From Hymenobacter sp. GOD-10R (GTDB taxonomy: Bacteria; Bacteroidota; Bacteroidia; Cytophagales; Hymenobacteraceae), in contig NZ_CP141184.1 in the NCBI RefSeq assembly GCF_035609205.1, positions 310,001 to 374,000 on the forward strand: a stretch of 64,000 nt of DNA, given 5' to 3'. The notes beneath the pieces are model-generated. The model searched no databases, was not told the origin of the DNA, and saw only the letters and a list, made by a program, of their open reading frames with translations. The position numbers were made by a program, and so were the translations under genes. This document shows, piece after piece, positions 1-64,000 of this stretch. Numbering within the stretch: the first letter of the stretch is position 1; every line of letters begins with the position of its first letter.

Positions 1-610
1 CAAACCCGAATAATGTAGGCACCCGCACAAAGACGCTCGTACGACAGTTTGGACAACGATTTGCACGCAATTGAGACGTGCAAAATCAAGGTACACCAGG
101 CTGAGTACCAGCGGCGGAAGCAACACTGCATCATACGCCACGTAAAGCTGAGGGGTAGCGACGTTTCTCCACCCGACGCAAACGGCGCCGCAGTTACCAA
201 ATCGTGACGAATAAGACTTTTTCGACTAACCACCCTGTTGAAAATCAGTTGGTTGAATAGTCTCGGCACGTATCTTGCCCCTCACGGAAGCTTGCAATAT
301 CCCTCAAGGTTTCTATGTTTGCAAAAAATATCCGCATGTGGACTGTCCGTATTGGTCAGTCGCTGCGCCAAAGATCCAAACGGACAATGACTCGACGACG
401 GGTGTAGACGCTGTAAATCTGCTGGTAATGGCACTGGTGCCTAGCCGGCCCGGCCATTTTTTAGCCGGATTTAAGCCTCTGCCGGACCTTAGGCCACTCG
501 CCTCGCCCCGGCTGCCGCACATGCTTCGAGAGAAGCGGCTCACCTTTCCCGCAATTTCCTTGCTTTTCGAGACAACTGCCTACCCGGTAGGCATTCCTAT
601 TGCCGTCCCC
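1..610. other. Upstream region of the arginine cluster, no gene recognised
   Basis: No convincing gene is visible before position 611. An open frame continues upstream in frame with the acetyltransferase to 275, but its N-terminal part does not look like protein of this family. A TATGTTTG sequence at 314-321 matches the Bacteroidota -7 consensus TAnnTTTG. A hairpin-like stretch at 427-458 (arms AATGGC and GCCATT), running into six T at 457-462, lies between that possible promoter and the first gene. Neither is proven. Confidence 0.4.
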
Positions 611-1195
611 ATGACCCTACGTGTCGCCACTTTCGCCGACATTCAATATGTCGAAACCTTGTGCCAATGGTATGTTGAATCAGCCAAAGCACGTGGTACG
701 GGTATCGCCAAGCGCGACCCAAACTATCTAATCAAAAAGATTCAGAACGGCGACGCCGTCATTGCTTTCGTCGATGATGAGCTAGCGGGCTTTTGCTATA
801 TCGAGACGTTCGAGGACAACAAGTTTGTTGTCAACTCGGGTCTTATCGTGAGCACCGAAGTACGCAAGGAAGGCCTAGGCCGCGCCATCAAAAACGAGGT
901 GTTCAAGCTTTCTCGCACCAAATACCCAGCCGCCAAGATCTTCGGTATCACGACCAGCGCCGCCGTGATGAAGATCAACTCGGAGCTAGGCTACCGTCCC
1001 GTGACCTTCCCGGAGCTGACGCAGAGCGACGACTTCTGGAAAGGCTGCATGAGCTGCAAGAACTATCACATTCTGCAAGAAAATGAGCGCAAAATGTGCC
1101 TGTGCACCGGCATGGTGTATGACAACCTGAACGACAAGTACGCGCAGAAACCACAAGCAACCATCAATTTCATCGAAGAACCCCAAAAGCACTAA
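611..1195 (+). CDS. GNAT-family N-acetyltransferase of the arginine cluster
   Basis: A 194-residue GNAT acetyltransferase placed directly before argG. From its position it is likely to provide N-acetylglutamate or a related acylation step at the head of arginine synthesis, but this is inference. The N-terminus (MTLRVATFADI) is a typical GNAT beginning, and the acetyl-CoA loop is seen near residues 90-105 (VRKEGLGRAIKN). A Cys-rich tail near 155-170 (CMSCKN, CLC) is characteristic of this subgroup. The start at 611 was chosen because the upstream in-frame part (from 275) has no GNAT features. The stop overlaps the argG start (TAATG), which implies translational coupling. Confidence 0.8.
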   Translation: MTLRVATFADIQYVETLCQWYVESAKARGTGIAKRDPNYLIKKIQNGDAVIAFVDDELAGFCYIETFEDNKFVVNSGLIVSTEVRKEGLGRAIKNEVFKLSRTKYPAAKIFGITTSAAVMKINSELGYRPVTFPELTQSDDFWKGCMSCKNYHILQENERKMCLCTGMVYDNLNDKYAQKPQATINFIEEPQKH

Positions 1196-2382
1196 TGAAA
1201 AAGGTAGTTCTCGCCTATAGTGGCGGATTGGATACATCCTATTGTGTCGTGTATCTGACGAAAGAACTGGGCCTGGAAGTCCATACGGTTATCGTCAACT
1301 CGGGCGGCTTTTCGGAAGAAGAGCTAGCTGCTATTGAAAAACGTGCGTACGAGCTAGGCTCGACACGACATGAAGTAATCGACGTAACCGAGCGCTTCTA
1401 CAAAGAGTGCTTACGCTACCTGTTAGCAGGGAATGTTCTGAAGAATGACACGTACCCGCTGAGTGTCAGTGCGGAGCGCATGTTCCAGTCACTGGCGTTG
1501 GCCGAGTACGCTCGCGAAAACAACGCCGACTACATCGCCCACGGCAGCACCGGCGCTGGCAACGACCAAGTGCGTTTCGACGTGGCTTTCTCCGTTATTT
1601 CGCCCAACACCGAAATCATCACGCCCATCCGCGACCTGAGCCTTTCGCGCCAAGCCGAGATTGAATACTTGCAACAGAACGGCGTAGAGATGAGCTGGGA
1701 AAAAGCCAAGTACTCCATCAACAAGGGTATTTGGGGCACCAGCGTAGGTGGCGTGGAAACGCTGACCTCGAACAAAGGTCTGCCCGAAACCGCTTGGCCA
1801 ACTCAGCTAAGCGAATCGGAGCCGCGCGACATCGAAATCACCTTCGAGAAAGGTGAGCCGGTAGCGCTTAGCGGCGAGCAGATGAACCCCGTAGCCCTAA
1901 TCCAGGCGCTGAACGACCTAGCAGGCAAGTACGCCATCGGCCGAGACACGCACGTGGGCGACACCATCCTAGGTATCAAAGGCCGCGTGGGCTTCGAGGC
2001 TCCAGCGGCGCTGATCCTGATCAAAGGGCACCACTTGCTGGAGAAGCACACCAGCTCGCGCTGGCAGTTGCTACACAAAGATTACATCGCCAACTGGTAT
2101 GGCACGCTGCTGCATGAAGCACAATACCTCGACCCGGTGATGCGCGACATGGAAGCTTTCCTAGCGTCGTCGCAGGAGCGTGTGTCGGGTACGGTGTACG
2201 TGACGTTGAAGCCTTACCGTTTTGAGCTACAAGGTGTTTCGTCGCCCTACGACATGATGCAGTCGAAAGTGGCTACCTATGGCGAAGAGAACAACGCCTG
2301 GGATTCACGCGACGCCAAAGGCTTCATCAAGATTTTCAGCAACCAACTTCGGATTCACGGCAGCTTCGATGGACAGAATTAA
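1195..2382 (+). CDS. argG: Argininosuccinate synthase
   Basis: Joins citrulline and aspartate with ATP to give argininosuccinate, the penultimate step of cytosolic arginine synthesis. The 395-residue length is normal for the family. The N-terminal ATP pyrophosphatase motif AYSGGLDTS is at residues 7-15, and HGSTGAGNDQVRF follows near 115-127. The start ATG shares its A with the stop of the acetyltransferase. The 3' end overlaps argC by 14 bases. The genes from 611 to 4500 therefore look like one operon. argH, which would complete the pathway, is not in the window. Confidence 0.97.
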   Translation: MKKVVLAYSGGLDTSYCVVYLTKELGLEVHTVIVNSGGFSEEELAAIEKRAYELGSTRHEVIDVTERFYKECLRYLLAGNVLKNDTYPLSVSAERMFQSLALAEYARENNADYIAHGSTGAGNDQVRFDVAFSVISPNTEIITPIRDLSLSRQAEIEYLQQNGVEMSWEKAKYSINKGIWGTSVGGVETLTSNKGLPETAWPTQLSESEPRDIEITFEKGEPVALSGEQMNPVALIQALNDLAGKYAIGRDTHVGDTILGIKGRVGFEAPAALILIKGHHLLEKHTSSRWQLLHKDYIANWYGTLLHEAQYLDPVMRDMEAFLASSQERVSGTVYVTLKPYRFELQGVSSPYDMMQSKVATYGEENNAWDSRDAKGFIKIFSNQLRIHGSFDGQN

Positions 2383-3352
2383 GGTCGGTATTGTCGGCGG
2401 CGCGGGCTACACAGCCGGCGAGCTGATCCGCATCTTGCTGCATCATCCGAGCGCTGAAATCACCTCTATCATTAGCACCTCGAACGCCGGCAATCCGGTG
2501 TTCCAGGTGCACGACGATCTAGTGGGCGAAACAGACCTAGCTTTCAGCTCGGAGCTAAGCGGCGCGGAAGATGTGGTGTTCCTCTGCCTAGGCCACGGCA
2601 ACTCGAAGGCTTTCCTGGAGAAAACCAGCTTGCCGGAGTCAGCCAAAGTCATTGATCTGAGCAACGACTTCCGCCTAAATGTCGACAAGCAGTTCGGCGG
2701 CCGAGCGTTCGTGTACGGTTTGCCGGAGCTGAACAAAGCAGAAATCCAGCAGGCGCAGAACATCGCCAACCCCGGTTGCTTTGCCTCAGCCATTCAGCTA
2801 GCCTTGCTGCCCCTCGCGGCCGCTGGCAAGCTCACGAATGACGTGCACATCTCGGCCATTACCGGCTCGACCGGCGCTGGTCGGGAGCTGACGGAAACGA
2901 CGGGTTTTACGTGGCGTACGAACAACATCTCCATCTATAAGCCCTTCAAGCACCAGCACTTGGGCGAAATAAGGGAAAGCCTTGAACAGCTGCACCCTAG
3001 CTCCGATATTGAGGTGAACTTCATCCCGTACCGCGGAAATTTCACTCGCGGTATCTTCGCCTCGGTATACACCAAGGCCGACCTGACCCAAGACGAAGCT
3101 CGGCAGCTGTACAAAGACTACTACGCCGATGCGCCATTCACGACGGTGTCGGACAAGGAGATACACTTGAAGCAAGTGGTGAACACCAACAAGTGCCTGT
3201 TGCACGTGCAAAAATTTGGCTCGCAGGTGCTTATCACGTCGGCCATCGATAACTTGGTAAAGGGGGCCTCAGGCCAAGCCATTCAAAACATGAACCTGCT
3301 GTTCGGCCGCCCCGAGCAGGAAGGACTTCACCTTAAAGCCGTGCTTTGGTAA
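2369..3352 (+). CDS. argC: N-acetyl-gamma-glutamyl-phosphate reductase
   Basis: NADPH-dependent reductase that makes the N-acyl glutamate semialdehyde in arginine synthesis. The 327-residue protein opens with the Rossmann motif VGIVGGAGYTAGEL (residues 5-18) and contains the catalytic cysteine in NPGCF. An upstream start at 2279 is possible in frame but would lie deep inside argG. The ATG at 2369 puts the glycine-rich loop at the usual distance from the N-terminus and overlaps argG by 14 bases. The stop overlaps the argD start. Confidence 0.95.
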   Translation: MDRIKVGIVGGAGYTAGELIRILLHHPSAEITSIISTSNAGNPVFQVHDDLVGETDLAFSSELSGAEDVVFLCLGHGNSKAFLEKTSLPESAKVIDLSNDFRLNVDKQFGGRAFVYGLPELNKAEIQQAQNIANPGCFASAIQLALLPLAAAGKLTNDVHISAITGSTGAGRELTETTGFTWRTNNISIYKPFKHQHLGEIRESLEQLHPSSDIEVNFIPYRGNFTRGIFASVYTKADLTQDEARQLYKDYYADAPFTTVSDKEIHLKQVVNTNKCLLHVQKFGSQVLITSAIDNLVKGASGQAIQNMNLLFGRPEQEGLHLKAVLW

Positions 3353-4500
3353 TGGAGCTTTTCAACGTTTATCCGCTTAACGACATCACCCCGGTGCGGG
3401 CCCTAGGTGCGCAATTGTGGGATGATAAAGGTCAGCAGTACCTGGATTTCTACGGCGGCCATGCCGTGATTTCCATCGGGCACAGCCACCCGCACTACGT
3501 GCAGCGCATTACGGAGCAGGTGAAGAAAATCGGCTTCTACTCTAACTCGGTGCACATCCCGATTCAGCGCGAGTTGGCGCAGAAGCTAGGCGAGGTGTCG
3601 GGCTACCCCGACTACACGCTGTTCCTGTGTAACTCCGGCGCTGAGGCTAACGAGAATGCACTGAAGCTAGCTTCGTTCCACACGGGCAAGAGCCACGTTA
3701 TTGCGTTCAAAGGCTCCTTCCACGGCCGCACTTCCGGCGCGGTAGCCGCTACCGACAATCCGAAGATCGTCGCCCCGTTCAACGCCAACCACTCTATTTC
3801 CTTCTTGCCGTATGATTTGGCTGAAGTGGAGCGTGTGATGCAGGAGAAGCCAACGTGCGCCGTTATCATCGAGCCGATTCAAGGCGTGGGCGGCATCATC
3901 ATGCCGTCGGATGAGTTCTTACAAGGGCTGGATGAGCTGTGCCGTGCTAATGGCGTGGTGCTGATTGCCGATGAAGTGCAGTGCGGTTACGGCCGTAGTG
4001 GCAAATTCTTCGCGCACCAGCATGCGGGCATCAAGCCGGGCATCATCTCGGTGGCAAAGGGTATGGGCAATGGCTTCCCCATCGGCGGTATCCTGATTTC
4101 GCCGGAGTTCAAGGCCTCTTACGGTTTACTCGGTACTACCTTTGGCGGCAACCACCTAGCTTGTGCGGCTGCGCTGGCCGTGCTTGAAGTGATTGAGCAA
4201 GAAAACCTACTGGAGCACGCTCGCCAGGTGGGCGAGTACCTGAAGCAGGAACTACTCGCCAATGGCGAGGCGCAGGAAGTACGCGGCCGCGGCCTGATGG
4301 TCGGGTTGAAGTATGACTTCCCTATCAAGAACGTGCGCGACCAATTACTAACGGAGCACCGCATCTTTGTGGGCAATGCTTCCGATCCGGGCGTGTTGCG
4401 TTTGCTGCCGCCACTCAACATTAAGCAGGAAGAAGTTGATCAGTTTTTGCAAGCGCTTTACGCTTTAATTGCCACAAAAGCAGAAGCCAAAACAGCATAA
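3352..4500 (+). CDS. argD: N-acyl-ornithine aminotransferase (class III, PLP)
   Basis: PLP-dependent transaminase that converts the N-acetyl (or N-succinyl) glutamate semialdehyde to N-acyl-ornithine. The 382-residue protein shows the class III signature ending in LIADEVQCGYGRSG and the PLP-binding lysine in SVAKGMGNGFPIGG. The ATG at 3352 overlaps the argC stop (TAATG); a TTG two codons earlier is less likely. Bacteroidota can use succinylated intermediates, and the sequence alone does not settle acetyl versus succinyl. A long hairpin begins at the stop codon, closing the argG-argC-argD unit. Confidence 0.93.
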   Translation: MELFNVYPLNDITPVRALGAQLWDDKGQQYLDFYGGHAVISIGHSHPHYVQRITEQVKKIGFYSNSVHIPIQRELAQKLGEVSGYPDYTLFLCNSGAEANENALKLASFHTGKSHVIAFKGSFHGRTSGAVAATDNPKIVAPFNANHSISFLPYDLAEVERVMQEKPTCAVIIEPIQGVGGIIMPSDEFLQGLDELCRANGVVLIADEVQCGYGRSGKFFAHQHAGIKPGIISVAKGMGNGFPIGGILISPEFKASYGLLGTTFGGNHLACAAALAVLEVIEQENLLEHARQVGEYLKQELLANGEAQEVRGRGLMVGLKYDFPIKNVRDQLLTEHRIFVGNASDPGVLRLLPPLNIKQEEVDQFLQALYALIATKAEAKTA

Positions 4501-4548
4501 AACAATAACTCCCTTCCTTCTCCGAGGAAGGGAGTTATTGTTTTATGC
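4495..4548 (+). terminator. Long hairpin terminator after argD
   Basis: A perfect 24-base-pair stem with a TCTCCG loop starts within the argD stop codon (left arm 4495-4518, right arm 4525-4548). Its T-rich right flank fits intrinsic termination and separates the arg unit from carA. Confidence 0.85.
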
Positions 4549-4550
4549 CC

Positions 4551-4558
4551 TAGCTTTG
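4551..4558 (+). promoter_or_regulatory. Probable -7 promoter element of carA
   Basis: TAGCTTTG matches the Bacteroidota TAnnTTTG consensus and lies right after the argD terminator. Transcription would begin about 4563-4567, leaving about 50 bases before the chosen carA start. No good -33 element is seen at the usual spacing. Confidence 0.5.
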
Positions 4559-4618
4559 TGGCGCTAATTTTTGCAAGCAACGACCACGGGGAACCTCCCC
4601 AATTCAGCCAATATAACA

Positions 4619-5704
4619 TTGACTAAGCAAGTGAAGCTAGTGCTGGAAGACGGCACCGAAATCCAGGGTAAATCCTTTGGGGCTTTCACCTCGGCCGCGG
4701 GCGAAGTGGTATTTAGCACGGCCATGACCGGCTACCCCGAAAACCTCACAGATCCTTCCTTTAAGGGCCAGATCCTAGTGCTGACCTACCCCATGGTAGG
4801 CAACTACGGCGTGCCTGGGGAAGAACTGTACGAGTATGTGTCGAAGGTGTTTGAATCGGATAAGATTCATATCAGCGGCCTGGTAATCAATTACTACTCC
4901 GAGGAGCACAGCCACTGGAACTCCGCCAAGAGCCTAGGTGACTGGCTGGCCGAGTACAACATCCCCGGCATCTACGACGTCGACACGCGCCTGCTGACCA
5001 AGAAGCTGCGCGAGAAAGGCGCCATGCTCGGCAAAATTGTAGCCGCCGATGACATTGAGATGCACGACCCCAACCAAGACAACTTGGTAGACGCCGTGAG
5101 CATCCCCGAAGTGCAGCGCTATGGCACCGGCAAGCACAAAATCGTGCTCGTGGACTGCGGCACGAAGTCGAACATCATCCGTTGCTTGCTCAAGCGCGAC
5201 GTGGAGCTTATCCGTGTGCCGTGGGACTACGACTTCAACACCATCGACTACGACGGCCTGTTCCTCTCGAACGGCCCCGGCGACCCAAAAACCTGCGAGC
5301 CCACCATTGGCCACCTGAAAACGGCGTACGGTACGGAGAAGCCGATCTTCGGTATCTGCCTAGGTAACCAACTCATGGGCCTAGCAGCCGGTGGCGACAC
5401 TTTCAAGCTAAAGTACGGTCACCGCAGCCACAACCAGCCGGTATTGCTCTCAGGCACGAAGCAGTGCTATATCACCTCGCAAAACCACGGTTTCGCGCTA
5501 GATACCAAGGGCTTGCCGGAAGAGTGGGAAATGCTGTTCGAGAACCTGAACGATGGCACCTGCGAAGGCATCAAGCACAAGTCGAAGCCGTTCTTCTCCG
5601 TGCAGTTCCACCCCGAAGCCGCTGGCGGCCCCGAGGACACGGAGTTCCTGTTCGACCAGTTCTTGGATTTGGTAGAGAAGCATAAAGCGGAGCAAGGCAG
5701 CTAG
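4619..5704 (+). CDS. carA: Carbamoyl-phosphate synthase small subunit
   Basis: Glutaminase subunit that supplies ammonia to CarB for carbamoyl phosphate, used by both argF' and pyrimidine synthesis. The C-terminal class I amidotransferase domain has the nucleophile in GICLGNQ and the catalytic His and Glu in FHPEAAGG. The N-terminal CarA domain begins VKLVLEDGTEIQGKSFG. No ATG is available: the start is taken as TTG at 4619 (about 361 residues), which begins directly at the conserved domain. TTG at 4571 and GTG at 4631 are alternatives. CarB is not adjacent; two small unknown genes lie between. Confidence 0.93.
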   Translation: MTKQVKLVLEDGTEIQGKSFGAFTSAAGEVVFSTAMTGYPENLTDPSFKGQILVLTYPMVGNYGVPGEELYEYVSKVFESDKIHISGLVINYYSEEHSHWNSAKSLGDWLAEYNIPGIYDVDTRLLTKKLREKGAMLGKIVAADDIEMHDPNQDNLVDAVSIPEVQRYGTGKHKIVLVDCGTKSNIIRCLLKRDVELIRVPWDYDFNTIDYDGLFLSNGPGDPKTCEPTIGHLKTAYGTEKPIFGICLGNQLMGLAAGGDTFKLKYGHRSHNQPVLLSGTKQCYITSQNHGFALDTKGLPEEWEMLFENLNDGTCEGIKHKSKPFFSVQFHPEAAGGPEDTEFLFDQFLDLVEKHKAEQGS

Positions 5705-5729
5705 GTTCTGGTACGTCAGCAGTCCTGAA

Positions 5730-5755
5730 CGTCATGCTGAGCTTGTCGAAGCATC
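5730..5755 (+). repeat. REP-like dispersed repeat, copy 1
   Basis: This 26-base unit beginning CGTCATGCTGAGC is the inverse of 6211-6236 with one mismatch. Its ends are partly self-complementary (ATGCT and AGCAT). Similar GTCATGCTGA elements are known as intergenic repeats across Bacteroidota. Confidence 0.7.
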
Positions 5756-5795
5756 TCTACTGCTTAGTCTGGCTTCCTGCAACATACTTGGGGAT

Positions 5796-6209
5796 ATGGC
5801 CGAATCAGAAAACCCCGTAGTCAGCCAAATAGTCAACGCCGGCATTGTGCGTGAGCATTTTGGTTATTGGCCGGATTTCCACGATGCTGAAATCGTCAAA
5901 GTAATCTTCGAGGCTCACCCTGGTTATCGGGCTTCGGTCATGTTTGTGATAGCCGCTTTCGAAATAACAAAAGGCATTGATGAAAGAGGCTATTACAAGT
6001 TGGCAAAGCACTGTGATATTAAACTTCAATTCACTGGTATACAGGAAATAGAGTTTAACGATTTCGGTCATCAAAACGTCATTTTCGGTTTGACACTTGA
6101 AGAAAGCGGAAGCAACATCAAATGCACATTCGATTCTTCTGTTGGAATGGACGCAGTTATAGTTGCTGAAGAAGCATTAGTGTTAAGCTTAACTCCAACA
6201 AAGCAGTAA
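5796..6209 (+). CDS. Small protein, possibly immunity-protein-like (Imm50 type)
   Basis: A 137-residue soluble protein with no signal peptide or membrane segment. Near residues 22-32 it has GYWPDFHDAEI. I associate this W-x-x-F-H-D-A-E pattern with immunity proteins of polymorphic toxin systems (Imm50 type); the match is from memory and not tested. The second half is AT-rich, unlike the car genes on either side. It lies between two inverted copies of a REP-like repeat and splits carA from carB, which suggests acquired cargo. No toxin gene is present beside it. Confidence 0.55.
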   Translation: MAESENPVVSQIVNAGIVREHFGYWPDFHDAEIVKVIFEAHPGYRASVMFVIAAFEITKGIDERGYYKLAKHCDIKLQFTGIQEIEFNDFGHQNVIFGLTLEESGSNIKCTFDSSVGMDAVIVAEEALVLSLTPTKQ

Positions 6210-6210
6210 T

Positions 6211-6236
6211 GATGCTTCGGCAAGCTCAGCATGACG
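6211..6236 (-). repeat. REP-like dispersed repeat, copy 2 (inverted)
   Basis: Inverted copy of 5730-5755 (25 of 26 bases match), immediately after the stop of the immunity-like gene. The pair brackets that gene. Confidence 0.7.
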
Positions 6237-6269
6237 TACTAACTTTGGCCACTCCAACGCAGTGTTCTT

Positions 6270-6638
6270 ATGCCAGCAAAAAGTAGAGGTCTGCAAAACT
6301 GGTGGGTGCTATTACTAGGCGCTCTGGCTTTTGCGACATTCTACTTCGTCAAGAACATGGGTCAACAGACGCTCATGAAAGCGGTGCTAGGTGAGCCAGC
6401 TGATTTAGTTACCGCTGCTATGAGTTCGGCCAGAGTTTCGCCTAGGATAACCAGCCACACGGGAAAGATTACGGCCCGGAATTTCAAGGTGGAGAACCTT
6501 AGCGCCAAAAAAGATTCGCTCGTCCTTCGATTTCTCTTGGAAGGCGAGCGGTCTGATGCAACGATCAAACTCTGGATGGCCAAACAGCCGTCTGGCAAAT
6601 GGAAGATGGTGAAAAGCGATACCCTCTTTACCCCATAG
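6270..6638 (+). CDS. Small membrane-anchored protein, Coa1-like
   Basis: A 122-residue protein with one N-terminal membrane segment (about residues 11-28) and a periplasmic domain. The pattern GEP near 41-43, paired strands and a closing segment GKWKMVKSDTLF resembles the cytochrome oxidase assembly factor 1 (Coa1/Tim21-like) fold, where a small ligand-free beta domain follows one helix. That assignment is by eye and weak. It sits between the repeat-bounded gene and carB and does not look related to carbamoyl phosphate synthesis. Confidence 0.6.
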   Translation: MPAKSRGLQNWWVLLLGALAFATFYFVKNMGQQTLMKAVLGEPADLVTAAMSSARVSPRITSHTGKITARNFKVENLSAKKDSLVLRFLLEGERSDATIKLWMAKQPSGKWKMVKSDTLFTP

Positions 6639-6735
6639 AAAACTTTACCTGTTCACGTACGCATAAGCTGTAGCCAACTTGGCACGGCTGCTTTTTAACA
6701 CGACTACGCTGCTGGTCTGTTACTTAACCACAAGA

Positions 6736-9700
6736 ATGAACAAACCCAACAAAGTTCTGGTCCTCGGCTCTGGCGCCCTCAAAATTGGCGAAGCCGGCGA
6801 GTTCGATTATTCTGGTTCGCAGGCGCTAAAGGCGCTGAAGGAAGAAGGCATCCGCACCATCCTGATCAACCCGAATATTGCCACCGTGCAGACGTCGGAC
6901 GACATTGCCGACGACGTGTACTTCCTGCCAGTGACGCCTTACTTCGTGGAGCGCGTTATTCAGAAGGAAAAGCCCGATGGCATCTTCGTTGCGTTTGGTG
7001 GTCAAACGGCGCTGAACTGCGCTGTGGCGCTGTACCGTGACGGTATATTCGAGAAGTACGGCGTGAAAGTGCTCGGTACGCCCGTGCAGTCCATCATCGA
7101 CACGGAGGACCGCGACATCTTCAAGGCAAAGCTCGACCAGATCGGTGTGCTCACCGCCCGCAGCGAAGCCGTAAACTCGGTGGAAGATGCGCTGGCTGCT
7201 GGCAACCGGATTGGCTTTCCGCTGATTATCCGCTCTGCCTTCGCGCTCGGCGGCCTAGGTAGCGGCTTTGCCTACAACGAGGACGAGCTACGTGTGCTGG
7301 CCGCCAAAGCTTTCTCGACTTCCGATCAGATTCTGGTAGAAGAGTCGTTGAAGGGCTGGAAGGAAGTGGAGTACGAAGTGGTGCGCGATGCATTCGATAA
7401 CTGCATCACGGTCTGCAACATGGAGAACTTCGACCCCATCGGTATCCATACTGGGGAGAGCATCGTGGTGGCGCCGTCGCAGACGTTGAGCAACCGTGAG
7501 TACCACAAGCTGCGCAGCATTGGCATTAAGACCATTCGTCACCTAGGTATCGTGGGCGAGTGCAACATTCAATACGCCCTCGACCCGCACTCGGAGGAGT
7601 ACCGCGTAATTGAGGTAAATGCGCGTCTGTCGCGCTCCTCAGCGCTGGCTTCTAAGGCGACGGGTTACCCGCTGGCTTTTGTGGCCGCTAAGCTCAGCCT
7701 CGGCTACTCGCTGGCCGAGCTGAAGAACAGTGTAACCCAGACGACTTCGGCCTACTTTGAGCCGGCCCTGGACTACCTCGTGGTGAAGCTGCCGCGCTGG
7801 GACCTAGGTAAGTTCTCGGGCGTGCAACGGCAGATAGGCTCGGCCATGAAGAGCGTGGGCGAGGTAATGGCTATTGGTAAGTCGTTCGAGGAAGCTATCC
7901 AGAAAGGCTTGCGTATGCTGGACACTGGCAAGCGCGGCTTCGTGGGCAACGAGACGGAGCAACTCGATAACGACACCATCGACCAGCTGCTGAGTGAGCC
8001 GAACGAAGAGCGCATCTTTGCCATTAACCTAGCTTTTGAGGCTGGCTACGACATCGAGCGGGTGCATGAGTTGACGCGCATCGACCGGTGGTTCTTGCAG
8101 CGCCTCTACTCCATTTATGAGTTGAGCAACCAGCTAGGGGAGAAGCGCAACAACGGCGGCCTAGAAGCCCTCGATACTGAGACATTGCGAGAGGCTAAGA
8201 AAATGGGCTTCTCCGACCAACAGCTGGCTGTGAAGTTGCTCGGCCAGGGTGACGTAAAAGCCAACGAGCTAACCGTGCGCGCCCGCCGCAAGGCTCTGGG
8301 GGTGCTGCCCGTGGTAAAACAAATTGACACCCTAGCCGCTGAATTCCCGGCCCAGACTAACTATCTGTACACCACGTATCACGGCACCGAAAACGACCTA
8401 GAGCCCGAAACCGACAAGTCGGTGGTGGTGCTGGGCTCGGGCGTGTACCGTATTGGTTCGTCGGTAGAGTTCGACTGGTGCGGGGTAAATGCCGTGCAAA
8501 CCGTAGCAGAAGAAGGGTACAAGTCCATCATTATTAACTATAACCCCGAAACCGTTTCGACGGATTACGACGTGAGCGACCGGCTCTATTTCGAGGAGCT
8601 GTCGTACGAGCGGGTAATGGACATTCTGGAGTTTGAGGACCCGACCGGCGTTATCCTCTCCACTGGCGGCCAGATTCCGAACAACCTCGCCACGCGCCTA
8701 GAGCAAGCAAACGTGCCCATCCTAGGTACCGCCGCCGCCCAGATCGACGAAGCTGAAAACCGCCACAAGTTCTCCAGCATCATGGACGAGCTAGGTATTG
8801 CGCAGCCGCGTTGGAACGAGCTAACCACGATGGAGGCCATCTACGACTTCGTGAAGCAAGTAGGCTTCCCGGTGCTGATCCGGCCGAGCTACGTGCTGTC
8901 GGGCGCGGCCATGAACGTGGTGTCGAATCCGCAGGAGCTAGAGGAATACCTGAAGCTGGCCGTCGCCGTTAGCGCCGAGTACCCGGTAGTGGTATCGGAG
9001 TTTATCCAGGAAGCCAAGGAAATCGAGCTGGATGCTGTAGCCGACAAGGGCGAAATTGTGTCGTACGCCATTTCCGAGCACGTGGAGTTTGCTGGCGTGC
9101 ACTCCGGTGACGCTACTATGTACTACCCGCCGCAGCGCGTTTATGTGGGCACGGTGCGCAAGCTCAAGGTCATTGCCGAGAAGATTGCCAAGCGCTTCCA
9201 GATCAGCGGGCCGTTCAACATTCAGTTCCTGGAAAAAAACGGCGAAATCCGCGTTATCGAGTGTAACCTGCGCGCCTCGCGGAGCTTCCCGTTCGTATCC
9301 AAGGTGTCGGGCAACAACCTGATCAAGAAGGCCACAAAAGTGCTGCTTGGCCTGCACGTGGAGCGCGACGCGAGCGAGTTGGTGTACGACCTGCCCTTCG
9401 TAGGTGTGAAGGCCTCGCAGTTCTCCTTTACCCGCCTGCAAGGCGCCGACCCAGTGCTGCGCGTGGATATGACCTCTACCGGCGAAGTGGGCTGCCTAGG
9501 TGATACGGCCGAGGAAGCGCTACTCAAGTCGTTGCTGTCGGTGGGCTACCGCATCCCGAAGAAGTCGGTGCTGATTTCTAGCGGCCCCATCATCTCCAAG
9601 GTAGCCTTGCTCGGCGCCGCCCGGCTGCTGGTGCAGAACGATTACACCCTCTACGCCACCCATGGCACGCACCTTTTCTTCACCGAAAACGGTGTGCCTA

Positions 9701-9987
9701 GCACCCTGGTCTACTGGCCCGACGAACTCCAAGAGCCCAACGCCCTGACCTACCTGCGTGAGCGAAAAATCGACTTGGTCATCAACATCCCGAAAAACCT
9801 GACCAAGGGCGAGCTGGACAACGACTATAAAATCCGCCGTACCGCCGTCGACTTCAACATCCCGCTCATCACTAACGCCCGCCTGGCCAAAGCCTTTATC
9901 AAGGCCTTCTGCACGCTAAAGATGGAAGACCTGAGCATCAAGAGCTGGAAAGAATTCAAGGCGCAAGCGGTAAGTGTAGAAGCGTAG
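6736..9987 (+). CDS. carB: Carbamoyl-phosphate synthase large subunit
   Basis: The 1083-residue catalytic subunit builds carbamoyl phosphate from bicarbonate, ammonia and two ATP. It has the expected internal duplication: two ATP-grasp halves, each opening with a similar segment (VLVLGSGALKIGEAGEFDYS near 6-25 and VVVLGSGVYRIGSSVEFDW near 560), and a C-terminal MGS-like regulatory domain (about 945-1080). The ATG at 6736 was chosen over an upstream in-frame start because it begins directly at the conserved domain. carA lies a kilobase upstream, separated by two unrelated small genes, so co-transcription is uncertain. Confidence 0.97.
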   Translation: MNKPNKVLVLGSGALKIGEAGEFDYSGSQALKALKEEGIRTILINPNIATVQTSDDIADDVYFLPVTPYFVERVIQKEKPDGIFVAFGGQTALNCAVALYRDGIFEKYGVKVLGTPVQSIIDTEDRDIFKAKLDQIGVLTARSEAVNSVEDALAAGNRIGFPLIIRSAFALGGLGSGFAYNEDELRVLAAKAFSTSDQILVEESLKGWKEVEYEVVRDAFDNCITVCNMENFDPIGIHTGESIVVAPSQTLSNREYHKLRSIGIKTIRHLGIVGECNIQYALDPHSEEYRVIEVNARLSRSSALASKATGYPLAFVAAKLSLGYSLAELKNSVTQTTSAYFEPALDYLVVKLPRWDLGKFSGVQRQIGSAMKSVGEVMAIGKSFEEAIQKGLRMLDTGKRGFVGNETEQLDNDTIDQLLSEPNEERIFAINLAFEAGYDIERVHELTRIDRWFLQRLYSIYELSNQLGEKRNNGGLEALDTETLREAKKMGFSDQQLAVKLLGQGDVKANELTVRARRKALGVLPVVKQIDTLAAEFPAQTNYLYTTYHGTENDLEPETDKSVVVLGSGVYRIGSSVEFDWCGVNAVQTVAEEGYKSIIINYNPETVSTDYDVSDRLYFEELSYERVMDILEFEDPTGVILSTGGQIPNNLATRLEQANVPILGTAAAQIDEAENRHKFSSIMDELGIAQPRWNELTTMEAIYDFVKQVGFPVLIRPSYVLSGAAMNVVSNPQELEEYLKLAVAVSAEYPVVVSEFIQEAKEIELDAVADKGEIVSYAISEHVEFAGVHSGDATMYYPPQRVYVGTVRKLKVIAEKIAKRFQISGPFNIQFLEKNGEIRVIECNLRASRSFPFVSKVSGNNLIKKATKVLLGLHVERDASELVYDLPFVGVKASQFSFTRLQGADPVLRVDMTSTGEVGCLGDTAEEALLKSLLSVGYRIPKKSVLISSGPIISKVALLGAARLLVQNDYTLYATHGTHLFFTENGVPSTLVYWPDELQEPNALTYLRERKIDLVINIPKNLTKGELDNDYKIRRTAVDFNIPLITNARLAKAFIKAFCTLKMEDLSIKSWKEFKAQAVSVEA

Positions 9988-10017
9988 TAGAACGCTCGTT
10001 ACCTGGAACATCTTAAT

Positions 10018-10057
10018 AAGAACGTCATGTTGAGCGAAAGCTTGGCATGACGTTCTT
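10018..10057 (+). repeat. REP-like hairpin after carB
   Basis: Perfect 12-base inverted repeat (10018-10029 and 10046-10057), outer sequence AAGAACGTCATG, around TTGAGCGAAAGCTTGG. The CGTCATG core and TTGAGC relate it to the repeats at 5730 and 6211. The T-rich right flank means it may also serve as the carB terminator. Confidence 0.65.
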
Positions 10058-10076
10058 TCTTTAGAACCTTCGTTTT

Positions 10077-10439
10077 ATGGCTCTGTACCTTTCTAGCTTA
10101 GAACTTGTAGCACGTGTACACCTAGGTAAAGAGGTCGAACAATGGCTTTCATACTACCGTGAAGCAGACTATACAGTAATAAGATGGCTAATTATTTACA
10201 AAGATGAAAGCCAGTTCACAGTAGCCTATCATGAATCGTTCGATGAGGGCGACGAAGGTTTCCATGATGTATATGAGTTCTCCGCGCTGGACCCTGATGA
10301 TGATACCACCCACTCGTTTGATTCAGTAGAAGAAGCTGTGGCTTTTGCTATTGAAAACTATGGCGCTGCTGCGGATAGGTTTGTCGCAGGCGGTATGATT
10401 CAGGAAGAATACGCCAAGTACGTGAGAGTTAGAAAGTAG
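10077..10439 (+). CDS. Unknown acidic soluble protein
   Basis: A 120-residue protein I do not recognise. It has no signal peptide or membrane segment. The middle is strongly acidic (FDEGDEGFHDVYEF and LDPDDD near residues 53-77), followed by a helix-rich end. The ATG at 10077 follows shortly after the carB terminator. Base composition is more AT-rich than carB. With the next gene it forms a second small island separating carB from argF'. Confidence 0.65.
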   Translation: MALYLSSLELVARVHLGKEVEQWLSYYREADYTVIRWLIIYKDESQFTVAYHESFDEGDEGFHDVYEFSALDPDDDTTHSFDSVEEAVAFAIENYGAAADRFVAGGMIQEEYAKYVRVRK

Positions 10440-10463
10440 TATTGATAGTAAAAATCAATAAGA

Positions 10464-10868
10464 GTGAAACTTAGAAACCTCAAATCCGTCGGTCGCAATG
10501 CAACACACTCTTACCTGAGTACGCTGAGTCATATTGGTGGAGAGTATACCGCTACTGTATTGTATAGGGAGGCTCTGAAAGCTGGAATGTCCAAGTTAGA
10601 GCTTGATGTCTTGAATGTCACTTTCAGTCACCTGTCACGAGTTGATGACATAAAAACTTCGCTACAAGAGCTCCAACAGAAATTTCTAGCGCTGCTAAGC
10701 AAGGAAAACATTCCGCCTGAAGCAGTAAAATCTTATAAGCTGCTGCTAGAGTTGAAGGGTAGTAGAGTGGATGTGGTCGATTTGCAGTGCAAGCCAGAAA
10801 TAGTTGACCTGAACGACAAATTATATGAATGTGCTATCGTGAGTGAGAAATACCCAGAACCAGTATAA
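10464..10868 (+). CDS. Unknown helical protein
   Basis: A 134-residue, mostly alpha-helical soluble protein with no recognised domain. It starts with GTG, 24 bases after the preceding gene in the same direction, so the two may be co-transcribed. Composition is AT-rich compared with the neighbouring metabolic genes. No transmembrane segment, catalytic motif or DNA-binding signature can be seen. Function unknown. Confidence 0.6.
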   Translation: MKLRNLKSVGRNATHSYLSTLSHIGGEYTATVLYREALKAGMSKLELDVLNVTFSHLSRVDDIKTSLQELQQKFLALLSKENIPPEAVKSYKLLLELKGSRVDVVDLQCKPEIVDLNDKLYECAIVSEKYPEPV

Positions 10869-10914
10869 TTATGTTCTTCTTTTCTGCGAGATAGATTTTC
10901 GCGTTACACCACAC

Positions 10915-11859
10915 ATGAAAAAATTCACCTCCTTCGCCGACGTTCCTGACTACAAAGTTCTGCTGAGCAAGGCGCTAGAAATCAAAGCTAATCCTTACGG
11001 CTACCAGCACCTAGGCAAGAATAAGACCGTTGGATTAATCTTCTTCAATCCTAGCTTGCGCACGCGCCTAAGCTCCATCAAGGCGGCTTACAACCTAGGT
11101 GCACAAGCTTGGGTGCTCAACGCTGGTGCCGACTCTTGGACCTTAGAAATGAACGACGGCGCCGTAATGAACGGCTCGACGCAGGAGCACATCAAGGAAG
11201 CCATTGCCGTGATGAGTCAGTACTGCGACGTGCTAGGAGTGCGCACCTTTCCCGGTCTGAAGGATCGGGATGAAGACTACAACGAGGTGACGTTCAACAA
11301 GATTCTGAAGTACGCCACGGTACCGGTAATAAGCCTGGAAAGCGCTACGCTGCACCCCTTGCAGTCGTTCGCCGACCTAATTACGGTGGCCGAAACCAAG
11401 CAGACTGAGCGCGTGAAAGTGGTGCTAACCTGGGCGCCGCACGTGCGCGCCCTACCCCAATGCGTACCCAACTCCTTCGCCGATTGGTTCTCGGAAGTTG
11501 ATTGGGTGGACTTCGTTATCACGCATCCCGAAGGCTACGAGCTAGCCGAGCAATTCACCAAAGGTGCCCGCATCGAGTACGACCAGAAGAAAGCCCTGGA
11601 AGGCGCTGATTACGTGTACGCCAAGAACTGGAGCAGCTACCGCGACTACGGCCAAGTAATCAGCCAAGACCCGAGTTGGATGGTAGATGCGCAGCATATG
11701 TCGTTGACCAACAATGGTAAATTCATCCACTGCTTGCCCGTGCGCCGCAACGTAGAAGTGGGTGATGCTGTGCTGGATTCACCTAACTCACTGGTGATAC
11801 AAGAAGCCGGCAACCGGGTCTTCTCCATGCAGACAGTGCTGCACGAGATGCTGAAGTAA
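10915..11859 (+). CDS. argF': N-acetyl/N-succinyl-ornithine carbamoyltransferase
   Basis: Transfers the carbamoyl group from carbamoyl phosphate to an N-acylated ornithine; this enzyme replaces ordinary ArgF in Bacteroidota. The 314-residue protein has the carbamoyl-phosphate loop as FNPSLRTRLS (residues 44-53) and the HCLPVRRN segment of the acylornithine enzymes instead of the usual HCLP-SMG arrangement. The residue before the EH pair is Gln90. In the Bacteroides fragilis succinyl enzyme it is Pro90 and in the Xanthomonas acetyl enzyme Glu92, so substrate choice is open. The ATG at 10915 matches the family N-terminus MKKFT. Confidence 0.92.
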   Translation: MKKFTSFADVPDYKVLLSKALEIKANPYGYQHLGKNKTVGLIFFNPSLRTRLSSIKAAYNLGAQAWVLNAGADSWTLEMNDGAVMNGSTQEHIKEAIAVMSQYCDVLGVRTFPGLKDRDEDYNEVTFNKILKYATVPVISLESATLHPLQSFADLITVAETKQTERVKVVLTWAPHVRALPQCVPNSFADWFSEVDWVDFVITHPEGYELAEQFTKGARIEYDQKKALEGADYVYAKNWSSYRDYGQVISQDPSWMVDAQHMSLTNNGKFIHCLPVRRNVEVGDAVLDSPNSLVIQEAGNRVFSMQTVLHEMLK

Positions 11860-11874
11860 AAGCTAGGTTTTCTG

Positions 11875-11922
11875 ACAAACAAAAAGGCGCTTGAACCTAG
11901 GTTCGAGCGCCTTTTTGTTTGT
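11875..11922. terminator. Hairpin terminator between convergent genes
   Basis: Nearly perfect 23-base-pair stem around a CCTAGG centre, with A-rich left and T-rich right flanks. It can serve both argF' and the convergent lipoprotein gene. Confidence 0.85.
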
Positions 11923-11932
11923 TGACTGATTA

Positions 11933-12457
11933 CTACAGCGGATCAGCCGTCACCTTAAAGCGAGAATCTGAACGAATCGTGATGTCTTTGCTGATGAGCT
12001 TGGCAACGCTTGCTTTTGTGGTGAGCGTGTAGCTGCTGGCTTTGATGTATTTATCGAGCTTGGCCCCGGTGGGCTTCAAGGTGATGGTCTGCACACCTTT
12101 GGGAATGTCGCTCAAGGAAGCTAGCAGGATCTGGTCGTTCGAGCTTGTGCTGATGTAGATTTCGATGCTGCTTAGGAAGTCGAAGTTCTCCGTGTTCGGG
12201 TCCGCAATGGTGAGCGTGAGCTTGTTGAGACTCACATCTTTTACCAAGTCGGCGCTGGTGTTATTATTCGCGAACTTTTGGCTCGACTGCGTTGGTACCG
12301 CTACGGGCGAAAGCATGTTGAGGCCAAGAGGGGAGCTAGCTGCTACTTTGATGTTTTCGGTATCCTCGATGTAAAAGGTGAGCAGTTGATCAATCTTCTT
12401 GCAACCCACTGCCAGCAGCAAGGCGACAACAGAAGTGAGTAACAGTATTTTTTTCAT
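11933..12457 (-). CDS. Hypothetical lipoprotein
   Basis: A 174-residue predicted lipoprotein. The N-terminus MKKILLLTSVVALLLAVGC is a clear lipoprotein signal with the acylated cysteine at position 19. The remainder is Ser/Thr/Asn-rich with alternating hydrophobic residues, suggesting a beta-sandwich exposed on the outer or inner membrane. No named domain is recognised. The start at 12457 gives a clean signal peptide; a longer frame from 12496 would not. It is convergent with argF' and follows hmgA on the same strand. Confidence 0.75.
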   Translation of the reverse strand: MKKILLLTSVVALLLAVGCKKIDQLLTFYIEDTENIKVAASSPLGLNMLSPVAVPTQSSQKFANNNTSADLVKDVSLNKLTLTIADPNTENFDFLSSIEIYISTSSNDQILLASLSDIPKGVQTITLKPTGAKLDKYIKASSYTLTTKASVAKLISKDITIRSDSRFKVTADPL

Positions 12458-12462
12458 ATAGG

Positions 12463-12532
12463 TGGATTTTAGAGATGTACGAAGCTCGTCAACCAAATAG
12501 TTTGCCGAGTTGTCGGACTACTCTAAAATCCA
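12463..12532. repeat. Inverted repeat upstream of the lipoprotein gene
   Basis: Twelve-base perfect arms (TGGATTTTAGAG at 12463-12474 and its complement at 12521-12532) separated by 46 bases. The repeat lies just before the lipoprotein start and after the hmgA stop. Confidence 0.55.
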
Positions 12533-12563
12533 TCCTGTTGTACTGCAAGGAGGCAGGCTGACC

Positions 12564-13772
12564 TTAATCCATCATATCAGCCGAGCGGGGCGGGTCTGGT
12601 ACGAAGCCGGGATTCCAACTCATTGCATATCGCTCATCGAGGTAGGGCAAGGCCGCCTCAGTGAGGTAGAGCGGCTTGAACGTATCGACCATCACCGCTA
12701 ACTCGTGCGTCTCCTTTTTGCCGAGGCTAGCTTCCACCGTGCCGGGGTGCGGGCCATGCGGAATGCCGCTCGGGTGCACTGTGAACGAAGCTAGGTCCAC
12801 GCCGCGCCGCGACATGAAGTTGCCGGCCACGTAATACAGCACTTCGTCTGAATCCACATTGGAGTGGTTGTACGGCGCCGGAATACTCAGCGGGTGATAG
12901 TCAAACAGCCGTGGCACGAAGGAGCAAATGACGAAGTTGTGTCCTTCAAACGTCTGGTGCACGGGCGGTGGCTGGTGCAGGCGGCCAGTAATTGGCTCGA
13001 AATCATGGATGCTGAACGCATACGGGTAGAAGTAGCCGTCCCAGCCAACTACGTCGAAAGGTGAGTGACCGTAGGTGAGCTGGTGCAGGTAGCCTTCCTT
13101 CTTGACCTGAAGCAAGTACTCGCCCGAAGCTTGCTCATCATCAGTCACCAACTCATGCGGCGGGCGCAAATCCCGCTCGCAATACGGCGAGTGCTCCAGC
13201 AACTGCCCAAAGTGGTTGCGGTAGCGCCGGCACGTTTCCACTGGGCTGAAGGACTCAATAATGAGCAGCCGCACTGGCCCTTCCTCAAAGTGTAGCTGGT
13301 GAATAATGGTGCGCGGAATCACAATATAGTCGCCCGGCTCGAAGCTGACTTTACCTAGCTGGCTCCATAGCTCGCCGCGTCCTTCGTGCACGAAAATCAC
13401 TTCATCGGCCAAGGCGTTCTTATAGTAATACGTCATCTGCTTTTCCGATGGGTTACAGATGCTCATGGTCACGTCAGCATTGGCGAGTAACGTCTGACGC
13501 GCTTGGAGGTAATCGCCGCCAGTAGTGGTTTGCGCTAGGGTGCGCAGATGGCTAGGTTGCAGGGGCCGGTCGCGCAGAAGCTTGGGGCCGTACGGAATCG
13601 GTTGACCTACAGCCTTGATCTGGGTAGGCGGGTGCCGATGGTAGAGCAGAGACGATACCCCGTGGAAACCTAGGGTGCCCACGAGTTGCTCCGAGTATAA
13701 GGAGCCGTCAGGTTGTCGGAATTGGGTGTGTCGCTTGCGCGGAATCTGGCCGAGGCGGTGATAGTACGACAT
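12564..13772 (-). CDS. hmgA: Homogentisate 1,2-dioxygenase
   Basis: Non-haem iron dioxygenase that opens the ring of homogentisate to maleylacetoacetate in tyrosine and phenylalanine breakdown. The 402-residue length fits bacterial members. The cupin fold is seen in DEVIFVHEGRGELWSQLG and PGDYIVIPRTIIHQL, and the C-terminal iron-binding region is seen in HSNVDSDEVLYYV and GIPHGPHPG. No other gene of the pathway (4-HPPD, FAH) is next to it here. The start at 13772 gives the conserved MSYYHRLGQIPRKRHTQFR beginning. Confidence 0.93.
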   Translation of the reverse strand: MSYYHRLGQIPRKRHTQFRQPDGSLYSEQLVGTLGFHGVSSLLYHRHPPTQIKAVGQPIPYGPKLLRDRPLQPSHLRTLAQTTTGGDYLQARQTLLANADVTMSICNPSEKQMTYYYKNALADEVIFVHEGRGELWSQLGKVSFEPGDYIVIPRTIIHQLHFEEGPVRLLIIESFSPVETCRRYRNHFGQLLEHSPYCERDLRPPHELVTDDEQASGEYLLQVKKEGYLHQLTYGHSPFDVVGWDGYFYPYAFSIHDFEPITGRLHQPPPVHQTFEGHNFVICSFVPRLFDYHPLSIPAPYNHSNVDSDEVLYYVAGNFMSRRGVDLASFTVHPSGIPHGPHPGTVEASLGKKETHELAVMVDTFKPLYLTEAALPYLDERYAMSWNPGFVPDPPRSADMMD

Positions 13773-13887
13773 AGGGGGTGGGTAGTGAGGGTGGGTGTAT
13801 GTAAAGATTTGCTTCTCAGACGAATGTTCCTAGCACCAGCATTCGTAACTACTCGCTTATTTGATGACCACTTGCGCCTAACAGCCG

Positions 13888-13895
13888 TACCTTTG
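13888..13895 (+). promoter_or_regulatory. Probable -7 promoter element of the transglutaminase-like gene
   Basis: TACCTTTG fits TAnnTTTG and lies about 100 bases before the ATG at 13994, in the divergent hmgA gap. Confidence 0.45.
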
Positions 13896-13993
13896 ATTGT
13901 CGCTTAGAATTCCCCTAGTGGAACGGGCCTGTTGGCGATATCGGGTGCAGACGGTCGCCCTGATTGAGACAGGCGAAACCAAACCCAGCGCTC

Positions 13994-15049
13994 ATGCAAA
14001 CATCCTCTTGGTTTTTACGCCAGGCCCCTCGTTGGGCAATGGCTAGCTTGTGCCTTGCTGGCAGCCTCCTAGGCCCAACGGCGCAGGCTCAACGTCAGAC
14101 TACTCCGCCTGCAACTCGCGCTTTCACGTTTGAATATACGGCTACTGTGCACGACGTACCGGCCGGCGCGAAAGAGGCAAACCTGTGGTTGCCGGTACCC
14201 CACTCCGATAAATCACAGGATATTAAGGACCTGAAAATTACCTCTCCATACCCGTATGAGGTAGTAAAAGGAGAGTATGGTAATCAGATTCTGCATCTCA
14301 AAGTGGACAATCCACCGCAAGCGCCGATTGCCGTAACGATGCGTTTCGCCGCCGTGCGCCGTGAGCATAAGAACCCCATGCTCACCGCCAAGAAAAATCA
14401 AAAGCTAGCTTCCGAGGAGCAAGACCCCAACATGCAACGGTGGCTAGCCGCCGACCGCCTCGTGCCGCTCGATGCGAAAGTGAAGCAATGGGCCACCGAA
14501 GTCGTAACGAAAGCCAACGCCAAAACCGACCTAGAAAAAGCGCAAGCTATCTACAACCACGTCGTCTCGACGGTGAAGTACGACAAAACCGGCCAAGGCT
14601 GGGGCCGCGGCGACATCTACTACGCCTGCGACGCTCGCCGTGGTAATTGCACCGATTTCCACGCCATCTTCATTGGCTACTGCCGGAGCCTAGGTATTCC
14701 GGCTCGGTTCAGCATCGGCTTTCCCCTGCCTCCTGAGCGCGGCGCAGGCGAAATCAAAGGATATCACTGCTGGGCCGAGTTCTACACGAAAGAAACTGGT
14801 TGGGTGCCCATCGATGCGTCGGAAGCGGCCAAGAACCCCGACAAGCGCACCTACTTCTTCGGTGCCCACGATGAGAACCGGGTCGAGTTTACCCGCGGCC
14901 GTGACTTAGTGCTAACCCCAGCTCAGAAAGGAGAACCGCTAAACTACTTCATCTACCCGTACGCCGAAGTCGACGGGCAGCCGTTCACAAACGTTGACAA
15001 GAAGTTTACTTACAAAGATGCTGATAAGCAGGCTGTAGGATTGCGCTAG
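13994..15049 (+). CDS. Secreted transglutaminase-like protein
   Basis: A 351-residue exported protein with a transglutaminase-like (papain-fold) domain. The signal peptide ends near QAQ (about residue 33). An N-terminal beta domain is followed by the catalytic core: Cys219 in GNCTDFHA, His258 in GYHCWAEFY and an Asp in VPIDASEA. This Cys-His-Asp triad suggests peptidase or amidase activity rather than true protein cross-linking; the substrate is unknown. The ATG at 13994 gives a better N-terminus than a TTG at 13964. A long palindromic terminator follows. Confidence 0.85.
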   Translation: MQTSSWFLRQAPRWAMASLCLAGSLLGPTAQAQRQTTPPATRAFTFEYTATVHDVPAGAKEANLWLPVPHSDKSQDIKDLKITSPYPYEVVKGEYGNQILHLKVDNPPQAPIAVTMRFAAVRREHKNPMLTAKKNQKLASEEQDPNMQRWLAADRLVPLDAKVKQWATEVVTKANAKTDLEKAQAIYNHVVSTVKYDKTGQGWGRGDIYYACDARRGNCTDFHAIFIGYCRSLGIPARFSIGFPLPPERGAGEIKGYHCWAEFYTKETGWVPIDASEAAKNPDKRTYFFGAHDENRVEFTRGRDLVLTPAQKGEPLNYFIYPYAEVDGQPFTNVDKKFTYKDADKQAVGLR

Positions 15050-15081
15050 AAATAGCCTAGCCAAACATAAGAGCTAGCTTT

Positions 15082-15125
15082 AACGAAGAAGCGCCTGACG
15101 ACGCGTCGTCAGGCGCTTCTTCGTT
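15082..15125. terminator. Palindromic terminator between convergent genes
   Basis: Fully palindromic hairpin, stem AACGAAGAAGCGCCTGACGA and its complement, flanked by T on the right. It separates the transglutaminase-like gene from the convergent S41 protease gene. Confidence 0.85.
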
Positions 15126-15146
15126 TTATTGATTCTACGGTACCTT

Positions 15147-16832
15147 CTACTTCTGCCCAAGAGCTAGTAGACTATTGGTATTCGATAGAGCATTTAGGGC
15201 CTGCTGCATCTCTTTGTCTTGATCGTTCAGCACGGTGTAGTAAGCCGCTTTTCCATAGACGCTGCGGGCAATGTAGGCCTTGAGTTGAGTCCGCAGGAGC
15301 GGGGAGGCGCGGCGCATACCAGCAGCATCGAGCTTAACTCCATCTTTTTCTGCGCGAGTACTTAGCGCTTGAAGTTGAAGGTCAGAAATGCGAAAAGTGG
15401 CGTTGAACTGCTCAAAGCGTAAGCCTTCTAGCTCTGCTTTGTGACTTTGGTAGAAGTTCAGCGCAAACTCCCGTACCAAGTTGTGGCTATGCAAGCGCGT
15501 AAAATAAGCCGAGTAAGCTGATGTATCGCGAGCCACGAAGAGGTCGGGCATAATGCCGCCGCCACCGTATACCGTACGGCCATGGTCAGTGCGGAAGCGG
15601 AGGGAATCGGCAAAGTGGATGCTGTCGGCGTGGAAAAACTCACCGCGGTGCTGACGGTTACTTAGCTCGTGCTCGTAGGCCTCGTAGCCGCCCTTGTAAG
15701 ATTTCTGGATGCAGCGTCCCGAAGGCGTGTAATAACGCGCGATAGTCAGGCGAAGCTCCGAGCCATCGTGCAAGGTAATCGGCTGTTGTACCAAGCCTTT
15801 ACCAAACGTACGTCGACCAACCACCAGTGCCCGATCATGGTCTTGTAGCGCACCCGCAATTACTTCGGAAGCGGAGGCACTGCCTTCGTCGACCATCACG
15901 ACGAGCGGTCCTTCTTCAAACTCGCCAGCTACCCGCGAGAATGTTTGGGTGTCGTATTGGTCGCCTTTGCCGTCGGTGTAGACAATCTTGCGGGTTCCAC
16001 CAATAAATTCATCGGCGATTTTGGTTGCCCGATCAAGATACCCCCCTGGGTTACCGCGTAGGTCGAGCACCAACCGGTTCATGCCTTGGCGCCGAAGATC
16101 ACCGAGGGCGCTCTTGAACTCGTCGTACGTGCCAGTAGCAAAGCGGCTGATCTTCAGATAACCTGTCTGGTTATCGACCATATAGGCCACGTCTACTGAG
16201 TTGTTCGGGATTCGGTTACGCGTTACGGATAGGTTCAACGGCTTACTTTGCCCGCGCCGATGTACCATGAACTGTACATTGCTCCCGCGTGGCCCGCGCA
16301 TCTTGTTGGCCATCTGTTCAATGGTGAGCTGCACACCTGATACCCGTTCGCCATTCAGACGTAGAATTTGATCACCGGGCTGTAGCCCTGCCTGCTCACC
16401 CGGCCCGCCGCTCAGCGGTGCTACCACCGTCACGGTATCATGAAACAGGTTGAACTCTACGCCCACCCCATCGAAGTCACTCTGCAGGAAAGCCGAAGCT
16501 TGCTGCTGCTGCTTGGCGGGAATAAAAGTGGAATGCGGGTCGAGGCGCTCTAACATCCGGCTGATGGCGTAGTCGGAAAGGGCTTCAGCGTCAACTGTAT
16601 CCACGTAGTCGCGGTCGACGTAGCTCAGAATCTCCTTGAATTTTAAGTACCCACGTGCTGTGCCATCGGGGTTCTGATCAGAAGGCCGAAAGGGATTTGC
16701 TCCCAACAAGACACCACAAGCCAAAGCAAGCGCCAGAAGCAACGGCTGTCGAATCTGCGCCCGCGAATTTTGAACCGGAGTTTGCGGTTCAACAGTTGGT
16801 GGCGTAGACGGAGCAGTTGGGTCGACTTTCAT
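15147..16832 (-). CDS. S41 carboxy-terminal processing protease
   Basis: A 561-residue periplasmic serine protease of the CtpA/Prc family, anchored by one membrane segment near residues 29-45. A PDZ domain lies at about 115-205 and the S41 catalytic domain at about 225-385. It carries the serine motif GSASASEV (residues 317-324, nucleophile probably Ser320) and catalytic Lys345 in FGKGLVQQ. A C-terminal helical extension (about 440-561) is typical of Bacteroidota members. Likely role: trimming or degrading envelope proteins. The ATG at 16832 puts the anchor near the N-terminus. Confidence 0.93.
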   Translation of the reverse strand: MKVDPTAPSTPPTVEPQTPVQNSRAQIRQPLLLALALACGVLLGANPFRPSDQNPDGTARGYLKFKEILSYVDRDYVDTVDAEALSDYAISRMLERLDPHSTFIPAKQQQQASAFLQSDFDGVGVEFNLFHDTVTVVAPLSGGPGEQAGLQPGDQILRLNGERVSGVQLTIEQMANKMRGPRGSNVQFMVHRRGQSKPLNLSVTRNRIPNNSVDVAYMVDNQTGYLKISRFATGTYDEFKSALGDLRRQGMNRLVLDLRGNPGGYLDRATKIADEFIGGTRKIVYTDGKGDQYDTQTFSRVAGEFEEGPLVVMVDEGSASASEVIAGALQDHDRALVVGRRTFGKGLVQQPITLHDGSELRLTIARYYTPSGRCIQKSYKGGYEAYEHELSNRQHRGEFFHADSIHFADSLRFRTDHGRTVYGGGGIMPDLFVARDTSAYSAYFTRLHSHNLVREFALNFYQSHKAELEGLRFEQFNATFRISDLQLQALSTRAEKDGVKLDAAGMRRASPLLRTQLKAYIARSVYGKAAYYTVLNDQDKEMQQALNALSNTNSLLALGQK

Positions 16833-17244
16833 AAGCTCGGAGAGGGTAACAGTCAGAGCAGCAGGAGACTCTTACTAGTAGGAGAGTAGATCAAATATAT
16901 TAAAACTTTTCCAAGAGAAAGGGGTTATGAATAAGGCGGTCGTTAATTTCATGTTAAAGTGAAATATATTATCTAATAAGACCAAATATATCGGCTTTTA
17001 AGAGAAATAATCCTAGCTATGAACTGGTTTAAACAACTAAAGTAATGCTCATGGAATAGGATTTAAGCAATGATAAACTTTATAGGTGTTCCTAGCTAAA
17101 TTGTAACTAAGTAGTTGTAACAGCTATATGGCTGATAAAATCGCGCGTCCGCTTTCAACCTAGGTCCCGTATCTTTGTGTTGTGGTAAGTACGTCTACCA
17201 AACGAGCTTACAAATTCTTCTAGTATTCTTTGTCGCATAAAGTA
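16833..17244. other. AT-rich divergent intergenic region
   Basis: About 400 bases between the S41 protease and ruvX. The stretch 16890-17130 is much more AT-rich than the rest of the window and contains several AAATATAT/ATATATT tracts. No gene of useful length is seen. It probably carries promoters in both directions, including the element at 17170. Confidence 0.5.
17170..17177 (+). promoter_or_regulatory. Probable -7 promoter element of ruvX-def
   Basis: TATCTTTG is a full match to TAnnTTTG, about 70 bases before the ruvX ATG. Confidence 0.55.
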
Positions 17245-17655
17245 ATGGGCCGCATTCTCGCCATCGATTACGGCAACAAACGCGTAGGGCTAGCCATTAC
17301 TGATCCGCTACAGCTCATCGCCACGCCGCTCGAAACTATTCATAGTCAAGATGTATTCACGTATGTGAAGGCGTATCATCAGCGTGAGCCGTTGGAGGCC
17401 ATTGTGGTGGGAATGCCCCGGACGCTGCTCAACGAACCTACGGACGTAACTAGCGCCGTCGTGGGTTTGGTGCGGCGCTTGCGGCGTGAGCTGCCCGATG
17501 TGCCACTGCACGAGATAGATGAGCGCTATACGTCGCGCATGGCGCACCAAGCAATGTTGGCGGGCGGCCTTTCTAAGAAAGACCGTCGCGACAAAGCCAC
17601 GGTAGACCGCGTAAGTGCCACCCTGATTCTGCAATCTTTTCTTAATTCCCGATGA
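17245..17655 (+). CDS. ruvX: Holliday junction resolvase-like RNase (YqgF/RuvX)
   Basis: A 136-residue RNase H-fold protein of the YqgF family, implicated in pre-16S rRNA 5' end processing and earlier proposed as a Holliday junction resolvase. The motif ILAIDYGNKRVGLAITD at residues 4-20 holds the first catalytic Asp, and DERYTSRMA (near 93-101) and DRVSATLILQSF near the C-terminus hold the other acidic sites. The ATG at 17245 is chosen over an in-frame TTG at 17230. The end overlaps def by four bases (ATGA), so the two are translationally coupled. Confidence 0.93.
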   Translation: MGRILAIDYGNKRVGLAITDPLQLIATPLETIHSQDVFTYVKAYHQREPLEAIVVGMPRTLLNEPTDVTSAVVGLVRRLRRELPDVPLHEIDERYTSRMAHQAMLAGGLSKKDRRDKATVDRVSATLILQSFLNSR

Positions 17656-18260
17656 TTTACCCTATTGTTGCTTTCGGCGACCCGGTACTGAAGACGCCCG
17701 CCAAAGCAGTTCCCGCCGATTTTCCTGCCGATGAACTGCAACAGCTTGTCGCTGATATGTTTGCCACCATGTACTCGGCACACGGCGTAGGCCTAGCTGC
17801 TCCACAGATTGCAAAAAGTCTGCGTTTGTTCGTCATCGATTCGGGTCCGATGGTAGATGATGAAGACGAAGAAACCGGCGAAAAAGTAGTGCTAGCTCCT
17901 TCAGCCGCACCCGTAAAGCGTGCTTTTATTAACCCCGAAATTGTGGAGGAGATTGGCGAGGAGTGGGGCTTTGAAGAAGGCTGCTTGAGCATTCCGGGCG
18001 TACGCGAAATGGTGTACCGCCCCGAAACCATCGTGCTACGCTACGAAGACGAGAACCGCGTGCAACATGAGGAGACCTTTTCCGGAATGACGGCCCGCGT
18101 AATTCAGCATGAGTATGACCACCTAGATGGTATTCTGTTCACGGATCATCTGTCCGGCTTCAAGAAGCAACTAATCAAAGGCAAGCTCAGCCGTATCAGC
18201 AAAGGCGACGTGAATGCCGACTATCGGATGAAGTTTCCGGTGCCAGCAGGACGGCGGTAG
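17652..18260 (+). CDS. def: Peptide deformylase
   Basis: Removes the formyl group from nascent N-terminal methionine. The three family motifs are all present: GVGLAAPQI (residues 45-53), EGCLSIPG with metal ligand Cys111, and QHEYDHLDG with metal ligands His153 and His157 and catalytic Glu154. At 202 residues it is longer than the E. coli enzyme, partly through an acidic insertion near 68-85 (MVDDEDEETGEK). Overlaps ruvX by four bases and is followed by a terminator. Confidence 0.96.
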   Translation: MIYPIVAFGDPVLKTPAKAVPADFPADELQQLVADMFATMYSAHGVGLAAPQIAKSLRLFVIDSGPMVDDEDEETGEKVVLAPSAAPVKRAFINPEIVEEIGEEWGFEEGCLSIPGVREMVYRPETIVLRYEDENRVQHEETFSGMTARVIQHEYDHLDGILFTDHLSGFKKQLIKGKLSRISKGDVNADYRMKFPVPAGRR

Positions 18261-18286
18261 GTACTACTCCTAGATTCTTTATCAGC

Positions 18287-18327
18287 GCGTCTGTTTTGCC
18301 GAACCCGGCAAGACAGACGCGTTTTTG
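18287..18327 (+). terminator. Terminator after def
   Basis: Stem CGCGTCTGT/ACAGACGCG with an inner TGCC/GGCA pairing, followed by a T run. Confidence 0.8.
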
Positions 18328-18413
18328 TTGTATAGTTCTTGCACTGAGACGCACAGCGCATTGACCTAAGCTAGGTCAGCGGCTAACCTATCTATTCTTA
18401 TCGTGCTCAGGCG

Positions 18414-19388
18414 TTGAAAAAGCTATTTCTATCATTACTGTTAACGCTCCTCTTGCTTGTGCCTCGCCAGCCGCAGGCTTGGGGCTTTTTCAGCCATCGA
18501 TTGATTAACCGCTTGGCTGTATTCACGTTGCCGCCCGAAATGATTGGGTTTTACAAGGCCAACATTAGCTACTTAACGGATAACGCTACACGCCCCGATC
18601 AGCGGCGCAGTGTAGTGCCTGGCGAGGCGGCGCGGCATTTCATTGATGCGGATGTGTATGGCCCTAACGCGCTGTCGCAGTTGCCTCGCAGCTATGCAGA
18701 TGCTATAGCGGAGTATGGCGAAGACTCGTTGCTGCGCCATGGCATCGTGCCGTGGCAAGTGGCGCGCATGAAGTATCAGCTCACCGAGGCGTTTCGGGTG
18801 CACGACACTGACCGGATTCTGCACCTGTCTGCTGACCTAGGGCACTACGTGGCGGATGCCTGCGTGCCGCTGCACACCACCCGCAACTACAACGGCCAAC
18901 TCAGTGGTCAGCGCGGCATTCATGGGCTCTGGGAAAGCCGACTACCCGAACTGCTGAGTGCCAACTATGATTTTTTTACCGGTTCAGCGCCTTACCTCGA
19001 TAACCCGACAAAAACGATCTGGCAGGCGGTAGCGCGGGCACATGCTGCTGTCGATTCGGTGTTGTGCTTTGAGGAGGAGCTGACCGCTAGCTTACCTGAA
19101 GACCGTAAGTTTGGCTTTGAAGAGCGTGGCAATCAGACTGTACGCACCTACAGCCGCGACTTCAGTCGGGCATACCACGAGCGCCTGCATGGCCAGGTAG
19201 AGCGGCAGATGCGCCGGGCCGTGCAGCTAGTGGGTGCCATCTGGTACACCTGCTGGGTAGATGCGGGGCAACCGGACCTAGGTGCTATGCCGAAAACTCT
19301 ATCGGAAGAAGAAAAGCAACGGTTGATGGCCGAAGAAAAAGAGTTGCAGAATGCACCGCATACAGCCAGTGCTGGACACGATGAGTAA
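18414..19388 (+). CDS. Secreted zinc phospholipase C / S1-P1 nuclease-like protein
   Basis: A 324-residue exported protein. A signal peptide (MKKLFLSLLLTLLLLVPRQPQA) is followed at once by WGFFSHRLINRLAVF, the Trp-and-His N-terminus of the zinc phospholipase C/S1-P1 nuclease fold, in which the mature N-terminus binds zinc. Further likely zinc ligands are in HLSADLGHYVADACVPLH and GIHGLWESRLPEL. Substrate (phospholipid or nucleic acid) cannot be told. The start codon is TTG at 18414; no ATG precedes the signal peptide. The acidic Glu-rich tail is unusual. Confidence 0.8.
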   Translation: MKKLFLSLLLTLLLLVPRQPQAWGFFSHRLINRLAVFTLPPEMIGFYKANISYLTDNATRPDQRRSVVPGEAARHFIDADVYGPNALSQLPRSYADAIAEYGEDSLLRHGIVPWQVARMKYQLTEAFRVHDTDRILHLSADLGHYVADACVPLHTTRNYNGQLSGQRGIHGLWESRLPELLSANYDFFTGSAPYLDNPTKTIWQAVARAHAAVDSVLCFEEELTASLPEDRKFGFEERGNQTVRTYSRDFSRAYHERLHGQVERQMRRAVQLVGAIWYTCWVDAGQPDLGAMPKTLSEEEKQRLMAEEKELQNAPHTASAGHDE

Positions 19389-19400
19389 CTGTTGTCAAAG

Positions 19401-19433
19401 ACCGTCATTTCGACTAGCGGGAGAAATGACGGT
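19401..19433. repeat. REP-like hairpin, second family
   Basis: Eleven-base perfect arms (ACCGTCATTTC and its complement) around GACTAGCGGGA. GTCATTTCGA...GAAATGAC hairpins are common intergenic repeats in this phylum. Here it lies between two convergent genes and may also terminate transcription. Confidence 0.6.
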
Positions 19434-19454
19434 TTGTCAAACAGAATACTTCCT

Positions 19455-20459
19455 TTAATGCACTAGCGTAGCGTGCTGCACTCCAGACTGAGCTAGCTGC
19501 AAGTGCGCTAGCATATCGTCGGTCATTTGCGTTAGATCGTAATGCGGCTGCCATTGCCAATCTTGGCGGGCTTGCGAATCGTCGATACTGGCGGGCCAAG
19601 AATCGGCAATTTGCTGACGCGAATCGGGCTTATAGGTAATGCTGAAATCAGGGATTTGTCGCTTGATGCTAGCTGCTATTTCGGCGGGCGAGAAGCTCAT
19701 GGCACTCACGTTGTACGACGACCGAACCGTAATCTGGTCGGCAGGTGCGTGCATAAGGTCTAGGGTAGCCTTCAGCGCGTCGGGCATGTACATCATCGGC
19801 AGGTAGGTATCTTCCTGTAGGAAGCACTCGTAGCTGTGGCTAGCCAAGGCTTGATGGTATATATCGACGGCGTAGTCGGTGGTGCCGCCGCCAGGCAGCG
19901 ACTTATAGCCGATCAGGCCCGGATAACGCAAGGAGCGAACATCGAGCCCATACTTCTGGTGGTACCATTCGCACCACTGCTCGCCGGCTAGCTTGCTAAT
20001 GCCATACACGGTGTTGGGGTTCATGACCGTGAGTTGGAGCGTATTATGGCGCGGAGTGGCTGGCCCAAAAACAGCAATGGAGCTAGGCCAATACACTTGG
20101 GCCACGCGATATGCTACGGCGGCATCGAGCACGTTGAGCAAGCCTTCCATGTTCAGGCGCCAACCGAACTGCGGGTTTTTCTCGGCCGTGGCGGAGAGCA
20201 GCGCCGCTAGGTGGTAGATCTGCCGCGGGCGGTACTGCTGAATAATGGCTTCTAAGCGCGGCCGGTCGAGCACGTCGAGGAGCTCGAACGGGCCTTCTTC
20301 ACGCAGCTCAGCTTGTTGGGGCGGGCGCACATCAGCAGCAATAACCCGGCTAGCGCCGTATTGCTGCCGCAGCGCATGCGTCAGCTCGACGCCTAGCTGT
20401 CCGCAAGCGCCAATAACGAGAACGGTGTCGCTGGGGGGGACACCTGGAGTGGTTAGCAT
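19455..20459 (-). CDS. tdh: L-threonine 3-dehydrogenase, SDR (epimerase) type
   Basis: NAD-dependent enzyme that oxidises threonine to 2-amino-3-oxobutyrate, the substrate of Kbl. At 334 residues it belongs to the short-chain, epimerase-like TDH class found in Bacteroidota, not the zinc-dependent class. It shows the Rossmann motif VIGACGQLG (residues 15-23), the catalytic YGISK, and the class-typical segment LRYPGLIGYKSLPGGGTTDY. kbl lies 1.3 kb away on the other strand, across a patatin gene. A strong -7 element lies upstream. Confidence 0.9.
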   Translation of the reverse strand: MLTTPGVPPSDTVLVIGACGQLGVELTHALRQQYGASRVIAADVRPPQQAELREEGPFELLDVLDRPRLEAIIQQYRPRQIYHLAALLSATAEKNPQFGWRLNMEGLLNVLDAAVAYRVAQVYWPSSIAVFGPATPRHNTLQLTVMNPNTVYGISKLAGEQWCEWYHQKYGLDVRSLRYPGLIGYKSLPGGGTTDYAVDIYHQALASHSYECFLQEDTYLPMMYMPDALKATLDLMHAPADQITVRSSYNVSAMSFSPAEIAASIKRQIPDFSITYKPDSRQQIADSWPASIDDSQARQDWQWQPHYDLTQMTDDMLAHLQLAQSGVQHATLVH

Positions 20460-20486
20460 ACTAGGTTACGACAAGTGGGTGGACTG

Positions 20487-20494
20487 CAAAGATA
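20487..20494 (-). promoter_or_regulatory. Probable -7 promoter element of tdh
   Basis: On the minus strand this reads TATCTTTG, a full match to TAnnTTTG, about 28 bases before the tdh ATG. Confidence 0.5.
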
Positions 20495-20618
20495 CCGGGT
20501 TACGCTGATTTAGGCTGGTCAACAGTCATGCCCGAAAAGGGAGGTGGCGCTCACAAACCGAGAATATGAGGGATAAACACACGCGCCAGAAATCAGTTGC
20601 GTTTGCTTAAGTTTGATC

Positions 20619-21713
20619 ATGTGCTACATCGGCTTCGGGCGGCGTTTTGCTTTGGTTTGGACGGCTAGCCTGCTGAGTTTTTCGGCGCGAGCACAGAACG
20701 CGCCTGTGCTAGCTAGTCCGTACCGCAACCTTGTGATGGAAGGCGGCGGTATTCGTGGCATTGCCTACGGCGGCGCCTTGCAGGAGCTGGAAAAGCGCGG
20801 CGTGCTTGCTGGGATCCGACGCGTAGGTGGTACCTCGGCGGGCGCTATTCAGGCGGCGCTGCTAGCAGTGGGTTACTCTACAACGGAGATTATCGATGTG
20901 GTGAACCATACACCGGTACAGCGGCTCAACGATGGCCGGCTGATTTTCTTTGGCGGCAGCACGCGTCTGCTGAAGCAATATGGCTGGTACCGCGGCGACC
21001 AGTTCACGAAGTACATGAGTGAGTTAGTAGGGCGTAAAACCGGCAACCCCAATCTGACCCTAGGTCAGCTGCACCAGCTTGCTCAAGCGGGTCACGGCCG
21101 CGACCTGTACGTGACCGGCACGAACCTTACCACCCAGCGCACAGAAGTATTCAGCTACGAAACGCATCCGCAGTTGCGCATTGCTGATGCTGTACGTATC
21201 TCCATGAGTATTCCGCTGTACTTCCGGGCGGTGCTGCTCGATGCGCACGGCAACATCGTGACCAAGCCAGCCAAGAACCAGCCAATCAATGTGCTAGTCG
21301 ATGGGGGCTTGCTGGCTAATTATCCAGTTGATCTGTTTGATCATGCGAACTATCTGCCTGCGCAAACCCTAGCTGCTTGGCCAGGCAACAGCCGCATCTT
21401 CAACCCTGAAACCCTCGGCCTGCGCCTCGACCGCGCCGAGCAGATTGCGTACGACACGGCCAGTGCCGGGCGGCAGCAGCTTGCCCCCTATACAATTCGT
21501 AACTTTGGCGGCTACATCGGCGCTTTGTACACCCTCGCCATCGAAAACCTGAACCCCGCTCAGCCCGATGACTGGAAGCGTACGGTGAGCATCAGCACCC
21601 TAGGTTTCAACCCGAAGATCAAGCGCGTATCAGAAACGCAGAAGCAGCAGTTGATTGAAAGCGGAAAGCAGGGTGTGCAGGTGTTCTTCACAAAAGCGCA
21701 CGTTAAGAATTGA
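20619..21713 (+). CDS. Secreted patatin-like phospholipase
   Basis: A 364-residue exported patatin-family lipid acyl hydrolase. The signal peptide ends at about residue 26 (SARAQ). Domain motifs: oxyanion loop GGGIRG (near 43-48), nucleophile serine in GTSAG (near 72-76) and catalytic Asp in VDGGLLANYP. Together they form the Ser-Asp dyad of patatins. The ATG at 20619 is used; an in-frame TTG lies six bases earlier. It sits between tdh (divergent) and kbl (49 bases downstream, same strand) and may be co-transcribed with kbl. Confidence 0.88.
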   Translation: MCYIGFGRRFALVWTASLLSFSARAQNAPVLASPYRNLVMEGGGIRGIAYGGALQELEKRGVLAGIRRVGGTSAGAIQAALLAVGYSTTEIIDVVNHTPVQRLNDGRLIFFGGSTRLLKQYGWYRGDQFTKYMSELVGRKTGNPNLTLGQLHQLAQAGHGRDLYVTGTNLTTQRTEVFSYETHPQLRIADAVRISMSIPLYFRAVLLDAHGNIVTKPAKNQPINVLVDGGLLANYPVDLFDHANYLPAQTLAAWPGNSRIFNPETLGLRLDRAEQIAYDTASAGRQQLAPYTIRNFGGYIGALYTLAIENLNPAQPDDWKRTVSISTLGFNPKIKRVSETQKQQLIESGKQGVQVFFTKAHVKN

Positions 21714-21761
21714 CTTGCCTTCCACCCATTCAGTATTTAAAATTCACTACGCAATACGTTC

Positions 21762-23009
21762 ATGTATACCACCCTTCAACCCGATCTCGAACAACAGCTC
21801 CAGGAAATAAAAGACGCTGGTCTTTACAAGAAGGAGCGCATCATCACTAGTCCCCAAGGCGCTCAGATTGAAACCACTGAGGCTGGTGAAGTGCTGAACT
21901 TTTGTGCCAATAACTACCTGGGTCTTTCGTCTCACCCTGAGGTAATTAAGGCTGCCAAAGAGGCTATTGATACCCACGGCTACGGCATGTCGTCGGTGCG
22001 TTTTATCTGCGGCACCCAGGATATTCACAAGCAGCTAGAGCAGAAGCTAGCTGAGTTCCTGGGCACCGAAGATACTATTCTCTACGCCGCGGCCTTTGAC
22101 GCCAATGGTGGCGTGTTCGAGCCTTTGTTCAACGAGCAAGATGCCATCATCTCCGACGCGCTAAACCACGCTAGCATTATCGACGGGGTGCGCTTGTGCA
22201 AAGCCCAGCGCTACCGCTACACCCACAACGACATGGCCGATCTGGAGAAACAGCTCCAGGACGCTGTAGCGAAAGGCACGCGCCACCGCATCATCGTGAC
22301 CGACGGCTCGTTCTCCATGGACGGCACCATCGCCCAGCTCGACAAGATCTGCGACCTAGCCGATAAGTACCAAGCGCTGGTGATGATTGACGAGTGCCAT
22401 AGCATGGGCTTCTTGGGTAAAACCGGTCGCGGCACCCACGAGTACCGCAATGTGATGGGCCGCGTCGACATCATCACGGGCACGCTCGGCAAAGCGCTCG
22501 GCGGTGCCATGGGCGGCTTCACTTCGGGCCGTAAAGAAGTTATCGAGATGCTGCGCCAGCGCAGCCGTCCGTATTTGTTCTCGAACACCCTCGCTCCGGC
22601 TATTGTGGGGGCTAGCCTACGCGTGCTCGAACTGCTCACCGAAAGCACTAAGCTGCGCGATCAGCTGGAAGAAAATACCAAGTACTTCCGCGAGAAGATG
22701 ACCCAAGCCGGCTTCGACATCAAGCCCGGTGAGCACCCCATTGTGCCCGTCATGCTGTACGATGCTAAACTGGCGCAGGAGTTTGCAGCCAAAATGCTCG
22801 ACAAGGGCATCTACGTAGTTGGCTTCTACTATCCAGTAGTGCCAAAAGGACAAGCCCGCATCCGGGTGCAGCTCTCGGCCGCTCACACGCGAGAGCACCT
22901 CGACAAGGCCATTCAGGCATTCATCGAAGTAGGGCAGGAGCTAGGTACGCTGAAAGACCGCGCCGCCGCGCAGCCGGAAGCTGGGCAGGTGGTGCAGAAT
23001 ACGCCGTAA
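21762..23009 (+). CDS. kbl: 2-amino-3-ketobutyrate CoA ligase / serine palmitoyltransferase-like aminotransferase
   Basis: PLP-dependent alpha-oxoamine synthase that cleaves 2-amino-3-oxobutyrate with CoA to glycine and acetyl-CoA. The 415-residue length is close to family members near 400. It shows [15 protein letters not shown] near the N-terminus, [15 protein letters not shown], and the PLP lysine in [13 protein letters not shown]. With tdh it completes threonine breakdown to glycine. Related enzymes (serine palmitoyltransferase, KAPA synthase) share the fold, but the nearby tdh makes Kbl the best call. Confidence 0.9.
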
Positions 23010-23047
23010 AAATCTGATGGGCATCGCCATGTACAACCGCTAAAAAG

Positions 23048-26000
23048 CTAGGTTGTTGCTGCTTTTGACACCGTGCCAGAGCTGAACGGGGTGAGACTGA
23101 CAAACCGGTAGAGTAGCGGTAACGTTGCGGTGAGAGCGGTAAGAAAGGTCTGGGCCTCGTTCAGCACGCTGCGCTGGGTCACGAAAATAAACAAAGCCGC
23201 CGCCGATAAAGTCAGAAAGATGGGAAGGCTGCGTCGAGACCAGGTGCCATCCCGCTCTGCCTCCTCAGCCGCCTCGCGCTCAATACGCAGCGCTTGTTGT
23301 GGCGGCAGACCGTTCAGGATGAAGAAACGGAAGCTCTCGTTGACCGGCCGCAGTCCCACGTGACTGTAGGTCAGCAATCCTTTTTGGAGTAAATCGTTTA
23401 TAACCTGTGCGTCGCGGCTATTGACCAGGCCGTCCTGTGCAACGTCGTAGAGCAAGTATTGCTCATAAGGCGTCAGGGTATCCCATAGCTGGCGAAAATG
23501 AAACTGAGCGCGCTGCTGAATGCTTAGAATAATATCGTCTTCGCTTAAGCGCTGGCCTAGCCGGTAGTTATCAATCAGCAGTTTTTCCAATTCTTTCTCC
23601 ATGGGTAGCCCAAGGAACGGCAGTGCGGAACACTCGACCTCTACCAAGCAGCGCAAATACCAGAAGTGCGCCTTCATAAGGACTTTGTTCGGATTAGGAC
23701 TGACAATGTTCAGCTTATTTTCAAATAATTTCCTGTTATCCAGTGACCCTTCCCAGCAGGTGTAGAGCTGCAAGGGGGGTGTGGGCGTCATTGGCACGTA
23801 GATCAACTGAAAATCAGCCAGCGCATCTAATAAGGCGTCCCCAGTTTGCCAGATGACTTTATGATTTTCCTTATCCGTGCATTTGTCGCGCGTATGGCCG
23901 CAGTCGGCGAATACAACCGGGTGCACCCGTGAGGCAATCACTACGTTAGCATGGCAGTGCTGCTGCACATAGTTCAGTACCGCAATTTTGGACTGCGTAA
24001 GGGCAGGGTCGTGAGGGTGGTAGTCGAAATAATCCAGGGCGACAACTACTCCCTTTGCGGCCTGCCGAATTTGGGCCTGCCACTTCTCCGGAACGACCTC
24101 TTTCCCTTTTTCATAAGGAAGTAGCTCTCGGCAGTCTAGGTGCCGTGTCGCGACCTCGGGCGCTGCCTGCGCCGCGGGATAAGTGTTTTTGGTCGCGCAA
24201 AGCTGATATTCGTGCCGAGGTAGGTCCGCATTTATTGGGCGAGAAGTGGTGGCGCATACCAACGTTTTCAAATCCAGCATGTCCAGATTGAACACCCGGC
24301 GAGCGAGCAGGTACAGAAGATGATACAGGCTGATCAGGAGCAGAAGCAAACCTGCTAGTGTCCGCAGCCACGTCCAAAAGTCGGCTATATCCGGAGAGTC
24401 TTTTTTTAGCAGGTCGCTGGGAAAGTACCAATGCTGTCCCCAATGCAAGTCGCTTATAGAAGATGTAAAGTAGTTGGAGGTAGCGCGAGCAGATGGTGGA
24501 CCGGATTGCGCAGTAGTAAGCGTATCCCACGAGGAGGTTACGATCCAATTGGCTAAGTGCGCGCTGCCGCGTGGAAGCACCCGCTGCATATTGCGGCTAA
24601 GGGTATCGAATTCGGGGTGCAGCCACGTAATAAGCTCTCGATAATTATTTTCGGCCCGGGTAAAAGGAACCTGCTTCGTAGCGACAACGGGAGTAGTGCT
24701 AGAGCGAGTGTCGAAGAAAAAACGCAGGTATCCTTTTCGTTGGAGCCCCTCTTGGCCGGGCGCTCTTGGCGGCGCTGCCTGCATCACGCGCGCTAGCGCA
24801 AGATGCGCATGCCGAATCTGTAACTCTCGCTCGGCGCGGTAAGCAATCTGATAGCAATAGATAGCCGGTGCAATGCTGAGGACCACAATCCAGCTCAGGA
24901 GCATGACAGAGTAGGTGCGCTTGAGCGTAATGGAAGAGTAAGTAAGCTGCGTACCCGTCTGGTTGAATGCCCTAGGTCTGATGCCGCTCCATACCTCCAG
25001 CCGCCGACCTAGCTCCGGCAGCGCAAGTAGCAAAAGCACTAGCAGAAGCTGGAGCAGCCCGCCCGCTATCCAGGCCACACCGGTCCAATACCAGGCTATA
25101 AGGTTGTAAACTAAAGCAAAGCTTAAGGTGAGGCGGCGCACGTAGCGCAGGCCCCCGGAGGCATTCCAGAGGGTATGCAGCGCCATCAGCGGCCGCCATG
25201 TACCCGCAGTCAGGGCAGACGGCGTGAGGTTGTCGGTTGGAAGCCGCAGTTTGAAGAAGGTGAATAGAAACGCATAAAGCGGCACCAATGGCAACAGCAG
25301 CAACTGCACCAGCGGCCCCGCAAAAAGGCTGAAGAGAAACAACAGGAAGGTGCCACCTAGCAGCGCCGCTGCTATTTGCACGTAGGTTGGAACGCGTGCT
25401 GTCCGCGGCCACAGGCGCCGTAGGCTATAAGGCATGGTCAGAACGGTGTGGCGCGACGGCAGCACCAGCATGTACAAGCCCAGAAAAAGGGCGGCAAGCA
25501 GGCTAAATGTGGAGAGCAGCGTGCCGGCCAGACTAAGCGTTTGCATCTGCCGGGCGTGTACTACGTGCAGATCTGCCAGCGTCACTAAAAACAGGGGCCA
25601 TTCTTGCAGGGGTTGAATGCGCACCATGAACTCTTGCCCTTGGTAGCGAGCCGCTACCGTCGCCACATCACGGGTAAACATAGCCGCGCGCAGGGCACCG
25701 GCTGGCTCACAGTCGGTGAGCATGTTTTCGCTTAGGTTGAGGCGAGCATCCGAGTGAAATTTGATTTCACCTTTGTCATCAATCACGCAAAAGCTGTAGC
25801 CCGGCGGCAAGATTGGGTTGGAAAGGCTACGTAAATGCGTGCTGTAAACCGCCAGCAGATTATCTTTTTTGAGCGTGTCGTCTGCCGGAATATGCTGAAG
25901 GTTGATTCGGCTAGGTCTGGCGTAGACAGCAAGCTTGTCGCCGGTGCGGCCGAAAGTGACCAAGGATTCCAGTGTAAATGTATCGGCCTTGCCTTCGGCG

Positions 26001-27418
26001 GCTTCAGGGGGATACAACTGCCAAAGTTGATTAGCCTTCCAGCGCCGATGATATGTTCGCTCGCGAAGGTTGGGCAAGAAATCATCGCCTAAAGTATCGA
26101 CGCTAAAAACCATGTTACCCGCTGCGTTTATCCAGAATAGCTGGTCGTCTTTTTGCCAGGCACGCGCTTGCACTACGGCGCTATCGGCGGTTTTTAGGAC
26201 AGGGTTTGGCCATTTTTTGGGCGTAGCGGAGAAGTCGGTTGGACTAGTGCGGACAGGTAAGTTGCTTTGCAGGTATTTGCTGGCTATCAGTGCATTATCT
26301 GTTGTGCGTAGTACGACATTAAGAACCTGGAGTTCCTGGTAGAGTTCCTGCTCTACCTGTGCGCCGAGTGCCGCAATTTGTTTTTTCAACAGCTTAGGCT
26401 CTGTGAGGTGCTTGGCTACCAACGAGTGCGCCAGCAGCAGCAGAAAAGCCGTGCCTAGTACCAGCGACAAGCCGCATAGCACAACATCCCACCGGCTCAG
26501 CCGCTCGCGTGCACCCATAAGCGTGACTTTGAGGAAAGGTAAAGCCAGCATCCCTACGAGCACAGTGCCCAGAATTAGGTCGATAAGATTTTCAGGTAAT
26601 TCCCGCCGTTGCGCATCAAAATTACCCGTGGCGACGGCACCGCCTAACAGCCAGGTTACGCGGGGGCTCATGCGTACGGGCTGTATAAAGAGCTTATAGG
26701 GTTTGCCGCCAATAGTCAACTCTACCAGGCGGGGTGCCTGAATGCCCGTTGTGTCGCGTAGCCAAAGCCCGACGCCTTTCTTGGAATCACTCGTGAGCGT
26801 AAGGGTAGCAGGGGCCTGAAATGATTGATAATAGATCTGGTCAAATACTTCGAGCTTACGCGGATTGGTGCCCAAAATCATAAAATGCTCGAACGCATCG
26901 GGGCGCAAAAGACCCTGCGTGAACTCGCGAATGTTGCTGGAAGCCGTTAGTCGCAGGAAATCTTCGAAGCCGTAGGTGAACTGCAAGCGTTGGTTATCTT
27001 CAGCGAGTGACAATAGCTCTCCACGGCGCGGCTGCTCTGACATGCGCTCAAGCTTCTCAAACTCAGGAGAGATTAATCCCTGATCCTGCCACTGCTTACG
27101 TAGTAGAATCGCGGCACTTTGGTAAGCGCTGTCAACTGCTGTTTTACTTGTTTTAACGGGAATTCCTGAGCTAGGAGGGTTTGGGTAAACCTTGTAGCGG
27201 ATTTCCCGCACCATTGCTTCGCTGCGCTTGCCAAACGCCCGGCTTTTGCCCTGCATGTTTTCTCCAATGCGCTCCATCACCCGGAAGTAGCGGGCGCGCA
27301 GGTCCTGCTCGCGAGCGGGCAAATAGCCCAGGACGTACCAGGCTACTCCTAACGCAATAAAAAGGCTAAGACCAACCGTGACGGCATTGCGCCGCAGGGG
27401 TTCAGTGAAGGAGCCCAT
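23048..27418 (-). CDS. Giant multi-pass membrane protein with sensor-like and STAND-like parts
   Basis: A 1456-residue protein of unknown function. Predicted membrane segments are near residues 12-33, 278-299, 311-335, 628-653, 679-722, 761-800, 836-858, 1016-1040 and 1398-1414. This leaves extracytoplasmic domains at about 34-277, 336-627 (cache-like sensor region) and 859-1015, and a cytoplasmic domain at about 1041-1397. The cytoplasmic part has a Walker-B-like strand (GVVVALDYFDY, 1123-1133) and a sensor-like strand (NVVIASRVHP), but I see no P-loop. A winged-helix-like segment follows near 1312-1368 (LTPYEQYLLYDVAQDGLVN, ESFRFFIL). A patatin gene lies 50 bases upstream. Confidence 0.75.
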   Translation of the reverse strand: MGSFTEPLRRNAVTVGLSLFIALGVAWYVLGYLPAREQDLRARYFRVMERIGENMQGKSRAFGKRSEAMVREIRYKVYPNPPSSGIPVKTSKTAVDSAYQSAAILLRKQWQDQGLISPEFEKLERMSEQPRRGELLSLAEDNQRLQFTYGFEDFLRLTASSNIREFTQGLLRPDAFEHFMILGTNPRKLEVFDQIYYQSFQAPATLTLTSDSKKGVGLWLRDTTGIQAPRLVELTIGGKPYKLFIQPVRMSPRVTWLLGGAVATGNFDAQRRELPENLIDLILGTVLVGMLALPFLKVTLMGARERLSRWDVVLCGLSLVLGTAFLLLLAHSLVAKHLTEPKLLKKQIAALGAQVEQELYQELQVLNVVLRTTDNALIASKYLQSNLPVRTSPTDFSATPKKWPNPVLKTADSAVVQARAWQKDDQLFWINAAGNMVFSVDTLGDDFLPNLRERTYHRRWKANQLWQLYPPEAAEGKADTFTLESLVTFGRTGDKLAVYARPSRINLQHIPADDTLKKDNLLAVYSTHLRSLSNPILPPGYSFCVIDDKGEIKFHSDARLNLSENMLTDCEPAGALRAAMFTRDVATVAARYQGQEFMVRIQPLQEWPLFLVTLADLHVVHARQMQTLSLAGTLLSTFSLLAALFLGLYMLVLPSRHTVLTMPYSLRRLWPRTARVPTYVQIAAALLGGTFLLFLFSLFAGPLVQLLLLPLVPLYAFLFTFFKLRLPTDNLTPSALTAGTWRPLMALHTLWNASGGLRYVRRLTLSFALVYNLIAWYWTGVAWIAGGLLQLLLVLLLLALPELGRRLEVWSGIRPRAFNQTGTQLTYSSITLKRTYSVMLLSWIVVLSIAPAIYCYQIAYRAERELQIRHAHLALARVMQAAPPRAPGQEGLQRKGYLRFFFDTRSSTTPVVATKQVPFTRAENNYRELITWLHPEFDTLSRNMQRVLPRGSAHLANWIVTSSWDTLTTAQSGPPSARATSNYFTSSISDLHWGQHWYFPSDLLKKDSPDIADFWTWLRTLAGLLLLLISLYHLLYLLARRVFNLDMLDLKTLVCATTSRPINADLPRHEYQLCATKNTYPAAQAAPEVATRHLDCRELLPYEKGKEVVPEKWQAQIRQAAKGVVVALDYFDYHPHDPALTQSKIAVLNYVQQHCHANVVIASRVHPVVFADCGHTRDKCTDKENHKVIWQTGDALLDALADFQLIYVPMTPTPPLQLYTCWEGSLDNRKLFENKLNIVSPNPNKVLMKAHFWYLRCLVEVECSALPFLGLPMEKELEKLLIDNYRLGQRLSEDDIILSIQQRAQFHFRQLWDTLTPYEQYLLYDVAQDGLVNSRDAQVINDLLQKGLLTYSHVGLRPVNESFRFFILNGLPPQQALRIEREAAEEAERDGTWSRRSLPIFLTLSAAALFIFVTQRSVLNEAQTFLTALTATLPLLYRFVSLTPFSSGTVSKAATT

Positions 27419-27468
27419 CGAAAAACGTAGAAAGTGGCAGCGGACTGTAAGTTGCTGCTACTGCTGTA

Positions 27469-28935
27469 TTACCCGTGCACCGATACATCAACTTGTGCCC
27501 TCATATAACCTGGCTTCATGCCGCCGGGCCACTCTAGCTCCACGGCAGAGGCTTCGTGGGGGCGAGCTTTTTCGGCATCCATTGTTTGGGCTTGCTTCAC
27601 TACTTCCACCTTCGCGGCCCGTAGCTTCTTGTAGCCTTGCCAATCGAAGTTCAGCAGGAACTCCACGGCCCCGCGCACGCCTACGGCAAACAAGTCCAGC
27701 TTCTGCTTATCGGACATTTGAAAGTCAAGCCAGTTGAAGCCATCTACATTCAGGCAGTGCACCAAGTGGCGGTAATCGGAGTTGCGGCGAATGAAGTCGA
27801 AATCGTATTGGGTGCGGGCGGCGTCGAAGATGGCACCTAGGTACTGCGGCAATGATTCGGTAGGGCGTGCCGAAGCGCGGTCGGTACCTAGCTTGATGCC
27901 GAAGGTAGGCGCGGCCGGCACCTGCGTGTTGTCGTGGAAGAGGTCGATGGGGAAGTTGGACATAATGCCGCCGTCCACGAACAGCACCGATTCCGGAATT
28001 TCGCCCGTGTAGCCCAGCGCATCCCAAGCGGCCGCGTACGGGTTATCCGGAGCTGACTGGTTGCGGCCTGGCAGCCCTGAAATGGTATACGGTTCGAAGA
28101 AAAGCGGCACCGACATCGAGGCGCGCACCATATCGGCCGGGTGCACGCCCTTCCAGTCGGACCAGTACAAAGGCGCCATTTCGGGGAATACCACTTTTGT
28201 TTGGGTGGTTACGTCGGCCGCCACAATGGCAATGCGGCCTAGGTCTTCGGGCATGTAAACCGACACTTCGGGCCGGCCATAAAGTGGATCAGCCAGACGT
28301 TGTAAGCCTTGCGCGGGCACTTGCCGCCGGAGTGCCACCAGTTTGTTGATAGAGTTAACGCCTTTTTGGTTCAGCAGCCGTTGGAGCCACTGCCGAAACA
28401 CGTCGCCGTGATGCAGACCTTTATCATCGCGGAGATTATCAATGACTTGCAGGCCGTCGGAAAAGAGCTTGGCCTTACCAGTGAGGCCATGAAGCCAGCC
28501 ACCTAGCCCTTGGTTAGAGTCATTGGGGCGCAATAAATCTCCGGTGAAGTCCTTGGCATCCTCATCACCGTCCACGAAGTCGTAGAAGTTCTGGTTGGCG
28601 AGCTGCTCGATAATCCACTTGGTAGAGGCTTCTTGCCGCGGGCCGGCCGCGGCCATCAGCAGGGCGTTGATAGAGCCTGCCGAAGTACCTCCTAGGCGTA
28701 AGAAGCGAATACCCGCTTGCTCTAAGGCATACACGTAGCCCACCAACGCAATACCGAGCATACCGCCGCCTTCCATCACAAGATCCACGTACTGGTGCGG
28801 GCGTTGGCCATCGGCAGGCGTGTCTACTATATCGGATATAGACCACTCAGGGTGCTGGGCTAGGTATTCACGCATCTGGTCAAGGGCGCTACGTACGCTA
28901 GTGTGTTCGGTAAAATCGGCGGAGGAAAGTGGCAT
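27469..28935 (-). CDS. Cytoplasmic patatin-like phospholipase
   Basis: A 488-residue patatin-family protein without a signal peptide. It has the oxyanion loop EGGGMLG, nucleophile serine in GTSAG and Asp in VDGGIMSNFP. Between them lies an insertion (about residues 115-260) that is longer than in the secreted patatin at 20619, and the C-terminal part is helical. It is 50 bases upstream of the 1456-residue membrane protein in the same direction, so the two may be one transcript. Substrate unknown. Confidence 0.85.
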   Translation of the reverse strand: MPLSSADFTEHTSVRSALDQMREYLAQHPEWSISDIVDTPADGQRPHQYVDLVMEGGGMLGIALVGYVYALEQAGIRFLRLGGTSAGSINALLMAAAGPRQEASTKWIIEQLANQNFYDFVDGDEDAKDFTGDLLRPNDSNQGLGGWLHGLTGKAKLFSDGLQVIDNLRDDKGLHHGDVFRQWLQRLLNQKGVNSINKLVALRRQVPAQGLQRLADPLYGRPEVSVYMPEDLGRIAIVAADVTTQTKVVFPEMAPLYWSDWKGVHPADMVRASMSVPLFFEPYTISGLPGRNQSAPDNPYAAAWDALGYTGEIPESVLFVDGGIMSNFPIDLFHDNTQVPAAPTFGIKLGTDRASARPTESLPQYLGAIFDAARTQYDFDFIRRNSDYRHLVHCLNVDGFNWLDFQMSDKQKLDLFAVGVRGAVEFLLNFDWQGYKKLRAAKVEVVKQAQTMDAEKARPHEASAVELEWPGGMKPGYMRAQVDVSVHG

Positions 28936-29376
28936 GGTAGGAAAGAGTTAGAGGAGCGAGGAAAGCAAGGACACGAGCAGCGCGTAGCTAGGCATGGTTG
29001 CTGGTGCGGAGCAAGCATGAGGGGGCATCCAACTAGGCAGTCAGAGCCGCAGGATAAGACGCGCAGGAAGTAGCTAGATAGCTAAGTTAGCGTAAGGGAA
29101 TAAAAATGAGGAATAGGCACCTCATCTAAAACAGGACGTGGAAGCTGAACTGCTGCCCACACGGATAACGGCTGGATAACCCAGCAGTGCTTGTCGTAAT
29201 TATTGAATTGAATGTATAAAAACTACCGGAAATACTGGTACCTAAGCTGGATAATTTTTCAGCGTAAAGCTTTGCTGATGAGCTAGGTTACCTCTTCGAG
29301 CCGAGCAGGCCGCCTAAACGCCTACGCCTGATAAGCAGCTGCGCTTTCTGGTAGCGTACAAGCTGTCGCTCGAAAG
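28936..29376. other. Intergenic region, no gene recognised
   Basis: About 440 bases between cdaA and the patatin gene. Stop codons are frequent on both strands and no short gene with a plausible start is seen. It contains an AT-rich stretch near 29190-29260. A promoter for the patatin gene is expected here but none was identified with confidence. Confidence 0.4.
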
Positions 29377-30213
29377 CTAGGCTGCTACCGTTTTCTCGGT
29401 GCCGGTTGTGCTCGACGACGTTTTGGGCTTTACGTCGTACAGCATCTCATTGAGCCGGGCCCGTAAGTCGGCGGGAGCTAGGTTGCGGAACACTTCGCCG
29501 CCGCGCACGAGCGATATCTGGCCTGTTTCCTCGCTCACCACCAGCACCACACTGTCCGTTACTTCCGTCAGGCCAATGGCGGCGCGGTGGCGCAGGCCCA
29601 TCGAAGCTGGCACATCGGGGTTTTCGCTCACCGGCAAGATGCAGCGCGCCGCCTGAATGCGGTTGTTGGCGATGATAACGGCTCCGTCGTGGAGCGGGCT
29701 GGTTTTGTTGAAGATACTCATGATGAGACGCTTGCTCACCACTGCGTCGATGTTGTCGCCGGAGTTGGCGTAAAATTTCAGATCAGAGGCCATCGTAAAG
29801 GCAATGAGCGCACCAATGTTCTTGCCGGCTAGGCTCTTGGCAGCTTCGACGAAAGGAGTCACGCTCATGCGGGTGGGCTCTTCGCGGCGCCACGGGAAAA
29901 CCCGCACCCGGTCGAGCGCCGTGGCTTTGCCCACGTTCAGCAAAAACCGACGAATTTCCTGCTGAAACAGAATGATGCCGGCTAGCACTCCCACGCTCAT
30001 AAACTGCCCCAAAATTGAGGTAAGCAGTTCCATGCCAGCGGCTTTCACCACCAGATAAAACAGATACACTGACATGAGGCCCAAAAAAATCTTCAGGGCC
30101 ACACTGCCAGTCAGCAGTTTATAGAGCTGGTAGAACAAGACCGTGACCAACAACACATCCACGATGTCGATCCAGCCAATGCGCAGGAAGCCGATAGCGA
30201 AGGTGCCAATCAC
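29377..30213 (-). CDS. cdaA: Diadenylate cyclase (c-di-AMP synthase), CdaA type
   Basis: Makes the second messenger c-di-AMP from two ATP. The 278-residue protein has three N-terminal membrane helices (about residues 14-34, 37-57 and 64-84) and a DAC domain with both signature motifs, LHDGAVI (Asp176-Gly-Ala) and GLRHR (Arg208-His-Arg). The start is GTG at 30213, overlapping the folP stop by four bases (GTGA), so it is translationally coupled to folP. The folP-cdaA pair is a common Bacteroidota arrangement. Confidence 0.95.
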   Translation of the reverse strand: MIGTFAIGFLRIGWIDIVDVLLVTVLFYQLYKLLTGSVALKIFLGLMSVYLFYLVVKAAGMELLTSILGQFMSVGVLAGIILFQQEIRRFLLNVGKATALDRVRVFPWRREEPTRMSVTPFVEAAKSLAGKNIGALIAFTMASDLKFYANSGDNIDAVVSKRLIMSIFNKTSPLHDGAVIIANNRIQAARCILPVSENPDVPASMGLRHRAAIGLTEVTDSVVLVVSEETGQISLVRGGEVFRNLAPADLRARLNEMLYDVKPKTSSSTTGTEKTVAA

Positions 30214-31103
30214 GGAGTTAAAGAAGCATAGGTTGCAGAAACGAGGCGGACGGCTTGAACGGCCTCCGCTACATCATGTACGCGCAGTAGTTTGGCCCCG
30301 TTGAGCAAAGCAACAGTGTTAAGCGCGATGGTGCCGGGCAGGGCTTCCTCTGCCGTCAAGCCTAGGGGTTTGTACACCAAGCCTTTGCGCGAGAGCCCTG
30401 CTAATACGGGTAAGCCAAGAACTTGCAGTTCTTCTAGGCGCCGCAGTAGTTCATGGCTCTGCGCGGGCGTTTTGGCAAACCCAAAGCCAGGATCGAGCAC
30501 GACATCCACCACGCCAGCGTCCCGAAGGGCTGCCAGCTTGTCGCGGAAATAGCGCACCAGCTCCACCACAATATCGGCGGCATAGTCGGTGTGCTGGGTC
30601 ATAGTCTGGGGTGTGCCGCGCATGTGCATAAGTATGTATGGCACCCGCAACCGCCCAACAGTGGCAAACATAGTCTCGTCGAGCGTGCCGCCACTGATGT
30701 CGTTGATGATGTCGGCACCGGCGGCTACGGCCTCGTCGGCAACGCTGGCGCGAAACGTATCGACGGAAATGATTGCCTCCGGGAAGGTTTCGCGCAAGGC
30801 TACTAAGGCAGGCAGTAGGCGGTGCTGCTCTTCCGTGGCGCTAATGTCTTCAGCGCCGGGGCGCGAGGAGTAGGCACCTAGGTCGAGTACGGCCGCGCCA
30901 GCTTTGAGCATGGCTTCGGCCCGGCGGAGCAGATCGGTGTGGTTGGCTTGGCTGGCAACGCGACTATCGGCGAAAAACGAATCGGGCGTCAGGTTCAGGA
31001 TACCCATCACCTGCGGCTGGCGCAGATCCAAGAGGCGGCCACCAGGACAGCATAAGGTTTGCCTCGGGGAAAAACACGTATCTTTCGCAGCGGTCTGGAT
31101 CAT
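30210..31103 (-). CDS. folP: Dihydropteroate synthase
   Basis: Joins 4-aminobenzoate to the pterin diphosphate in folate synthesis; the sulfonamide target. The 297-residue protein has the two pterin-binding signatures, VMGILNLTPDSFF (near residues 31-43) and DLGAYSSRPGA. It also has the DPGFGFAKT segment. The ATG at 31103 was preferred to a much longer frame from 31280, whose extra 59 residues are not conserved-looking and would run into the divergent promoter region. cdaA follows with a four-base overlap. Confidence 0.95.
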   Translation of the reverse strand: MIQTAAKDTCFSPRQTLCCPGGRLLDLRQPQVMGILNLTPDSFFADSRVASQANHTDLLRRAEAMLKAGAAVLDLGAYSSRPGAEDISATEEQHRLLPALVALRETFPEAIISVDTFRASVADEAVAAGADIINDISGGTLDETMFATVGRLRVPYILMHMRGTPQTMTQHTDYAADIVVELVRYFRDKLAALRDAGVVDVVLDPGFGFAKTPAQSHELLRRLEELQVLGLPVLAGLSRKGLVYKPLGLTAEEALPGTIALNTVALLNGAKLLRVHDVAEAVQAVRLVSATYASLTP

Positions 31104-31303
31104 GGGAATTTGGAAGCGCAAGGACTTAGTGGGTGGGCAAAAGTCGCTTTGATTCCGGGCACTAGCAAGCCTGTTAGCACCCGCAGCGGGCAGGGAAGCT
31201 GCTGCCACGCGGCAAAGCAAACTAGTGCACAATCCCTTGTACGCTGCTTGAAAACCAAACCCAAGTTCCCAAGCCCCCAAGTTCCTAATCTAGCCTTAAT
31301 ATC

Positions 31304-31867
31304 TTGCAAACCCAAACCCAGCACGAGTACAACCAAGTAATTAGCCATTGCAGAGCGCTATTCTTGGCCAAGACGCACGACTACGGCACGGCGTGGCGCA
31401 TCCTGCGGCTACCTTCTGTTACAGACCAGATTTACATCAAGGCACAGCGCATCCGCTCGATTCAGGAGAAGGGCAAACAGCTGATAGCCGACGGCGTCGA
31501 CGAAGAGTTTGTGGCCATCATCAACTATTGCGTCATTGCGCTCATGCAGTTGCACCTGCCCACTGATGCGCCGATGGAGTTAGATCCGGACCGTGTAGCC
31601 GATGCCTACGATGAGGAAGTGGGAGTCAACAGTCAGCTGCTGTTCGCCAAAAACCACGACTATGGCGAGGCTTGGCGGCAGATGCGGGTGGAGAGCATCA
31701 CCGATATCATTCTGATGAAGCTGCACCGCACCAAGCAGATCGAAGACCTAGGGGGCAATACCTACGTGTCGGAAGGAGTGGAGGCTAACTACCGTGATAT
31801 GCTGAATTATGCGGTATTTGCGCTCATCAAGCGGAACTTTGCTACGAGCAACGAAGGAGCAGCATAA
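31304..31867 (+). CDS. DUF1599 protein
   Basis: A 187-residue soluble protein with two similar halves: FLAKTHDYGTAWRILR...IYIKAQRIRSI (near residues 20-55) and FAKNHDYGEAWRQMR...ILMKLHRTKQI (near 112-145). Each half ends in an INY or LNYAVFALI helix. This duplication is what I know as DUF1599, which is of unknown function. It commonly lies near folP, cdaA and the DoxX-like gene in Bacteroidota, as here. The best start is TTG at 31304, because the first internal ATG would remove the first repeat. Confidence 0.8.
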   Translation: MQTQTQHEYNQVISHCRALFLAKTHDYGTAWRILRLPSVTDQIYIKAQRIRSIQEKGKQLIADGVDEEFVAIINYCVIALMQLHLPTDAPMELDPDRVADAYDEEVGVNSQLLFAKNHDYGEAWRQMRVESITDIILMKLHRTKQIEDLGGNTYVSEGVEANYRDMLNYAVFALIKRNFATSNEGAA

Positions 31868-32024
31868 CGGCGTAATCCGTGGCGAGGCATACCTTTATGC
31901 TACTGCCTCGGCCTAACTTCGTCGCCGTTATCTTCTTGGGCAACTTTCAGGTAGAAAACTAGGTTGCAACCTAGCTTATGCTCCGTTACTCTATTACTCC
32001 GTTGCTCTTTACTCAACGTCGTTC

Positions 32025-33125
32025 ATGAAACTCGTTACGCGTATTTGTTGGGCGCTGCTTGGCGGCCTGTTTATCTTCTCTGGCCTGATCAAACTCAACG
32101 ACCCCATCGGTACGGCGTTGAAGCTGGAGGAATACTTTGAGGTATTTGCGCAGGACTTTGGGTCGTTTTTCCTGAACTTCCGCACTATTGCGCGCACGCT
32201 GTCGATTGTGTTGAGCTCCTCGGAAGTAGTGCTAGGTGTGGCCTTGTTGCTACGCTGGCAAATGCGTCAGATTATGTGGGCGCTGCTGGGGCTGCTGGTC
32301 TTCTTTGCTTTCCTCACGTTCTACTCGGCTGCCTTCAACAAGGTAACGGACTGCGGCTGCTTCGGCGACTTTATTAAGCTCACGCCGTGGGCTTCCTTTA
32401 CCAAGGACTTGTTCTTACTAGGATTGTGGGCCGTGGTGCACTATAACCATCGTTACCTGCGGCGCACCTTTGCGCGTGGCACGCTCGGGGTCATGTACAT
32501 CACGGTGGCTACCGCCGTAGCGGTTGGCATCGGAGTGCGGGCCCTAGGTCACTTGCCCTACTTCGATTTTCTACCCTATAAGGTGGGCAATGATATCGGC
32601 AAACTCATGAAGCCTTCGGCGCAGTTGCGCTACAAGTACATCATGACGCGTAACGGCGAGACGAAGGACTTTACCGACTACCCGACTGATACCACCTGGA
32701 AGTTCAAGCAGATGGTGGCGCTAAACCCCGAAGCCGGGCCCAAAATCACCGACTTCAAGGTGTGGAACGACGAAGGCGACTTTACGCAGCAAATCATGGA
32801 GGGCAATCGTCTCGTGCTAATCGTGCAAAGCACCGAAAGCGCCGACCGCGACCGGTTTGAGCAGTTCAATGATTTGTTTGCTCAAGTAGCCAAGTCGCGC
32901 AAGCACATTTCTACGCTGGTCATCACGAGCAGTAGCCCGGCCGAGTTCGACGCCTTTCGCCACGATGTGAACCTAGCGGTGCCTTTCTATTACGCGGATG
33001 CTACCGTGCTCAAATCCATGATTCGCTCGAACCCGGGGTTGTTGCTGTTGCAGAACGGTGTGGTGAAAGGCAAATACCACTACCACGACATTCCCGACGC
33101 CGGAAAGCTAGAGGAACTATTATAG
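32025..33125 (+). CDS. DoxX/MauE-like membrane protein (BT_3928 family)
   Basis: A 366-residue protein. The N-terminal half carries four or five membrane helices like DoxX/MauE proteins (residues about 5-170), with a CGCFGD cysteine motif near 115. The C-terminal half (about 215-366) is soluble and resembles a thioredoxin-fold domain, without a clear CxxC motif. The arrangement matches what is annotated as the BT_3928 family. A redox or disulfide role is inferred from the MauE likeness. It follows the DUF1599 gene in a conserved cluster. Confidence 0.8.
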   Translation: MKLVTRICWALLGGLFIFSGLIKLNDPIGTALKLEEYFEVFAQDFGSFFLNFRTIARTLSIVLSSSEVVLGVALLLRWQMRQIMWALLGLLVFFAFLTFYSAAFNKVTDCGCFGDFIKLTPWASFTKDLFLLGLWAVVHYNHRYLRRTFARGTLGVMYITVATAVAVGIGVRALGHLPYFDFLPYKVGNDIGKLMKPSAQLRYKYIMTRNGETKDFTDYPTDTTWKFKQMVALNPEAGPKITDFKVWNDEGDFTQQIMEGNRLVLIVQSTESADRDRFEQFNDLFAQVAKSRKHISTLVITSSSPAEFDAFRHDVNLAVPFYYADATVLKSMIRSNPGLLLLQNGVVKGKYHYHDIPDAGKLEELL

Positions 33126-33230
33126 TTTAGTGCTTGAGGCCTAGCGCTTGGTGCTTAGTTTTTAGAGCAAGCTAGCATATACTCACACTGTTAGGCTCAA
33201 AACCAAGCATTAGGTACCCAGCACCACGTC

Positions 33231-34286
33231 ATGGTTTCTTTCATCTTCCGCCGCTTAAGCCAAGGCATACTGATCCTGTTGGGCGTAGCGCTTACGGTAT
33301 TTTTTCTGTTCACCGTATTGCCCGGCGACCCGGTGGCCTTACTAGCTGGTCAGCGCTCCGACCCCGCTACCCGCGCTGCCATTGCCGCCGACCTAGGCTT
33401 GGATCAGCCCGTATCTTCGCAGCTTGCGGGCTACCTCAATGATGTATTGCCCGTGGGCATCCATTCGCGCGACTCGGCGGGAGTAGCTAAGTACGGCGGC
33501 GTAGCACTGTTGCCCCTAGGTGCTAAGGCATTGGTTCTGAAGAAACCGTATCTGCGGCGCTCCTTCCAAAGCAACAAAGAAGTGCTGAGCATCTTACTCG
33601 ACCACTTCACGGGCACGCTCTGGTTGGCACTGGCCGCCATGCTACTAGCGGCGGTATTCGGTATTTTGTTTGGCGTGTTGGCCGCGTTGAAGCCCCACAC
33701 GTGGCTCGACCGTTCACTCATTACGGTGTCGGTGCTTGGCATTTCGGTGCCGTCGTTTGTGGCCGGTATTCTCATCGCCATGACGTTCGGCTTCTACTGG
33801 AGCCGCTGGACGGGGCTCAACCTCACAGGTCAACTCTACGAAACGGATCCGTTTACGGGCACCCACCTAGTGTTGCGCAACTTAGTGCTGCCCGCTGTGG
33901 CCTTAGGTATTCGCCCATTGGCCGTTATTACGCAGCTTACCCGTAGCTCTATGTTGGACGTGCTCAGCCAAGATTACATTCGGACGGCTAGGGCAAAAGG
34001 GCTTTCTGGCTACCACACGGTAGTAGGGCATGCGTTACGCAACGCACTAAATCCGGTTATTACCGCTGTTTCGGGGTGGCTGGCCTCGCTCATGGCCGGC
34101 GCTTTTTTCATTGAGTATATCTTCAATTGGAAGGGGCTCGGTACCGTCACCTTGCGCGCCGTCGAGAACCTAGATTTCCCCATCGTGATGGGTGCCACCA
34201 TCTTTATTGCCTTTCTATTTGTGCTGATCAATATCGTCGTTGATGTGCTCTACGCCGTGTTAGATCCGCGAGTGAAGTTGAGCTAG
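33231..34286 (+). CDS. ABC transporter permease (DppB/OppB type)
   Basis: A 351-residue inner-membrane permease of the peptide/nickel importer class. The N-terminus (FIFRRLSQGILILLGVALTVFFLF) is the typical first helix. The BPD_transp_1 domain covers about residues 110-345 with the EAA-like loop near YIRTARAKGLSGYHTVVGHA, and the C-terminus is YAVLDPRVKLS. The region of about residues 60-110 is longer than in DppB. No second permease, ATPase or binding protein is adjacent, so its partners must be elsewhere. Confidence 0.88.
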   Translation: MVSFIFRRLSQGILILLGVALTVFFLFTVLPGDPVALLAGQRSDPATRAAIAADLGLDQPVSSQLAGYLNDVLPVGIHSRDSAGVAKYGGVALLPLGAKALVLKKPYLRRSFQSNKEVLSILLDHFTGTLWLALAAMLLAAVFGILFGVLAALKPHTWLDRSLITVSVLGISVPSFVAGILIAMTFGFYWSRWTGLNLTGQLYETDPFTGTHLVLRNLVLPAVALGIRPLAVITQLTRSSMLDVLSQDYIRTARAKGLSGYHTVVGHALRNALNPVITAVSGWLASLMAGAFFIEYIFNWKGLGTVTLRAVENLDFPIVMGATIFIAFLFVLINIVVDVLYAVLDPRVKLS

Positions 34287-34362
34287 CTCTTCGTAAATGA
34301 GCGAACTTATATGCAGGTTATTCTATACGACTTGTTCATTGCCCAGTGCTAACTAAACCCAC

Positions 34363-34881
34363 ATGCGTTTTCACCTAATTGGTATGCCGGGAGCGGGTAA
34401 AACTACCCTAGGTCGCGGCCTGGCTACTTTCTACGGAGTCCCTTTCTACGACTTAGACGAGGAAATTGTCCGCCAAGAAGGCCGTAGTATCGCTGCAATG
34501 TTTGAGCAGGAGGGAGAGACTTACTTTCGCGAACGGGAAGCCGCCACGTTGCAAACAATTCTGGCGGAGCGTGATAGAATGGTGTTGGCTACGGGTGGTG
34601 GTACGCCCTGTTTTCACCAAAACCTCGACTTACTGCTAGCTACCGGGCTAACGATTTACTTGGAAGTGCCAGTTGAAGAACTCGTACGCCGCTTGGTGCG
34701 CGCCGCTGCTGCCCGTCCCCTTTTAGCTAACCTGCCCGACCCGCAGGCCCTAGAAACTCGCTTGCGCGAAACCTTAGCCACCCGCGAACGGTTCTACTCC
34801 CGTGCCCACTTGCGCTGCACCGGTACTTATTCGGTAGAAAGCATTCAGCGGTTGATTATGCATTACCAAACTACCGGGTGA
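34363..34881 (+). CDS. aroK: Shikimate kinase
   Basis: Phosphorylates shikimate at the 3-hydroxyl in chorismate synthesis. The 172-residue protein opens with the P-loop GMPGAGKTT (residues 7-15). It has DLDEEIVRQEGRSIAAMF and the substrate-binding GGGTPC near 78-83. An Arg-rich lid region (RAAAARPLL) follows near 112-120. Length and motif order are normal for AroK/AroL. It lies downstream of the ABC permease without evident functional link. Confidence 0.94.
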   Translation: MRFHLIGMPGAGKTTLGRGLATFYGVPFYDLDEEIVRQEGRSIAAMFEQEGETYFREREAATLQTILAERDRMVLATGGGTPCFHQNLDLLLATGLTIYLEVPVEELVRRLVRAAAARPLLANLPDPQALETRLRETLATRERFYSRAHLRCTGTYSVESIQRLIMHYQTTG

Positions 34882-34928
34882 GCTAGCCATTTGCGCGAGC
34901 ATTGGTGCACGATTTGTGCGCTACTGCG

Positions 34929-34936
34929 TATTTTTG
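34929..34936 (+). promoter_or_regulatory. Probable -7 promoter element
   Basis: TATTTTTG matches TAnnTTTG, 25 bases before the ATG at 34962. Confidence 0.5.
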
Positions 34937-34961
34937 CCCCATATACCAGTCATTTATCTGT

Positions 34962-35636
34962 ATGAACACTGCCTCCGCCGCTCCTGAGCCCGATGTGAAG
35001 CCCACGCCCACGCCGACGCCTGGTACAATTAAGCCCAAGCAGAAAGGCTCCGCTCAGCTGTTTAAGAATCCCGTTCTAGAGCGTTTAACCCATACGCACA
35101 TTGCGGGCCCACTCACCATCTTTTTCAGTGTAGCAGCCGTTAGCCTCTATTACGGTCTGAGCCGCGGTTTACTCACAGGGCTATCTGCTTTTGGGCTGTT
35201 CCTAGCCGGCTGGTTTCTCTTCACGTTAGTCGAATATTTGGTGCACCGCTATGTGTATCATATAGAGGCCTCCACGCCAGGACGCGCGAAGTTCCAGTAC
35301 ACCATGCACGGCGTGCACCATGAGTTCCCGAAAGACAAAACTCGCCTCGCTATGCCTCCTATCCTGACGGTGTTTGTGGCGTCGTTGCTGTTCTTCATCT
35401 TCCGCTTCACCTTTGGTAATGCAGGTTTTGGGATCCTAGCTGGCTTCGTGTTTGGCTATGCGCTGTACTTATTTGTGCACTATGCCATTCACGTATACGC
35501 ACCACCGAAGAACTTCTTAAAGGTTTGGTGGCATCACCACGCCCAACATCACTACCGGCAAGATGAGGTAGCATTTGGGGTGTCGAGTACCCTATGGGAC
35601 CACATCGTTGGTACCATGCCGGATAAGAAAAACTAA
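34962..35636 (+). CDS. Fatty acid hydroxylase-superfamily membrane protein
   Basis: A 224-residue integral membrane di-iron protein. Four hydrophobic helices alternate with the His clusters of the superfamily: HRYVYH, MHGVHHEF, HYAIH and WWHHHAQHHY. In homologues these hold two irons that hydroxylate or desaturate lipids. The substrate here is unknown; 2-hydroxylation of sphingolipid or lipid A fatty acids is a possibility. A Pro/Thr-rich N-terminus (residues 8-25) precedes the membrane part. The start at 34962 follows a good promoter element; an earlier in-frame start at 34902 would lie upstream of it. Confidence 0.87.
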   Translation: MNTASAAPEPDVKPTPTPTPGTIKPKQKGSAQLFKNPVLERLTHTHIAGPLTIFFSVAAVSLYYGLSRGLLTGLSAFGLFLAGWFLFTLVEYLVHRYVYHIEASTPGRAKFQYTMHGVHHEFPKDKTRLAMPPILTVFVASLLFFIFRFTFGNAGFGILAGFVFGYALYLFVHYAIHVYAPPKNFLKVWWHHHAQHHYRQDEVAFGVSSTLWDHIVGTMPDKKN

Positions 35637-35656
35637 GTATAAGTACTATGACAGAG

Positions 35657-35679
35657 AAAGGGCCTTCGGGCCCTTTTTT
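35657..35679 (+). terminator. Terminator
   Basis: Stem AAAGGGCC/GGCCCTTT with a TTCG tetraloop, followed by T residues. Confidence 0.85.
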
Positions 35680-35920
35680 ATTGGCTCTTGAAAAAGATAG
35701 TGTCCCATAATTGTGCACCTACTGGAGCGGTTATGGTGGTTACGGCACAAGCGATACTACTGTCTAGAAGACAGTAGGTTGGTTATCGATCTAATATAAA
35801 GGTTGTTAAATATTAGGCTAGGTATTTGATTAAACGGCGCACAAGCAGCTACGCTTGGCAAATGAATTGATAAGCCCAAGATCAATTCGAGCCTTTTCTC
35901 GCCTTCATTCATACTAGTTC

Positions 35921-38362
35921 ATGACAAATTTTTATCGTTGCTGGTTGGTACTTGTGGGAGTATTAGTCTTTGCTACTTTCTCGGCAAAAGCTCAGTATAC
36001 CTTCTCTAACACCAACTTAAATCCTTATAAGCAGAACTTCGACTCACTTGGGACGGGAACTGCTACTTTCAACAATAACTCAACTTTTCGGGGGATTTAT
36101 GCAACCGCAACTCTGACAGCATATCCTGGCGCGACCTTTCCACCTAGTGCTCTTAGCCCTAGCGATGGTTCTACTGGGACCGGTGCATGGTATCACTTTG
36201 GCTATACTGGAGATACTGATCGAGCATTTGGCGGTATTGCGGCCGGCACGGGTGCTACTGGGGTTGGCACCGGCTACATCGGAGTGCGTCTTAAGAATGG
36301 CACTAGCGGAGCAACCGCGGCCACGATCAAGAGCCTAGAAATTATGTATGCTATGGAGCAATGGTATAACTCCGGCATTAATACAGCCGCGCAGGTGAAG
36401 GTGGATTACCAGATCAGCACTACCCCTATAGTTTCTTTGACTAGTGGTACTTGGACTCCCATCAGTGCCCTCGGCGTTGACGCCCCCTCTACCACTACTC
36501 CCATTGCTCCACGCGACGGCAACTCTACTACAAACCGGCGTGTGTTGCGCAGCACACTTACTGCTGACATTCCGGTCAATGGTGAGATAATGATTCGTTG
36601 GTCGTACACATTCAACAGTACCACCAATGGTAATGGTTTGAGTATTGATGATGTGGTTATCACACCGCAAACAAACATCTTCTACTCCAAAGCCAATATA
36701 AATTTAAACTTAGATGCTCTTACTACTTGGGGTACGGCAACTGATGGTACCGGCACGCAACCTGCAAGCTTCTCGTTGCCCAACACAGTATACTATGTAC
36801 AAGGAAACACTACTACATCTGGCACCAGTAGCTCGAGTCGTATTAATGGAAGTGCGGCAGGTACTTGGACTGTAGATGGTGCAAACTCCCATATAGTTGT
36901 TGGAGTACCGGGATCGACTGTTTCCTCGCGTCTGTATCTTTTCAACGACGACGACATAAAAGGGGTAGTTGATGTGGAGAGTAATGGGGCCTTGGCTATT
37001 CAGCGCCCTACTTACGCATCTACACTTACCCTAGGTCGGCTTGCTAATACCAGCACGGTAGAATATTATACGACGGGTACCGACATAAACATAGCGCCTG
37101 GCTCTTATGGTAATTTAAAATTAACTGGCGGTGCTAATAAGAACTTAATTGGTAACGTGCTTGTGAACGGCACTCTCAGTTTTATAACAGCATCAGCTAC
37201 AAGCGGCGGAGTGACAGTGACTGCTGCTCCAAAATTGTACTTGGGTCCCTACAACCTTACCATACAGCGTGGAGGGCAGATTCAAGGTGCTAGCAATGCT
37301 GCTTTTGTAGTGACGAATGGTAAGGGACAACTCCGTCAAAGCGTAACCAATAGTGGTACGGATGTGCTGTTTCCAATCGGTAGCTCTGCTGCTAGCTATA
37401 CGCCGGCTTTACTACAACAACCTAGCAGCACAACAGCGCGCAATGAAGACGTATTCTCGGTCCGTGTGGCCGATGGCATGTATGCTCGCTATGATGCTTC
37501 AGAAACCGGCATAGGTACTGCTGTCACCAACCAGAACGTAAAGAAAACTTGGTTAGTGAGCGAAGAAGTACCAGGTAACTCTAATATCACAATGGGGTTG
37601 CAATGGAATAGCACAGACGAAATGGCTGATTTTGTCCGTAATAGCGCTTACGTATCGCATTATCTTGCTACAGGCTCATCAGCTTATTTCGACAAACCTA
37701 GCGAGGTACCCGGTATTGCGGCTGGCACTGTAGCTAGCAGCTACCGAGTGAATCGAGGAAGTATCACAAGCTTCTCGCCCTTCAGCGTGTCCTCCCGGCC
37801 AGATATGCCTTTGCCAGTAGAGTTGACGGCCTTCTCGGCGCGGCGCCTAGGTACTGCGGTCGTTTGCCGCTGGACCACGGCCAGCGAGAGAAACAGTGCT
37901 AAATTCATCGTTGAACGTAGCACTGATGGTCATTCTTTTCAAGCCATCGGGATGTTCGCTGCCGCTGGCACGAGCACTGCTGCGCGTTCTTACTCCTTCG
38001 CTGACCAACAACCGCTAACTACTACGGCCTACTACCGATTGCGTCAAATTGATGAAGATGCTACAGAGGCCTTCTCGCCAGTTGTAACGGTAGCTGGCTG
38101 CACGGAATGTCTTGCTAACAACGTGACAATAGCTCCAAACCCCAGTTCCGGCTTGTTTGAGCTTTATACTAATCTTGAGGCGGTTGTATTAGGCGGTACC
38201 GTTAGCAATACGCTTGGCAAGTCAGTGCTGACCATAAATCAAGAGGTGCCAGTTGGACCACAACGTACCTTACTTGATTTGACACAACAGCCCGCTGGCG
38301 TGTACCTCGTGCAACTACAAACAAGCAGCGGTAGTTTGGTACGGAAGATTGTAAAGCAGTAA
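35921..38362 (+). CDS. Secreted type IX secretion cargo protein
   Basis: An 813-residue exported protein. The signal peptide ends near AKAQ (residue 24) and the mature start resembles YTFSNTNLNPYKQNFDSL, common in Bacteroidota surface proteins. The body is Ser/Thr/Gly-rich and repetitive-looking beta structure. A fibronectin-like VELTAFSARRLGTAVVCRW segment near 632 precedes the C-terminal type A sorting domain (last about 80 residues: IAPNPSSG, LDLTQQPAGVYLVQL, KIVKQ), which directs export by T9SS. Function on the surface is unknown. The gene is more AT-rich than its neighbours. Confidence 0.88.
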   Translation: MTNFYRCWLVLVGVLVFATFSAKAQYTFSNTNLNPYKQNFDSLGTGTATFNNNSTFRGIYATATLTAYPGATFPPSALSPSDGSTGTGAWYHFGYTGDTDRAFGGIAAGTGATGVGTGYIGVRLKNGTSGATAATIKSLEIMYAMEQWYNSGINTAAQVKVDYQISTTPIVSLTSGTWTPISALGVDAPSTTTPIAPRDGNSTTNRRVLRSTLTADIPVNGEIMIRWSYTFNSTTNGNGLSIDDVVITPQTNIFYSKANINLNLDALTTWGTATDGTGTQPASFSLPNTVYYVQGNTTTSGTSSSSRINGSAAGTWTVDGANSHIVVGVPGSTVSSRLYLFNDDDIKGVVDVESNGALAIQRPTYASTLTLGRLANTSTVEYYTTGTDINIAPGSYGNLKLTGGANKNLIGNVLVNGTLSFITASATSGGVTVTAAPKLYLGPYNLTIQRGGQIQGASNAAFVVTNGKGQLRQSVTNSGTDVLFPIGSSAASYTPALLQQPSSTTARNEDVFSVRVADGMYARYDASETGIGTAVTNQNVKKTWLVSEEVPGNSNITMGLQWNSTDEMADFVRNSAYVSHYLATGSSAYFDKPSEVPGIAAGTVASSYRVNRGSITSFSPFSVSSRPDMPLPVELTAFSARRLGTAVVCRWTTASERNSAKFIVERSTDGHSFQAIGMFAAAGTSTAARSYSFADQQPLTTTAYYRLRQIDEDATEAFSPVVTVAGCTECLANNVTIAPNPSSGLFELYTNLEAVVLGGTVSNTLGKSVLTINQEVPVGPQRTLLDLTQQPAGVYLVQLQTSSGSLVRKIVKQ

Positions 38363-38380
38363 TTAGTTAGCTCGCTTACT

Positions 38381-38423
38381 ATTCAACAGAAAAGGCGCTC
38401 GTAGAGCGCCTTTTCTGTTGAAT
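38381..38423. terminator. Terminator
   Basis: Perfect 20-base-pair stem with a three-base loop (arms 38381-38400 and 38404-38423). It ends the T9SS cargo gene and can also serve the small minus-strand gene. Confidence 0.88.
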
Positions 38424-38437
38424 ATAGTTCTGTAAAG

Positions 38438-38608
38438 TTAGCCGCGCATTCTGCGTACTAAAAACCAAATAAGTAGTACTACCAAGAAGATACCAACGAC
38501 AGCGGTCCAGGCACCTGCTTTGAAAATATCACCAATGGCCTCACAGCTGCTAAGTGAAAAGGTAAGCAGCACGAGGGTAAAAGCGAGGAAAAAACGAAAA
38601 TCTTTCAT
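38438..38608 (-). CDS. Tiny membrane lipoprotein, 56 residues
   Basis: A short gene read on the minus strand: start ATG at 38606-38608, stop TAA at 38438-38440. The product opens MKDFRFFLAFTLVLLTFSLSSC, a lipoprotein signal with the acylated cysteine at 22. EAIGDIFKAGAW and a second hydrophobic helix (about 36-50) ending in RRMRG follow. Small proteins of this shape are common in Bacteroidota and are sometimes labelled by mistake as lipid enzymes. The role is unknown; it probably sits in the inner membrane. Confidence 0.7.
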   Translation of the reverse strand: MKDFRFFLAFTLVLLTFSLSSCEAIGDIFKAGAWTAVVGIFLVVLLIWFLVRRMRG

Positions 38609-38984
38609 GGCAGGTCAGTAGGGGAAATGGAGGGAGAGGAGTTGCAACGACTTTCAGCGTTTCAGATTGATACTGACCAACGCGCGAAAAGGTTGAGAGC
38701 CCTCGCTAACTTCTACCGTCATTTACTACTGTTCGTTGTCGTGCTATTATGACCGGAGAGCTATGTTACTAGGAGAAGCGCTGCTTCCTAGCTCAACACT
38801 TGCGGTGGCTATACCTAGGTAGGTACAGCAGTATTGGTTCTTTACATCTGTGTAGGAGGCTGATAACCAGCTCAGCAATACAGCCGTTCTTGGTTTTTTT
38901 GTGTTGCTACTAAAAGCACTTTTTCGGTGTCGTCTGCGTATGCAGGAGAAGTAGTTTCTGTTAACGACTAATCTTTCTTCTCAT
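38609..38984. other. Intergenic region, no gene recognised
   Basis: About 375 bases between divergent genes. It contains a CCTAGGTAGGTA stretch near 38813. No short gene, tRNA or clear hairpin is seen. It should hold promoters for both flanking genes. Confidence 0.4.
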
Positions 38985-39548
38985 ATGTCACGCTTTGTCT
39001 TACCGAGCTTGTTCGTTGTGGCTGCTTTGAGTAGCCACCTTGCTCTAGCGCAGCAGCCTGCTGCTTCATCAACGCCGCAGGCTGCGGAACCCGCTACCTC
39101 CTCCACCAAACCCGATAATCCGACTACACCCGCATCTTCTTGGACCACTCCTGGTACTGGTAAAGAAGCTTCTGATGATGCTGCCTCGCGAATAGAGGGC
39201 GCGCATATTGCGCCAGGCTTCACGGCTGCTCCTCCCACGCGCGTGCGTTATGATTACCGAGGCCGCCCAATGGGCGCGCCACTGCGCCGGCCTACGGTAA
39301 ACTCGTCGGCTCCAGCTCTCTCGCCTGCTCCTGCTGCTCAGAATAGTGCTGCTACTAATTCGGCAGCAAACAGATCAGCCGGTGCAGCACCAACTGAAGC
39401 CACTCCAGCAGCGGAGCCCGCAACTCCCTCAACTTCTAACAGCTTGAAATCGTCGGCTCCTGCTGCTCCTAAGGCAACACCAGCAAAGAAAGCAGCCCCA
39501 AAGAAAAAACAGTCAGACGGCTGGGGCACTAATACCAGTGGTTGGTAA
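38985..39548 (+). CDS. Small secreted APG/DYxGRP-motif protein (A)
   Basis: A 187-residue exported, low-complexity protein rich in Ala, Pro, Ser and Thr, with a signal peptide ending near LAQ (residue 23). The one ordered-looking element is IAPGF...DYRGRP: APG at residues 76-78 and DYRGRP at 90-95. This 20-residue motif recurs with the same spacing in three other short secreted proteins downstream. The tail is basic (KKAAPKKK) and ends in two Trp-containing GW segments. I do not recognise the family. Confidence 0.7.
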   Translation: MSRFVLPSLFVVAALSSHLALAQQPAASSTPQAAEPATSSTKPDNPTTPASSWTTPGTGKEASDDAASRIEGAHIAPGFTAAPPTRVRYDYRGRPMGAPLRRPTVNSSAPALSPAPAAQNSAATNSAANRSAGAAPTEATPAAEPATPSTSNSLKSSAPAAPKATPAKKAAPKKKQSDGWGTNTSGW

Positions 39549-39655
39549 TAGGTTTATGATAACGTATACGAATGACTAAACAGTCGTTAACTCTGTTAGC
39601 CAGTTTATATGCGGCTGCGGCAAGAACAAGCCATCCGAAAATGGTGACGTTTTAA

Positions 39656-39696
39656 AACAAAGAAGCCCGCTGGATATCCAGCGGGCTTCTTTGTTT
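39656..39696. terminator. Terminator of tRNA-Asn
   Basis: Palindromic stem AACAAAGAAGCCCGCTGGAT with its complement. On the minus strand it is followed by a T-rich tract, right after the tRNA 3' end. Confidence 0.8.
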
Positions 39697-39699
39697 CTG

Positions 39700-39773
39700 C
39701 GCTCCCTCCTGGGCTCGAACCAGGGACCCTCTGATTAACAGTCAGATGCTCTAACCGGCTGAGCTAAGGAAGC
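39700..39773 (-). tRNA. tRNA-Asn (anticodon GTT)
   Basis: A 74-base cloverleaf on the minus strand. Acceptor GCTTCCT pairs with AGGGAGC, the D arm starts TAGCTCAG, the anticodon stem TCTGA/TCAGA encloses CTGTTAA, and the T arm is CCTGG-TTCGAGC-CCAGG. The anticodon GTT corresponds to + strand positions 39737-39739. The terminal CCA is not encoded. Confidence 0.95.
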
Positions 39774-39869
39774 GGTTATGGCGGCTTTTAGTAGCCGTTG
39801 CGGGTGCAATATTAAGACGGTGTTTTGCTTTTTGCAAGAGCTACACTGTATTTTATTTAATAAAAATAG

Positions 39870-40328
39870 CTAGTTGCTGATAGTAAGCAAGTTGCCGCTT
39901 AAAGAAGTTGCATACTGACGCAATGGATAACGCGAAGGCCCACCCTGGATCTGACCCTGCAAGCTAAATTGGGAGGTGCAGCAGGTGTCGCGAAAGAACA
40001 AGCGCGAAGGATCAATGCTTACCGTGGCGCAAGAACTAGTCGGCTGATACGGGCAGGTCCGGTCGAAAGCTAGGTAAGAACCAGCTTTTTGCCGCACCAC
40101 TATCAACCCCTTGGTTCCTTTCACACCACCATCCACGTACTGTACGCCGTTGTCGAAGCGCAGGGCCGTGTTCTGCTGGTCAAGCAAGCTTATGGTGGTC
40201 GTGAAAGCAATTATGGGTATCTGAGGCTGCACCTCCGAAGCAGAGTCGCCACCACAGGCTATTATACCTAGCATGCCAGTAAGTACGGTCGCTGCACTGA
40301 AGAAGCGTAAGCTGCTGGGTATACGCAT
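39870..40328 (-). CDS. Rieske-like lipoprotein lacking iron-sulfur ligands
   Basis: A 152-residue lipoprotein with the acylated cysteine at 25 (LGIIAC). The C-terminal half follows the Rieske outline: a first loop at TCPY (91-94), a second at CCTSQF (116-121), then LQGQIQGGPSRYPLRQY, the typical end with the proline loop. But the usual Cys-x-His and Cys-x-x-His ligands are changed: Tyr at 94 instead of His and no His in the second loop. It is therefore unlikely to hold a 2Fe-2S cluster. Surplus cysteines could form disulfides. The start at 40328 gives a proper signal. Confidence 0.75.
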   Translation of the reverse strand: MRIPSSLRFFSAATVLTGMLGIIACGGDSASEVQPQIPIIAFTTTISLLDQQNTALRFDNGVQYVDGGVKGTKGLIVVRQKAGSYLAFDRTCPYQPTSSCATVSIDPSRLFFRDTCCTSQFSLQGQIQGGPSRYPLRQYATSLSGNLLTISN

Positions 40329-40409
40329 GGTCTTATCTTGCTTTATAGGGCTGGGTAGCTTGGTGAGTGACAGTAGAGCAGGGAACATTCTACTGTCACT
40401 CACCACACG

Positions 40410-41456
40410 CTAACCTAGCTGTACTCCTTCGAACTGGCGTAGGAAGCGCATGTCGTTCTCCGTGAACAAACGCAAATCCTTGATCTGATATTTTAGCATG
40501 GCAATGCGTTCGATGCCCATGCCCCAGGCATAACCTGAGTACTGCTCAGGGTCGATACCGGATTGTTGGAGTACATTGGGGTCAACCATACCGCAACCAC
40601 CAATCTCAACCCAGCCGGTTTGCTTACAGATGTTGCAGCCTTTGCCCTTGCAGATCAGACAAGTGATGTCAATTTCGGCGCTAGGTTCGGTGAAAGGGAA
40701 AAACGACGGGCGGAAGCGGATTTGGATGTCTTGCCCGAACATTTCCTGCACGAAGTAGTACACCGTCTGCTTTAGATCAGCGAAGCTCACGCCCTCATCA
40801 ATGAAGAGTCCTTCTACTTGATGGAACATCATGTGAGCACGGGCCGAAATAGCTTCGTTGCGGTACACCCGCCCGGGCATGATGCTGCGAATAGGAGGCT
40901 TTTGGCTTTCCATTACGCGCACTTGCACGTTGCTGGTGTGCGTGCGCAAAAGCCAATCGTTGGTTTGGCCTGGCTCGCGGTGTACGAAGAACGTATCCTG
41001 CATGTCGCGCGCCGGGTGATTTTCGGGGAAATTTAGCGCCGTGAAGTTATGCCAATCGTCTTCAATTTCGGGCCCTTCGGCTACGTTGAAACCAATGCGC
41101 GAGAAAGTGCGCACCATTTCTTCGCGTACTAAGCTCAAGGGGTGCCGGGTACCTAGGGCATTGGGCGCTGGGGGTAACGTGTAGTCGAAGGTTGCATCGG
41201 CAGGCGCATTTTGAGCGGCGGCTTCTACTTCCTGCTGGCGCTGCGTAAACTTCTCTAGGGCTAACTGCTTAAGCTGGTTGAGCTCCTGACCCACGGCACG
41301 GCGCTGCTCCTGCGGCACTGTTTTTAGTTGGTCAAACAGGTCGGCTAGCTGACCTTTACGACCTGTGAAGGCGATTCGAAACTGCTCCAGCTGTTCGGGA
41401 GCTGTAAGATCGTAGGCTTCGATTTCGGCGCGTAGCCGATTGATATTCTCCTGCAT
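40410..41456 (-). CDS. pheS: Phenylalanine-tRNA ligase alpha subunit
   Basis: Charges tRNA-Phe together with the beta subunit (not in the window). The 348-residue protein has the N-terminal coiled-coil arm (about residues 1-85), then the class II core: motif 2-like RTHTSNVQVRVM...IMPGRVYRNE, and motif 3 at GYAWGMGIERIAML. A four-cysteine CLICKGKGCNIC element, common in bacterial PheS, is present. The ATG at 41456 was chosen over an upstream frame; the promoter element directly before it supports this. Confidence 0.95.
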   Translation of the reverse strand: MQENINRLRAEIEAYDLTAPEQLEQFRIAFTGRKGQLADLFDQLKTVPQEQRRAVGQELNQLKQLALEKFTQRQQEVEAAAQNAPADATFDYTLPPAPNALGTRHPLSLVREEMVRTFSRIGFNVAEGPEIEDDWHNFTALNFPENHPARDMQDTFFVHREPGQTNDWLLRTHTSNVQVRVMESQKPPIRSIMPGRVYRNEAISARAHMMFHQVEGLFIDEGVSFADLKQTVYYFVQEMFGQDIQIRFRPSFFPFTEPSAEIDITCLICKGKGCNICKQTGWVEIGGCGMVDPNVLQQSGIDPEQYSGYAWGMGIERIAMLKYQIKDLRLFTENDMRFLRQFEGVQLG

Positions 41457-41463
41457 AATAGCG

Positions 41464-41471
41464 CAAAGGTA
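41464..41471 (-). promoter_or_regulatory. Probable -7 promoter element of pheS
   Basis: The minus strand reads TACCTTTG, a full TAnnTTTG match, ending only seven bases before the pheS ATG. If it is used, the mRNA would have almost no leader. Confidence 0.5.
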
Positions 41472-41722
41472 CGGCGTTGCCGACAACTGATAACAGCCCC
41501 GGCACATGTTGAATTTGGGACTTTCTAGTGCAAAATGGGGAATTGTTTATCCTATATCCGGCTAGGCCTGTCGAGGTCAGTAGGAGAATTTTAGGATTTG
41601 GTATGATTGATGCAATACGATGAGCATCCGAATGGCCGTTACTGACGAGAGCCGGCCTTCGTTATTTGTCTTTTTTACGGCGTACTCCTGCATCTATTTC
41701 CACACCCATTCAGTCACTCACC

Positions 41723-42196
41723 ATGCCTCGTTTTCTGTTCCCCGCATTCTTGTTAGGTGCTTTGCTAAGTGCCTCTACTATTACTCAAGCACAATCTGAT
41801 ACTCGGACTAATACCACTGCCGTCGACCCATGGGCAGCTACTGATGCAGTAGCTGATGCGCCGCAATACGCTACGGGCTGGAGTAGCGCGCCAGGGATGA
41901 GTCTGAGCTTGCACCAGCGCCCAACCACCGATTACCGGGGCCGTCCGCTTAAGCAGCAAGCGAAAGTTAAGCGTGTTTCAGTAGATGATCTAGCTATCGT
42001 TGATGCCAACGATGACCCCATGATGCACAGTTCCGGCGTCATGATTGCCCCTGGCATGAACACGGCGCCTTACCGTGGCGTGAGCACCGACTACAACGGC
42101 CGGCCGCTACGCAAGTCAACGCATACCAGTTCTACTATAGGTGCCAAGATGGCGAAGGCAGCGCCTGTTGCTGTTGTGCCCTCAACAACTTGGTAG
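41723..42196 (+). CDS. Small secreted APG/DYxGRP-motif protein (B, two motifs)
   Basis: A 157-residue exported protein with a signal peptide ending near TQAQ (residue 24). It carries the family motif twice: APG at 56-58 with DYRGRP at 70-75, and APG at 109-111 with DYNGRP at 123-128. In both the glycine of APG and the Asp of DY are twelve positions apart. The region between is polar and acidic (VDDLAIVDANDD). The ATG at 41723 fits the signal peptide; an earlier in-frame TTG at 41666 does not. Three such genes follow one another in this direction. Confidence 0.72.
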   Translation: MPRFLFPAFLLGALLSASTITQAQSDTRTNTTAVDPWAATDAVADAPQYATGWSSAPGMSLSLHQRPTTDYRGRPLKQQAKVKRVSVDDLAIVDANDDPMMHSSGVMIAPGMNTAPYRGVSTDYNGRPLRKSTHTSSTIGAKMAKAAPVAVVPSTTW

Positions 42197-42264
42197 AACA
42201 AGCCTCAAGCTAGAGTCGGCATTATTATCGTAAGGCAAATAGTAGTCACTCTACTTTTCCTACG

Positions 42265-42618
42265 ATGCGCCTCCCTTTACTCCTCGTTTCGATGCTTGTG
42301 CTAACCGCATCTTCCGTGTTAGCGCAACAAACTCGCCGCACAGCCAACGGCTATCATCATACGCAGAATGCAAAAGCCAAAGCTCGTTCGGGGGCTTATG
42401 CCCGCTACGACCGATCAGGTCGTCGCAACGAAGATAATCTGAAGCTAGCTCCTGGCTTGCGTCTGAACATGCCTAGCCCGCCTACTACCGACTATATGGG
42501 GCGGCCACTGAAGAAGAAAACAGCTCCTGTTGCGACGGGTGCAACTAGTCTTTCAGCCAATCAGTCAGCTAAAGCAGCTACGAAGCCGACGAAGTCAGCG
42601 AAGCGGCAAGCACGATAA
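42265..42618 (+). CDS. Small secreted APG/DYxGRP-motif protein (C)
   Basis: A 117-residue exported, strongly basic protein with a signal peptide ending near VLAQ (residue 21). APG is at 62-64 and DYMGRP at 76-81, followed by LKKK. A second element, YDRSGRR at 48-54, precedes the motif; a similar YDK/FDK-x-G element recurs in the proteins at 46780 and 47224. The tail is rich in Lys, Ala and Thr. It lies 68 bases after protein B in the same direction. No enzyme signature is present. Confidence 0.7.
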   Translation: MRLPLLLVSMLVLTASSVLAQQTRRTANGYHHTQNAKAKARSGAYARYDRSGRRNEDNLKLAPGLRLNMPSPPTTDYMGRPLKKKTAPVATGATSLSANQSAKAATKPTKSAKRQAR

Positions 42619-42689
42619 GCGCGGAACAACAGATGGTCGAAGCAGCCGTTTCTGCGTATAGGATTTAACACGCTCACGGTTAAATAACT

Positions 42690-43058
42690 ATGTCACGGAT
42701 TGCTTTTGTGGTGCTGCTAAGTGCCGCGCTGCTGACTACTACGGCCGTTACGGCGCAAACGCGCACGAATGCGCCAGCAGGTAAGAAAACAGGATCGAGC
42801 GGCAAGGTATACCCGGCACAACCAGCTCGCACGTCCACTAAGCCCACCGCAGGAGACGGCAATACGGCCTCACCTGCTACCGACCCCAAGATGGAGCCAT
42901 TAATGGAAAGCCAAGGTGAGTCGGTAGCACCGGGCATGAGCGGGGCGCCACCCACACGGGTTACAACCGACTACGAAGGTCGCCCAGAGAAAAAAACGAC
43001 GAATAGTTCTACGTTATCGTCGCCTAAGAGCCCGGCTGCCCAGCCAAAAACGCAGTAG
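42690..43058 (+). CDS. Small secreted APG/DYxGRP-motif protein (D)
   Basis: A 122-residue exported protein with a signal peptide ending near VTAQ (residue 23). Apart from the motif it is low in complexity, with Thr/Ala/Pro/Lys-rich flanks. APG is at 80-82 and DYEGRP at 94-99, followed by EKKT. The interior PPTRV is shared word for word with protein A, which supports common descent. It lies 71 bases after protein C and is followed by a terminator. Confidence 0.7.
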   Translation: MSRIAFVVLLSAALLTTTAVTAQTRTNAPAGKKTGSSGKVYPAQPARTSTKPTAGDGNTASPATDPKMEPLMESQGESVAPGMSGAPPTRVTTDYEGRPEKKTTNSSTLSSPKSPAAQPKTQ

Positions 43059-43082
43059 AACTTCAGATAAGAATGATAAAGC

Positions 43083-43118
43083 GAGAGCCCACCGATACAT
43101 CAATCGGTGGGCTCTTTT
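43083..43118. terminator. Terminator between convergent genes
   Basis: Stem GAGCCCACCGAT/ATCGGTGGGCTC (43085-43096 and 43103-43114) followed by TTTTA. It ends the APG-motif gene run and faces the M16 protease gene. Confidence 0.85.
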
Positions 43119-43134
43119 ATTTGTGACCTCTTCT

Positions 43135-44418
43135 CTACTCGGCTTCTGTGCCGACAGTTGTGAGTTCTTCTACTACTTCTTTTGGTTGAGCACGATAATA
43201 CAGAGTCGTGCTATTCTCAGGGCGTAGCACTTCTTGCGCCGCAGCTAACACAGCAGCTGGCGTAATAGCCTGTATACGGGCGCTTTCCTGGTTCACTAGG
43301 TTAGCGTCGCCCATGAGTTTGCTGTAAGCTAGGTTCATAGCTCGGTTCAGCAACTCAATTTCTCCAAATACAATGCTGGCCTCAGCCTGGTTCTTTACCT
43401 TTTCCAGTTCTTCGGCAGCCACTTCCGTGGTGCGTAGCTCCGCCAGAATTTCTTCGACGGCAGCATCTGCCTCTTCTGGCGTTACGCCGGCATTGAGCTT
43501 TCCGCTGATCACCAGCAAGCCGGGTTCTAAAGAGCCGGTGCAGGAAGCAGAAACGTTGTTGAACAATGGTCGTTCTTTCACCAAGCGCTGGTATAAGCGC
43601 GACGACTTGCCTCGGCCTAGCACGTCGCCAAGCAAATCGACGGGGTAATATGCCTCATCAGCGCGGCCGGGCATGTGATACACTTTGTAGAACGCCGTTA
43701 CGGGCACATCAGCCGCCACATCAAGATGACGCGCCTGCGTTTGACGCGGCTCAGTAGGCAGGTTGCGGTCGTAGTGTGTTCCGCTTGGAATTGGCTCAAA
43801 CCACTTTTCGGCTAGGCGTTTTACTTCGGCCACGGGCACCGCACCAGCTACGACCAGGATGGCGTTGGCGGGTGAGTAGTGCTTTGCGAAAAAAGCGCGT
43901 ACGTCGTCCATCACCGCGTTTTCGATGTGGCTTACTTCCTTGCCAATGGTAGCCCAGTTGTAGGGATGTACTTGATAGGCAAGAGGACGCAGCTTCAACC
44001 ATACGTCACCGTAGGGCTGGTTAAGGTAGTTCTGCTTAAATTCTTCCACAACCACCTTGCGCTGCACTTCCAAACCCTGCTCCGAAAAAGCTAGGCTCAG
44101 CATCCGGTCCGATTCAAGCCAGAAGCCTGTTTCGATGTTGGCGGCGGGCACAGTCAGGTAGTAGTTGGTGATATCTGGCGAGGTAAAGGCGTTGTTTTCG
44201 CCACCGACGCGCTGCAAAGGCTCGTCGTAATTAGGTATGTTGACGGAGCCCGAAAACATCAGGTGCTCAAACAAGTGCGCGAAACCTGTGTGGTGCGGGT
44301 CTTCGTCGCGCGAGCCCACATTGTAAAGGATATTGAGCACGGCCATCGGCGTGGTGTGGTCCTCGTGGACGATGCAGCGTAGACCGTTGGCTAGGGTAAA
44401 TTCTTCGAAGTGAATCAT
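43135..44418 (-). CDS. M16 family zinc peptidase
   Basis: A 427-residue pitrilysin-type metallopeptidase, the half-size bacterial form of the mitochondrial processing peptidase and insulinase family. The inverted zinc motif HLFEH is at 48-52, with a downstream Glu in KVVVEEF as third ligand. A second, non-catalytic domain follows (about residues 220-420), with the typical YHMPGRADEAYYPVDLL linker. No signal peptide is seen, so it is likely to be cytoplasmic. It is convergent with the APG-motif cluster. Confidence 0.93.
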   Translation of the reverse strand: MIHFEEFTLANGLRCIVHEDHTTPMAVLNILYNVGSRDEDPHHTGFAHLFEHLMFSGSVNIPNYDEPLQRVGGENNAFTSPDITNYYLTVPAANIETGFWLESDRMLSLAFSEQGLEVQRKVVVEEFKQNYLNQPYGDVWLKLRPLAYQVHPYNWATIGKEVSHIENAVMDDVRAFFAKHYSPANAILVVAGAVPVAEVKRLAEKWFEPIPSGTHYDRNLPTEPRQTQARHLDVAADVPVTAFYKVYHMPGRADEAYYPVDLLGDVLGRGKSSRLYQRLVKERPLFNNVSASCTGSLEPGLLVISGKLNAGVTPEEADAAVEEILAELRTTEVAAEELEKVKNQAEASIVFGEIELLNRAMNLAYSKLMGDANLVNQESARIQAITPAAVLAAAQEVLRPENSTTLYYRAQPKEVVEELTTVGTEAE

Positions 44419-44604
44419 GAACTATTGAAGGGAAGAAGGGCGGGAAAGAGCAATTATAATAACCGATGGATATAATCAAAGTTTCAACTACGCAGAAAAG
44501 ACAACAGGTGGTTGGTTGAAGCTCACAATGACCAGCAGACCAGATGCTGACAATTCATCTCGTCTAGAATGAGGCCGAACAATTTTCCTTCCTTTTCAAA
44601 CCCG

Positions 44605-44612
44605 TACTTTTG
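44605..44612 (+). promoter_or_regulatory. Probable -7 promoter element of the E1 fusion gene
   Basis: TACTTTTG matches TAnnTTTG, about 30 bases before the ATG at 44642. Confidence 0.5.
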
Positions 44613-44641
44613 AGGCTGCTAGCTTTATTACTCGCCCACGT

Positions 44642-46621
44642 ATGCAATTCGACCGCAAGGATTACTCCAACGAACAACTTTTAACGCTTTACCGCGCTTT
44701 GCTCAAGCCGCGCCTGATCGAAGAAAAAATGCTGATTTTGCTACGCCAAGGCAAAGTGAGCAAATGGTTTTCCGGGGTGGGGCAGGAAGCTATTGCTGTG
44801 GGGAGCACGTTGGCGCTCAATGCGGATGAATACATTTTGCCGCTGCATCGTAACCTAGGGGTATTCACGGCCCGGGAAGTACCGCTGGCGCGGCTGTTCG
44901 GTCAGTGGCAGGGCAAGCTCGACGGCTTTACCAAGGGGCGCGACCGAAGCTTTCACTTTGGCAGCAACGAGCACCATATTGTCGGCATGATCTCGCACCT
45001 AGGTCCGCAGCTTGCCGTAGCGGATGGTATTGCCCTGGCAGACCTGCTCGACCAGCAGAAGCGGGTGACCTTGGTGTATAGTGGCGACGGAGGTGCCTCC
45101 GAAGGCGATTTTCACGAAGCCCTGAACGTAGCTGCCGTGTGGCAACTGCCCGTTATTTTCTTGGTTGAGAACAACGGCTATGGCCTTTCCACTCCCAGTA
45201 ATGAGCAGTTTCGCTGCCGCTCTTTTATCGACAAAGGTCCCGCTTACGGCATGGAAGCCGTGCAAGTAGACGGCAACAACGTTCTGGAAGTGTATGGTAC
45301 CATTCAACGGCTCGCCCACGACCTGCGCCAAAAGCCACGGCCGGTGCTAGTAGAAGCCATTACGTTTCGGATGCGCGGACACGAGGAGGCGAGTGGCACT
45401 AAGTACGTACCGCAGGATTTACTGACGGAGTGGGCCGCTAAAGACCCCGTGACCAACTACGAACAGTGGCTGGTGGCCGAAGAACTGCTGAGCGAAACTG
45501 GTCGGCACCGCATTCGGGAGCAGATCAAGGTGGAAATTGACGAAGCGCTACAAGCCGCTGACGCCTTGCCCGCTCCCGTCGCCGACGAAGCTACCGAGCT
45601 AGCCGACATGTATCAACCATTTGAAGCGCCCGAACAAGCCCCCGCCACTAATGGGCCTAGCTCCGATAAACGCTACCTAGACGCCATTTCCGACGCCTTG
45701 CGCCAGAGCATGGAGCGCTACCCCGAGCTGGTGCTAATGGGGCAGGATATTGCCGAATACGGCGGTGTATTCAAAGCCACGGAAGGGTTTGTGGCACAGT
45801 TTGGTAAGGCGCGGGTGCGCAACACGCCCTTATGCGAATCGGCTATTCTGGGAGCTAGCCTAGGGCTGAGCATCCGCAAGAAAAAATCGATGGTGGAAAT
45901 GCAGTTCGCCGATTTTGTGACCTGTGGCTTCAATCAGATTGTGAACAATCTGGCGAAGAGTCATTACCGCTGGGGGCAGAACGCCGATGTGGTTGTGCGT
46001 ATGCCCACGGGGGCAGGTACGGCGGCCGGGCCATTCCACTCACAGAGCAACGAAGCGTGGTTTGTGCACACGCCAGGCCTGAAAGTAGTGTACCCCAGTA
46101 GCCCCGAAGATGCGAAAGGTTTGCTCAATGCCGCCATCGCAGATCCAAACCCTGTGCTTTATTTCGAGCACAAGCTGCTGTACCGTTCCGTCACGGGAAC
46201 TGTGCCCGACGAATACTATACCACGCCCATCGGCAAAGCTAGGCTCGTGCGGGAGGGTGACAACTTAAGCATCATTACGTACGGGCTAGGGGTGCACTGG
46301 GCTACCCAACTCGCTGAAGAGCTAGCCCTTGACTGTGATATTCTGGACTTGCGCACCTTGCTGCCCTGGGATGAAGAGGCCGTGCGCCAAACCGTGACGA
46401 AAACCGGCCGCGTGCTTCTGTTGCACGAGGATACACTCACCGGCGGCATTGGCGGCGAAATAGCCGCCTGGATTGCGGAGCACTGCTTTGAGTACCTCGA
46501 TGGACCCGTGCAGCGCGTTGCTTCACTCGATACCGCTGTGCCCTTTGCCCCGACGCTGGAGAAAGCATTTTTGCCTCAACAGCGTCTGCGTGAGCGTATT
46601 GAGAAGTTATTGGCCTATTAG
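44642..46621 (+). CDS. Fused alpha/beta E1 component of a 2-oxoacid dehydrogenase
   Basis: A 659-residue thiamine diphosphate enzyme with both E1 subunits in one chain. The alpha part covers about residues 1-325, with the thiamine motif YSGDGGASEGDFHEAL...VENNGYG. An acidic/Pro linker spans about 320-345. The beta part covers 345-659 (GQDIAEYGGVFKATEGF, LHEDTLTGGIGGEIA). It decarboxylates pyruvate or branched-chain 2-oxoacids and passes the acyl group to a lipoyl E2. Substrate cannot be fixed from sequence; branched-chain acids are plausible because this phylum makes iso-fatty acids. lipA, needed for the lipoyl cofactor, is 3 kb downstream. Confidence 0.92.
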   Translation: MQFDRKDYSNEQLLTLYRALLKPRLIEEKMLILLRQGKVSKWFSGVGQEAIAVGSTLALNADEYILPLHRNLGVFTAREVPLARLFGQWQGKLDGFTKGRDRSFHFGSNEHHIVGMISHLGPQLAVADGIALADLLDQQKRVTLVYSGDGGASEGDFHEALNVAAVWQLPVIFLVENNGYGLSTPSNEQFRCRSFIDKGPAYGMEAVQVDGNNVLEVYGTIQRLAHDLRQKPRPVLVEAITFRMRGHEEASGTKYVPQDLLTEWAAKDPVTNYEQWLVAEELLSETGRHRIREQIKVEIDEALQAADALPAPVADEATELADMYQPFEAPEQAPATNGPSSDKRYLDAISDALRQSMERYPELVLMGQDIAEYGGVFKATEGFVAQFGKARVRNTPLCESAILGASLGLSIRKKKSMVEMQFADFVTCGFNQIVNNLAKSHYRWGQNADVVVRMPTGAGTAAGPFHSQSNEAWFVHTPGLKVVYPSSPEDAKGLLNAAIADPNPVLYFEHKLLYRSVTGTVPDEYYTTPIGKARLVREGDNLSIITYGLGVHWATQLAEELALDCDILDLRTLLPWDEEAVRQTVTKTGRVLLLHEDTLTGGIGGEIAAWIAEHCFEYLDGPVQRVASLDTAVPFAPTLEKAFLPQQRLRERIEKLLAY

Positions 46622-46779
46622 CCGCCCGGTTAAGGCACGGGTTTTGGTACCTAGAGTAGCGTAACTAAGCAGCGGAGTAATTGAGCAAATGGATAACTGT
46701 GTTTACCTAGATATAAACCCTTCTCCAACTACTCAGGCACTTGGCTGCTCCGTCACTCACTTTCTCCTGATATTGGTTT

Positions 46780-47088
46780 ATGATTACCTCTTTCCTGTGT
46801 AAAGCACGGACTGCCGTGTGGTTGTTGGTGCTGAGCTGCTTGTTGACGACGGCTTGCCACTCGCACCGTATTCCGAACCCAACGGGGCCACCGCAGCCGA
46901 AAAAGGTGAAAGCCAGCAAGACCGCCGATGCGACTGAAACTGCTGATGGATCAACGGCTACTGCCCCACCACCTCAGCACAATAGCTACGACAAAAATGG
47001 CCTCCTGAAAAAGCCTAAGTATGAGCGTCGGCGCGTGAAGCGGAAGATAGGACAGCGCAAGTTCCTGGGTATTGTTCTGCCCTTCTAA
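46780..47088 (+). CDS. Small basic lipoprotein
   Basis: A 102-residue lipoprotein. The signal ends LLTTAC, with the acylated cysteine near position 26. A Pro/Thr/Ala-rich linker follows, then NSYDKNGLLKKPKYERRR and a basic C-terminus. The YDKNG element resembles YDRSG in the APG-motif protein C and FDKTG in the next gene, but the APG/DYxGRP motif itself is absent. No named domain. A hairpin follows the stop. Confidence 0.65.
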   Translation: MITSFLCKARTAVWLLVLSCLLTTACHSHRIPNPTGPPQPKKVKASKTADATETADGSTATAPPPQHNSYDKNGLLKKPKYERRRVKRKIGQRKFLGIVLPF

Positions 47089-47089
47089 A

Positions 47090-47133
47090 TAGCCTAGCTA
47101 AGCCTTTCTGTTTTACGTAACAGTGCTAGGCTA
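47090..47133. terminator. CTAG-rich hairpin after the basic lipoprotein gene
   Basis: Nine-base arms TAGCCTAGC/GCTAGGCTA (47090-47098 and 47125-47133) with a nested CTGTT/AACAG pair. It starts immediately after the stop codon and probably terminates transcription. Confidence 0.6.
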
Positions 47134-47223
47134 AAAGGTTTACGTCAACGTACGTAGTAGCCAAGCTTCTCGCAGGCCTTCAAACGCTGCTTCGTGCTTA
47201 TACTTACTTTTACCGTCCATCTC

Positions 47224-47550
47224 ATGCATCGTATCATCGCACTTGCCTTTCTGTTGCTTCTCATCGGTTACGCGCAACCAGCGGCGGCGCAGACAAAGGA
47301 GATAAGTCCGGCGAAGCTACGAGCGGCTAATCGCCGTTCTTTACGCGAAGCACGCCAGTATCCGGCCCCGGCGGCCTACAAGGATTCGCACTTGGCCGTG
47401 AGCCGCGCTGACTTACGACGCGGAGAAGGCGGGCAGACGGGGCAACCCAACGATGGGCGCGACAGTTATAAATTCGATAAGACGGGCACGGCGCGCGTGA
47501 GCGAACCAATTGCGCCCGGGCTGCGTCCTCGCAAGAAGAAAAAGGAATAA
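47224..47550 (+). CDS. Small secreted basic protein with partial APG motif
   Basis: A 108-residue exported protein with a signal peptide ending near AAAQ (residue 23). Toward the end it reads SYKFDKTGTARVSEP-IAPGL-RPRKKKK, so it has FDKTG and IAPGL as in the motif family, but it stops before a DYxGRP half. This makes it a possible truncated or distant member. The ATG at 47224 fits the signal peptide better than GTG at 47194. The bacillithiol-type gene follows 20 bases later. Confidence 0.65.
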   Translation: MHRIIALAFLLLLIGYAQPAAAQTKEISPAKLRAANRRSLREARQYPAPAAYKDSHLAVSRADLRRGEGGQTGQPNDGRDSYKFDKTGTARVSEPIAPGLRPRKKKKE

Positions 47551-47570
47551 ATTACTTAACCACCCAACCC

Positions 47571-47915
47571 ATGGCTCCTTGGCAACCCCTCACGCAGGCT
47601 GAACAACTCACCGATATCGTTCGCGAATCGCACGAGCAGCCTGTCCTCATTTTTAAGCATAGTACCTCCTGCTCGATTAGCGCAGCGGCTAAGAGCAAGC
47701 TAGAGCGTCAGTGGAACGACGCGGGCCTGGAAAATGCTAAAATATACTACTTGGATTTGCTGCGCTACCGGCCCATTTCGACCCAGGTTGCCGAACAGTT
47801 TGGGGTGCGTCACGAGTCTCCGCAGCTGTTGCTTATCCAGGACGGCGAGTGCCGCTACGATGCCTCGCACATGGGTATTCGCCTGAGCGACGTGAAGAGC
47901 AGCATCAACGCATAA
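47571..47915 (+). CDS. ytxJ: Monothiol bacilliredoxin-like protein (YtxJ/BrxC)
   Basis: A 114-residue thioredoxin-fold protein of the YtxJ family, thought to remove bacillithiol from oxidised proteins. The reactive cysteine is Cys34 in FKHSTSCSISAAAK, matching the K-H-S-T-x-C pattern of the family, with no second active-site cysteine. The end has the usual ESPQLLLIQDGECRY...GIRLSDVK segment. Other bacillithiol genes are not in the window. It is convergent with osmC, another thiol-based defence gene. Confidence 0.88.
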   Translation: MAPWQPLTQAEQLTDIVRESHEQPVLIFKHSTSCSISAAAKSKLERQWNDAGLENAKIYYLDLLRYRPISTQVAEQFGVRHESPQLLLIQDGECRYDASHMGIRLSDVKSSINA

Positions 47916-47920
47916 GGCGA

Positions 47921-48057
47921 AAGGCTAGGTGCTAGGTAGAGGACAAGCATTTACCGCATTGATGAAGAGTGCTTTATTGTTAATTACAACGTATTAACAA
48001 TAAAATGGTCACCTTATCGATAAAGTAGAATGCCTCATCAACCTAGCACCTAGCCTT
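47921..48057. repeat. Nested palindromic element between convergent genes
   Basis: Seventeen-base perfect inverted ends (AAGGCTAGGTGCTAGGT at 47921-47937 and its complement at 48041-48057) enclose about 100 AT-rich bases. Inside is a second perfect pair, TTATTGTTAAT and ATTAACAATAA. It fills nearly the whole gap between ytxJ and osmC. It may be a terminator or a small mobile palindrome. Confidence 0.7.
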
Positions 48058-48063
48058 GCTGCT

Positions 48064-48471
48064 TTATAGACTATAATCGAACTGAACCTCCTGCCGAATT
48101 TCTGGGTTCAAACTCAGAGCAACCGGACAGGTGTGTGCTGCGTTTTCGAGGATGGTACGTTGCTTTGGCGACAAGGCGGCGGGCAGTTGAAAGTGCACAT
48201 CGATTTGTCCAATGCGCCTTGGGTCAGCCACCATGTGCTTGGTTACGTTGAAGGTAGTACCAGCTAAGTCGATCTGGCTCCGCTCCGCAACGATGCCCAT
48301 AATGGTCATCATGCATGAGCCGAGCGCTGCACTGACGAGGTCGGTAGGCGAAAAGGCTTCACCCCGGCCATGGTTGTCAACAGGTGCGTCGGTGACGATG
48401 CAAGTGCCAGAGGCTGTGTGTGTAGCTTCAGTACGTAGCTGGCCGGAATAGCGGGCGGTGGCGGTGCTCAT
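48064..48471 (-). CDS. OsmC/Ohr-family peroxiredoxin
   Basis: A 135-residue thiol peroxidase of the OsmC superfamily, which reduces organic hydroperoxides. The two redox cysteines are Cys53 in ALGSCMMTI and Cys115 in HTCPVALSL, at the normal spacing. Length and motif order suit the OsmC/YhfA group. The start at 48471 leaves a 113-base divergent gap to the outer-membrane protein start chosen here, or 23 bases if the longer version of that protein is right. Confidence 0.92.
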   Translation of the reverse strand: MSTATARYSGQLRTEATHTASGTCIVTDAPVDNHGRGEAFSPTDLVSAALGSCMMTIMGIVAERSQIDLAGTTFNVTKHMVADPRRIGQIDVHFQLPAALSPKQRTILENAAHTCPVALSLNPEIRQEVQFDYSL

Positions 48472-48584
48472 AAATTAACAAAGAAGGTAAGACAATGCGT
48501 GTAAATTTACGTACTTTCGATAAGTCAGCTACTCAGCGACCGTTTTCGGCCTCCATTGTTCCATTCCCAGCTTTTTCGTCACCC

Positions 48585-49400
48585 GTGCGTACGTTATCTG
48601 TCTCCGGCTGTTTAGTACTGGCTGTTTTGGCTTTTGCGCCTGCTGCACGCGCGCAAAGTCAGAATGCGAGTCAGACCGTAAGTGCTACTGATGAGCCTTC
48701 TTACCGCAAGGAATTTATCTACGGCATCAACTTCAACACGCGTGGCGGCTTAATTGGGGGCGTATCGGTGCGCTCTACCAAGTTGCTGTCACAAGATTGG
48801 TCGCGGTTTTGGGGAATTGAAGCGGTAGAGGTGAAGCACCCCAAAGAGCAACGCGTCACTAACATTAACACCGGCGGCACCTTCGTGCTTGGCAAGAGCA
48901 ACTATATGTTTGCCATCCGGCCTACGTTTGGTGTGCAGCGGGTAATTTTCCGTAAAGCACCCGAATCGGGCGTACAGGTGAATGCGTTGCTAGGAGCTGG
49001 CCCTTCCGTTGCGCTGCTCATGCCGTACTATATCTCTTACGATTTAACAGATCGACAAGCTAACGGTCAGATAAAGCAAGGGACGCAGCAAAAAATCGTG
49101 AACCAGCAATACGATCCGAACGTCAACACCGAGGCTGGCCGCATTATCGACCGGGCGCCGTTATTTGCGGGTATCAGCGAAACTAAGCCCAACATCGGAG
49201 CCCACTTGCGCGGGGCACTTAGCTTCGAGTATGGTCGCTACCGCGATGCGGTAGCAGGTATTGAAGCGGGCTTTTTAGTGGAGGCTTATACCAAGAAGTT
49301 GACCATCCTGAGCGTGCAATCAGCGAGCAGCACCAAAGCGCTGAACGAGCAATTTTATCCATCCGTGTACCTAACCCTTTACTTAGGTCACCGGAGCTAA
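48585..49400 (+). CDS. Predicted outer-membrane beta-barrel protein
   Basis: A Bacteroidota-type exported barrel protein of about 271 residues. From the GTG at 48585 it reads MRTLSVSGCLVLAVLAFAPAARAQ, a complete signal peptide. A longer version from ATG at 48495 would put 30 polar residues in front of that signal. The mature part alternates hydrophobic and polar residues, has Gly/Tyr-rich turns, and ends in VYLTLYLGHRS like a last barrel strand. Specific function unknown. lipA follows after a terminator. Confidence 0.65.
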   Translation: MRTLSVSGCLVLAVLAFAPAARAQSQNASQTVSATDEPSYRKEFIYGINFNTRGGLIGGVSVRSTKLLSQDWSRFWGIEAVEVKHPKEQRVTNINTGGTFVLGKSNYMFAIRPTFGVQRVIFRKAPESGVQVNALLGAGPSVALLMPYYISYDLTDRQANGQIKQGTQQKIVNQQYDPNVNTEAGRIIDRAPLFAGISETKPNIGAHLRGALSFEYGRYRDAVAGIEAGFLVEAYTKKLTILSVQSASSTKALNEQFYPSVYLTLYLGHRS

Positions 49401-49434
49401 GAGAAGAACCAGCTTATAGTGGCTGACGCTACAG

Positions 49435-49473
49435 AATAGCCGGCGCACTTGCGTATGCAAGGGGCCGGCTATT
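49435..49473 (+). terminator. Terminator before lipA
   Basis: Ten-base arms AATAGCCGGC/GCCGGCTATT with a nested CTTGC/GCAAG pair, followed by a T-rich tract. Confidence 0.82.
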
Positions 49474-49578
49474 TGATTTTGAACTTGTTTACTGGCTAGG
49501 GGTTGTACCTTTAGCTTAGCACGCTAGCCTTATCATAAAGGATAGTTGCTCAGTAGCCACATAACTGTCATTTGACCT

Positions 49579-49586
49579 TACCTTTG
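49579..49586 (+). promoter_or_regulatory. Probable -7 promoter element of lipA
   Basis: TACCTTTG, a full TAnnTTTG match, ends only four bases before the lipA ATG, so the mRNA would be leaderless or nearly so. Confidence 0.5.
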
Positions 49587-49590
49587 CAGC

Positions 49591-50496
49591 ATGGATGAAT
49601 TGTTGCTGACCCTGCCGATAATACAACCCCAGGCCACTGCGCCTGCTAAGCCGCGCAAGCCCGATTGGTTGCGCGTAAAGCTGCCCGTGGGACCTGAGTA
49701 TGCGAAAGTTCGCCGACTGGTGGACGAGCACAAGCTGCACACCATTTGCGAGAGCGGCAACTGCCCCAATATGGGCGAGTGCTGGGGCGCGGGTACGGCT
49801 ACGTTCATGATCTTGGGTAACATTTGCACCCGTTCTTGTTCGTTCTGTGCAGTCGCTACCGGCCGCCCAAATGAATATGACTTAGATGAGCCGCGCCGTG
49901 TGGCCGAAGCCATTCAGCTGATGGGCGTAAAACACGCCGTTCTTACCTCCGTGAACCGCGACGAGCTGAAAGACCGAGGCGCTAGCGTGTGGTACGAAAC
50001 GGTGGTGCAGACCAAGCAACTCTCGCCTACTACCACTATCGAAACGCTCATCCCCGACGTGAAAGCCAACTGGGCCGCCCTCGATACAATGATTGCCGGT
50101 GGCCAAGAGGTAGTATCGCACAACATGGAAACAGTAGGCAGCCTATATCGTCTGGTGCGCCCACAAGCCAAGTATGACCGTTCGCTGGAGCAGATTCGGC
50201 GTACGAAAGAAGCGGGTAAGCGCACCAAGTCGGGCATTATGCTTGGCTTAGGCGAGCAGAAAGAGGAGGTATACAAGGCAATGGACGACTTGGTCGAAAA
50301 CGGCCTCGACATTCTGACCCTAGGTCAGTACCTGCAACCTACTAAGCGTCACATCGAAGTTGCTGAATTCATTCACCCAGACTTGTTCGCGCACTACCGT
50401 GAAGAGGGTCTGCGCCGTGGCCTCAAGTACGTAGAATCAGGCCCGCTGGTGCGCAGCAGCTACCACGCCGAGCGCCACGTAAACGTGCCGATCTAA
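49591..50496 (+). CDS. lipA: Lipoyl synthase
   Basis: Radical SAM enzyme that inserts two sulfurs into octanoyl groups on lipoyl domains. The 301-residue protein has both clusters: the auxiliary 4Fe-4S set Cys53, Cys58, Cys64 ([12 protein letters not shown]) and the radical SAM set Cys79, Cys83, Cys86 (CTRSCSFC). The C-terminal RSSY serine that ligates the auxiliary cluster is present. It serves the E1/E2 dehydrogenases and the glycine cleavage system, whose gcvP and an E1 gene are also in this window. A very long palindrome follows. Confidence 0.97.
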
Positions 50497-50507
50497 TCAA
50501 CTTGATC

Positions 50508-50563
50508 CGAGTTCAAATGAAAAAGGACAAGCTAGCTAGCTTGTCCTTTTTCATTTGAACTCG
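50508..50563. terminator. 56-base perfect palindrome after lipA
   Basis: A perfectly self-complementary 56-base sequence (28-base arms, centre GCTAGC) starting 11 bases after the lipA stop. The A/T tracts in the arms would allow termination in either direction. Confidence 0.85.
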
Positions 50564-50684
50564 GCGTCGTTTTAGTGAGGAAAAGCTAAGGGCAGCTAGT
50601 AAACAGGATAGTACAGGGTAGCTGATGGGGTAAGAGCATGTATGTTCGCCTCTCTGTTATGATACCCCGCAAAGCCTTTACCTC

Positions 50685-53555
50685 ATGCGCCGAAAGCTAG
50701 CTTTTTTAATTACCTGTTTACTACTGCTGTATACCGGCAGTTTGCGTGCCCAATCGGATGCACGCAAGCAAGTTCAATACCTATCGGGTACCGATAATAA
50801 CCATACTGCCACCTGGGATTTCTACTGCACTGGTGGGCGCAAGAGCGGATACTGGACCACCATTCAGGTGCCTGCGTGCTGGGAGCAGCAGGGTTTTGGT
50901 AGCTACAACTATGGTCGCGACTACAAAACCTACGGTAAGAACTTCCGCTTCGCCGATGAGAAAGGCATGTACAAGCGGCAATTTCAGGTGCCGGCTAGCT
51001 GGAAAGACAAGCAAGTGTATCTGGTCTTTGAAGGCTCAATGACGGACACTGAGGTAAAAGTCAACGGCCAACTCGCCGGACCCGTGCACCAAGGCGCTTT
51101 TTACCGGTTTAAGTACGATATCACCAGCAAGCTGCAAGGTGATAAAGCCAATTTGCTGGAAATAACAGTAAGTAAAATGTCAGCTGAAGCCTCGGTCAAC
51201 AATGCCGAACGCCTCGCCGACTACTGGATTTTTGGGGGCATTTTCCGGCCTGTGTACCTAGAGGCCTATCCGAAGCAGTTTATTGCGCACACCGCCGTTG
51301 CCGCCAAGGCCGATGGCACGTTTGCCATGAATGTGTTCCTAAAAGGCACGCAGCAAGCCAGCGAAGTGCAAGCTGATATCCTGGACGCTGCTGGCAAAGT
51401 AGTAGGCACAGCAAAGGCTTCAGCCAATCCGCAAGACACAGTAGTTACGCTACGTACAAAAGTCAACAAGCCATTGCAGTGGACTTCGGAAACGCCGAAC
51501 ATGTACCGGGCCAACGTGACCTTGAAGACGAATGGCAACCTAGCTTTCCAAACGACAGAGAAGTTTGGCTTCCGTACCATCGAGATCCGACACGGCAAAG
51601 GCATCTATGTGAATGGTACACAGGTGAAAATGAAGGGTATCAACCGGCACAGCTGGTGGCCCGAAACCGGCCGTACGCTCAATGACTCCATTCACCTAGG
51701 TGACGTGAAGCTCATGAAGGAGATGAACATGAACGCCGTGCGTCTGTCGCACTACCCGCCCGATGCTAAGTTCTTGGAAATCTGCGATTCGCTCGGCCTG
51801 TACGTGCTTGATGAGCTAGCGGGTTGGCAAAAAGCGTACAGTACTAAAGCTGGTGAGAAGCTGGTGAAGGAGATGGTGGAAAAGGATGTGAACCACCCAA
51901 GCATCATCTTCTGGAGCAACGGCAACGAAGGCGGCACGAACAAAGAGCTAGATGATGATTTTGGAAAGTATGACCTTTCCGCCCGCCCAGTTATCCACGC
52001 GCACCACCGCCCCGGCAACGCCTTCAACGGCATCGATACAAATCACTACGAAGATTACTACAGCACCCAAAAGATCCTCGCTGACTCGCTCATCTACATG
52101 CCTACCGAGTTTCTGCACGCCCAAGACGACGGCGGCGCGGCCGTGGGCCTAGGTGATTTCTGGGAGCTACACTGGAAATCGCAGCGCTCCGGTGGCGGCT
52201 TCATTTGGGCGTTGGTGGATGAAGGCATTGTACGCACCGACCTGAACAACATTATCGACGTGAACGGCGTGAATGCTCCAGACGGTGTGGTTGGTCCGCA
52301 CCGCGAGAAGGAGGGAAGCTTTTACGCTATTCGGGAGATTTTCTCGCCGGTACATATCACCCTCAAGGAACTACCTACTTCCTTTAAAGGCGTGGTTCCG
52401 GTGGAAAACCGCTACCACTTCACGAATCTGAATCAGTGCTACTTCCAATGGGAGCTGGTAAAATACCGTAAGCCAGGCGAGGTATTCGCAGGCTATACGA
52501 CGATGAAGAAAAGCCGAATAGCTAGCCCTAATGTTGCGCCCCTCGCTAGCGGTAAGCTCGATTTGAAGTTGCCCAAGGATTGGAAAACGTACGATGCGCT
52601 GCTGCTCTCTGCGTATGATCCGGCGAAGAACCTAGTATACAAATGGTCGTGGAAAACAGCGGCTAACGACCAGCTACTCGACGGCGTTTTGGCTTTGCAA
52701 GACAAGCAGCCGCAACCGGTAGAGACAACGGACACTGACAGTACTCTCACACTGAAAGCCAGCGACATCACCGTGACGTTCAACAAGCGCAATGGCAAGC
52801 TGACGGGCGTGAAGGGCAATAGCGGTGATAAGCTTTCCTTCGGCAATGGCCCCGTGATGGTAAGCGGCAATGCTACCTTCACCGGCCTCACCCACCGGAA
52901 GGAAAACGACGGCGAGGTAGTGGAAGCTAGCTATACCGGCGACCTGAAGTACGTGCGTTGGAAGATGTACAGCACCGGCTGGCTCGGCCTCAGCTACGAA
53001 TACGCCTTGAGCGGTGATTTCCCGTTTACAGGCGTGAGCTTTACGTACCCCGAGAACTTTGTGCTGAGCGCGAAATGGCTCGGCAAAGGCCCGTACCGCG
53101 TCTGGAAGAACCGCCTACAAGGTGTGACCGATAACGTATGGGAAAATGCCTACAACAACACCCAAACCGGCGCGGCTCCCTGGATCTATCCCGAATTCAA
53201 AGGCTACTTTGCCGACATCACATGGCTGGAAATGAACACCGTAGAAGGCAAGTTCCTGGTAGCCAGCCCTGATAAAGGCTTGTACGTGCGCATGCTCGAT
53301 TTCTATGGCCTATCGGGCGTGAAACCGCATCCGGCTTTGCCCATCGGTAACCTCTCGTTCCTCGATGCTATTCCGCCCATCGGTACTAAGCTGGCGTTGA
53401 ATATCGACTCTAACCCGCAGAAGCTAGGTCCTAACAGTGAGCAAAACCACGTGAGCGGCAGCACCAAGCGCACCCTATACTTCTTCTTTGGCTTGCCCAA
53501 AACGAGTGGCGAAAAGCAGCCTTACACCGTGCCTGCTAAGAACGATCTGTTCTAG
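50685..53555 (+). CDS. Secreted glycoside hydrolase family 2 protein
   Basis: A 956-residue exported enzyme with the GH2 layout. After a signal peptide (about residues 1-22) come a sugar-binding jelly-roll (about 40-195), an immunoglobulin-like domain (about 200-300) and a TIM barrel (about 305-600). The acid/base Glu is about residue 415 in WSNGNEGG and the probable nucleophile Glu about 475 in MPTEF. A C-terminal beta domain resembling the small chain of beta-galactosidases follows (about 690-940). It is likely to be a beta-galactosidase or related exo-enzyme acting on plant or algal sugars; the exact linkage cannot be told. No SusC/SusD pair is adjacent. Confidence 0.88.
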   Translation: MRRKLAFLITCLLLLYTGSLRAQSDARKQVQYLSGTDNNHTATWDFYCTGGRKSGYWTTIQVPACWEQQGFGSYNYGRDYKTYGKNFRFADEKGMYKRQFQVPASWKDKQVYLVFEGSMTDTEVKVNGQLAGPVHQGAFYRFKYDITSKLQGDKANLLEITVSKMSAEASVNNAERLADYWIFGGIFRPVYLEAYPKQFIAHTAVAAKADGTFAMNVFLKGTQQASEVQADILDAAGKVVGTAKASANPQDTVVTLRTKVNKPLQWTSETPNMYRANVTLKTNGNLAFQTTEKFGFRTIEIRHGKGIYVNGTQVKMKGINRHSWWPETGRTLNDSIHLGDVKLMKEMNMNAVRLSHYPPDAKFLEICDSLGLYVLDELAGWQKAYSTKAGEKLVKEMVEKDVNHPSIIFWSNGNEGGTNKELDDDFGKYDLSARPVIHAHHRPGNAFNGIDTNHYEDYYSTQKILADSLIYMPTEFLHAQDDGGAAVGLGDFWELHWKSQRSGGGFIWALVDEGIVRTDLNNIIDVNGVNAPDGVVGPHREKEGSFYAIREIFSPVHITLKELPTSFKGVVPVENRYHFTNLNQCYFQWELVKYRKPGEVFAGYTTMKKSRIASPNVAPLASGKLDLKLPKDWKTYDALLLSAYDPAKNLVYKWSWKTAANDQLLDGVLALQDKQPQPVETTDTDSTLTLKASDITVTFNKRNGKLTGVKGNSGDKLSFGNGPVMVSGNATFTGLTHRKENDGEVVEASYTGDLKYVRWKMYSTGWLGLSYEYALSGDFPFTGVSFTYPENFVLSAKWLGKGPYRVWKNRLQGVTDNVWENAYNNTQTGAAPWIYPEFKGYFADITWLEMNTVEGKFLVASPDKGLYVRMLDFYGLSGVKPHPALPIGNLSFLDAIPPIGTKLALNIDSNPQKLGPNSEQNHVSGSTKRTLYFFFGLPKTSGEKQPYTVPAKNDLF

Positions 53556-53587
53556 AAGCTAGGGCGCGACATAAAGCAGATACAAAC

Positions 53588-53624
53588 AAAAAGCCCTTCT
53601 CCAGCATTGGAGAAGGGCTTTCAT
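53588..53624. terminator. Terminator between convergent genes
   Basis: Stem AAAGCCCTTCTCCA/TGGAGAAGGGCTTT with a GCAT loop, serving the GH2 gene and possibly the convergent DUF4136 gene. Confidence 0.85.
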
Positions 53625-53640
53625 ATTACTAAGCTAGGGC

Positions 53641-54246
53641 TTAACGGCGAGCGTTGGTGTCCTGTGGAGGGTACGTGCCCAGGATGCTACCTACAATGCG
53701 GTAGGTTTCCTGTTCCGAAATAGTTTGCTGATCCAGTTGAGCCTGACCCTGGCCGCGCCAAGCTAGCTCTTTACGGTGCGCATCCACGAAGTCGATGATC
53801 ACTGTACCAGCTTTGTACTCAGTTACGGGCGTATAGCCATAGCCACGGCCGTAGAAGCCACCATAACCATAGTATGGATAGCCGAGGCCGTTATAGTAAG
53901 GCGATACGCTTTGCTTTTCTTCTACTTTGGCCGAGTAAGCAATGTAGAGGTCGGGGTTCGTCTCAGAGTACGTCAAACCCTTCTTCTGCATTTCCGTTTC
54001 CACGGCTGCGCGCATGCGCTTGTCGAGGAACGACTCGTAGCCTTTGGCAGGGCCGCCTTCTGTGTCAGGCTGCTGCTGCGGGTACCATGCCCACGTTTTG
54101 TAAGCACGGAAGTTTACAGAATGATCAAAGTCGGAAGAGACACCTACGCGTGAAGTCGTAGCGCAACTGGTGGCTCCAAACAGTAAAGAAAGACCGACAA
54201 AAGCCAACGCGGCCGGTCGGGCAAAAAAGCGGGTGATGCGGTTCAT
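53641..54246 (-). CDS. DUF4136 lipoprotein
   Basis: A 201-residue lipoprotein: the signal ends LLFGATSC. The body shows the DUF4136 pattern: VSSDFDHSVNFRAYKTWAWYP at the start, an ETEMQKKGLTYSETNPDLYIAY segment in the middle, and GTVIIDFVDAHRKELAWRGQG near the end. A Gly/Tyr-rich insert (GYPYYGYGGFYGRGYGY) lies near 130-147. DUF4136 function is unknown. The start at 54246 gives the normal signal; an upstream in-frame start at 54288 does not. Confidence 0.88.
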   Translation of the reverse strand: MNRITRFFARPAALAFVGLSLLFGATSCATTSRVGVSSDFDHSVNFRAYKTWAWYPQQQPDTEGGPAKGYESFLDKRMRAAVETEMQKKGLTYSETNPDLYIAYSAKVEEKQSVSPYYNGLGYPYYGYGGFYGRGYGYTPVTEYKAGTVIIDFVDAHRKELAWRGQGQAQLDQQTISEQETYRIVGSILGTYPPQDTNARR

Positions 54247-54450
54247 ATGGTTGCTAATGCGGTGTAGTATGCGGGAAAAGGAGTCCAATAATAATCAATT
54301 CGAAAGCCTTTCCCCTTCTTGTTTTCTCAACATTGGAGCAGGGGTCAACGTTCCAAAATAGTAGGCTTGCCTAACAGATTCTATACGCCTTTCTGAGCGG
54401 AATATTGTTTGGCAAGAAATTTTCTATAAGTAACTAAATACTATATAACT

Positions 54451-54744
54451 ATGAAAAAACTCATACTCTGCTTACTCGCTTTTGCTCCCTTGGCTTCCTG
54501 CAGCACGGCCGAGGTTGGTAGCTATTCGCACGCTAATCGCACACCCGTCGCGCACGACAGTGTTGTAGAGTGCGGCCTGTACAATGGCATGACCAAAGAG
54601 TCGACGGTACTTGCTACGCTAAGCTCTGGCACCCAGGTACAGGTTACGGACACCGTAGACCAATACTTTGTGAAGGCCCGCCTCACGAAAGACGGAAAAA
54701 CGCTCAGCGGCTACATGTACCGCACCTGCTTTGCTAGCAAATAA
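54451..54744 (+). CDS. Small SH3-like lipoprotein
   Basis: A 97-residue lipoprotein with the acylated cysteine near 17 (LAPLASC). The mature part has short beta-strands of an SH3-type barrel: STVLATLSSGTQVQVTDTVDQYFVKARL and GYMYRTCF. Two further cysteines (in VECG and RTCF) could form a disulfide. Bacterial SH3 domains often bind peptidoglycan, but that role is only inferred. An AT-rich leader precedes the ATG and a strong terminator follows. Confidence 0.7.
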   Translation: MKKLILCLLAFAPLASCSTAEVGSYSHANRTPVAHDSVVECGLYNGMTKESTVLATLSSGTQVQVTDTVDQYFVKARLTKDGKTLSGYMYRTCFASK

Positions 54745-54773
54745 CTTATCGCATGCCTAATCATATTCCATAC

Positions 54774-54808
54774 AAAAGGGGCCGTAATCATCGATTACGG
54801 CCCCTTTT
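54774..54808. terminator. Terminator between convergent genes
   Basis: Perfect 16-base arms AAAAGGGGCCGTAATC and complement with a three-base loop, A-flanked on the left and T-flanked on the right. It can serve both the lipoprotein gene and gcvP. Confidence 0.88.
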
Positions 54809-54838
54809 GCGTGTTAATTACTTAAGAAAGCTAGGTAC

Positions 54839-57757
<2,919 letters not shown>

Positions 57758-57873
57758 ATAATAGAAGTGAGTTGTGACACAGGCAAAACGCCGAAAGCGG
57801 AGCTAGGCAAGAGACACTGGTAAAAGCGCAAAAGCCGCACGGTTGTTCTCGGATAGTTCACTTTCAGGCAACA

Positions 57874-57881
57874 CAAAGGTA
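57874..57881 (-). promoter_or_regulatory. Probable -7 promoter element of gcvP
   Basis: The minus strand reads TACCTTTG (full TAnnTTTG match), implying a leader of about 110 bases before the gcvP ATG. I see no glycine riboswitch in that leader. Confidence 0.45.
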
Positions 57882-57950
57882 AGGTGAAAACCAACGCTAC
57901 GTTGAGGCTAGAAGCTGTAGCTTTACCTACCACCCACAAACCACACGAGT

Positions 57951-59192
57951 ATGCGTAACGTTTCCCTTGGCCTCATCCGCGAAGGCAAAAATCCGCCCGA
58001 CCGCCGCGTGGCCCTCACGCCGAAAAAGTGCGTTGAGGCCCTAAGCAGTTTCCCTGGCTTACGCCTTGTGGTGCAGGAAAGCGCCGTGCGCAGCTACAGC
58101 GACCAAGAATACCGCGACCTAGGTATCGAAGTACAGGCCGACGTAGCCGACTGCGACATCCTGCTAGGCGTGAAAGAAGTGCCCGTAGACCAGTTGATTC
58201 CCAACAAAACGTACCTGTTCTTTTCTCACACCGTCAAGAAGCAGCCGCGCAACCGCGAGATGCTCCGGCAAATCCTGGCCAAGAACATCACACTGATTGA
58301 CTACGAGATGCTGACCAACGCGCGAGGCGAGCGAATTGTGGCCTTTGGGCGCTATGCCGGGATTGTGGGCGCTTATAATGGCCTGTTGATCTACGGGCGC
58401 AAACACAACTTATATAACCTGAAGCCGGCTTACCAGTGCGTCGACATGGACGACATGCAGGAGGAGTTCTTCAAAGTAAAGAAGCTGCCGCCCATCAAAA
58501 TAGCGGTGACTGGTAGTGGCCGCGTGGCGCAGGGCGCCCTGGAAGTACTCACGCGCATGGGTATCCGGCGGGTGAGCGTATACGATTACCTGTACCTAGC
58601 TTTCAACGAGCCGGTGTACACGCAGCTGTGCTCTTCCGACTACAACGCTCGTCGTGATGGGCGCGTGTGGGATACGCCCGATTTTCACCGTAACCCCCAG
58701 GAGTATAAGTCGACCTTCGACAAGTTTTTGCCCGTGACCGATCTGCTCATTGCCTGCGCATATTGGGACCCCGCTGCGCCAAAGTTGTTCACGGAAGCTG
58801 AAACGCAGCAACCTAGCTTCCACATCAATACCATTGCCGACGTGACCTGCGATGTGGATGGCTCTATTCCGTGCACGAAGCGTAGCACTAGCATCACCGC
58901 TCCCGCTTATGACTACAATCCTGCTACCGGCGAGCTAGAGCCGCCCTGTTCGCGGCCCGAAAATATTACCATCATGGCCGTTGACAATCTGCCCTGTGAG
59001 TTGCCGCGCAATGCTTCCCGCGACTTTGGTCGGCAACTGCTCGATGCAGTGTTTCCGCATCTGCTGAGCGACACGGCAGATGAGATAATCGAGCGCGCTA
59101 CTATCACTCGCAACAGCCAGCTGACTGCCCGCTACCAGTACCTGCAAGACTATGTGGCGGACACAAAAATAGCCTCCGCGCCAACGACCTAG
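57951..59192 (+). CDS. NAD(P)-dependent oxidoreductase, AlaDH/PNT and LYS1-like
   Basis: A 413-residue dehydrogenase of the alanine dehydrogenase/transhydrogenase fold. The N-terminus LGLIREGKNPPDRRVALTPKKC is the AlaDH/PNT signature, and the segment YLFFSHTVKKQPRNREML is typical of saccharopine dehydrogenase (LYS1) and lysine-ketoglutarate reductase. The nucleotide-binding loop is VTGSGRVAQGALEVL (near 185-199). It is therefore more likely to be a saccharopine-type enzyme than an alanine dehydrogenase. The reaction here is not proven. It is divergent from gcvP. Confidence 0.82.
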   Translation: MRNVSLGLIREGKNPPDRRVALTPKKCVEALSSFPGLRLVVQESAVRSYSDQEYRDLGIEVQADVADCDILLGVKEVPVDQLIPNKTYLFFSHTVKKQPRNREMLRQILAKNITLIDYEMLTNARGERIVAFGRYAGIVGAYNGLLIYGRKHNLYNLKPAYQCVDMDDMQEEFFKVKKLPPIKIAVTGSGRVAQGALEVLTRMGIRRVSVYDYLYLAFNEPVYTQLCSSDYNARRDGRVWDTPDFHRNPQEYKSTFDKFLPVTDLLIACAYWDPAAPKLFTEAETQQPSFHINTIADVTCDVDGSIPCTKRSTSITAPAYDYNPATGELEPPCSRPENITIMAVDNLPCELPRNASRDFGRQLLDAVFPHLLSDTADEIIERATITRNSQLTARYQYLQDYVADTKIASAPTT

Positions 59193-59216
59193 GTAGGTAC
59201 AATGACGCGGAGGCTA
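59170..59216. terminator. Hairpin overlapping a gene end
   Basis: Eleven-base arms TAGCCTCCGCG/CGCGGAGGCTA; the left arm lies within the last codons of the LYS1-like gene and the stop codon sits in the loop. A weak T tract makes termination uncertain. Confidence 0.5.
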
Positions 59217-59240
59217 GGTAAGAAACAGGCCAGTAGTAGC

Positions 59241-60062
59241 CTAAATTTGCAGCACAGGGTAGCGGGCGCGCACCATCTGGTAGACGCCATACGCCATCAG
59301 ACCTAGGGCCACAATTCCGAGTACGGCCGGGCCCATAGAACTGAGCAAGTCGAAGGCGCCTTCGGTACCTTGTACTTCCTGTGAATTAGAATTAAGAGCT
59401 GCTTGCAGCAAAAAGTAGCCAAGGATGCCAAGCACAATGCCGCGCGCTGTGTAGCCCGCCTGGCCGGTACGTTCTACCAATTGCTTCTGTTCGCTGGAAA
59501 GGCTACTAGAATCAACGTCCTTCTTAAACTTGCCTGCGTAAGCGCGATAAATCTGGTAGAGGCCGATGCCAATGGTGAGCAGCGCCGCCGCTCCCACCAA
59601 CCACTCGCCCAACGGAAGGTCTAGTATTTTGGCTACCAGTGTCTGCCGGCCATTGCCGTTGCTGCTCGGCGGCGCGCCTTGCACGGCGGCGCGGCCCGCA
59701 TACAGCGCCAAGGCAGCATAGATAGCGCCGCTACCGGCGTAACCAAGACGTTTGGCCAAGCCAACAGGCTTGGTGCCTTTATGCTCAGTGTCGCGCACTG
59801 CCTGCACGAAACGCCACACGACATAGCCCAGCAATCCTAGGGCTACTAAGCCCAGCAGCCACCGACCCAGTGGGAGTTCTTGAAGGGTCAGGACTGCTTT
59901 CTTCTTATCGGCCGTTTGACCGCCCTTCATGCCAGTAGCCGCCAATAAGGCTAGGCCACCCAATAGGAAGTACACAAAACCTTTGGCCGCAAACCCAAAA
60001 CGGGCCAGCGTGCGAATTCCCTCGGAAGTCGAGGGCAAAGTTGGAGAAACAGAAAGTGCCAT
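59241..60062 (-). CDS. DUF1206 membrane protein
   Basis: A 273-residue integral membrane protein made of three similar two-helix units. Each begins with an Arg/Gly-rich amphipathic stretch and an aromatic turn: ARFGFAAKGFVYFLLG, KRLGYAGSGAIYAALA and GQAGYTARGIVLGILG. This triplication is the DUF1206 pattern; its function is unknown. The linkers are polar and Ser/Gly-rich. The start at 60062 leaves a short cytoplasmic N-terminus. It is convergent with the LYS1-like gene. Confidence 0.9.
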   Translation of the reverse strand: MALSVSPTLPSTSEGIRTLARFGFAAKGFVYFLLGGLALLAATGMKGGQTADKKKAVLTLQELPLGRWLLGLVALGLLGYVVWRFVQAVRDTEHKGTKPVGLAKRLGYAGSGAIYAALALYAGRAAVQGAPPSSNGNGRQTLVAKILDLPLGEWLVGAAALLTIGIGLYQIYRAYAGKFKKDVDSSSLSSEQKQLVERTGQAGYTARGIVLGILGYFLLQAALNSNSQEVQGTEGAFDLLSSMGPAVLGIVALGLMAYGVYQMVRARYPVLQI

Positions 60063-60208
60063 ATCGTACTAGGGTAGGGAGAGAGAAACTTTACAGTTGC
60101 TCTTACGGAGATGGCACCGCAAACGGTTATTCTCTAGTACGTTGTACAACCCGGTAACGTGGCGGCTGCTCATGCATACCCTATGCGCACAAGTGCAGAA
60201 AACCTAGG

Positions 60209-60769
60209 CTAGCTTTCCTTCCCAAAAAAGTCGCTCGGTTGGTAAATGGTCGCGCCATTGCGAATGAGCGTTTTATTCTCGGGCAAGTCGAGCGTGACAA
60301 TAGGCTTGCCGGCGGCTATTCGGCTCTGAAACAGCCTTTCTAGATTGCCCTCGGGTGCCATGTACGGGATAAAAAAGTTGTCGGCTAGGTCCAGCACAAG
60401 CATGTTGCGGATGTCGGCCGTTTCTTGCGAGGTAGAAGTCACCTTCGGCTCAAAAGGCGTGACGAAAAGCAAGTGGCCTGCTTGTATCTCAGCTTCATAC
60501 TCAAGGTGAAGGCCCATCTGTATTCCACGGCTTAAGGCGTATACAATAGGGTAATGGCGTGCGAGCAAATAGCGAAATATGCTTTGCTCAAGCTGCGAAT
60601 GAAAGCCCGAAAGCAGACAGTGACCGCGCCGCCGCTGCTCAAGCACCCACAAGTACGTGGTGCGCTCGATGGCCGGTGGATAGTTACGAGAACAGAAAAA
60701 GGCTGTTTTAATCAACTGCAGTAAGTTGATGTTCCCGAGCGTATGTAGTTCATCTGGTGCAATGGACAT
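60209..60769 (-). CDS. DprA-like Rossmann protein
   Basis: A 186-residue protein resembling the nucleotide-binding core of DprA/Smf. It has FCSRNYPPA near the N-terminus, the glycine-containing turn in CLLSGFHSQLEQSIF, and the strand LLFVTPFEPKVTSTSQETADIRN, which corresponds to the stand-alone DprA-like proteins I know. The winged-helix and SAM domains of full DprA are absent, so a transformation role is not implied. Binding of nucleotide or nucleic acid is inferred. Confidence 0.72.
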   Translation of the reverse strand: MSIAPDELHTLGNINLLQLIKTAFFCSRNYPPAIERTTYLWVLEQRRRGHCLLSGFHSQLEQSIFRYLLARHYPIVYALSRGIQMGLHLEYEAEIQAGHLLFVTPFEPKVTSTSQETADIRNMLVLDLADNFFIPYMAPEGNLERLFQSRIAAGKPIVTLDLPENKTLIRNGATIYQPSDFFGKES

Positions 60770-60847
60770 GGAGGAAATAAACCGATTGCTTCTGCAATGC
60801 TACGAGCTAGTAAGCTTCCAGAAAGCTTTCTCGTAAATGGATGATAT

Positions 60848-60893
60848 AAAAAGAACCCCGTTCCAACGAATTAGTTGAAACGGGGTTCTTTTT
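60848..60893. terminator. Terminator
   Basis: Twenty-base arms with one mismatch (AAAAAGAACCCCGTTCCAAC against GTTGAAACGGGGTTCTTTTT), A-flanked and T-flanked. It lies upstream of the DprA-like gene and downstream of csbD, so on the minus strand it ends the csbD transcript. Confidence 0.8.
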
Positions 60894-60920
60894 AAACTGC
60901 AGTTCTAGTCGAAATATTGC

Positions 60921-61139
60921 CTAGAAGTTGCGATGAAACCAATCTTTAATTTCGTCGATTGTGTGTCCAGTTTTTTGCTGTAGCCGGCCGAACCATTCAT
61001 CTTGCTGACCCTCTTCGTAGTTCAGGTCATCGTCGGTGAGGTCGCCCCACTGTTGTTTGGCTTTGCCTTTTACTTCGTTCCAGCCGCCGCGGGCGCGTAG
61101 CTCGGTGCTGTCGTCAACGTTGTTGTTGTTGATATCCAT
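60921..61139 (-). CDS. CsbD-family stress protein
   Basis: A 72-residue, charged, soluble protein of the CsbD family, generally induced by stress; the molecular role is unknown. It shows the core pattern GGWNEVKGKAKQQWGDLTDDDL and GRLQQKTGHTIDEIKDWF. An Asn repeat (NNNN) is near the start. The ATG at 61139 was chosen because a longer frame from 61280 adds residues unlike the family. Confidence 0.9.
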   Translation of the reverse strand: MDINNNNVDDSTELRARGGWNEVKGKAKQQWGDLTDDDLNYEEGQQDEWFGRLQQKTGHTIDEIKDWFHRNF

Positions 61140-61227
61140 GGTAGGTGGGAGGTTAGATGAGTAACCCTCAATTATACGCAGGCTCGACAGTAAGGTTGAA
61201 GATAGGGGCGTTAGTTGAAGGTAAAGG

Positions 61228-61824
61228 CTAGGTGAAGTTGCTGAAGACCGCCAGAATAATGATGGCTTCCAATATTGCAACGGTACCTAGGCCCGCTCCA
61301 AATCCGCCAACGACGCTGCCGATCTTCTTTTTATGGGCTTGCTTCTGATAGCCTGCCATGTAGTCGGGGTTGTGTAGGAGCTTAGCTTCTGGTACAATAA
61401 AGTTTTGGGGTTTTGGCTTAGTCGCGCCCACTACTACTCCCGTGACAACGCCGCCATAACTTACTCCTACTATAGTAGAAGCATAGGTTCCCCAGAAAGC
61501 GCCAGGTGCTTTGTAAAGTTTGCGGGCATCTAAGCGTCCTTGTGTGTACGCTTCCTCTTTAGACATAACAGGTTCCATAGGAGCCGCTGGATTGTGCAGC
61601 ACTTCTTTGGTGCCATTGGCGTAGCGGATTAGAAAAACAGTATCGCTAGCTAGCTGAAGCGTATCAGAGCGCCCTTCAGCCGCGCTGATGTAAGTGACTT
61701 GTGCGGGCGTAATGGTGATTACTTTCCCTGGTATCTCTTCGCCGTTTGACTTAAGAATAACATCTTGGGCAAACAACGGGAGAGCGGTGAGCAACAAACT
61801 GAAGAAAAGTAGAAGCTGGCGCAT
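61228..61824 (-). CDS. Exported protein with NGEE...IRYANGTKEV domain, copy 2
   Basis: A 198-residue protein with a signal peptide ending near LFAQ. It is followed by a domain of about 60 residues: LKSNGEEIPGKVITITPAQVTY...DTVFLIRYANGTKEVL. The same domain opens the next gene upstream, so the two arose by tandem duplication. After residue 115 the protein has two Gly-rich hydrophobic stretches that could be membrane segments (near 115-138 and 170-195), unlike its neighbour. Function unknown. Confidence 0.72.
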   Translation of the reverse strand: MRQLLLFFSLLLTALPLFAQDVILKSNGEEIPGKVITITPAQVTYISAAEGRSDTLQLASDTVFLIRYANGTKEVLHNPAAPMEPVMSKEEAYTQGRLDARKLYKAPGAFWGTYASTIVGVSYGGVVTGVVVGATKPKPQNFIVPEAKLLHNPDYMAGYQKQAHKKKIGSVVGGFGAGLGTVAILEAIIILAVFSNFT

Positions 61825-61844
61825 AGGTGAAACAAGCAAGTAGG

Positions 61845-62597
61845 TTAGCGTTTGCGAGAGTTGAAGCCGAAAAGCAGGCTGAAGCGGGCGCCACCATTGC
61901 CTGGCACCACTGCGAAGTTGACCGGGAAATTGACGCCGTTGGCGCGGAACGAAGTGCCAACCGCTAGGGCTATGTTGGCACTGATAGGCGTCAGGTTTGG
62001 ACCGACGCCAAACTCAAAGCCCTTGGGTCCACGAATGCCGATAAGTGCGTTCACGCTCGGGATGAACTTGCCTTGCTCTAGGCCACCGATAAGCGGCACT
62101 ACTTCAAGCAGCCCCGAAGTACCGTTGGGCATTCGAAAAACGCGGGTTTCGAACTGCCAGCCAAACTGCGTCAGGAAAGGGTTCAGGTGGAGGCGGTCGT
62201 CGGCTTTGCGCGCTACGCCACCGGTAAGGACCGTAATACCCAGGCGCGGCCCGCTGAGGTGAACTTCTTCGTAAATCGGCTCTTCATTGGCCGGTACAAT
62301 AGGGCTGCTCGGGGCGGCTGGCTGTGGCCTAGTAGCCGAATAGGGGCTAGGTGCCGGACCTTCTTGCAGGACTTCTTTGGTGCCATTGGCATATCGAATC
62401 ATAAATACGTCGTGGCGACGCACTTTGATTAATGGACCATCGAGGTTGTCGGCACGCTTATAGCTGATTTCTAGGGGCGTAATTTCCAGTACTTTCACCG
62501 ATAGTTCTTCGCCATTGGTCTTGGTAAGTAGGTCTTGGGCTTGGGCTGAGAGGCTCCAGAAAAGCAGTGTAAATAAGGTGAGTACTAAGTGGCGCAT
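61845..62597 (-). CDS. Exported protein with NGEE...IRYANGTKEV domain, copy 1
   Basis: A 250-residue protein with a signal peptide ending near QAQ (residue 21). The shared N-terminal domain reads TKTNGEELSVKVLEITPLEISY...HDVFMIRYANGTKEVL. A Pro/Ser linker (about 80-105) leads to a beta-rich, Gly-rich C-terminus (PRLGITVLTGG ... ISANIALAVG ... ARFSLLFGF) that looks like a small outer-membrane barrel. It is 20 bases upstream of its paralogue, so they are likely co-transcribed. The start at 62597 gives the signal peptide. Confidence 0.75.
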   Translation of the reverse strand: MRHLVLTLFTLLFWSLSAQAQDLLTKTNGEELSVKVLEITPLEISYKRADNLDGPLIKVRRHDVFMIRYANGTKEVLQEGPAPSPYSATRPQPAAPSSPIVPANEEPIYEEVHLSGPRLGITVLTGGVARKADDRLHLNPFLTQFGWQFETRVFRMPNGTSGLLEVVPLIGGLEQGKFIPSVNALIGIRGPKGFEFGVGPNLTPISANIALAVGTSFRANGVNFPVNFAVVPGNGGARFSLLFGFNSRKR

Positions 62598-62807
62598 AGC
62601 GTAGGCTAGAAGGTGGGAGATGACAGTAGAAAGATGCACCCTAGCCTAGCAATGGTGGCAACGAGTTTTTAGTAAGAATAGACTTTTAGAGTTAATCAAA
62701 AATGGATATAAATGACTGATAATCAGAATAAAGTGTTATGAATAATCAGACTTATCATTGTTTGAATAAATCATTGGCTTGCCGGGCTTATTCACGATCT
62801 TAACGGC

Positions 62808-64000
62808 ATGGATGACCTGCGTACTACCCTTGCTACTTTCTCCCCCGACGACCGTAAGGATTTTGCCCGGTTTATTCAGCGGCAGCGTAAGAAGACAAAG
62901 GGCCGCCTCGACGCGCGCCTCTACGAGTTGCTGCTTCATCAGCGGGTATACTCGACGGAAGAACTGATCCGTCATTTGTATCCGGAGGAGCCAAACCCGG
63001 TGGCGTACTACGCGTTGCGCAAACGCCTCATGCGCCACCTCACCGACTTTCTGCTGCTGCGTCAGCGTCAGCAAGATGCTACTGCTGCTGCGCCGGTGCG
63101 TGGCCAGCTTACCTTGGCGCAGTACCTGTTTGACGTTGGGGTGCCACGCCTAGCCTGGACGACCCTGCGCAAAGCTGAAAAGCTAGCCCGGCAGAATGAA
63201 CAATACGAGTTACTTAACACCGTCTACAACCTTCAGATTACCAATGCCGACACTGCTCCCGCGGGTGAAGAGCTAGCTGACATTATCCGGCGCCGCAACC
63301 TGAACAAAAAAGCCGCTGATGAGGAAGAACGGGCCAGCATTGCCAATAGCTTGATTCGGCAGCGCTTGCGGGAAGCGCGTACGCGTGGCCGCGGCGGTGA
63401 GGCCTTCGATACCATTATGCAAGAAGTACTGCGCGAGTATGAATTGCAGGAGGCTTTTGCCCGGCGTCCGTCGTTGCTGTACCGGCTGTTGTCTATTGCC
63501 CGGAGTGCTATGCTCGTGCGTCGCGACTTTGTGTCGTTTGTGCCTTTTGTGGTGCGCTGTTATAACTTGATGGAGAAGCGCCACGGGTTTGCGCCCGCCC
63601 ACCGCTACTATCAGCTGGGATTGCTCTACATGATTGCCCACGCGCTGTATCGCACGCGGCGCTTTGCCGAGTCGGTGGCTTACCTGGAGCAATTGCGTTG
63701 TGCGTTGTACTCGGGCTCCCGTAGTCACTACACCGATTTTCTCCCCAAATACACTTTCCTGCTGGCCGCCAACTACGCTTTTTTGCGTCGCAATGCTGAG
63801 AGTATTCAGTTGGTTGAAAGCCTGTTGTGTAACGCGGAAGTTGTGCTTTCCTCCCGTGACCAGCTCACGGCCAAGCTAGGATTGAGCTTTCATTACTTTG
63901 CCGAAAGTCAGTTTCACAAAACCAACCAAATCCTTATCAGCATTGGTCGCTCCGATCATTGGTGCGAACAGCAAATGGGTCTGGAGTGGGTGTTCAACAA
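62808..64000 (+). CDS. Large helical protein, cut by the window end
   Basis: An open frame from ATG at 62808 without a stop to the last base, so at least 397 residues of a longer protein. It is rich in Leu, Arg, Ala and Tyr with regular amphipathic helices. Examples are SPDDRKDFARFIQRQRKK near the start and repeated LYRLLSIARSAML and YYQLGLLYMIAHALY segments. This suggests a TPR-like or other helical solenoid. No catalytic motif, signal peptide or membrane segment is seen. The family is not recognised. It is divergent from the paralogue pair. Confidence 0.75.
   Translation, partial: MDDLRTTLATFSPDDRKDFARFIQRQRKKTKGRLDARLYELLLHQRVYSTEELIRHLYPEEPNPVAYYALRKRLMRHLTDFLLLRQRQQDATAAAPVRGQLTLAQYLFDVGVPRLAWTTLRKAEKLARQNEQYELLNTVYNLQITNADTAPAGEELADIIRRRNLNKKAADEEERASIANSLIRQRLREARTRGRGGEAFDTIMQEVLREYELQEAFARRPSLLYRLLSIARSAMLVRRDFVSFVPFVVRCYNLMEKRHGFAPAHRYYQLGLLYMIAHALYRTRRFAESVAYLEQLRCALYSGSRSHYTDFLPKYTFLLAANYAFLRRNAESIQLVESLLCNAEVVLSSRDQLTAKLGLSFHYFAESQFHKTNQILISIGRSDHWCEQQMGLEWVFN

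Follow-up and report, generated by a model that had tools for sequence, protein, structure and literature searches.

Candidate docking motif in a family of small exported proteins at a fixed locus of Hymenobacter

In 64,000 nucleotides of the Hymenobacter sp. GOD-10R genome (the window), four exported, basic, low-complexity proteins carry five copies of the pattern APG-[MFL]-x(10)-DYxGRP. Does this recurrence define a family, is that family already named, and what might the motif do? Translation confirms all five copies as 21-residue stretches, and the three downstream genes are in tandem, with gaps of ~70 bases (Table 1). Basic residues are often present behind GRP, and the interior word PPTRV recurs in two of the five copies (38985 and 42690 proteins), as the first-pass annotation had remarked. 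The ORFs of the gene 3-type, gene 2-type and extra genes start with ATG. The 41723 protein starts at an internal ATG within an ORF opened by TTG at 41666; this start was chosen because a signal-peptide-like stretch comes next. In the comparisons of profile, interior, and C-terminus below, gene types are assigned by simple patterns. Many gene 3-type orthologues terminate in KKADDGWGSGGSGW or a similar sequence. The extra gene has four relatives besides itself among the matches listed in a global search.

Table 1 Features of the locus, in window coordinates.
Feature	Position	Strand	Remarks
Gene 3-type protein, 187 aa	38985..39548	+	signal peptide, one motif, Ala/Pro/Lys-rich chain, C-terminus SDGWGTNTSGW
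Motif copy 1, APGFTAAPPTRVRYDYRGRP	39210..39269	+	translation; HMM
C-terminal SDGWGTNTSGW of gene 3-type protein	39513..39545	+	
pheS (presumed)	40410..41507	-	constant neighbour, one side
Gene 1-type protein, 157 aa from ATG	41723..42196	+	two motifs, C-terminal Trp
Motif copy 2, APGMSLSLHQRPTTDYRGRP	41888..41947	+	translation; HMM
Lead-in DDPMMHSSGVM	42011..42043	+	conserved, ahead of motif copy 3
Motif copy 3, APGMNTAPYRGVSTDYNGRP	42047..42106	+	translation; HMM
Gene 2-type protein, 117 aa	42265..42618	+	one motif; strongly basic, mature charge about +17
Motif copy 4, APGLRLNMPSPPTTDYMGRP	42448..42507	+	translation; nearly invariant among orthologues
Extra gene, 122 aa	42690..43058	+	one motif, C-terminus TQ
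Motif copy 5, APGMSGAPPTRVTTDYEGRP	42927..42986	+	translation; HMM
Terminator-like hairpin, 14 pairs	43083..43116	+	between tandem genes and convergent M16 gene
M16 (insulinase-family) peptidase	43135..44418	-	constant neighbour, other side

The copies had been judged not to be due to chance, and a search with outside sequences bears this out. An HMM was built from 105 different 27-mers, all of them taken from other genomes; the training set excluded the loci of the two closest relatives, as well as one peptide that matched a window copy exactly. Run against the window, translated in six frames as 1241 stop-to-stop stretches, this HMM retrieves all five copies (i-E 9e-17, 2.4e-17, 8.4e-15, 1.7e-12, and 4.5e-11), with the next best match at 1.6. 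No further credible copy is found in the genome, where three other profile matches are partial (E 0.7-3.5). The motif is conserved above its low-complexity surroundings. In addition, the first-pass annotation knew of no described family with this motif, and no Pfam, NCBIfam, or PDB match covers it; PDB searches give chance-level matches only (E 0.18 and worse). No publication on the family was found in open-licence literature, listings, and the opening parts of abstracts. A common short motif is kept within otherwise fast-changing sequence; the motif proteins therefore form a genuine family, one that has no name in any library searched.

Two resemblances were rejected. Every bit score obtained against PF21827 (New_glue) is below the Pfam cut-off of 31 bits, and the matches located by residue lie before the motif. 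This model matches the 38985 protein at 14.3 bits over residues 11-65 and 4 of 48 gene 2 members below E 10 (best E 9.2e-6). In three gene 2 members rescanned, it scores 20.2-25.8 bits on a stretch that runs from residue 1 to residues 38-45 and holds the signal peptide plus a run of Thr and Lys; the precomputed label is carried by two among 120 homologues listed, both belonging to these three. Mimicry of a TonB-dependent receptor was considered for an own-genome profile match, RVNYDYKGRYLL, which at E 2.0 is not above chance. This stretch lies in a 1075-codon open frame and is, we assume, a strand of a SusC-type TonB-dependent receptor. It resembles RVRYDYRGRP at chance level, lacks APG, and is part of a large protein. 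In 4 of 29 genomes, ORFs of about the same length (1067-1085) give matches at E 0.14-0.17, which are not above chance either.

The spacing of the anchors is nearly fixed. The distance of 12 from the glycine of APG to the aspartate of DY holds for all five window copies, and in the wider family the claim of strict spacing stands in part: the distance is 12 in 209 of 226 distinct copies, 13 in 14, and 11 in three. These copies come from loci fetched for matching, so that they are not independent of one another and do not sample the family at random. The collecting pattern demanded APG and D[YWF]xG[RKH]; the anchor identities are partly set by it and hence are not used as evidence. The motif described as a 20-residue unit is shared, but the conserved unit is longer in some genes and spans 20-25 residues. 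Its interior is conserved per gene and is not random, with identity of 0.51-0.74 within a gene type versus 0.14-0.41 between types. The position of the motif inside the proteins varies. Gene 2 matches genes 1 and 3 over the motif only (gene 1 profile, 34 columns, E 4e-13; gene 3 profile, 30 columns, E 3e-12). Genes 1 and 3 match each other over 125 columns including the signal peptide; their likeness is therefore not limited to the motif.

Selection acts on the motif. Among 15 orthologues of gene 2, pN/pS is 0.17 in the motif versus 0.60-0.68 elsewhere. Since the motif has many synonymous differences (pS 0.64, versus 0.67-0.76 outside), the constraint is mainly on the protein, and selection at the protein level is strong in the gene 2 motif. 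Four close gene 2 pairs have a lower pS in the motif than outside it (0.26-0.68 versus 0.50-0.75), and there may be some DNA-level or codon constraint as well. Among 25 orthologues of gene 1, pN/pS is 0.43 and 0.28 in the two motifs, 0.34 in the lead-in (14 residues ending at 42043), and 0.65-0.75 in the linker, spacer, and tail; constraint on the first motif does not exceed that on the signal peptide (0.44).

The proteins are probably intrinsically disordered. Single-chain AlphaFold2 models of genes 1 and 2 are mostly low-confidence (mean pLDDT 56 and 63, respectively). In the gene 2 model, the motif has the highest confidence within an otherwise unshaped chain (block means of 75, 89, and 72 over residues 61-90). 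In the gene 1 model, the two top blocks (70 and 75) are the two TDYxGRP segments, and the APG half is not confidently shaped (58-61). A small loop is predicted around DYxGR, and DSSP marks the flanking Thr and Pro in all three copies modelled. pLDDT can rise with conservation alone.

The four window proteins have Gln after the likely cleavage site, by eye, and A20-Q21 is invariant in 15 of 15 gene 2 orthologues. Gln at the likely +1 position fits the Bacteroidetes Q-rule, cleavage of the signal peptide before Gln (PMC5837995, PMC10653852). We infer that the proteins are exported by Sec and that signal peptidase I cuts them just ahead of this Gln. No match to Por_Secre_tail, the type IX C-terminal sorting domain, is found in the four proteins, and no Cys for a lipobox occurs in their mature parts. 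The neighbour at 35921-38362 does match Por_Secre_tail. The computed mature charge is positive for all four, the cut in the 41723 protein being placed one residue early in this calculation.

The motif is present in 72 of 101 genomes of the genus and in eight genomes of a sister genus, Solirubrum, and motif proteins have so far been found only in these two genera. A sample of the phylum gives matches in 8 of 395 genomes at E 0.01, three of them of the own genus; the five others are partial (E 0.002-0.009), two in frames with a stop, and are not counted. By tblastn, pheS and the M16 peptidase gene flank the motif locus in all 21 motif-bearing loci checked. Neither neighbour offers a functional hint. 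A gene 3-type gene lies beyond pheS, on its far side, in the window and in 2 of 20 fetched loci. Terminator-like sites in the region number nine, versus 5.1 expected, and the hairpin in Table 1 has the longest stem. A consensus pattern for Bacteroidetes-type promoters gives nothing in the window. Two nearby ORFs were rejected as members: 47224-47550, which ends in IAPGLRPRKKKKE, because APG is kept in just 3 of 10 related ORFs, and 46780-47088, which has YDKNGLLKKPK and no APG pair.

In eroded relatives found at this locus, APG alone is left or, in some, also Y-x-G. They lie upstream of pheS in 18 of the 19 own-genus genomes without a credible match. Profile comparison with them is only partly convincing. 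The eroded group divB is linked at the motif to gene 2 (89%) and gene 1 (48%), whereas links of the group divA run over the signal peptide and an N-terminal Trp-Gly stretch; among controls, the unrelated F9 reaches 46-87% via signal peptides and F6 0.6-3.7%. The case for kinship is therefore a combined one, made from place, signal peptide, APG, and C-terminal pattern. DYxGRP is missing from part of the genus, so the full contact proposed below is not indispensable there.

The first-pass annotation had offered a ligand, a processing site, or an assembly tag. Of these, a docking ligand fits best. We favour, tentatively and at a rough probability of 0.45, lineage-specific small exported basic disordered proteins, docked through a linear motif on a folded envelope or matrix partner that they share. 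The Sec-exported proteins, cut by signal peptidase I ahead of Gln, would present a pre-shaped motif to a common folded partner, located in the periplasm, the outer membrane, or the matrix outside the cell. APG and DYxGRP would form the common contact with this putative partner, and the gene-specific interior would tune the choice of partner or site. The Ala/Pro/Lys-rich chains and the Trp or basic C-termini could be spacers that hold anionic polymers of the envelope or matrix, although many proteins in these genomes may be just as rich in Ala/Pro/Lys. Short linear docking motifs likewise are short conserved peptides whose near-invariant anchors sit in disordered sequence that evolves freely, with multiple copies in multiple proteins; here the putative docking peptide is exported, comes from a Bacteroidota bacterium, is ~20-25 residues long, and has gene-specific interiors.

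Self-assembly into a matrix, in which DYxGR loops associate mutually and the co-encoded proteins build a network outside the cell with acidic polysaccharide and no separate receptor, is rather unlikely. It would suit a locus giving several motif proteins per genome, one with two copies, interiors that vary between genes, and a composition rich in Ala, Pro, Lys, and Thr with conserved Tyr and Trp. Some loci, however, have a single full-motif copy (L125, L126, L127, and L131, with an eroded relative present or possible beside it in the last three), and the two gene 1 loops are unpacked against each other (pTM 0.15) in a single-chain model, a kind that cannot test assembly. Cleavage at or after GRP and its basic residues by an envelope protease or sorting enzyme, freeing peptides, is improbable. 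The basic residues, pro-region-like low-complexity flanks, and constant M16 neighbour agree with it, but a 20-25-residue unit with gene-specific conserved interiors is long for a cleavage site and its position varies. Moreover, the M16 protein has no signal peptide by eye, and therefore should not meet exported proteins.

The core of the AT-hook is RGRP. GRP and the lysines after it could in the same manner grip extracellular DNA or acidic polysaccharide, consistent with K/R often behind GRP, the strongly basic gene 2 protein, and tails rich in Lys/Ala/Pro; we consider this very improbable. The first Arg of the core is unconserved (R in at most 52 of 209 spacing-12 copies, otherwise M, W, N, H, Q, E, or D), APG and the interior with its 12-residue spacing are left unexplained, the proteins are exported, and Pfam finds no AT-hook in the four window proteins (E up to 1) or 48 gene 2 members (E up to 10). 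The D-x-x-G-R turn of the motif also resembles the YDxxGR turn of RHS/YD repeats, but copies number at most two per protein, no large repeat protein is involved, and neither the four proteins nor the 48 gene 2 members match these repeats in Pfam. That the motif has no present function, being residual similarity after duplication in a fast-evolving lineage-specific family, is hardly credible: that DYxGRP has eroded in some of the genus, and that the distribution is restricted, would allow it, and the selection test disfavours it, the rest of gene 2 changing freely around its motif.

With the docking reading, 'hypothetical proteins' at one fixed locus in much of an environmental genus become one family with a defined, testable putative binding element. 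Gene 2 supplies a 25-residue peptide that hardly varies and could serve directly as bait in a partner search, and the spacing variants (11, 12, and 13), together with the eroded relatives, form a natural structure-function series. A broader possibility, which we regard as doubtful, is motif-addressed envelope assembly: the shared loop of co-encoded disordered proteins would dock on one receptor family, and the gene-specific interiors would serve as the address that orders the proteins on the surface or in the matrix.

On translation, the five motif copies proposed by the first-pass annotation are exact: each reads APG-[MFL]-x(10)-DYxGRP, and they fall in four ORFs. A profile built solely from other genomes, excluding one identical peptide and the loci of the two nearest relatives, was searched against 1241 six-frame stretches of the window. 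It recovers the five copies with i-E values of 4.5e-11 to 2.4e-17, and the next best stretch scores 1.6. A profile search of the 7.5-Mb genome finds no additional credible motif copy.

The genes for PheS and an M16 peptidase flank motif copies in 21 of 21 loci, comprising the window and 20 fetched loci from two genera that were selected for having a motif match. The common order is gene 1 (41723 in the window), frequently with two motifs, then gene 2 (42265), then gene 3 (38985). In the window and two fetched loci, a gene 3 copy is on the far side of pheS. In the window, this displaced gene adjoins a tRNA-Asn gene, which we speculate may be the site of the rearrangement that moved it. An extra gene (42690), for which a global search lists four relatives, comes after gene 2 in the window.

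Features near the motif genes, with window positions and the number of loci (of 21) in which relatives were grouped
Feature	Position	Strand	Loci
Protein upstream of the 38985 gene	35921-38362	+	5
tRNA-Asn (GTT)	39699-39773	-	
Putative lipoprotein	39870-40406	-	14
Terminator-like hairpin ending the tandem set	43083-43116		
Small protein, lipobox-like cysteine, C-terminal stretch SYDKNGLLKKPKYERRRVKRKIGQRKFLGI	46780-47088	+	13
Small exported protein with DGRDSYKFDKTGTARVSEP	47224-47550	+	10

The protein upstream of the 38985 gene matches Por_Secre_tail (27.8 bits; cut-off, 27) and is likely a type IX secretion substrate. No Pfam match was found for the putative lipoprotein or for the two small proteins. 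The former, whose conserved cysteines read CPY...C...CC.SQF in the window, may resemble a Rieske-like protein; DGRDSYKFDKTGTARVSEP is largely kept in relatives.

The first-pass annotation held the distance from the glycine of APG to the aspartate of DY to be fixed at 12. This stands for 209 of 226 distinct copies but not for the other 17. Fourteen copies with a spacing of 13, mostly APGMPxNQVxHGV[ST]TDY, are confined to one genome group of Hymenobacter, and three with a spacing of 11 are from the sister genus. Among the 48 rows aligned for gene 2, LAPG, R, TDYMGRP, and K are invariant and the remainder drifts. Across 15 orthologues, the motif has a pN/pS of 0.17, compared with 0.61 for the signal peptide, 0.60 for the N-linker, and 0.68 for the tail. 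In gene 1 (25 orthologues), it is 0.43 in motif 1, 0.28 in motif 2, 0.34 in the lead-in DDPMMxSSGVM, and 0.65–0.75 elsewhere; motif 1 is kept no better than the signal peptide, because the latter has a value of 0.44. Motif interiors are gene-specific (identity 0.51–0.74 within and 0.14–0.41 between gene types). By eye, TTLS or TSLS recurs in many members some distance past GRP, as a further short element. Trp is the last residue of at least 22 of the 31 ORFs of gene 1 and of 24 of the 32 of gene 3, whereas 25 of the 37 of gene 2 have a basic C-terminus.

The proposed search with a five-copy profile matches 72 of 101 Hymenobacter genomes at E 0.1, the window's own included. A 25-copy profile (E 0.01) matches 90 of 204 family genomes in two of six genera, 82 in Hymenobacter and 8 in the sister genus g6, with 94 of the non-matching genomes outside those listed. 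Of 395 genomes sampled across the phylum, 8 match, convincingly only in three, all Hymenobacter. All 37 loci with gene 2 relatives in named genomes are labelled Hymenobacter except one, Solirubrum puertoriconensis; by inference, g6 probably represents the Solirubrum genus together with several species still labelled Hymenobacter. The gene 2 profile has 150 matches among 5.8 billion proteins; in the 120 listed, every named organism is Hymenobacter apart from one that bears the label Microvirga sp. STR05.

Upstream of pheS, we checked 27 genomes: 19 from Hymenobacter without a credible motif match, which are part of all such genomes, and 8 from the genera g4 and g5. Eroded relatives lie within 1.5 kb in 18 of the 19, as ...SVAPGAPVMMRGGR... 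plus a C-terminal GW or as YAAPGMPVNVDNPKKVGSYNGPAPAR...TTLTPR; for the 19th (G061), the sequence fetched falls short, apparently because the contig stops there. Another of the 19 (G111) has only a partial match (E 0.0046), whose reading frame is interrupted by a stop. In the g4 and g5 genomes, no such relative was seen among divergent ORFs of at least 75 aa within 1.5 kb. A profile of one eroded type has 284 matches, and the named organisms among the 120 listed are Hymenobacter.

AlphaFold2 models are poorly shaped overall (gene 2, 48 rows: mean pLDDT 63, pTM 0.22; gene 1, 25 rows: 56 and 0.15). In gene 2, the motif (residues 61–90) has block means of 75, 89, and 72, with DSSP marks at T75 and P81. 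In gene 1, the top two blocks (70 and 75) fall on its two TDYxGRP segments, each of which carries the same DSSP marks (69/75 and 122/128). We read each marked pair as pairing with one another. The three copies in two models thus suggest the same small loop at the DYxGR region; this is a prediction, and pLDDT can rise from conservation alone.

The window motif proteins have, by eye, Gln after the signal peptide; they lack cysteine and carry a positive mature charge. The Gln fits the Bacteroidetes Q-rule, a signal peptide followed by Gln (PMC5837995, PMC10653852). Together, these features point to export via Sec and cleavage by signal peptidase I. The exported chains would then dock through the motif on a single family of putative partners in the envelope or matrix. 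The pattern seen, in which freely evolving chains have anchors in common but interiors particular to each gene, is that of a docking motif, and we put this reading at slightly below even odds (about 0.45). Its rivals are self-assembly of the motif proteins, a motif that serves as a processing site, and binding of polyanions by these positively charged proteins.

None of the four window motif proteins reaches a Pfam or NCBIfam cut-off, and the best match among solved structures has an E of 0.18. The claim that the motif has no named family is thus borne out in the libraries searched, and none of the literature matches listed describes it. The motif-defined protein family appears undescribed; the principle of placing a linear motif within a disordered exported protein is a variation on one already known.
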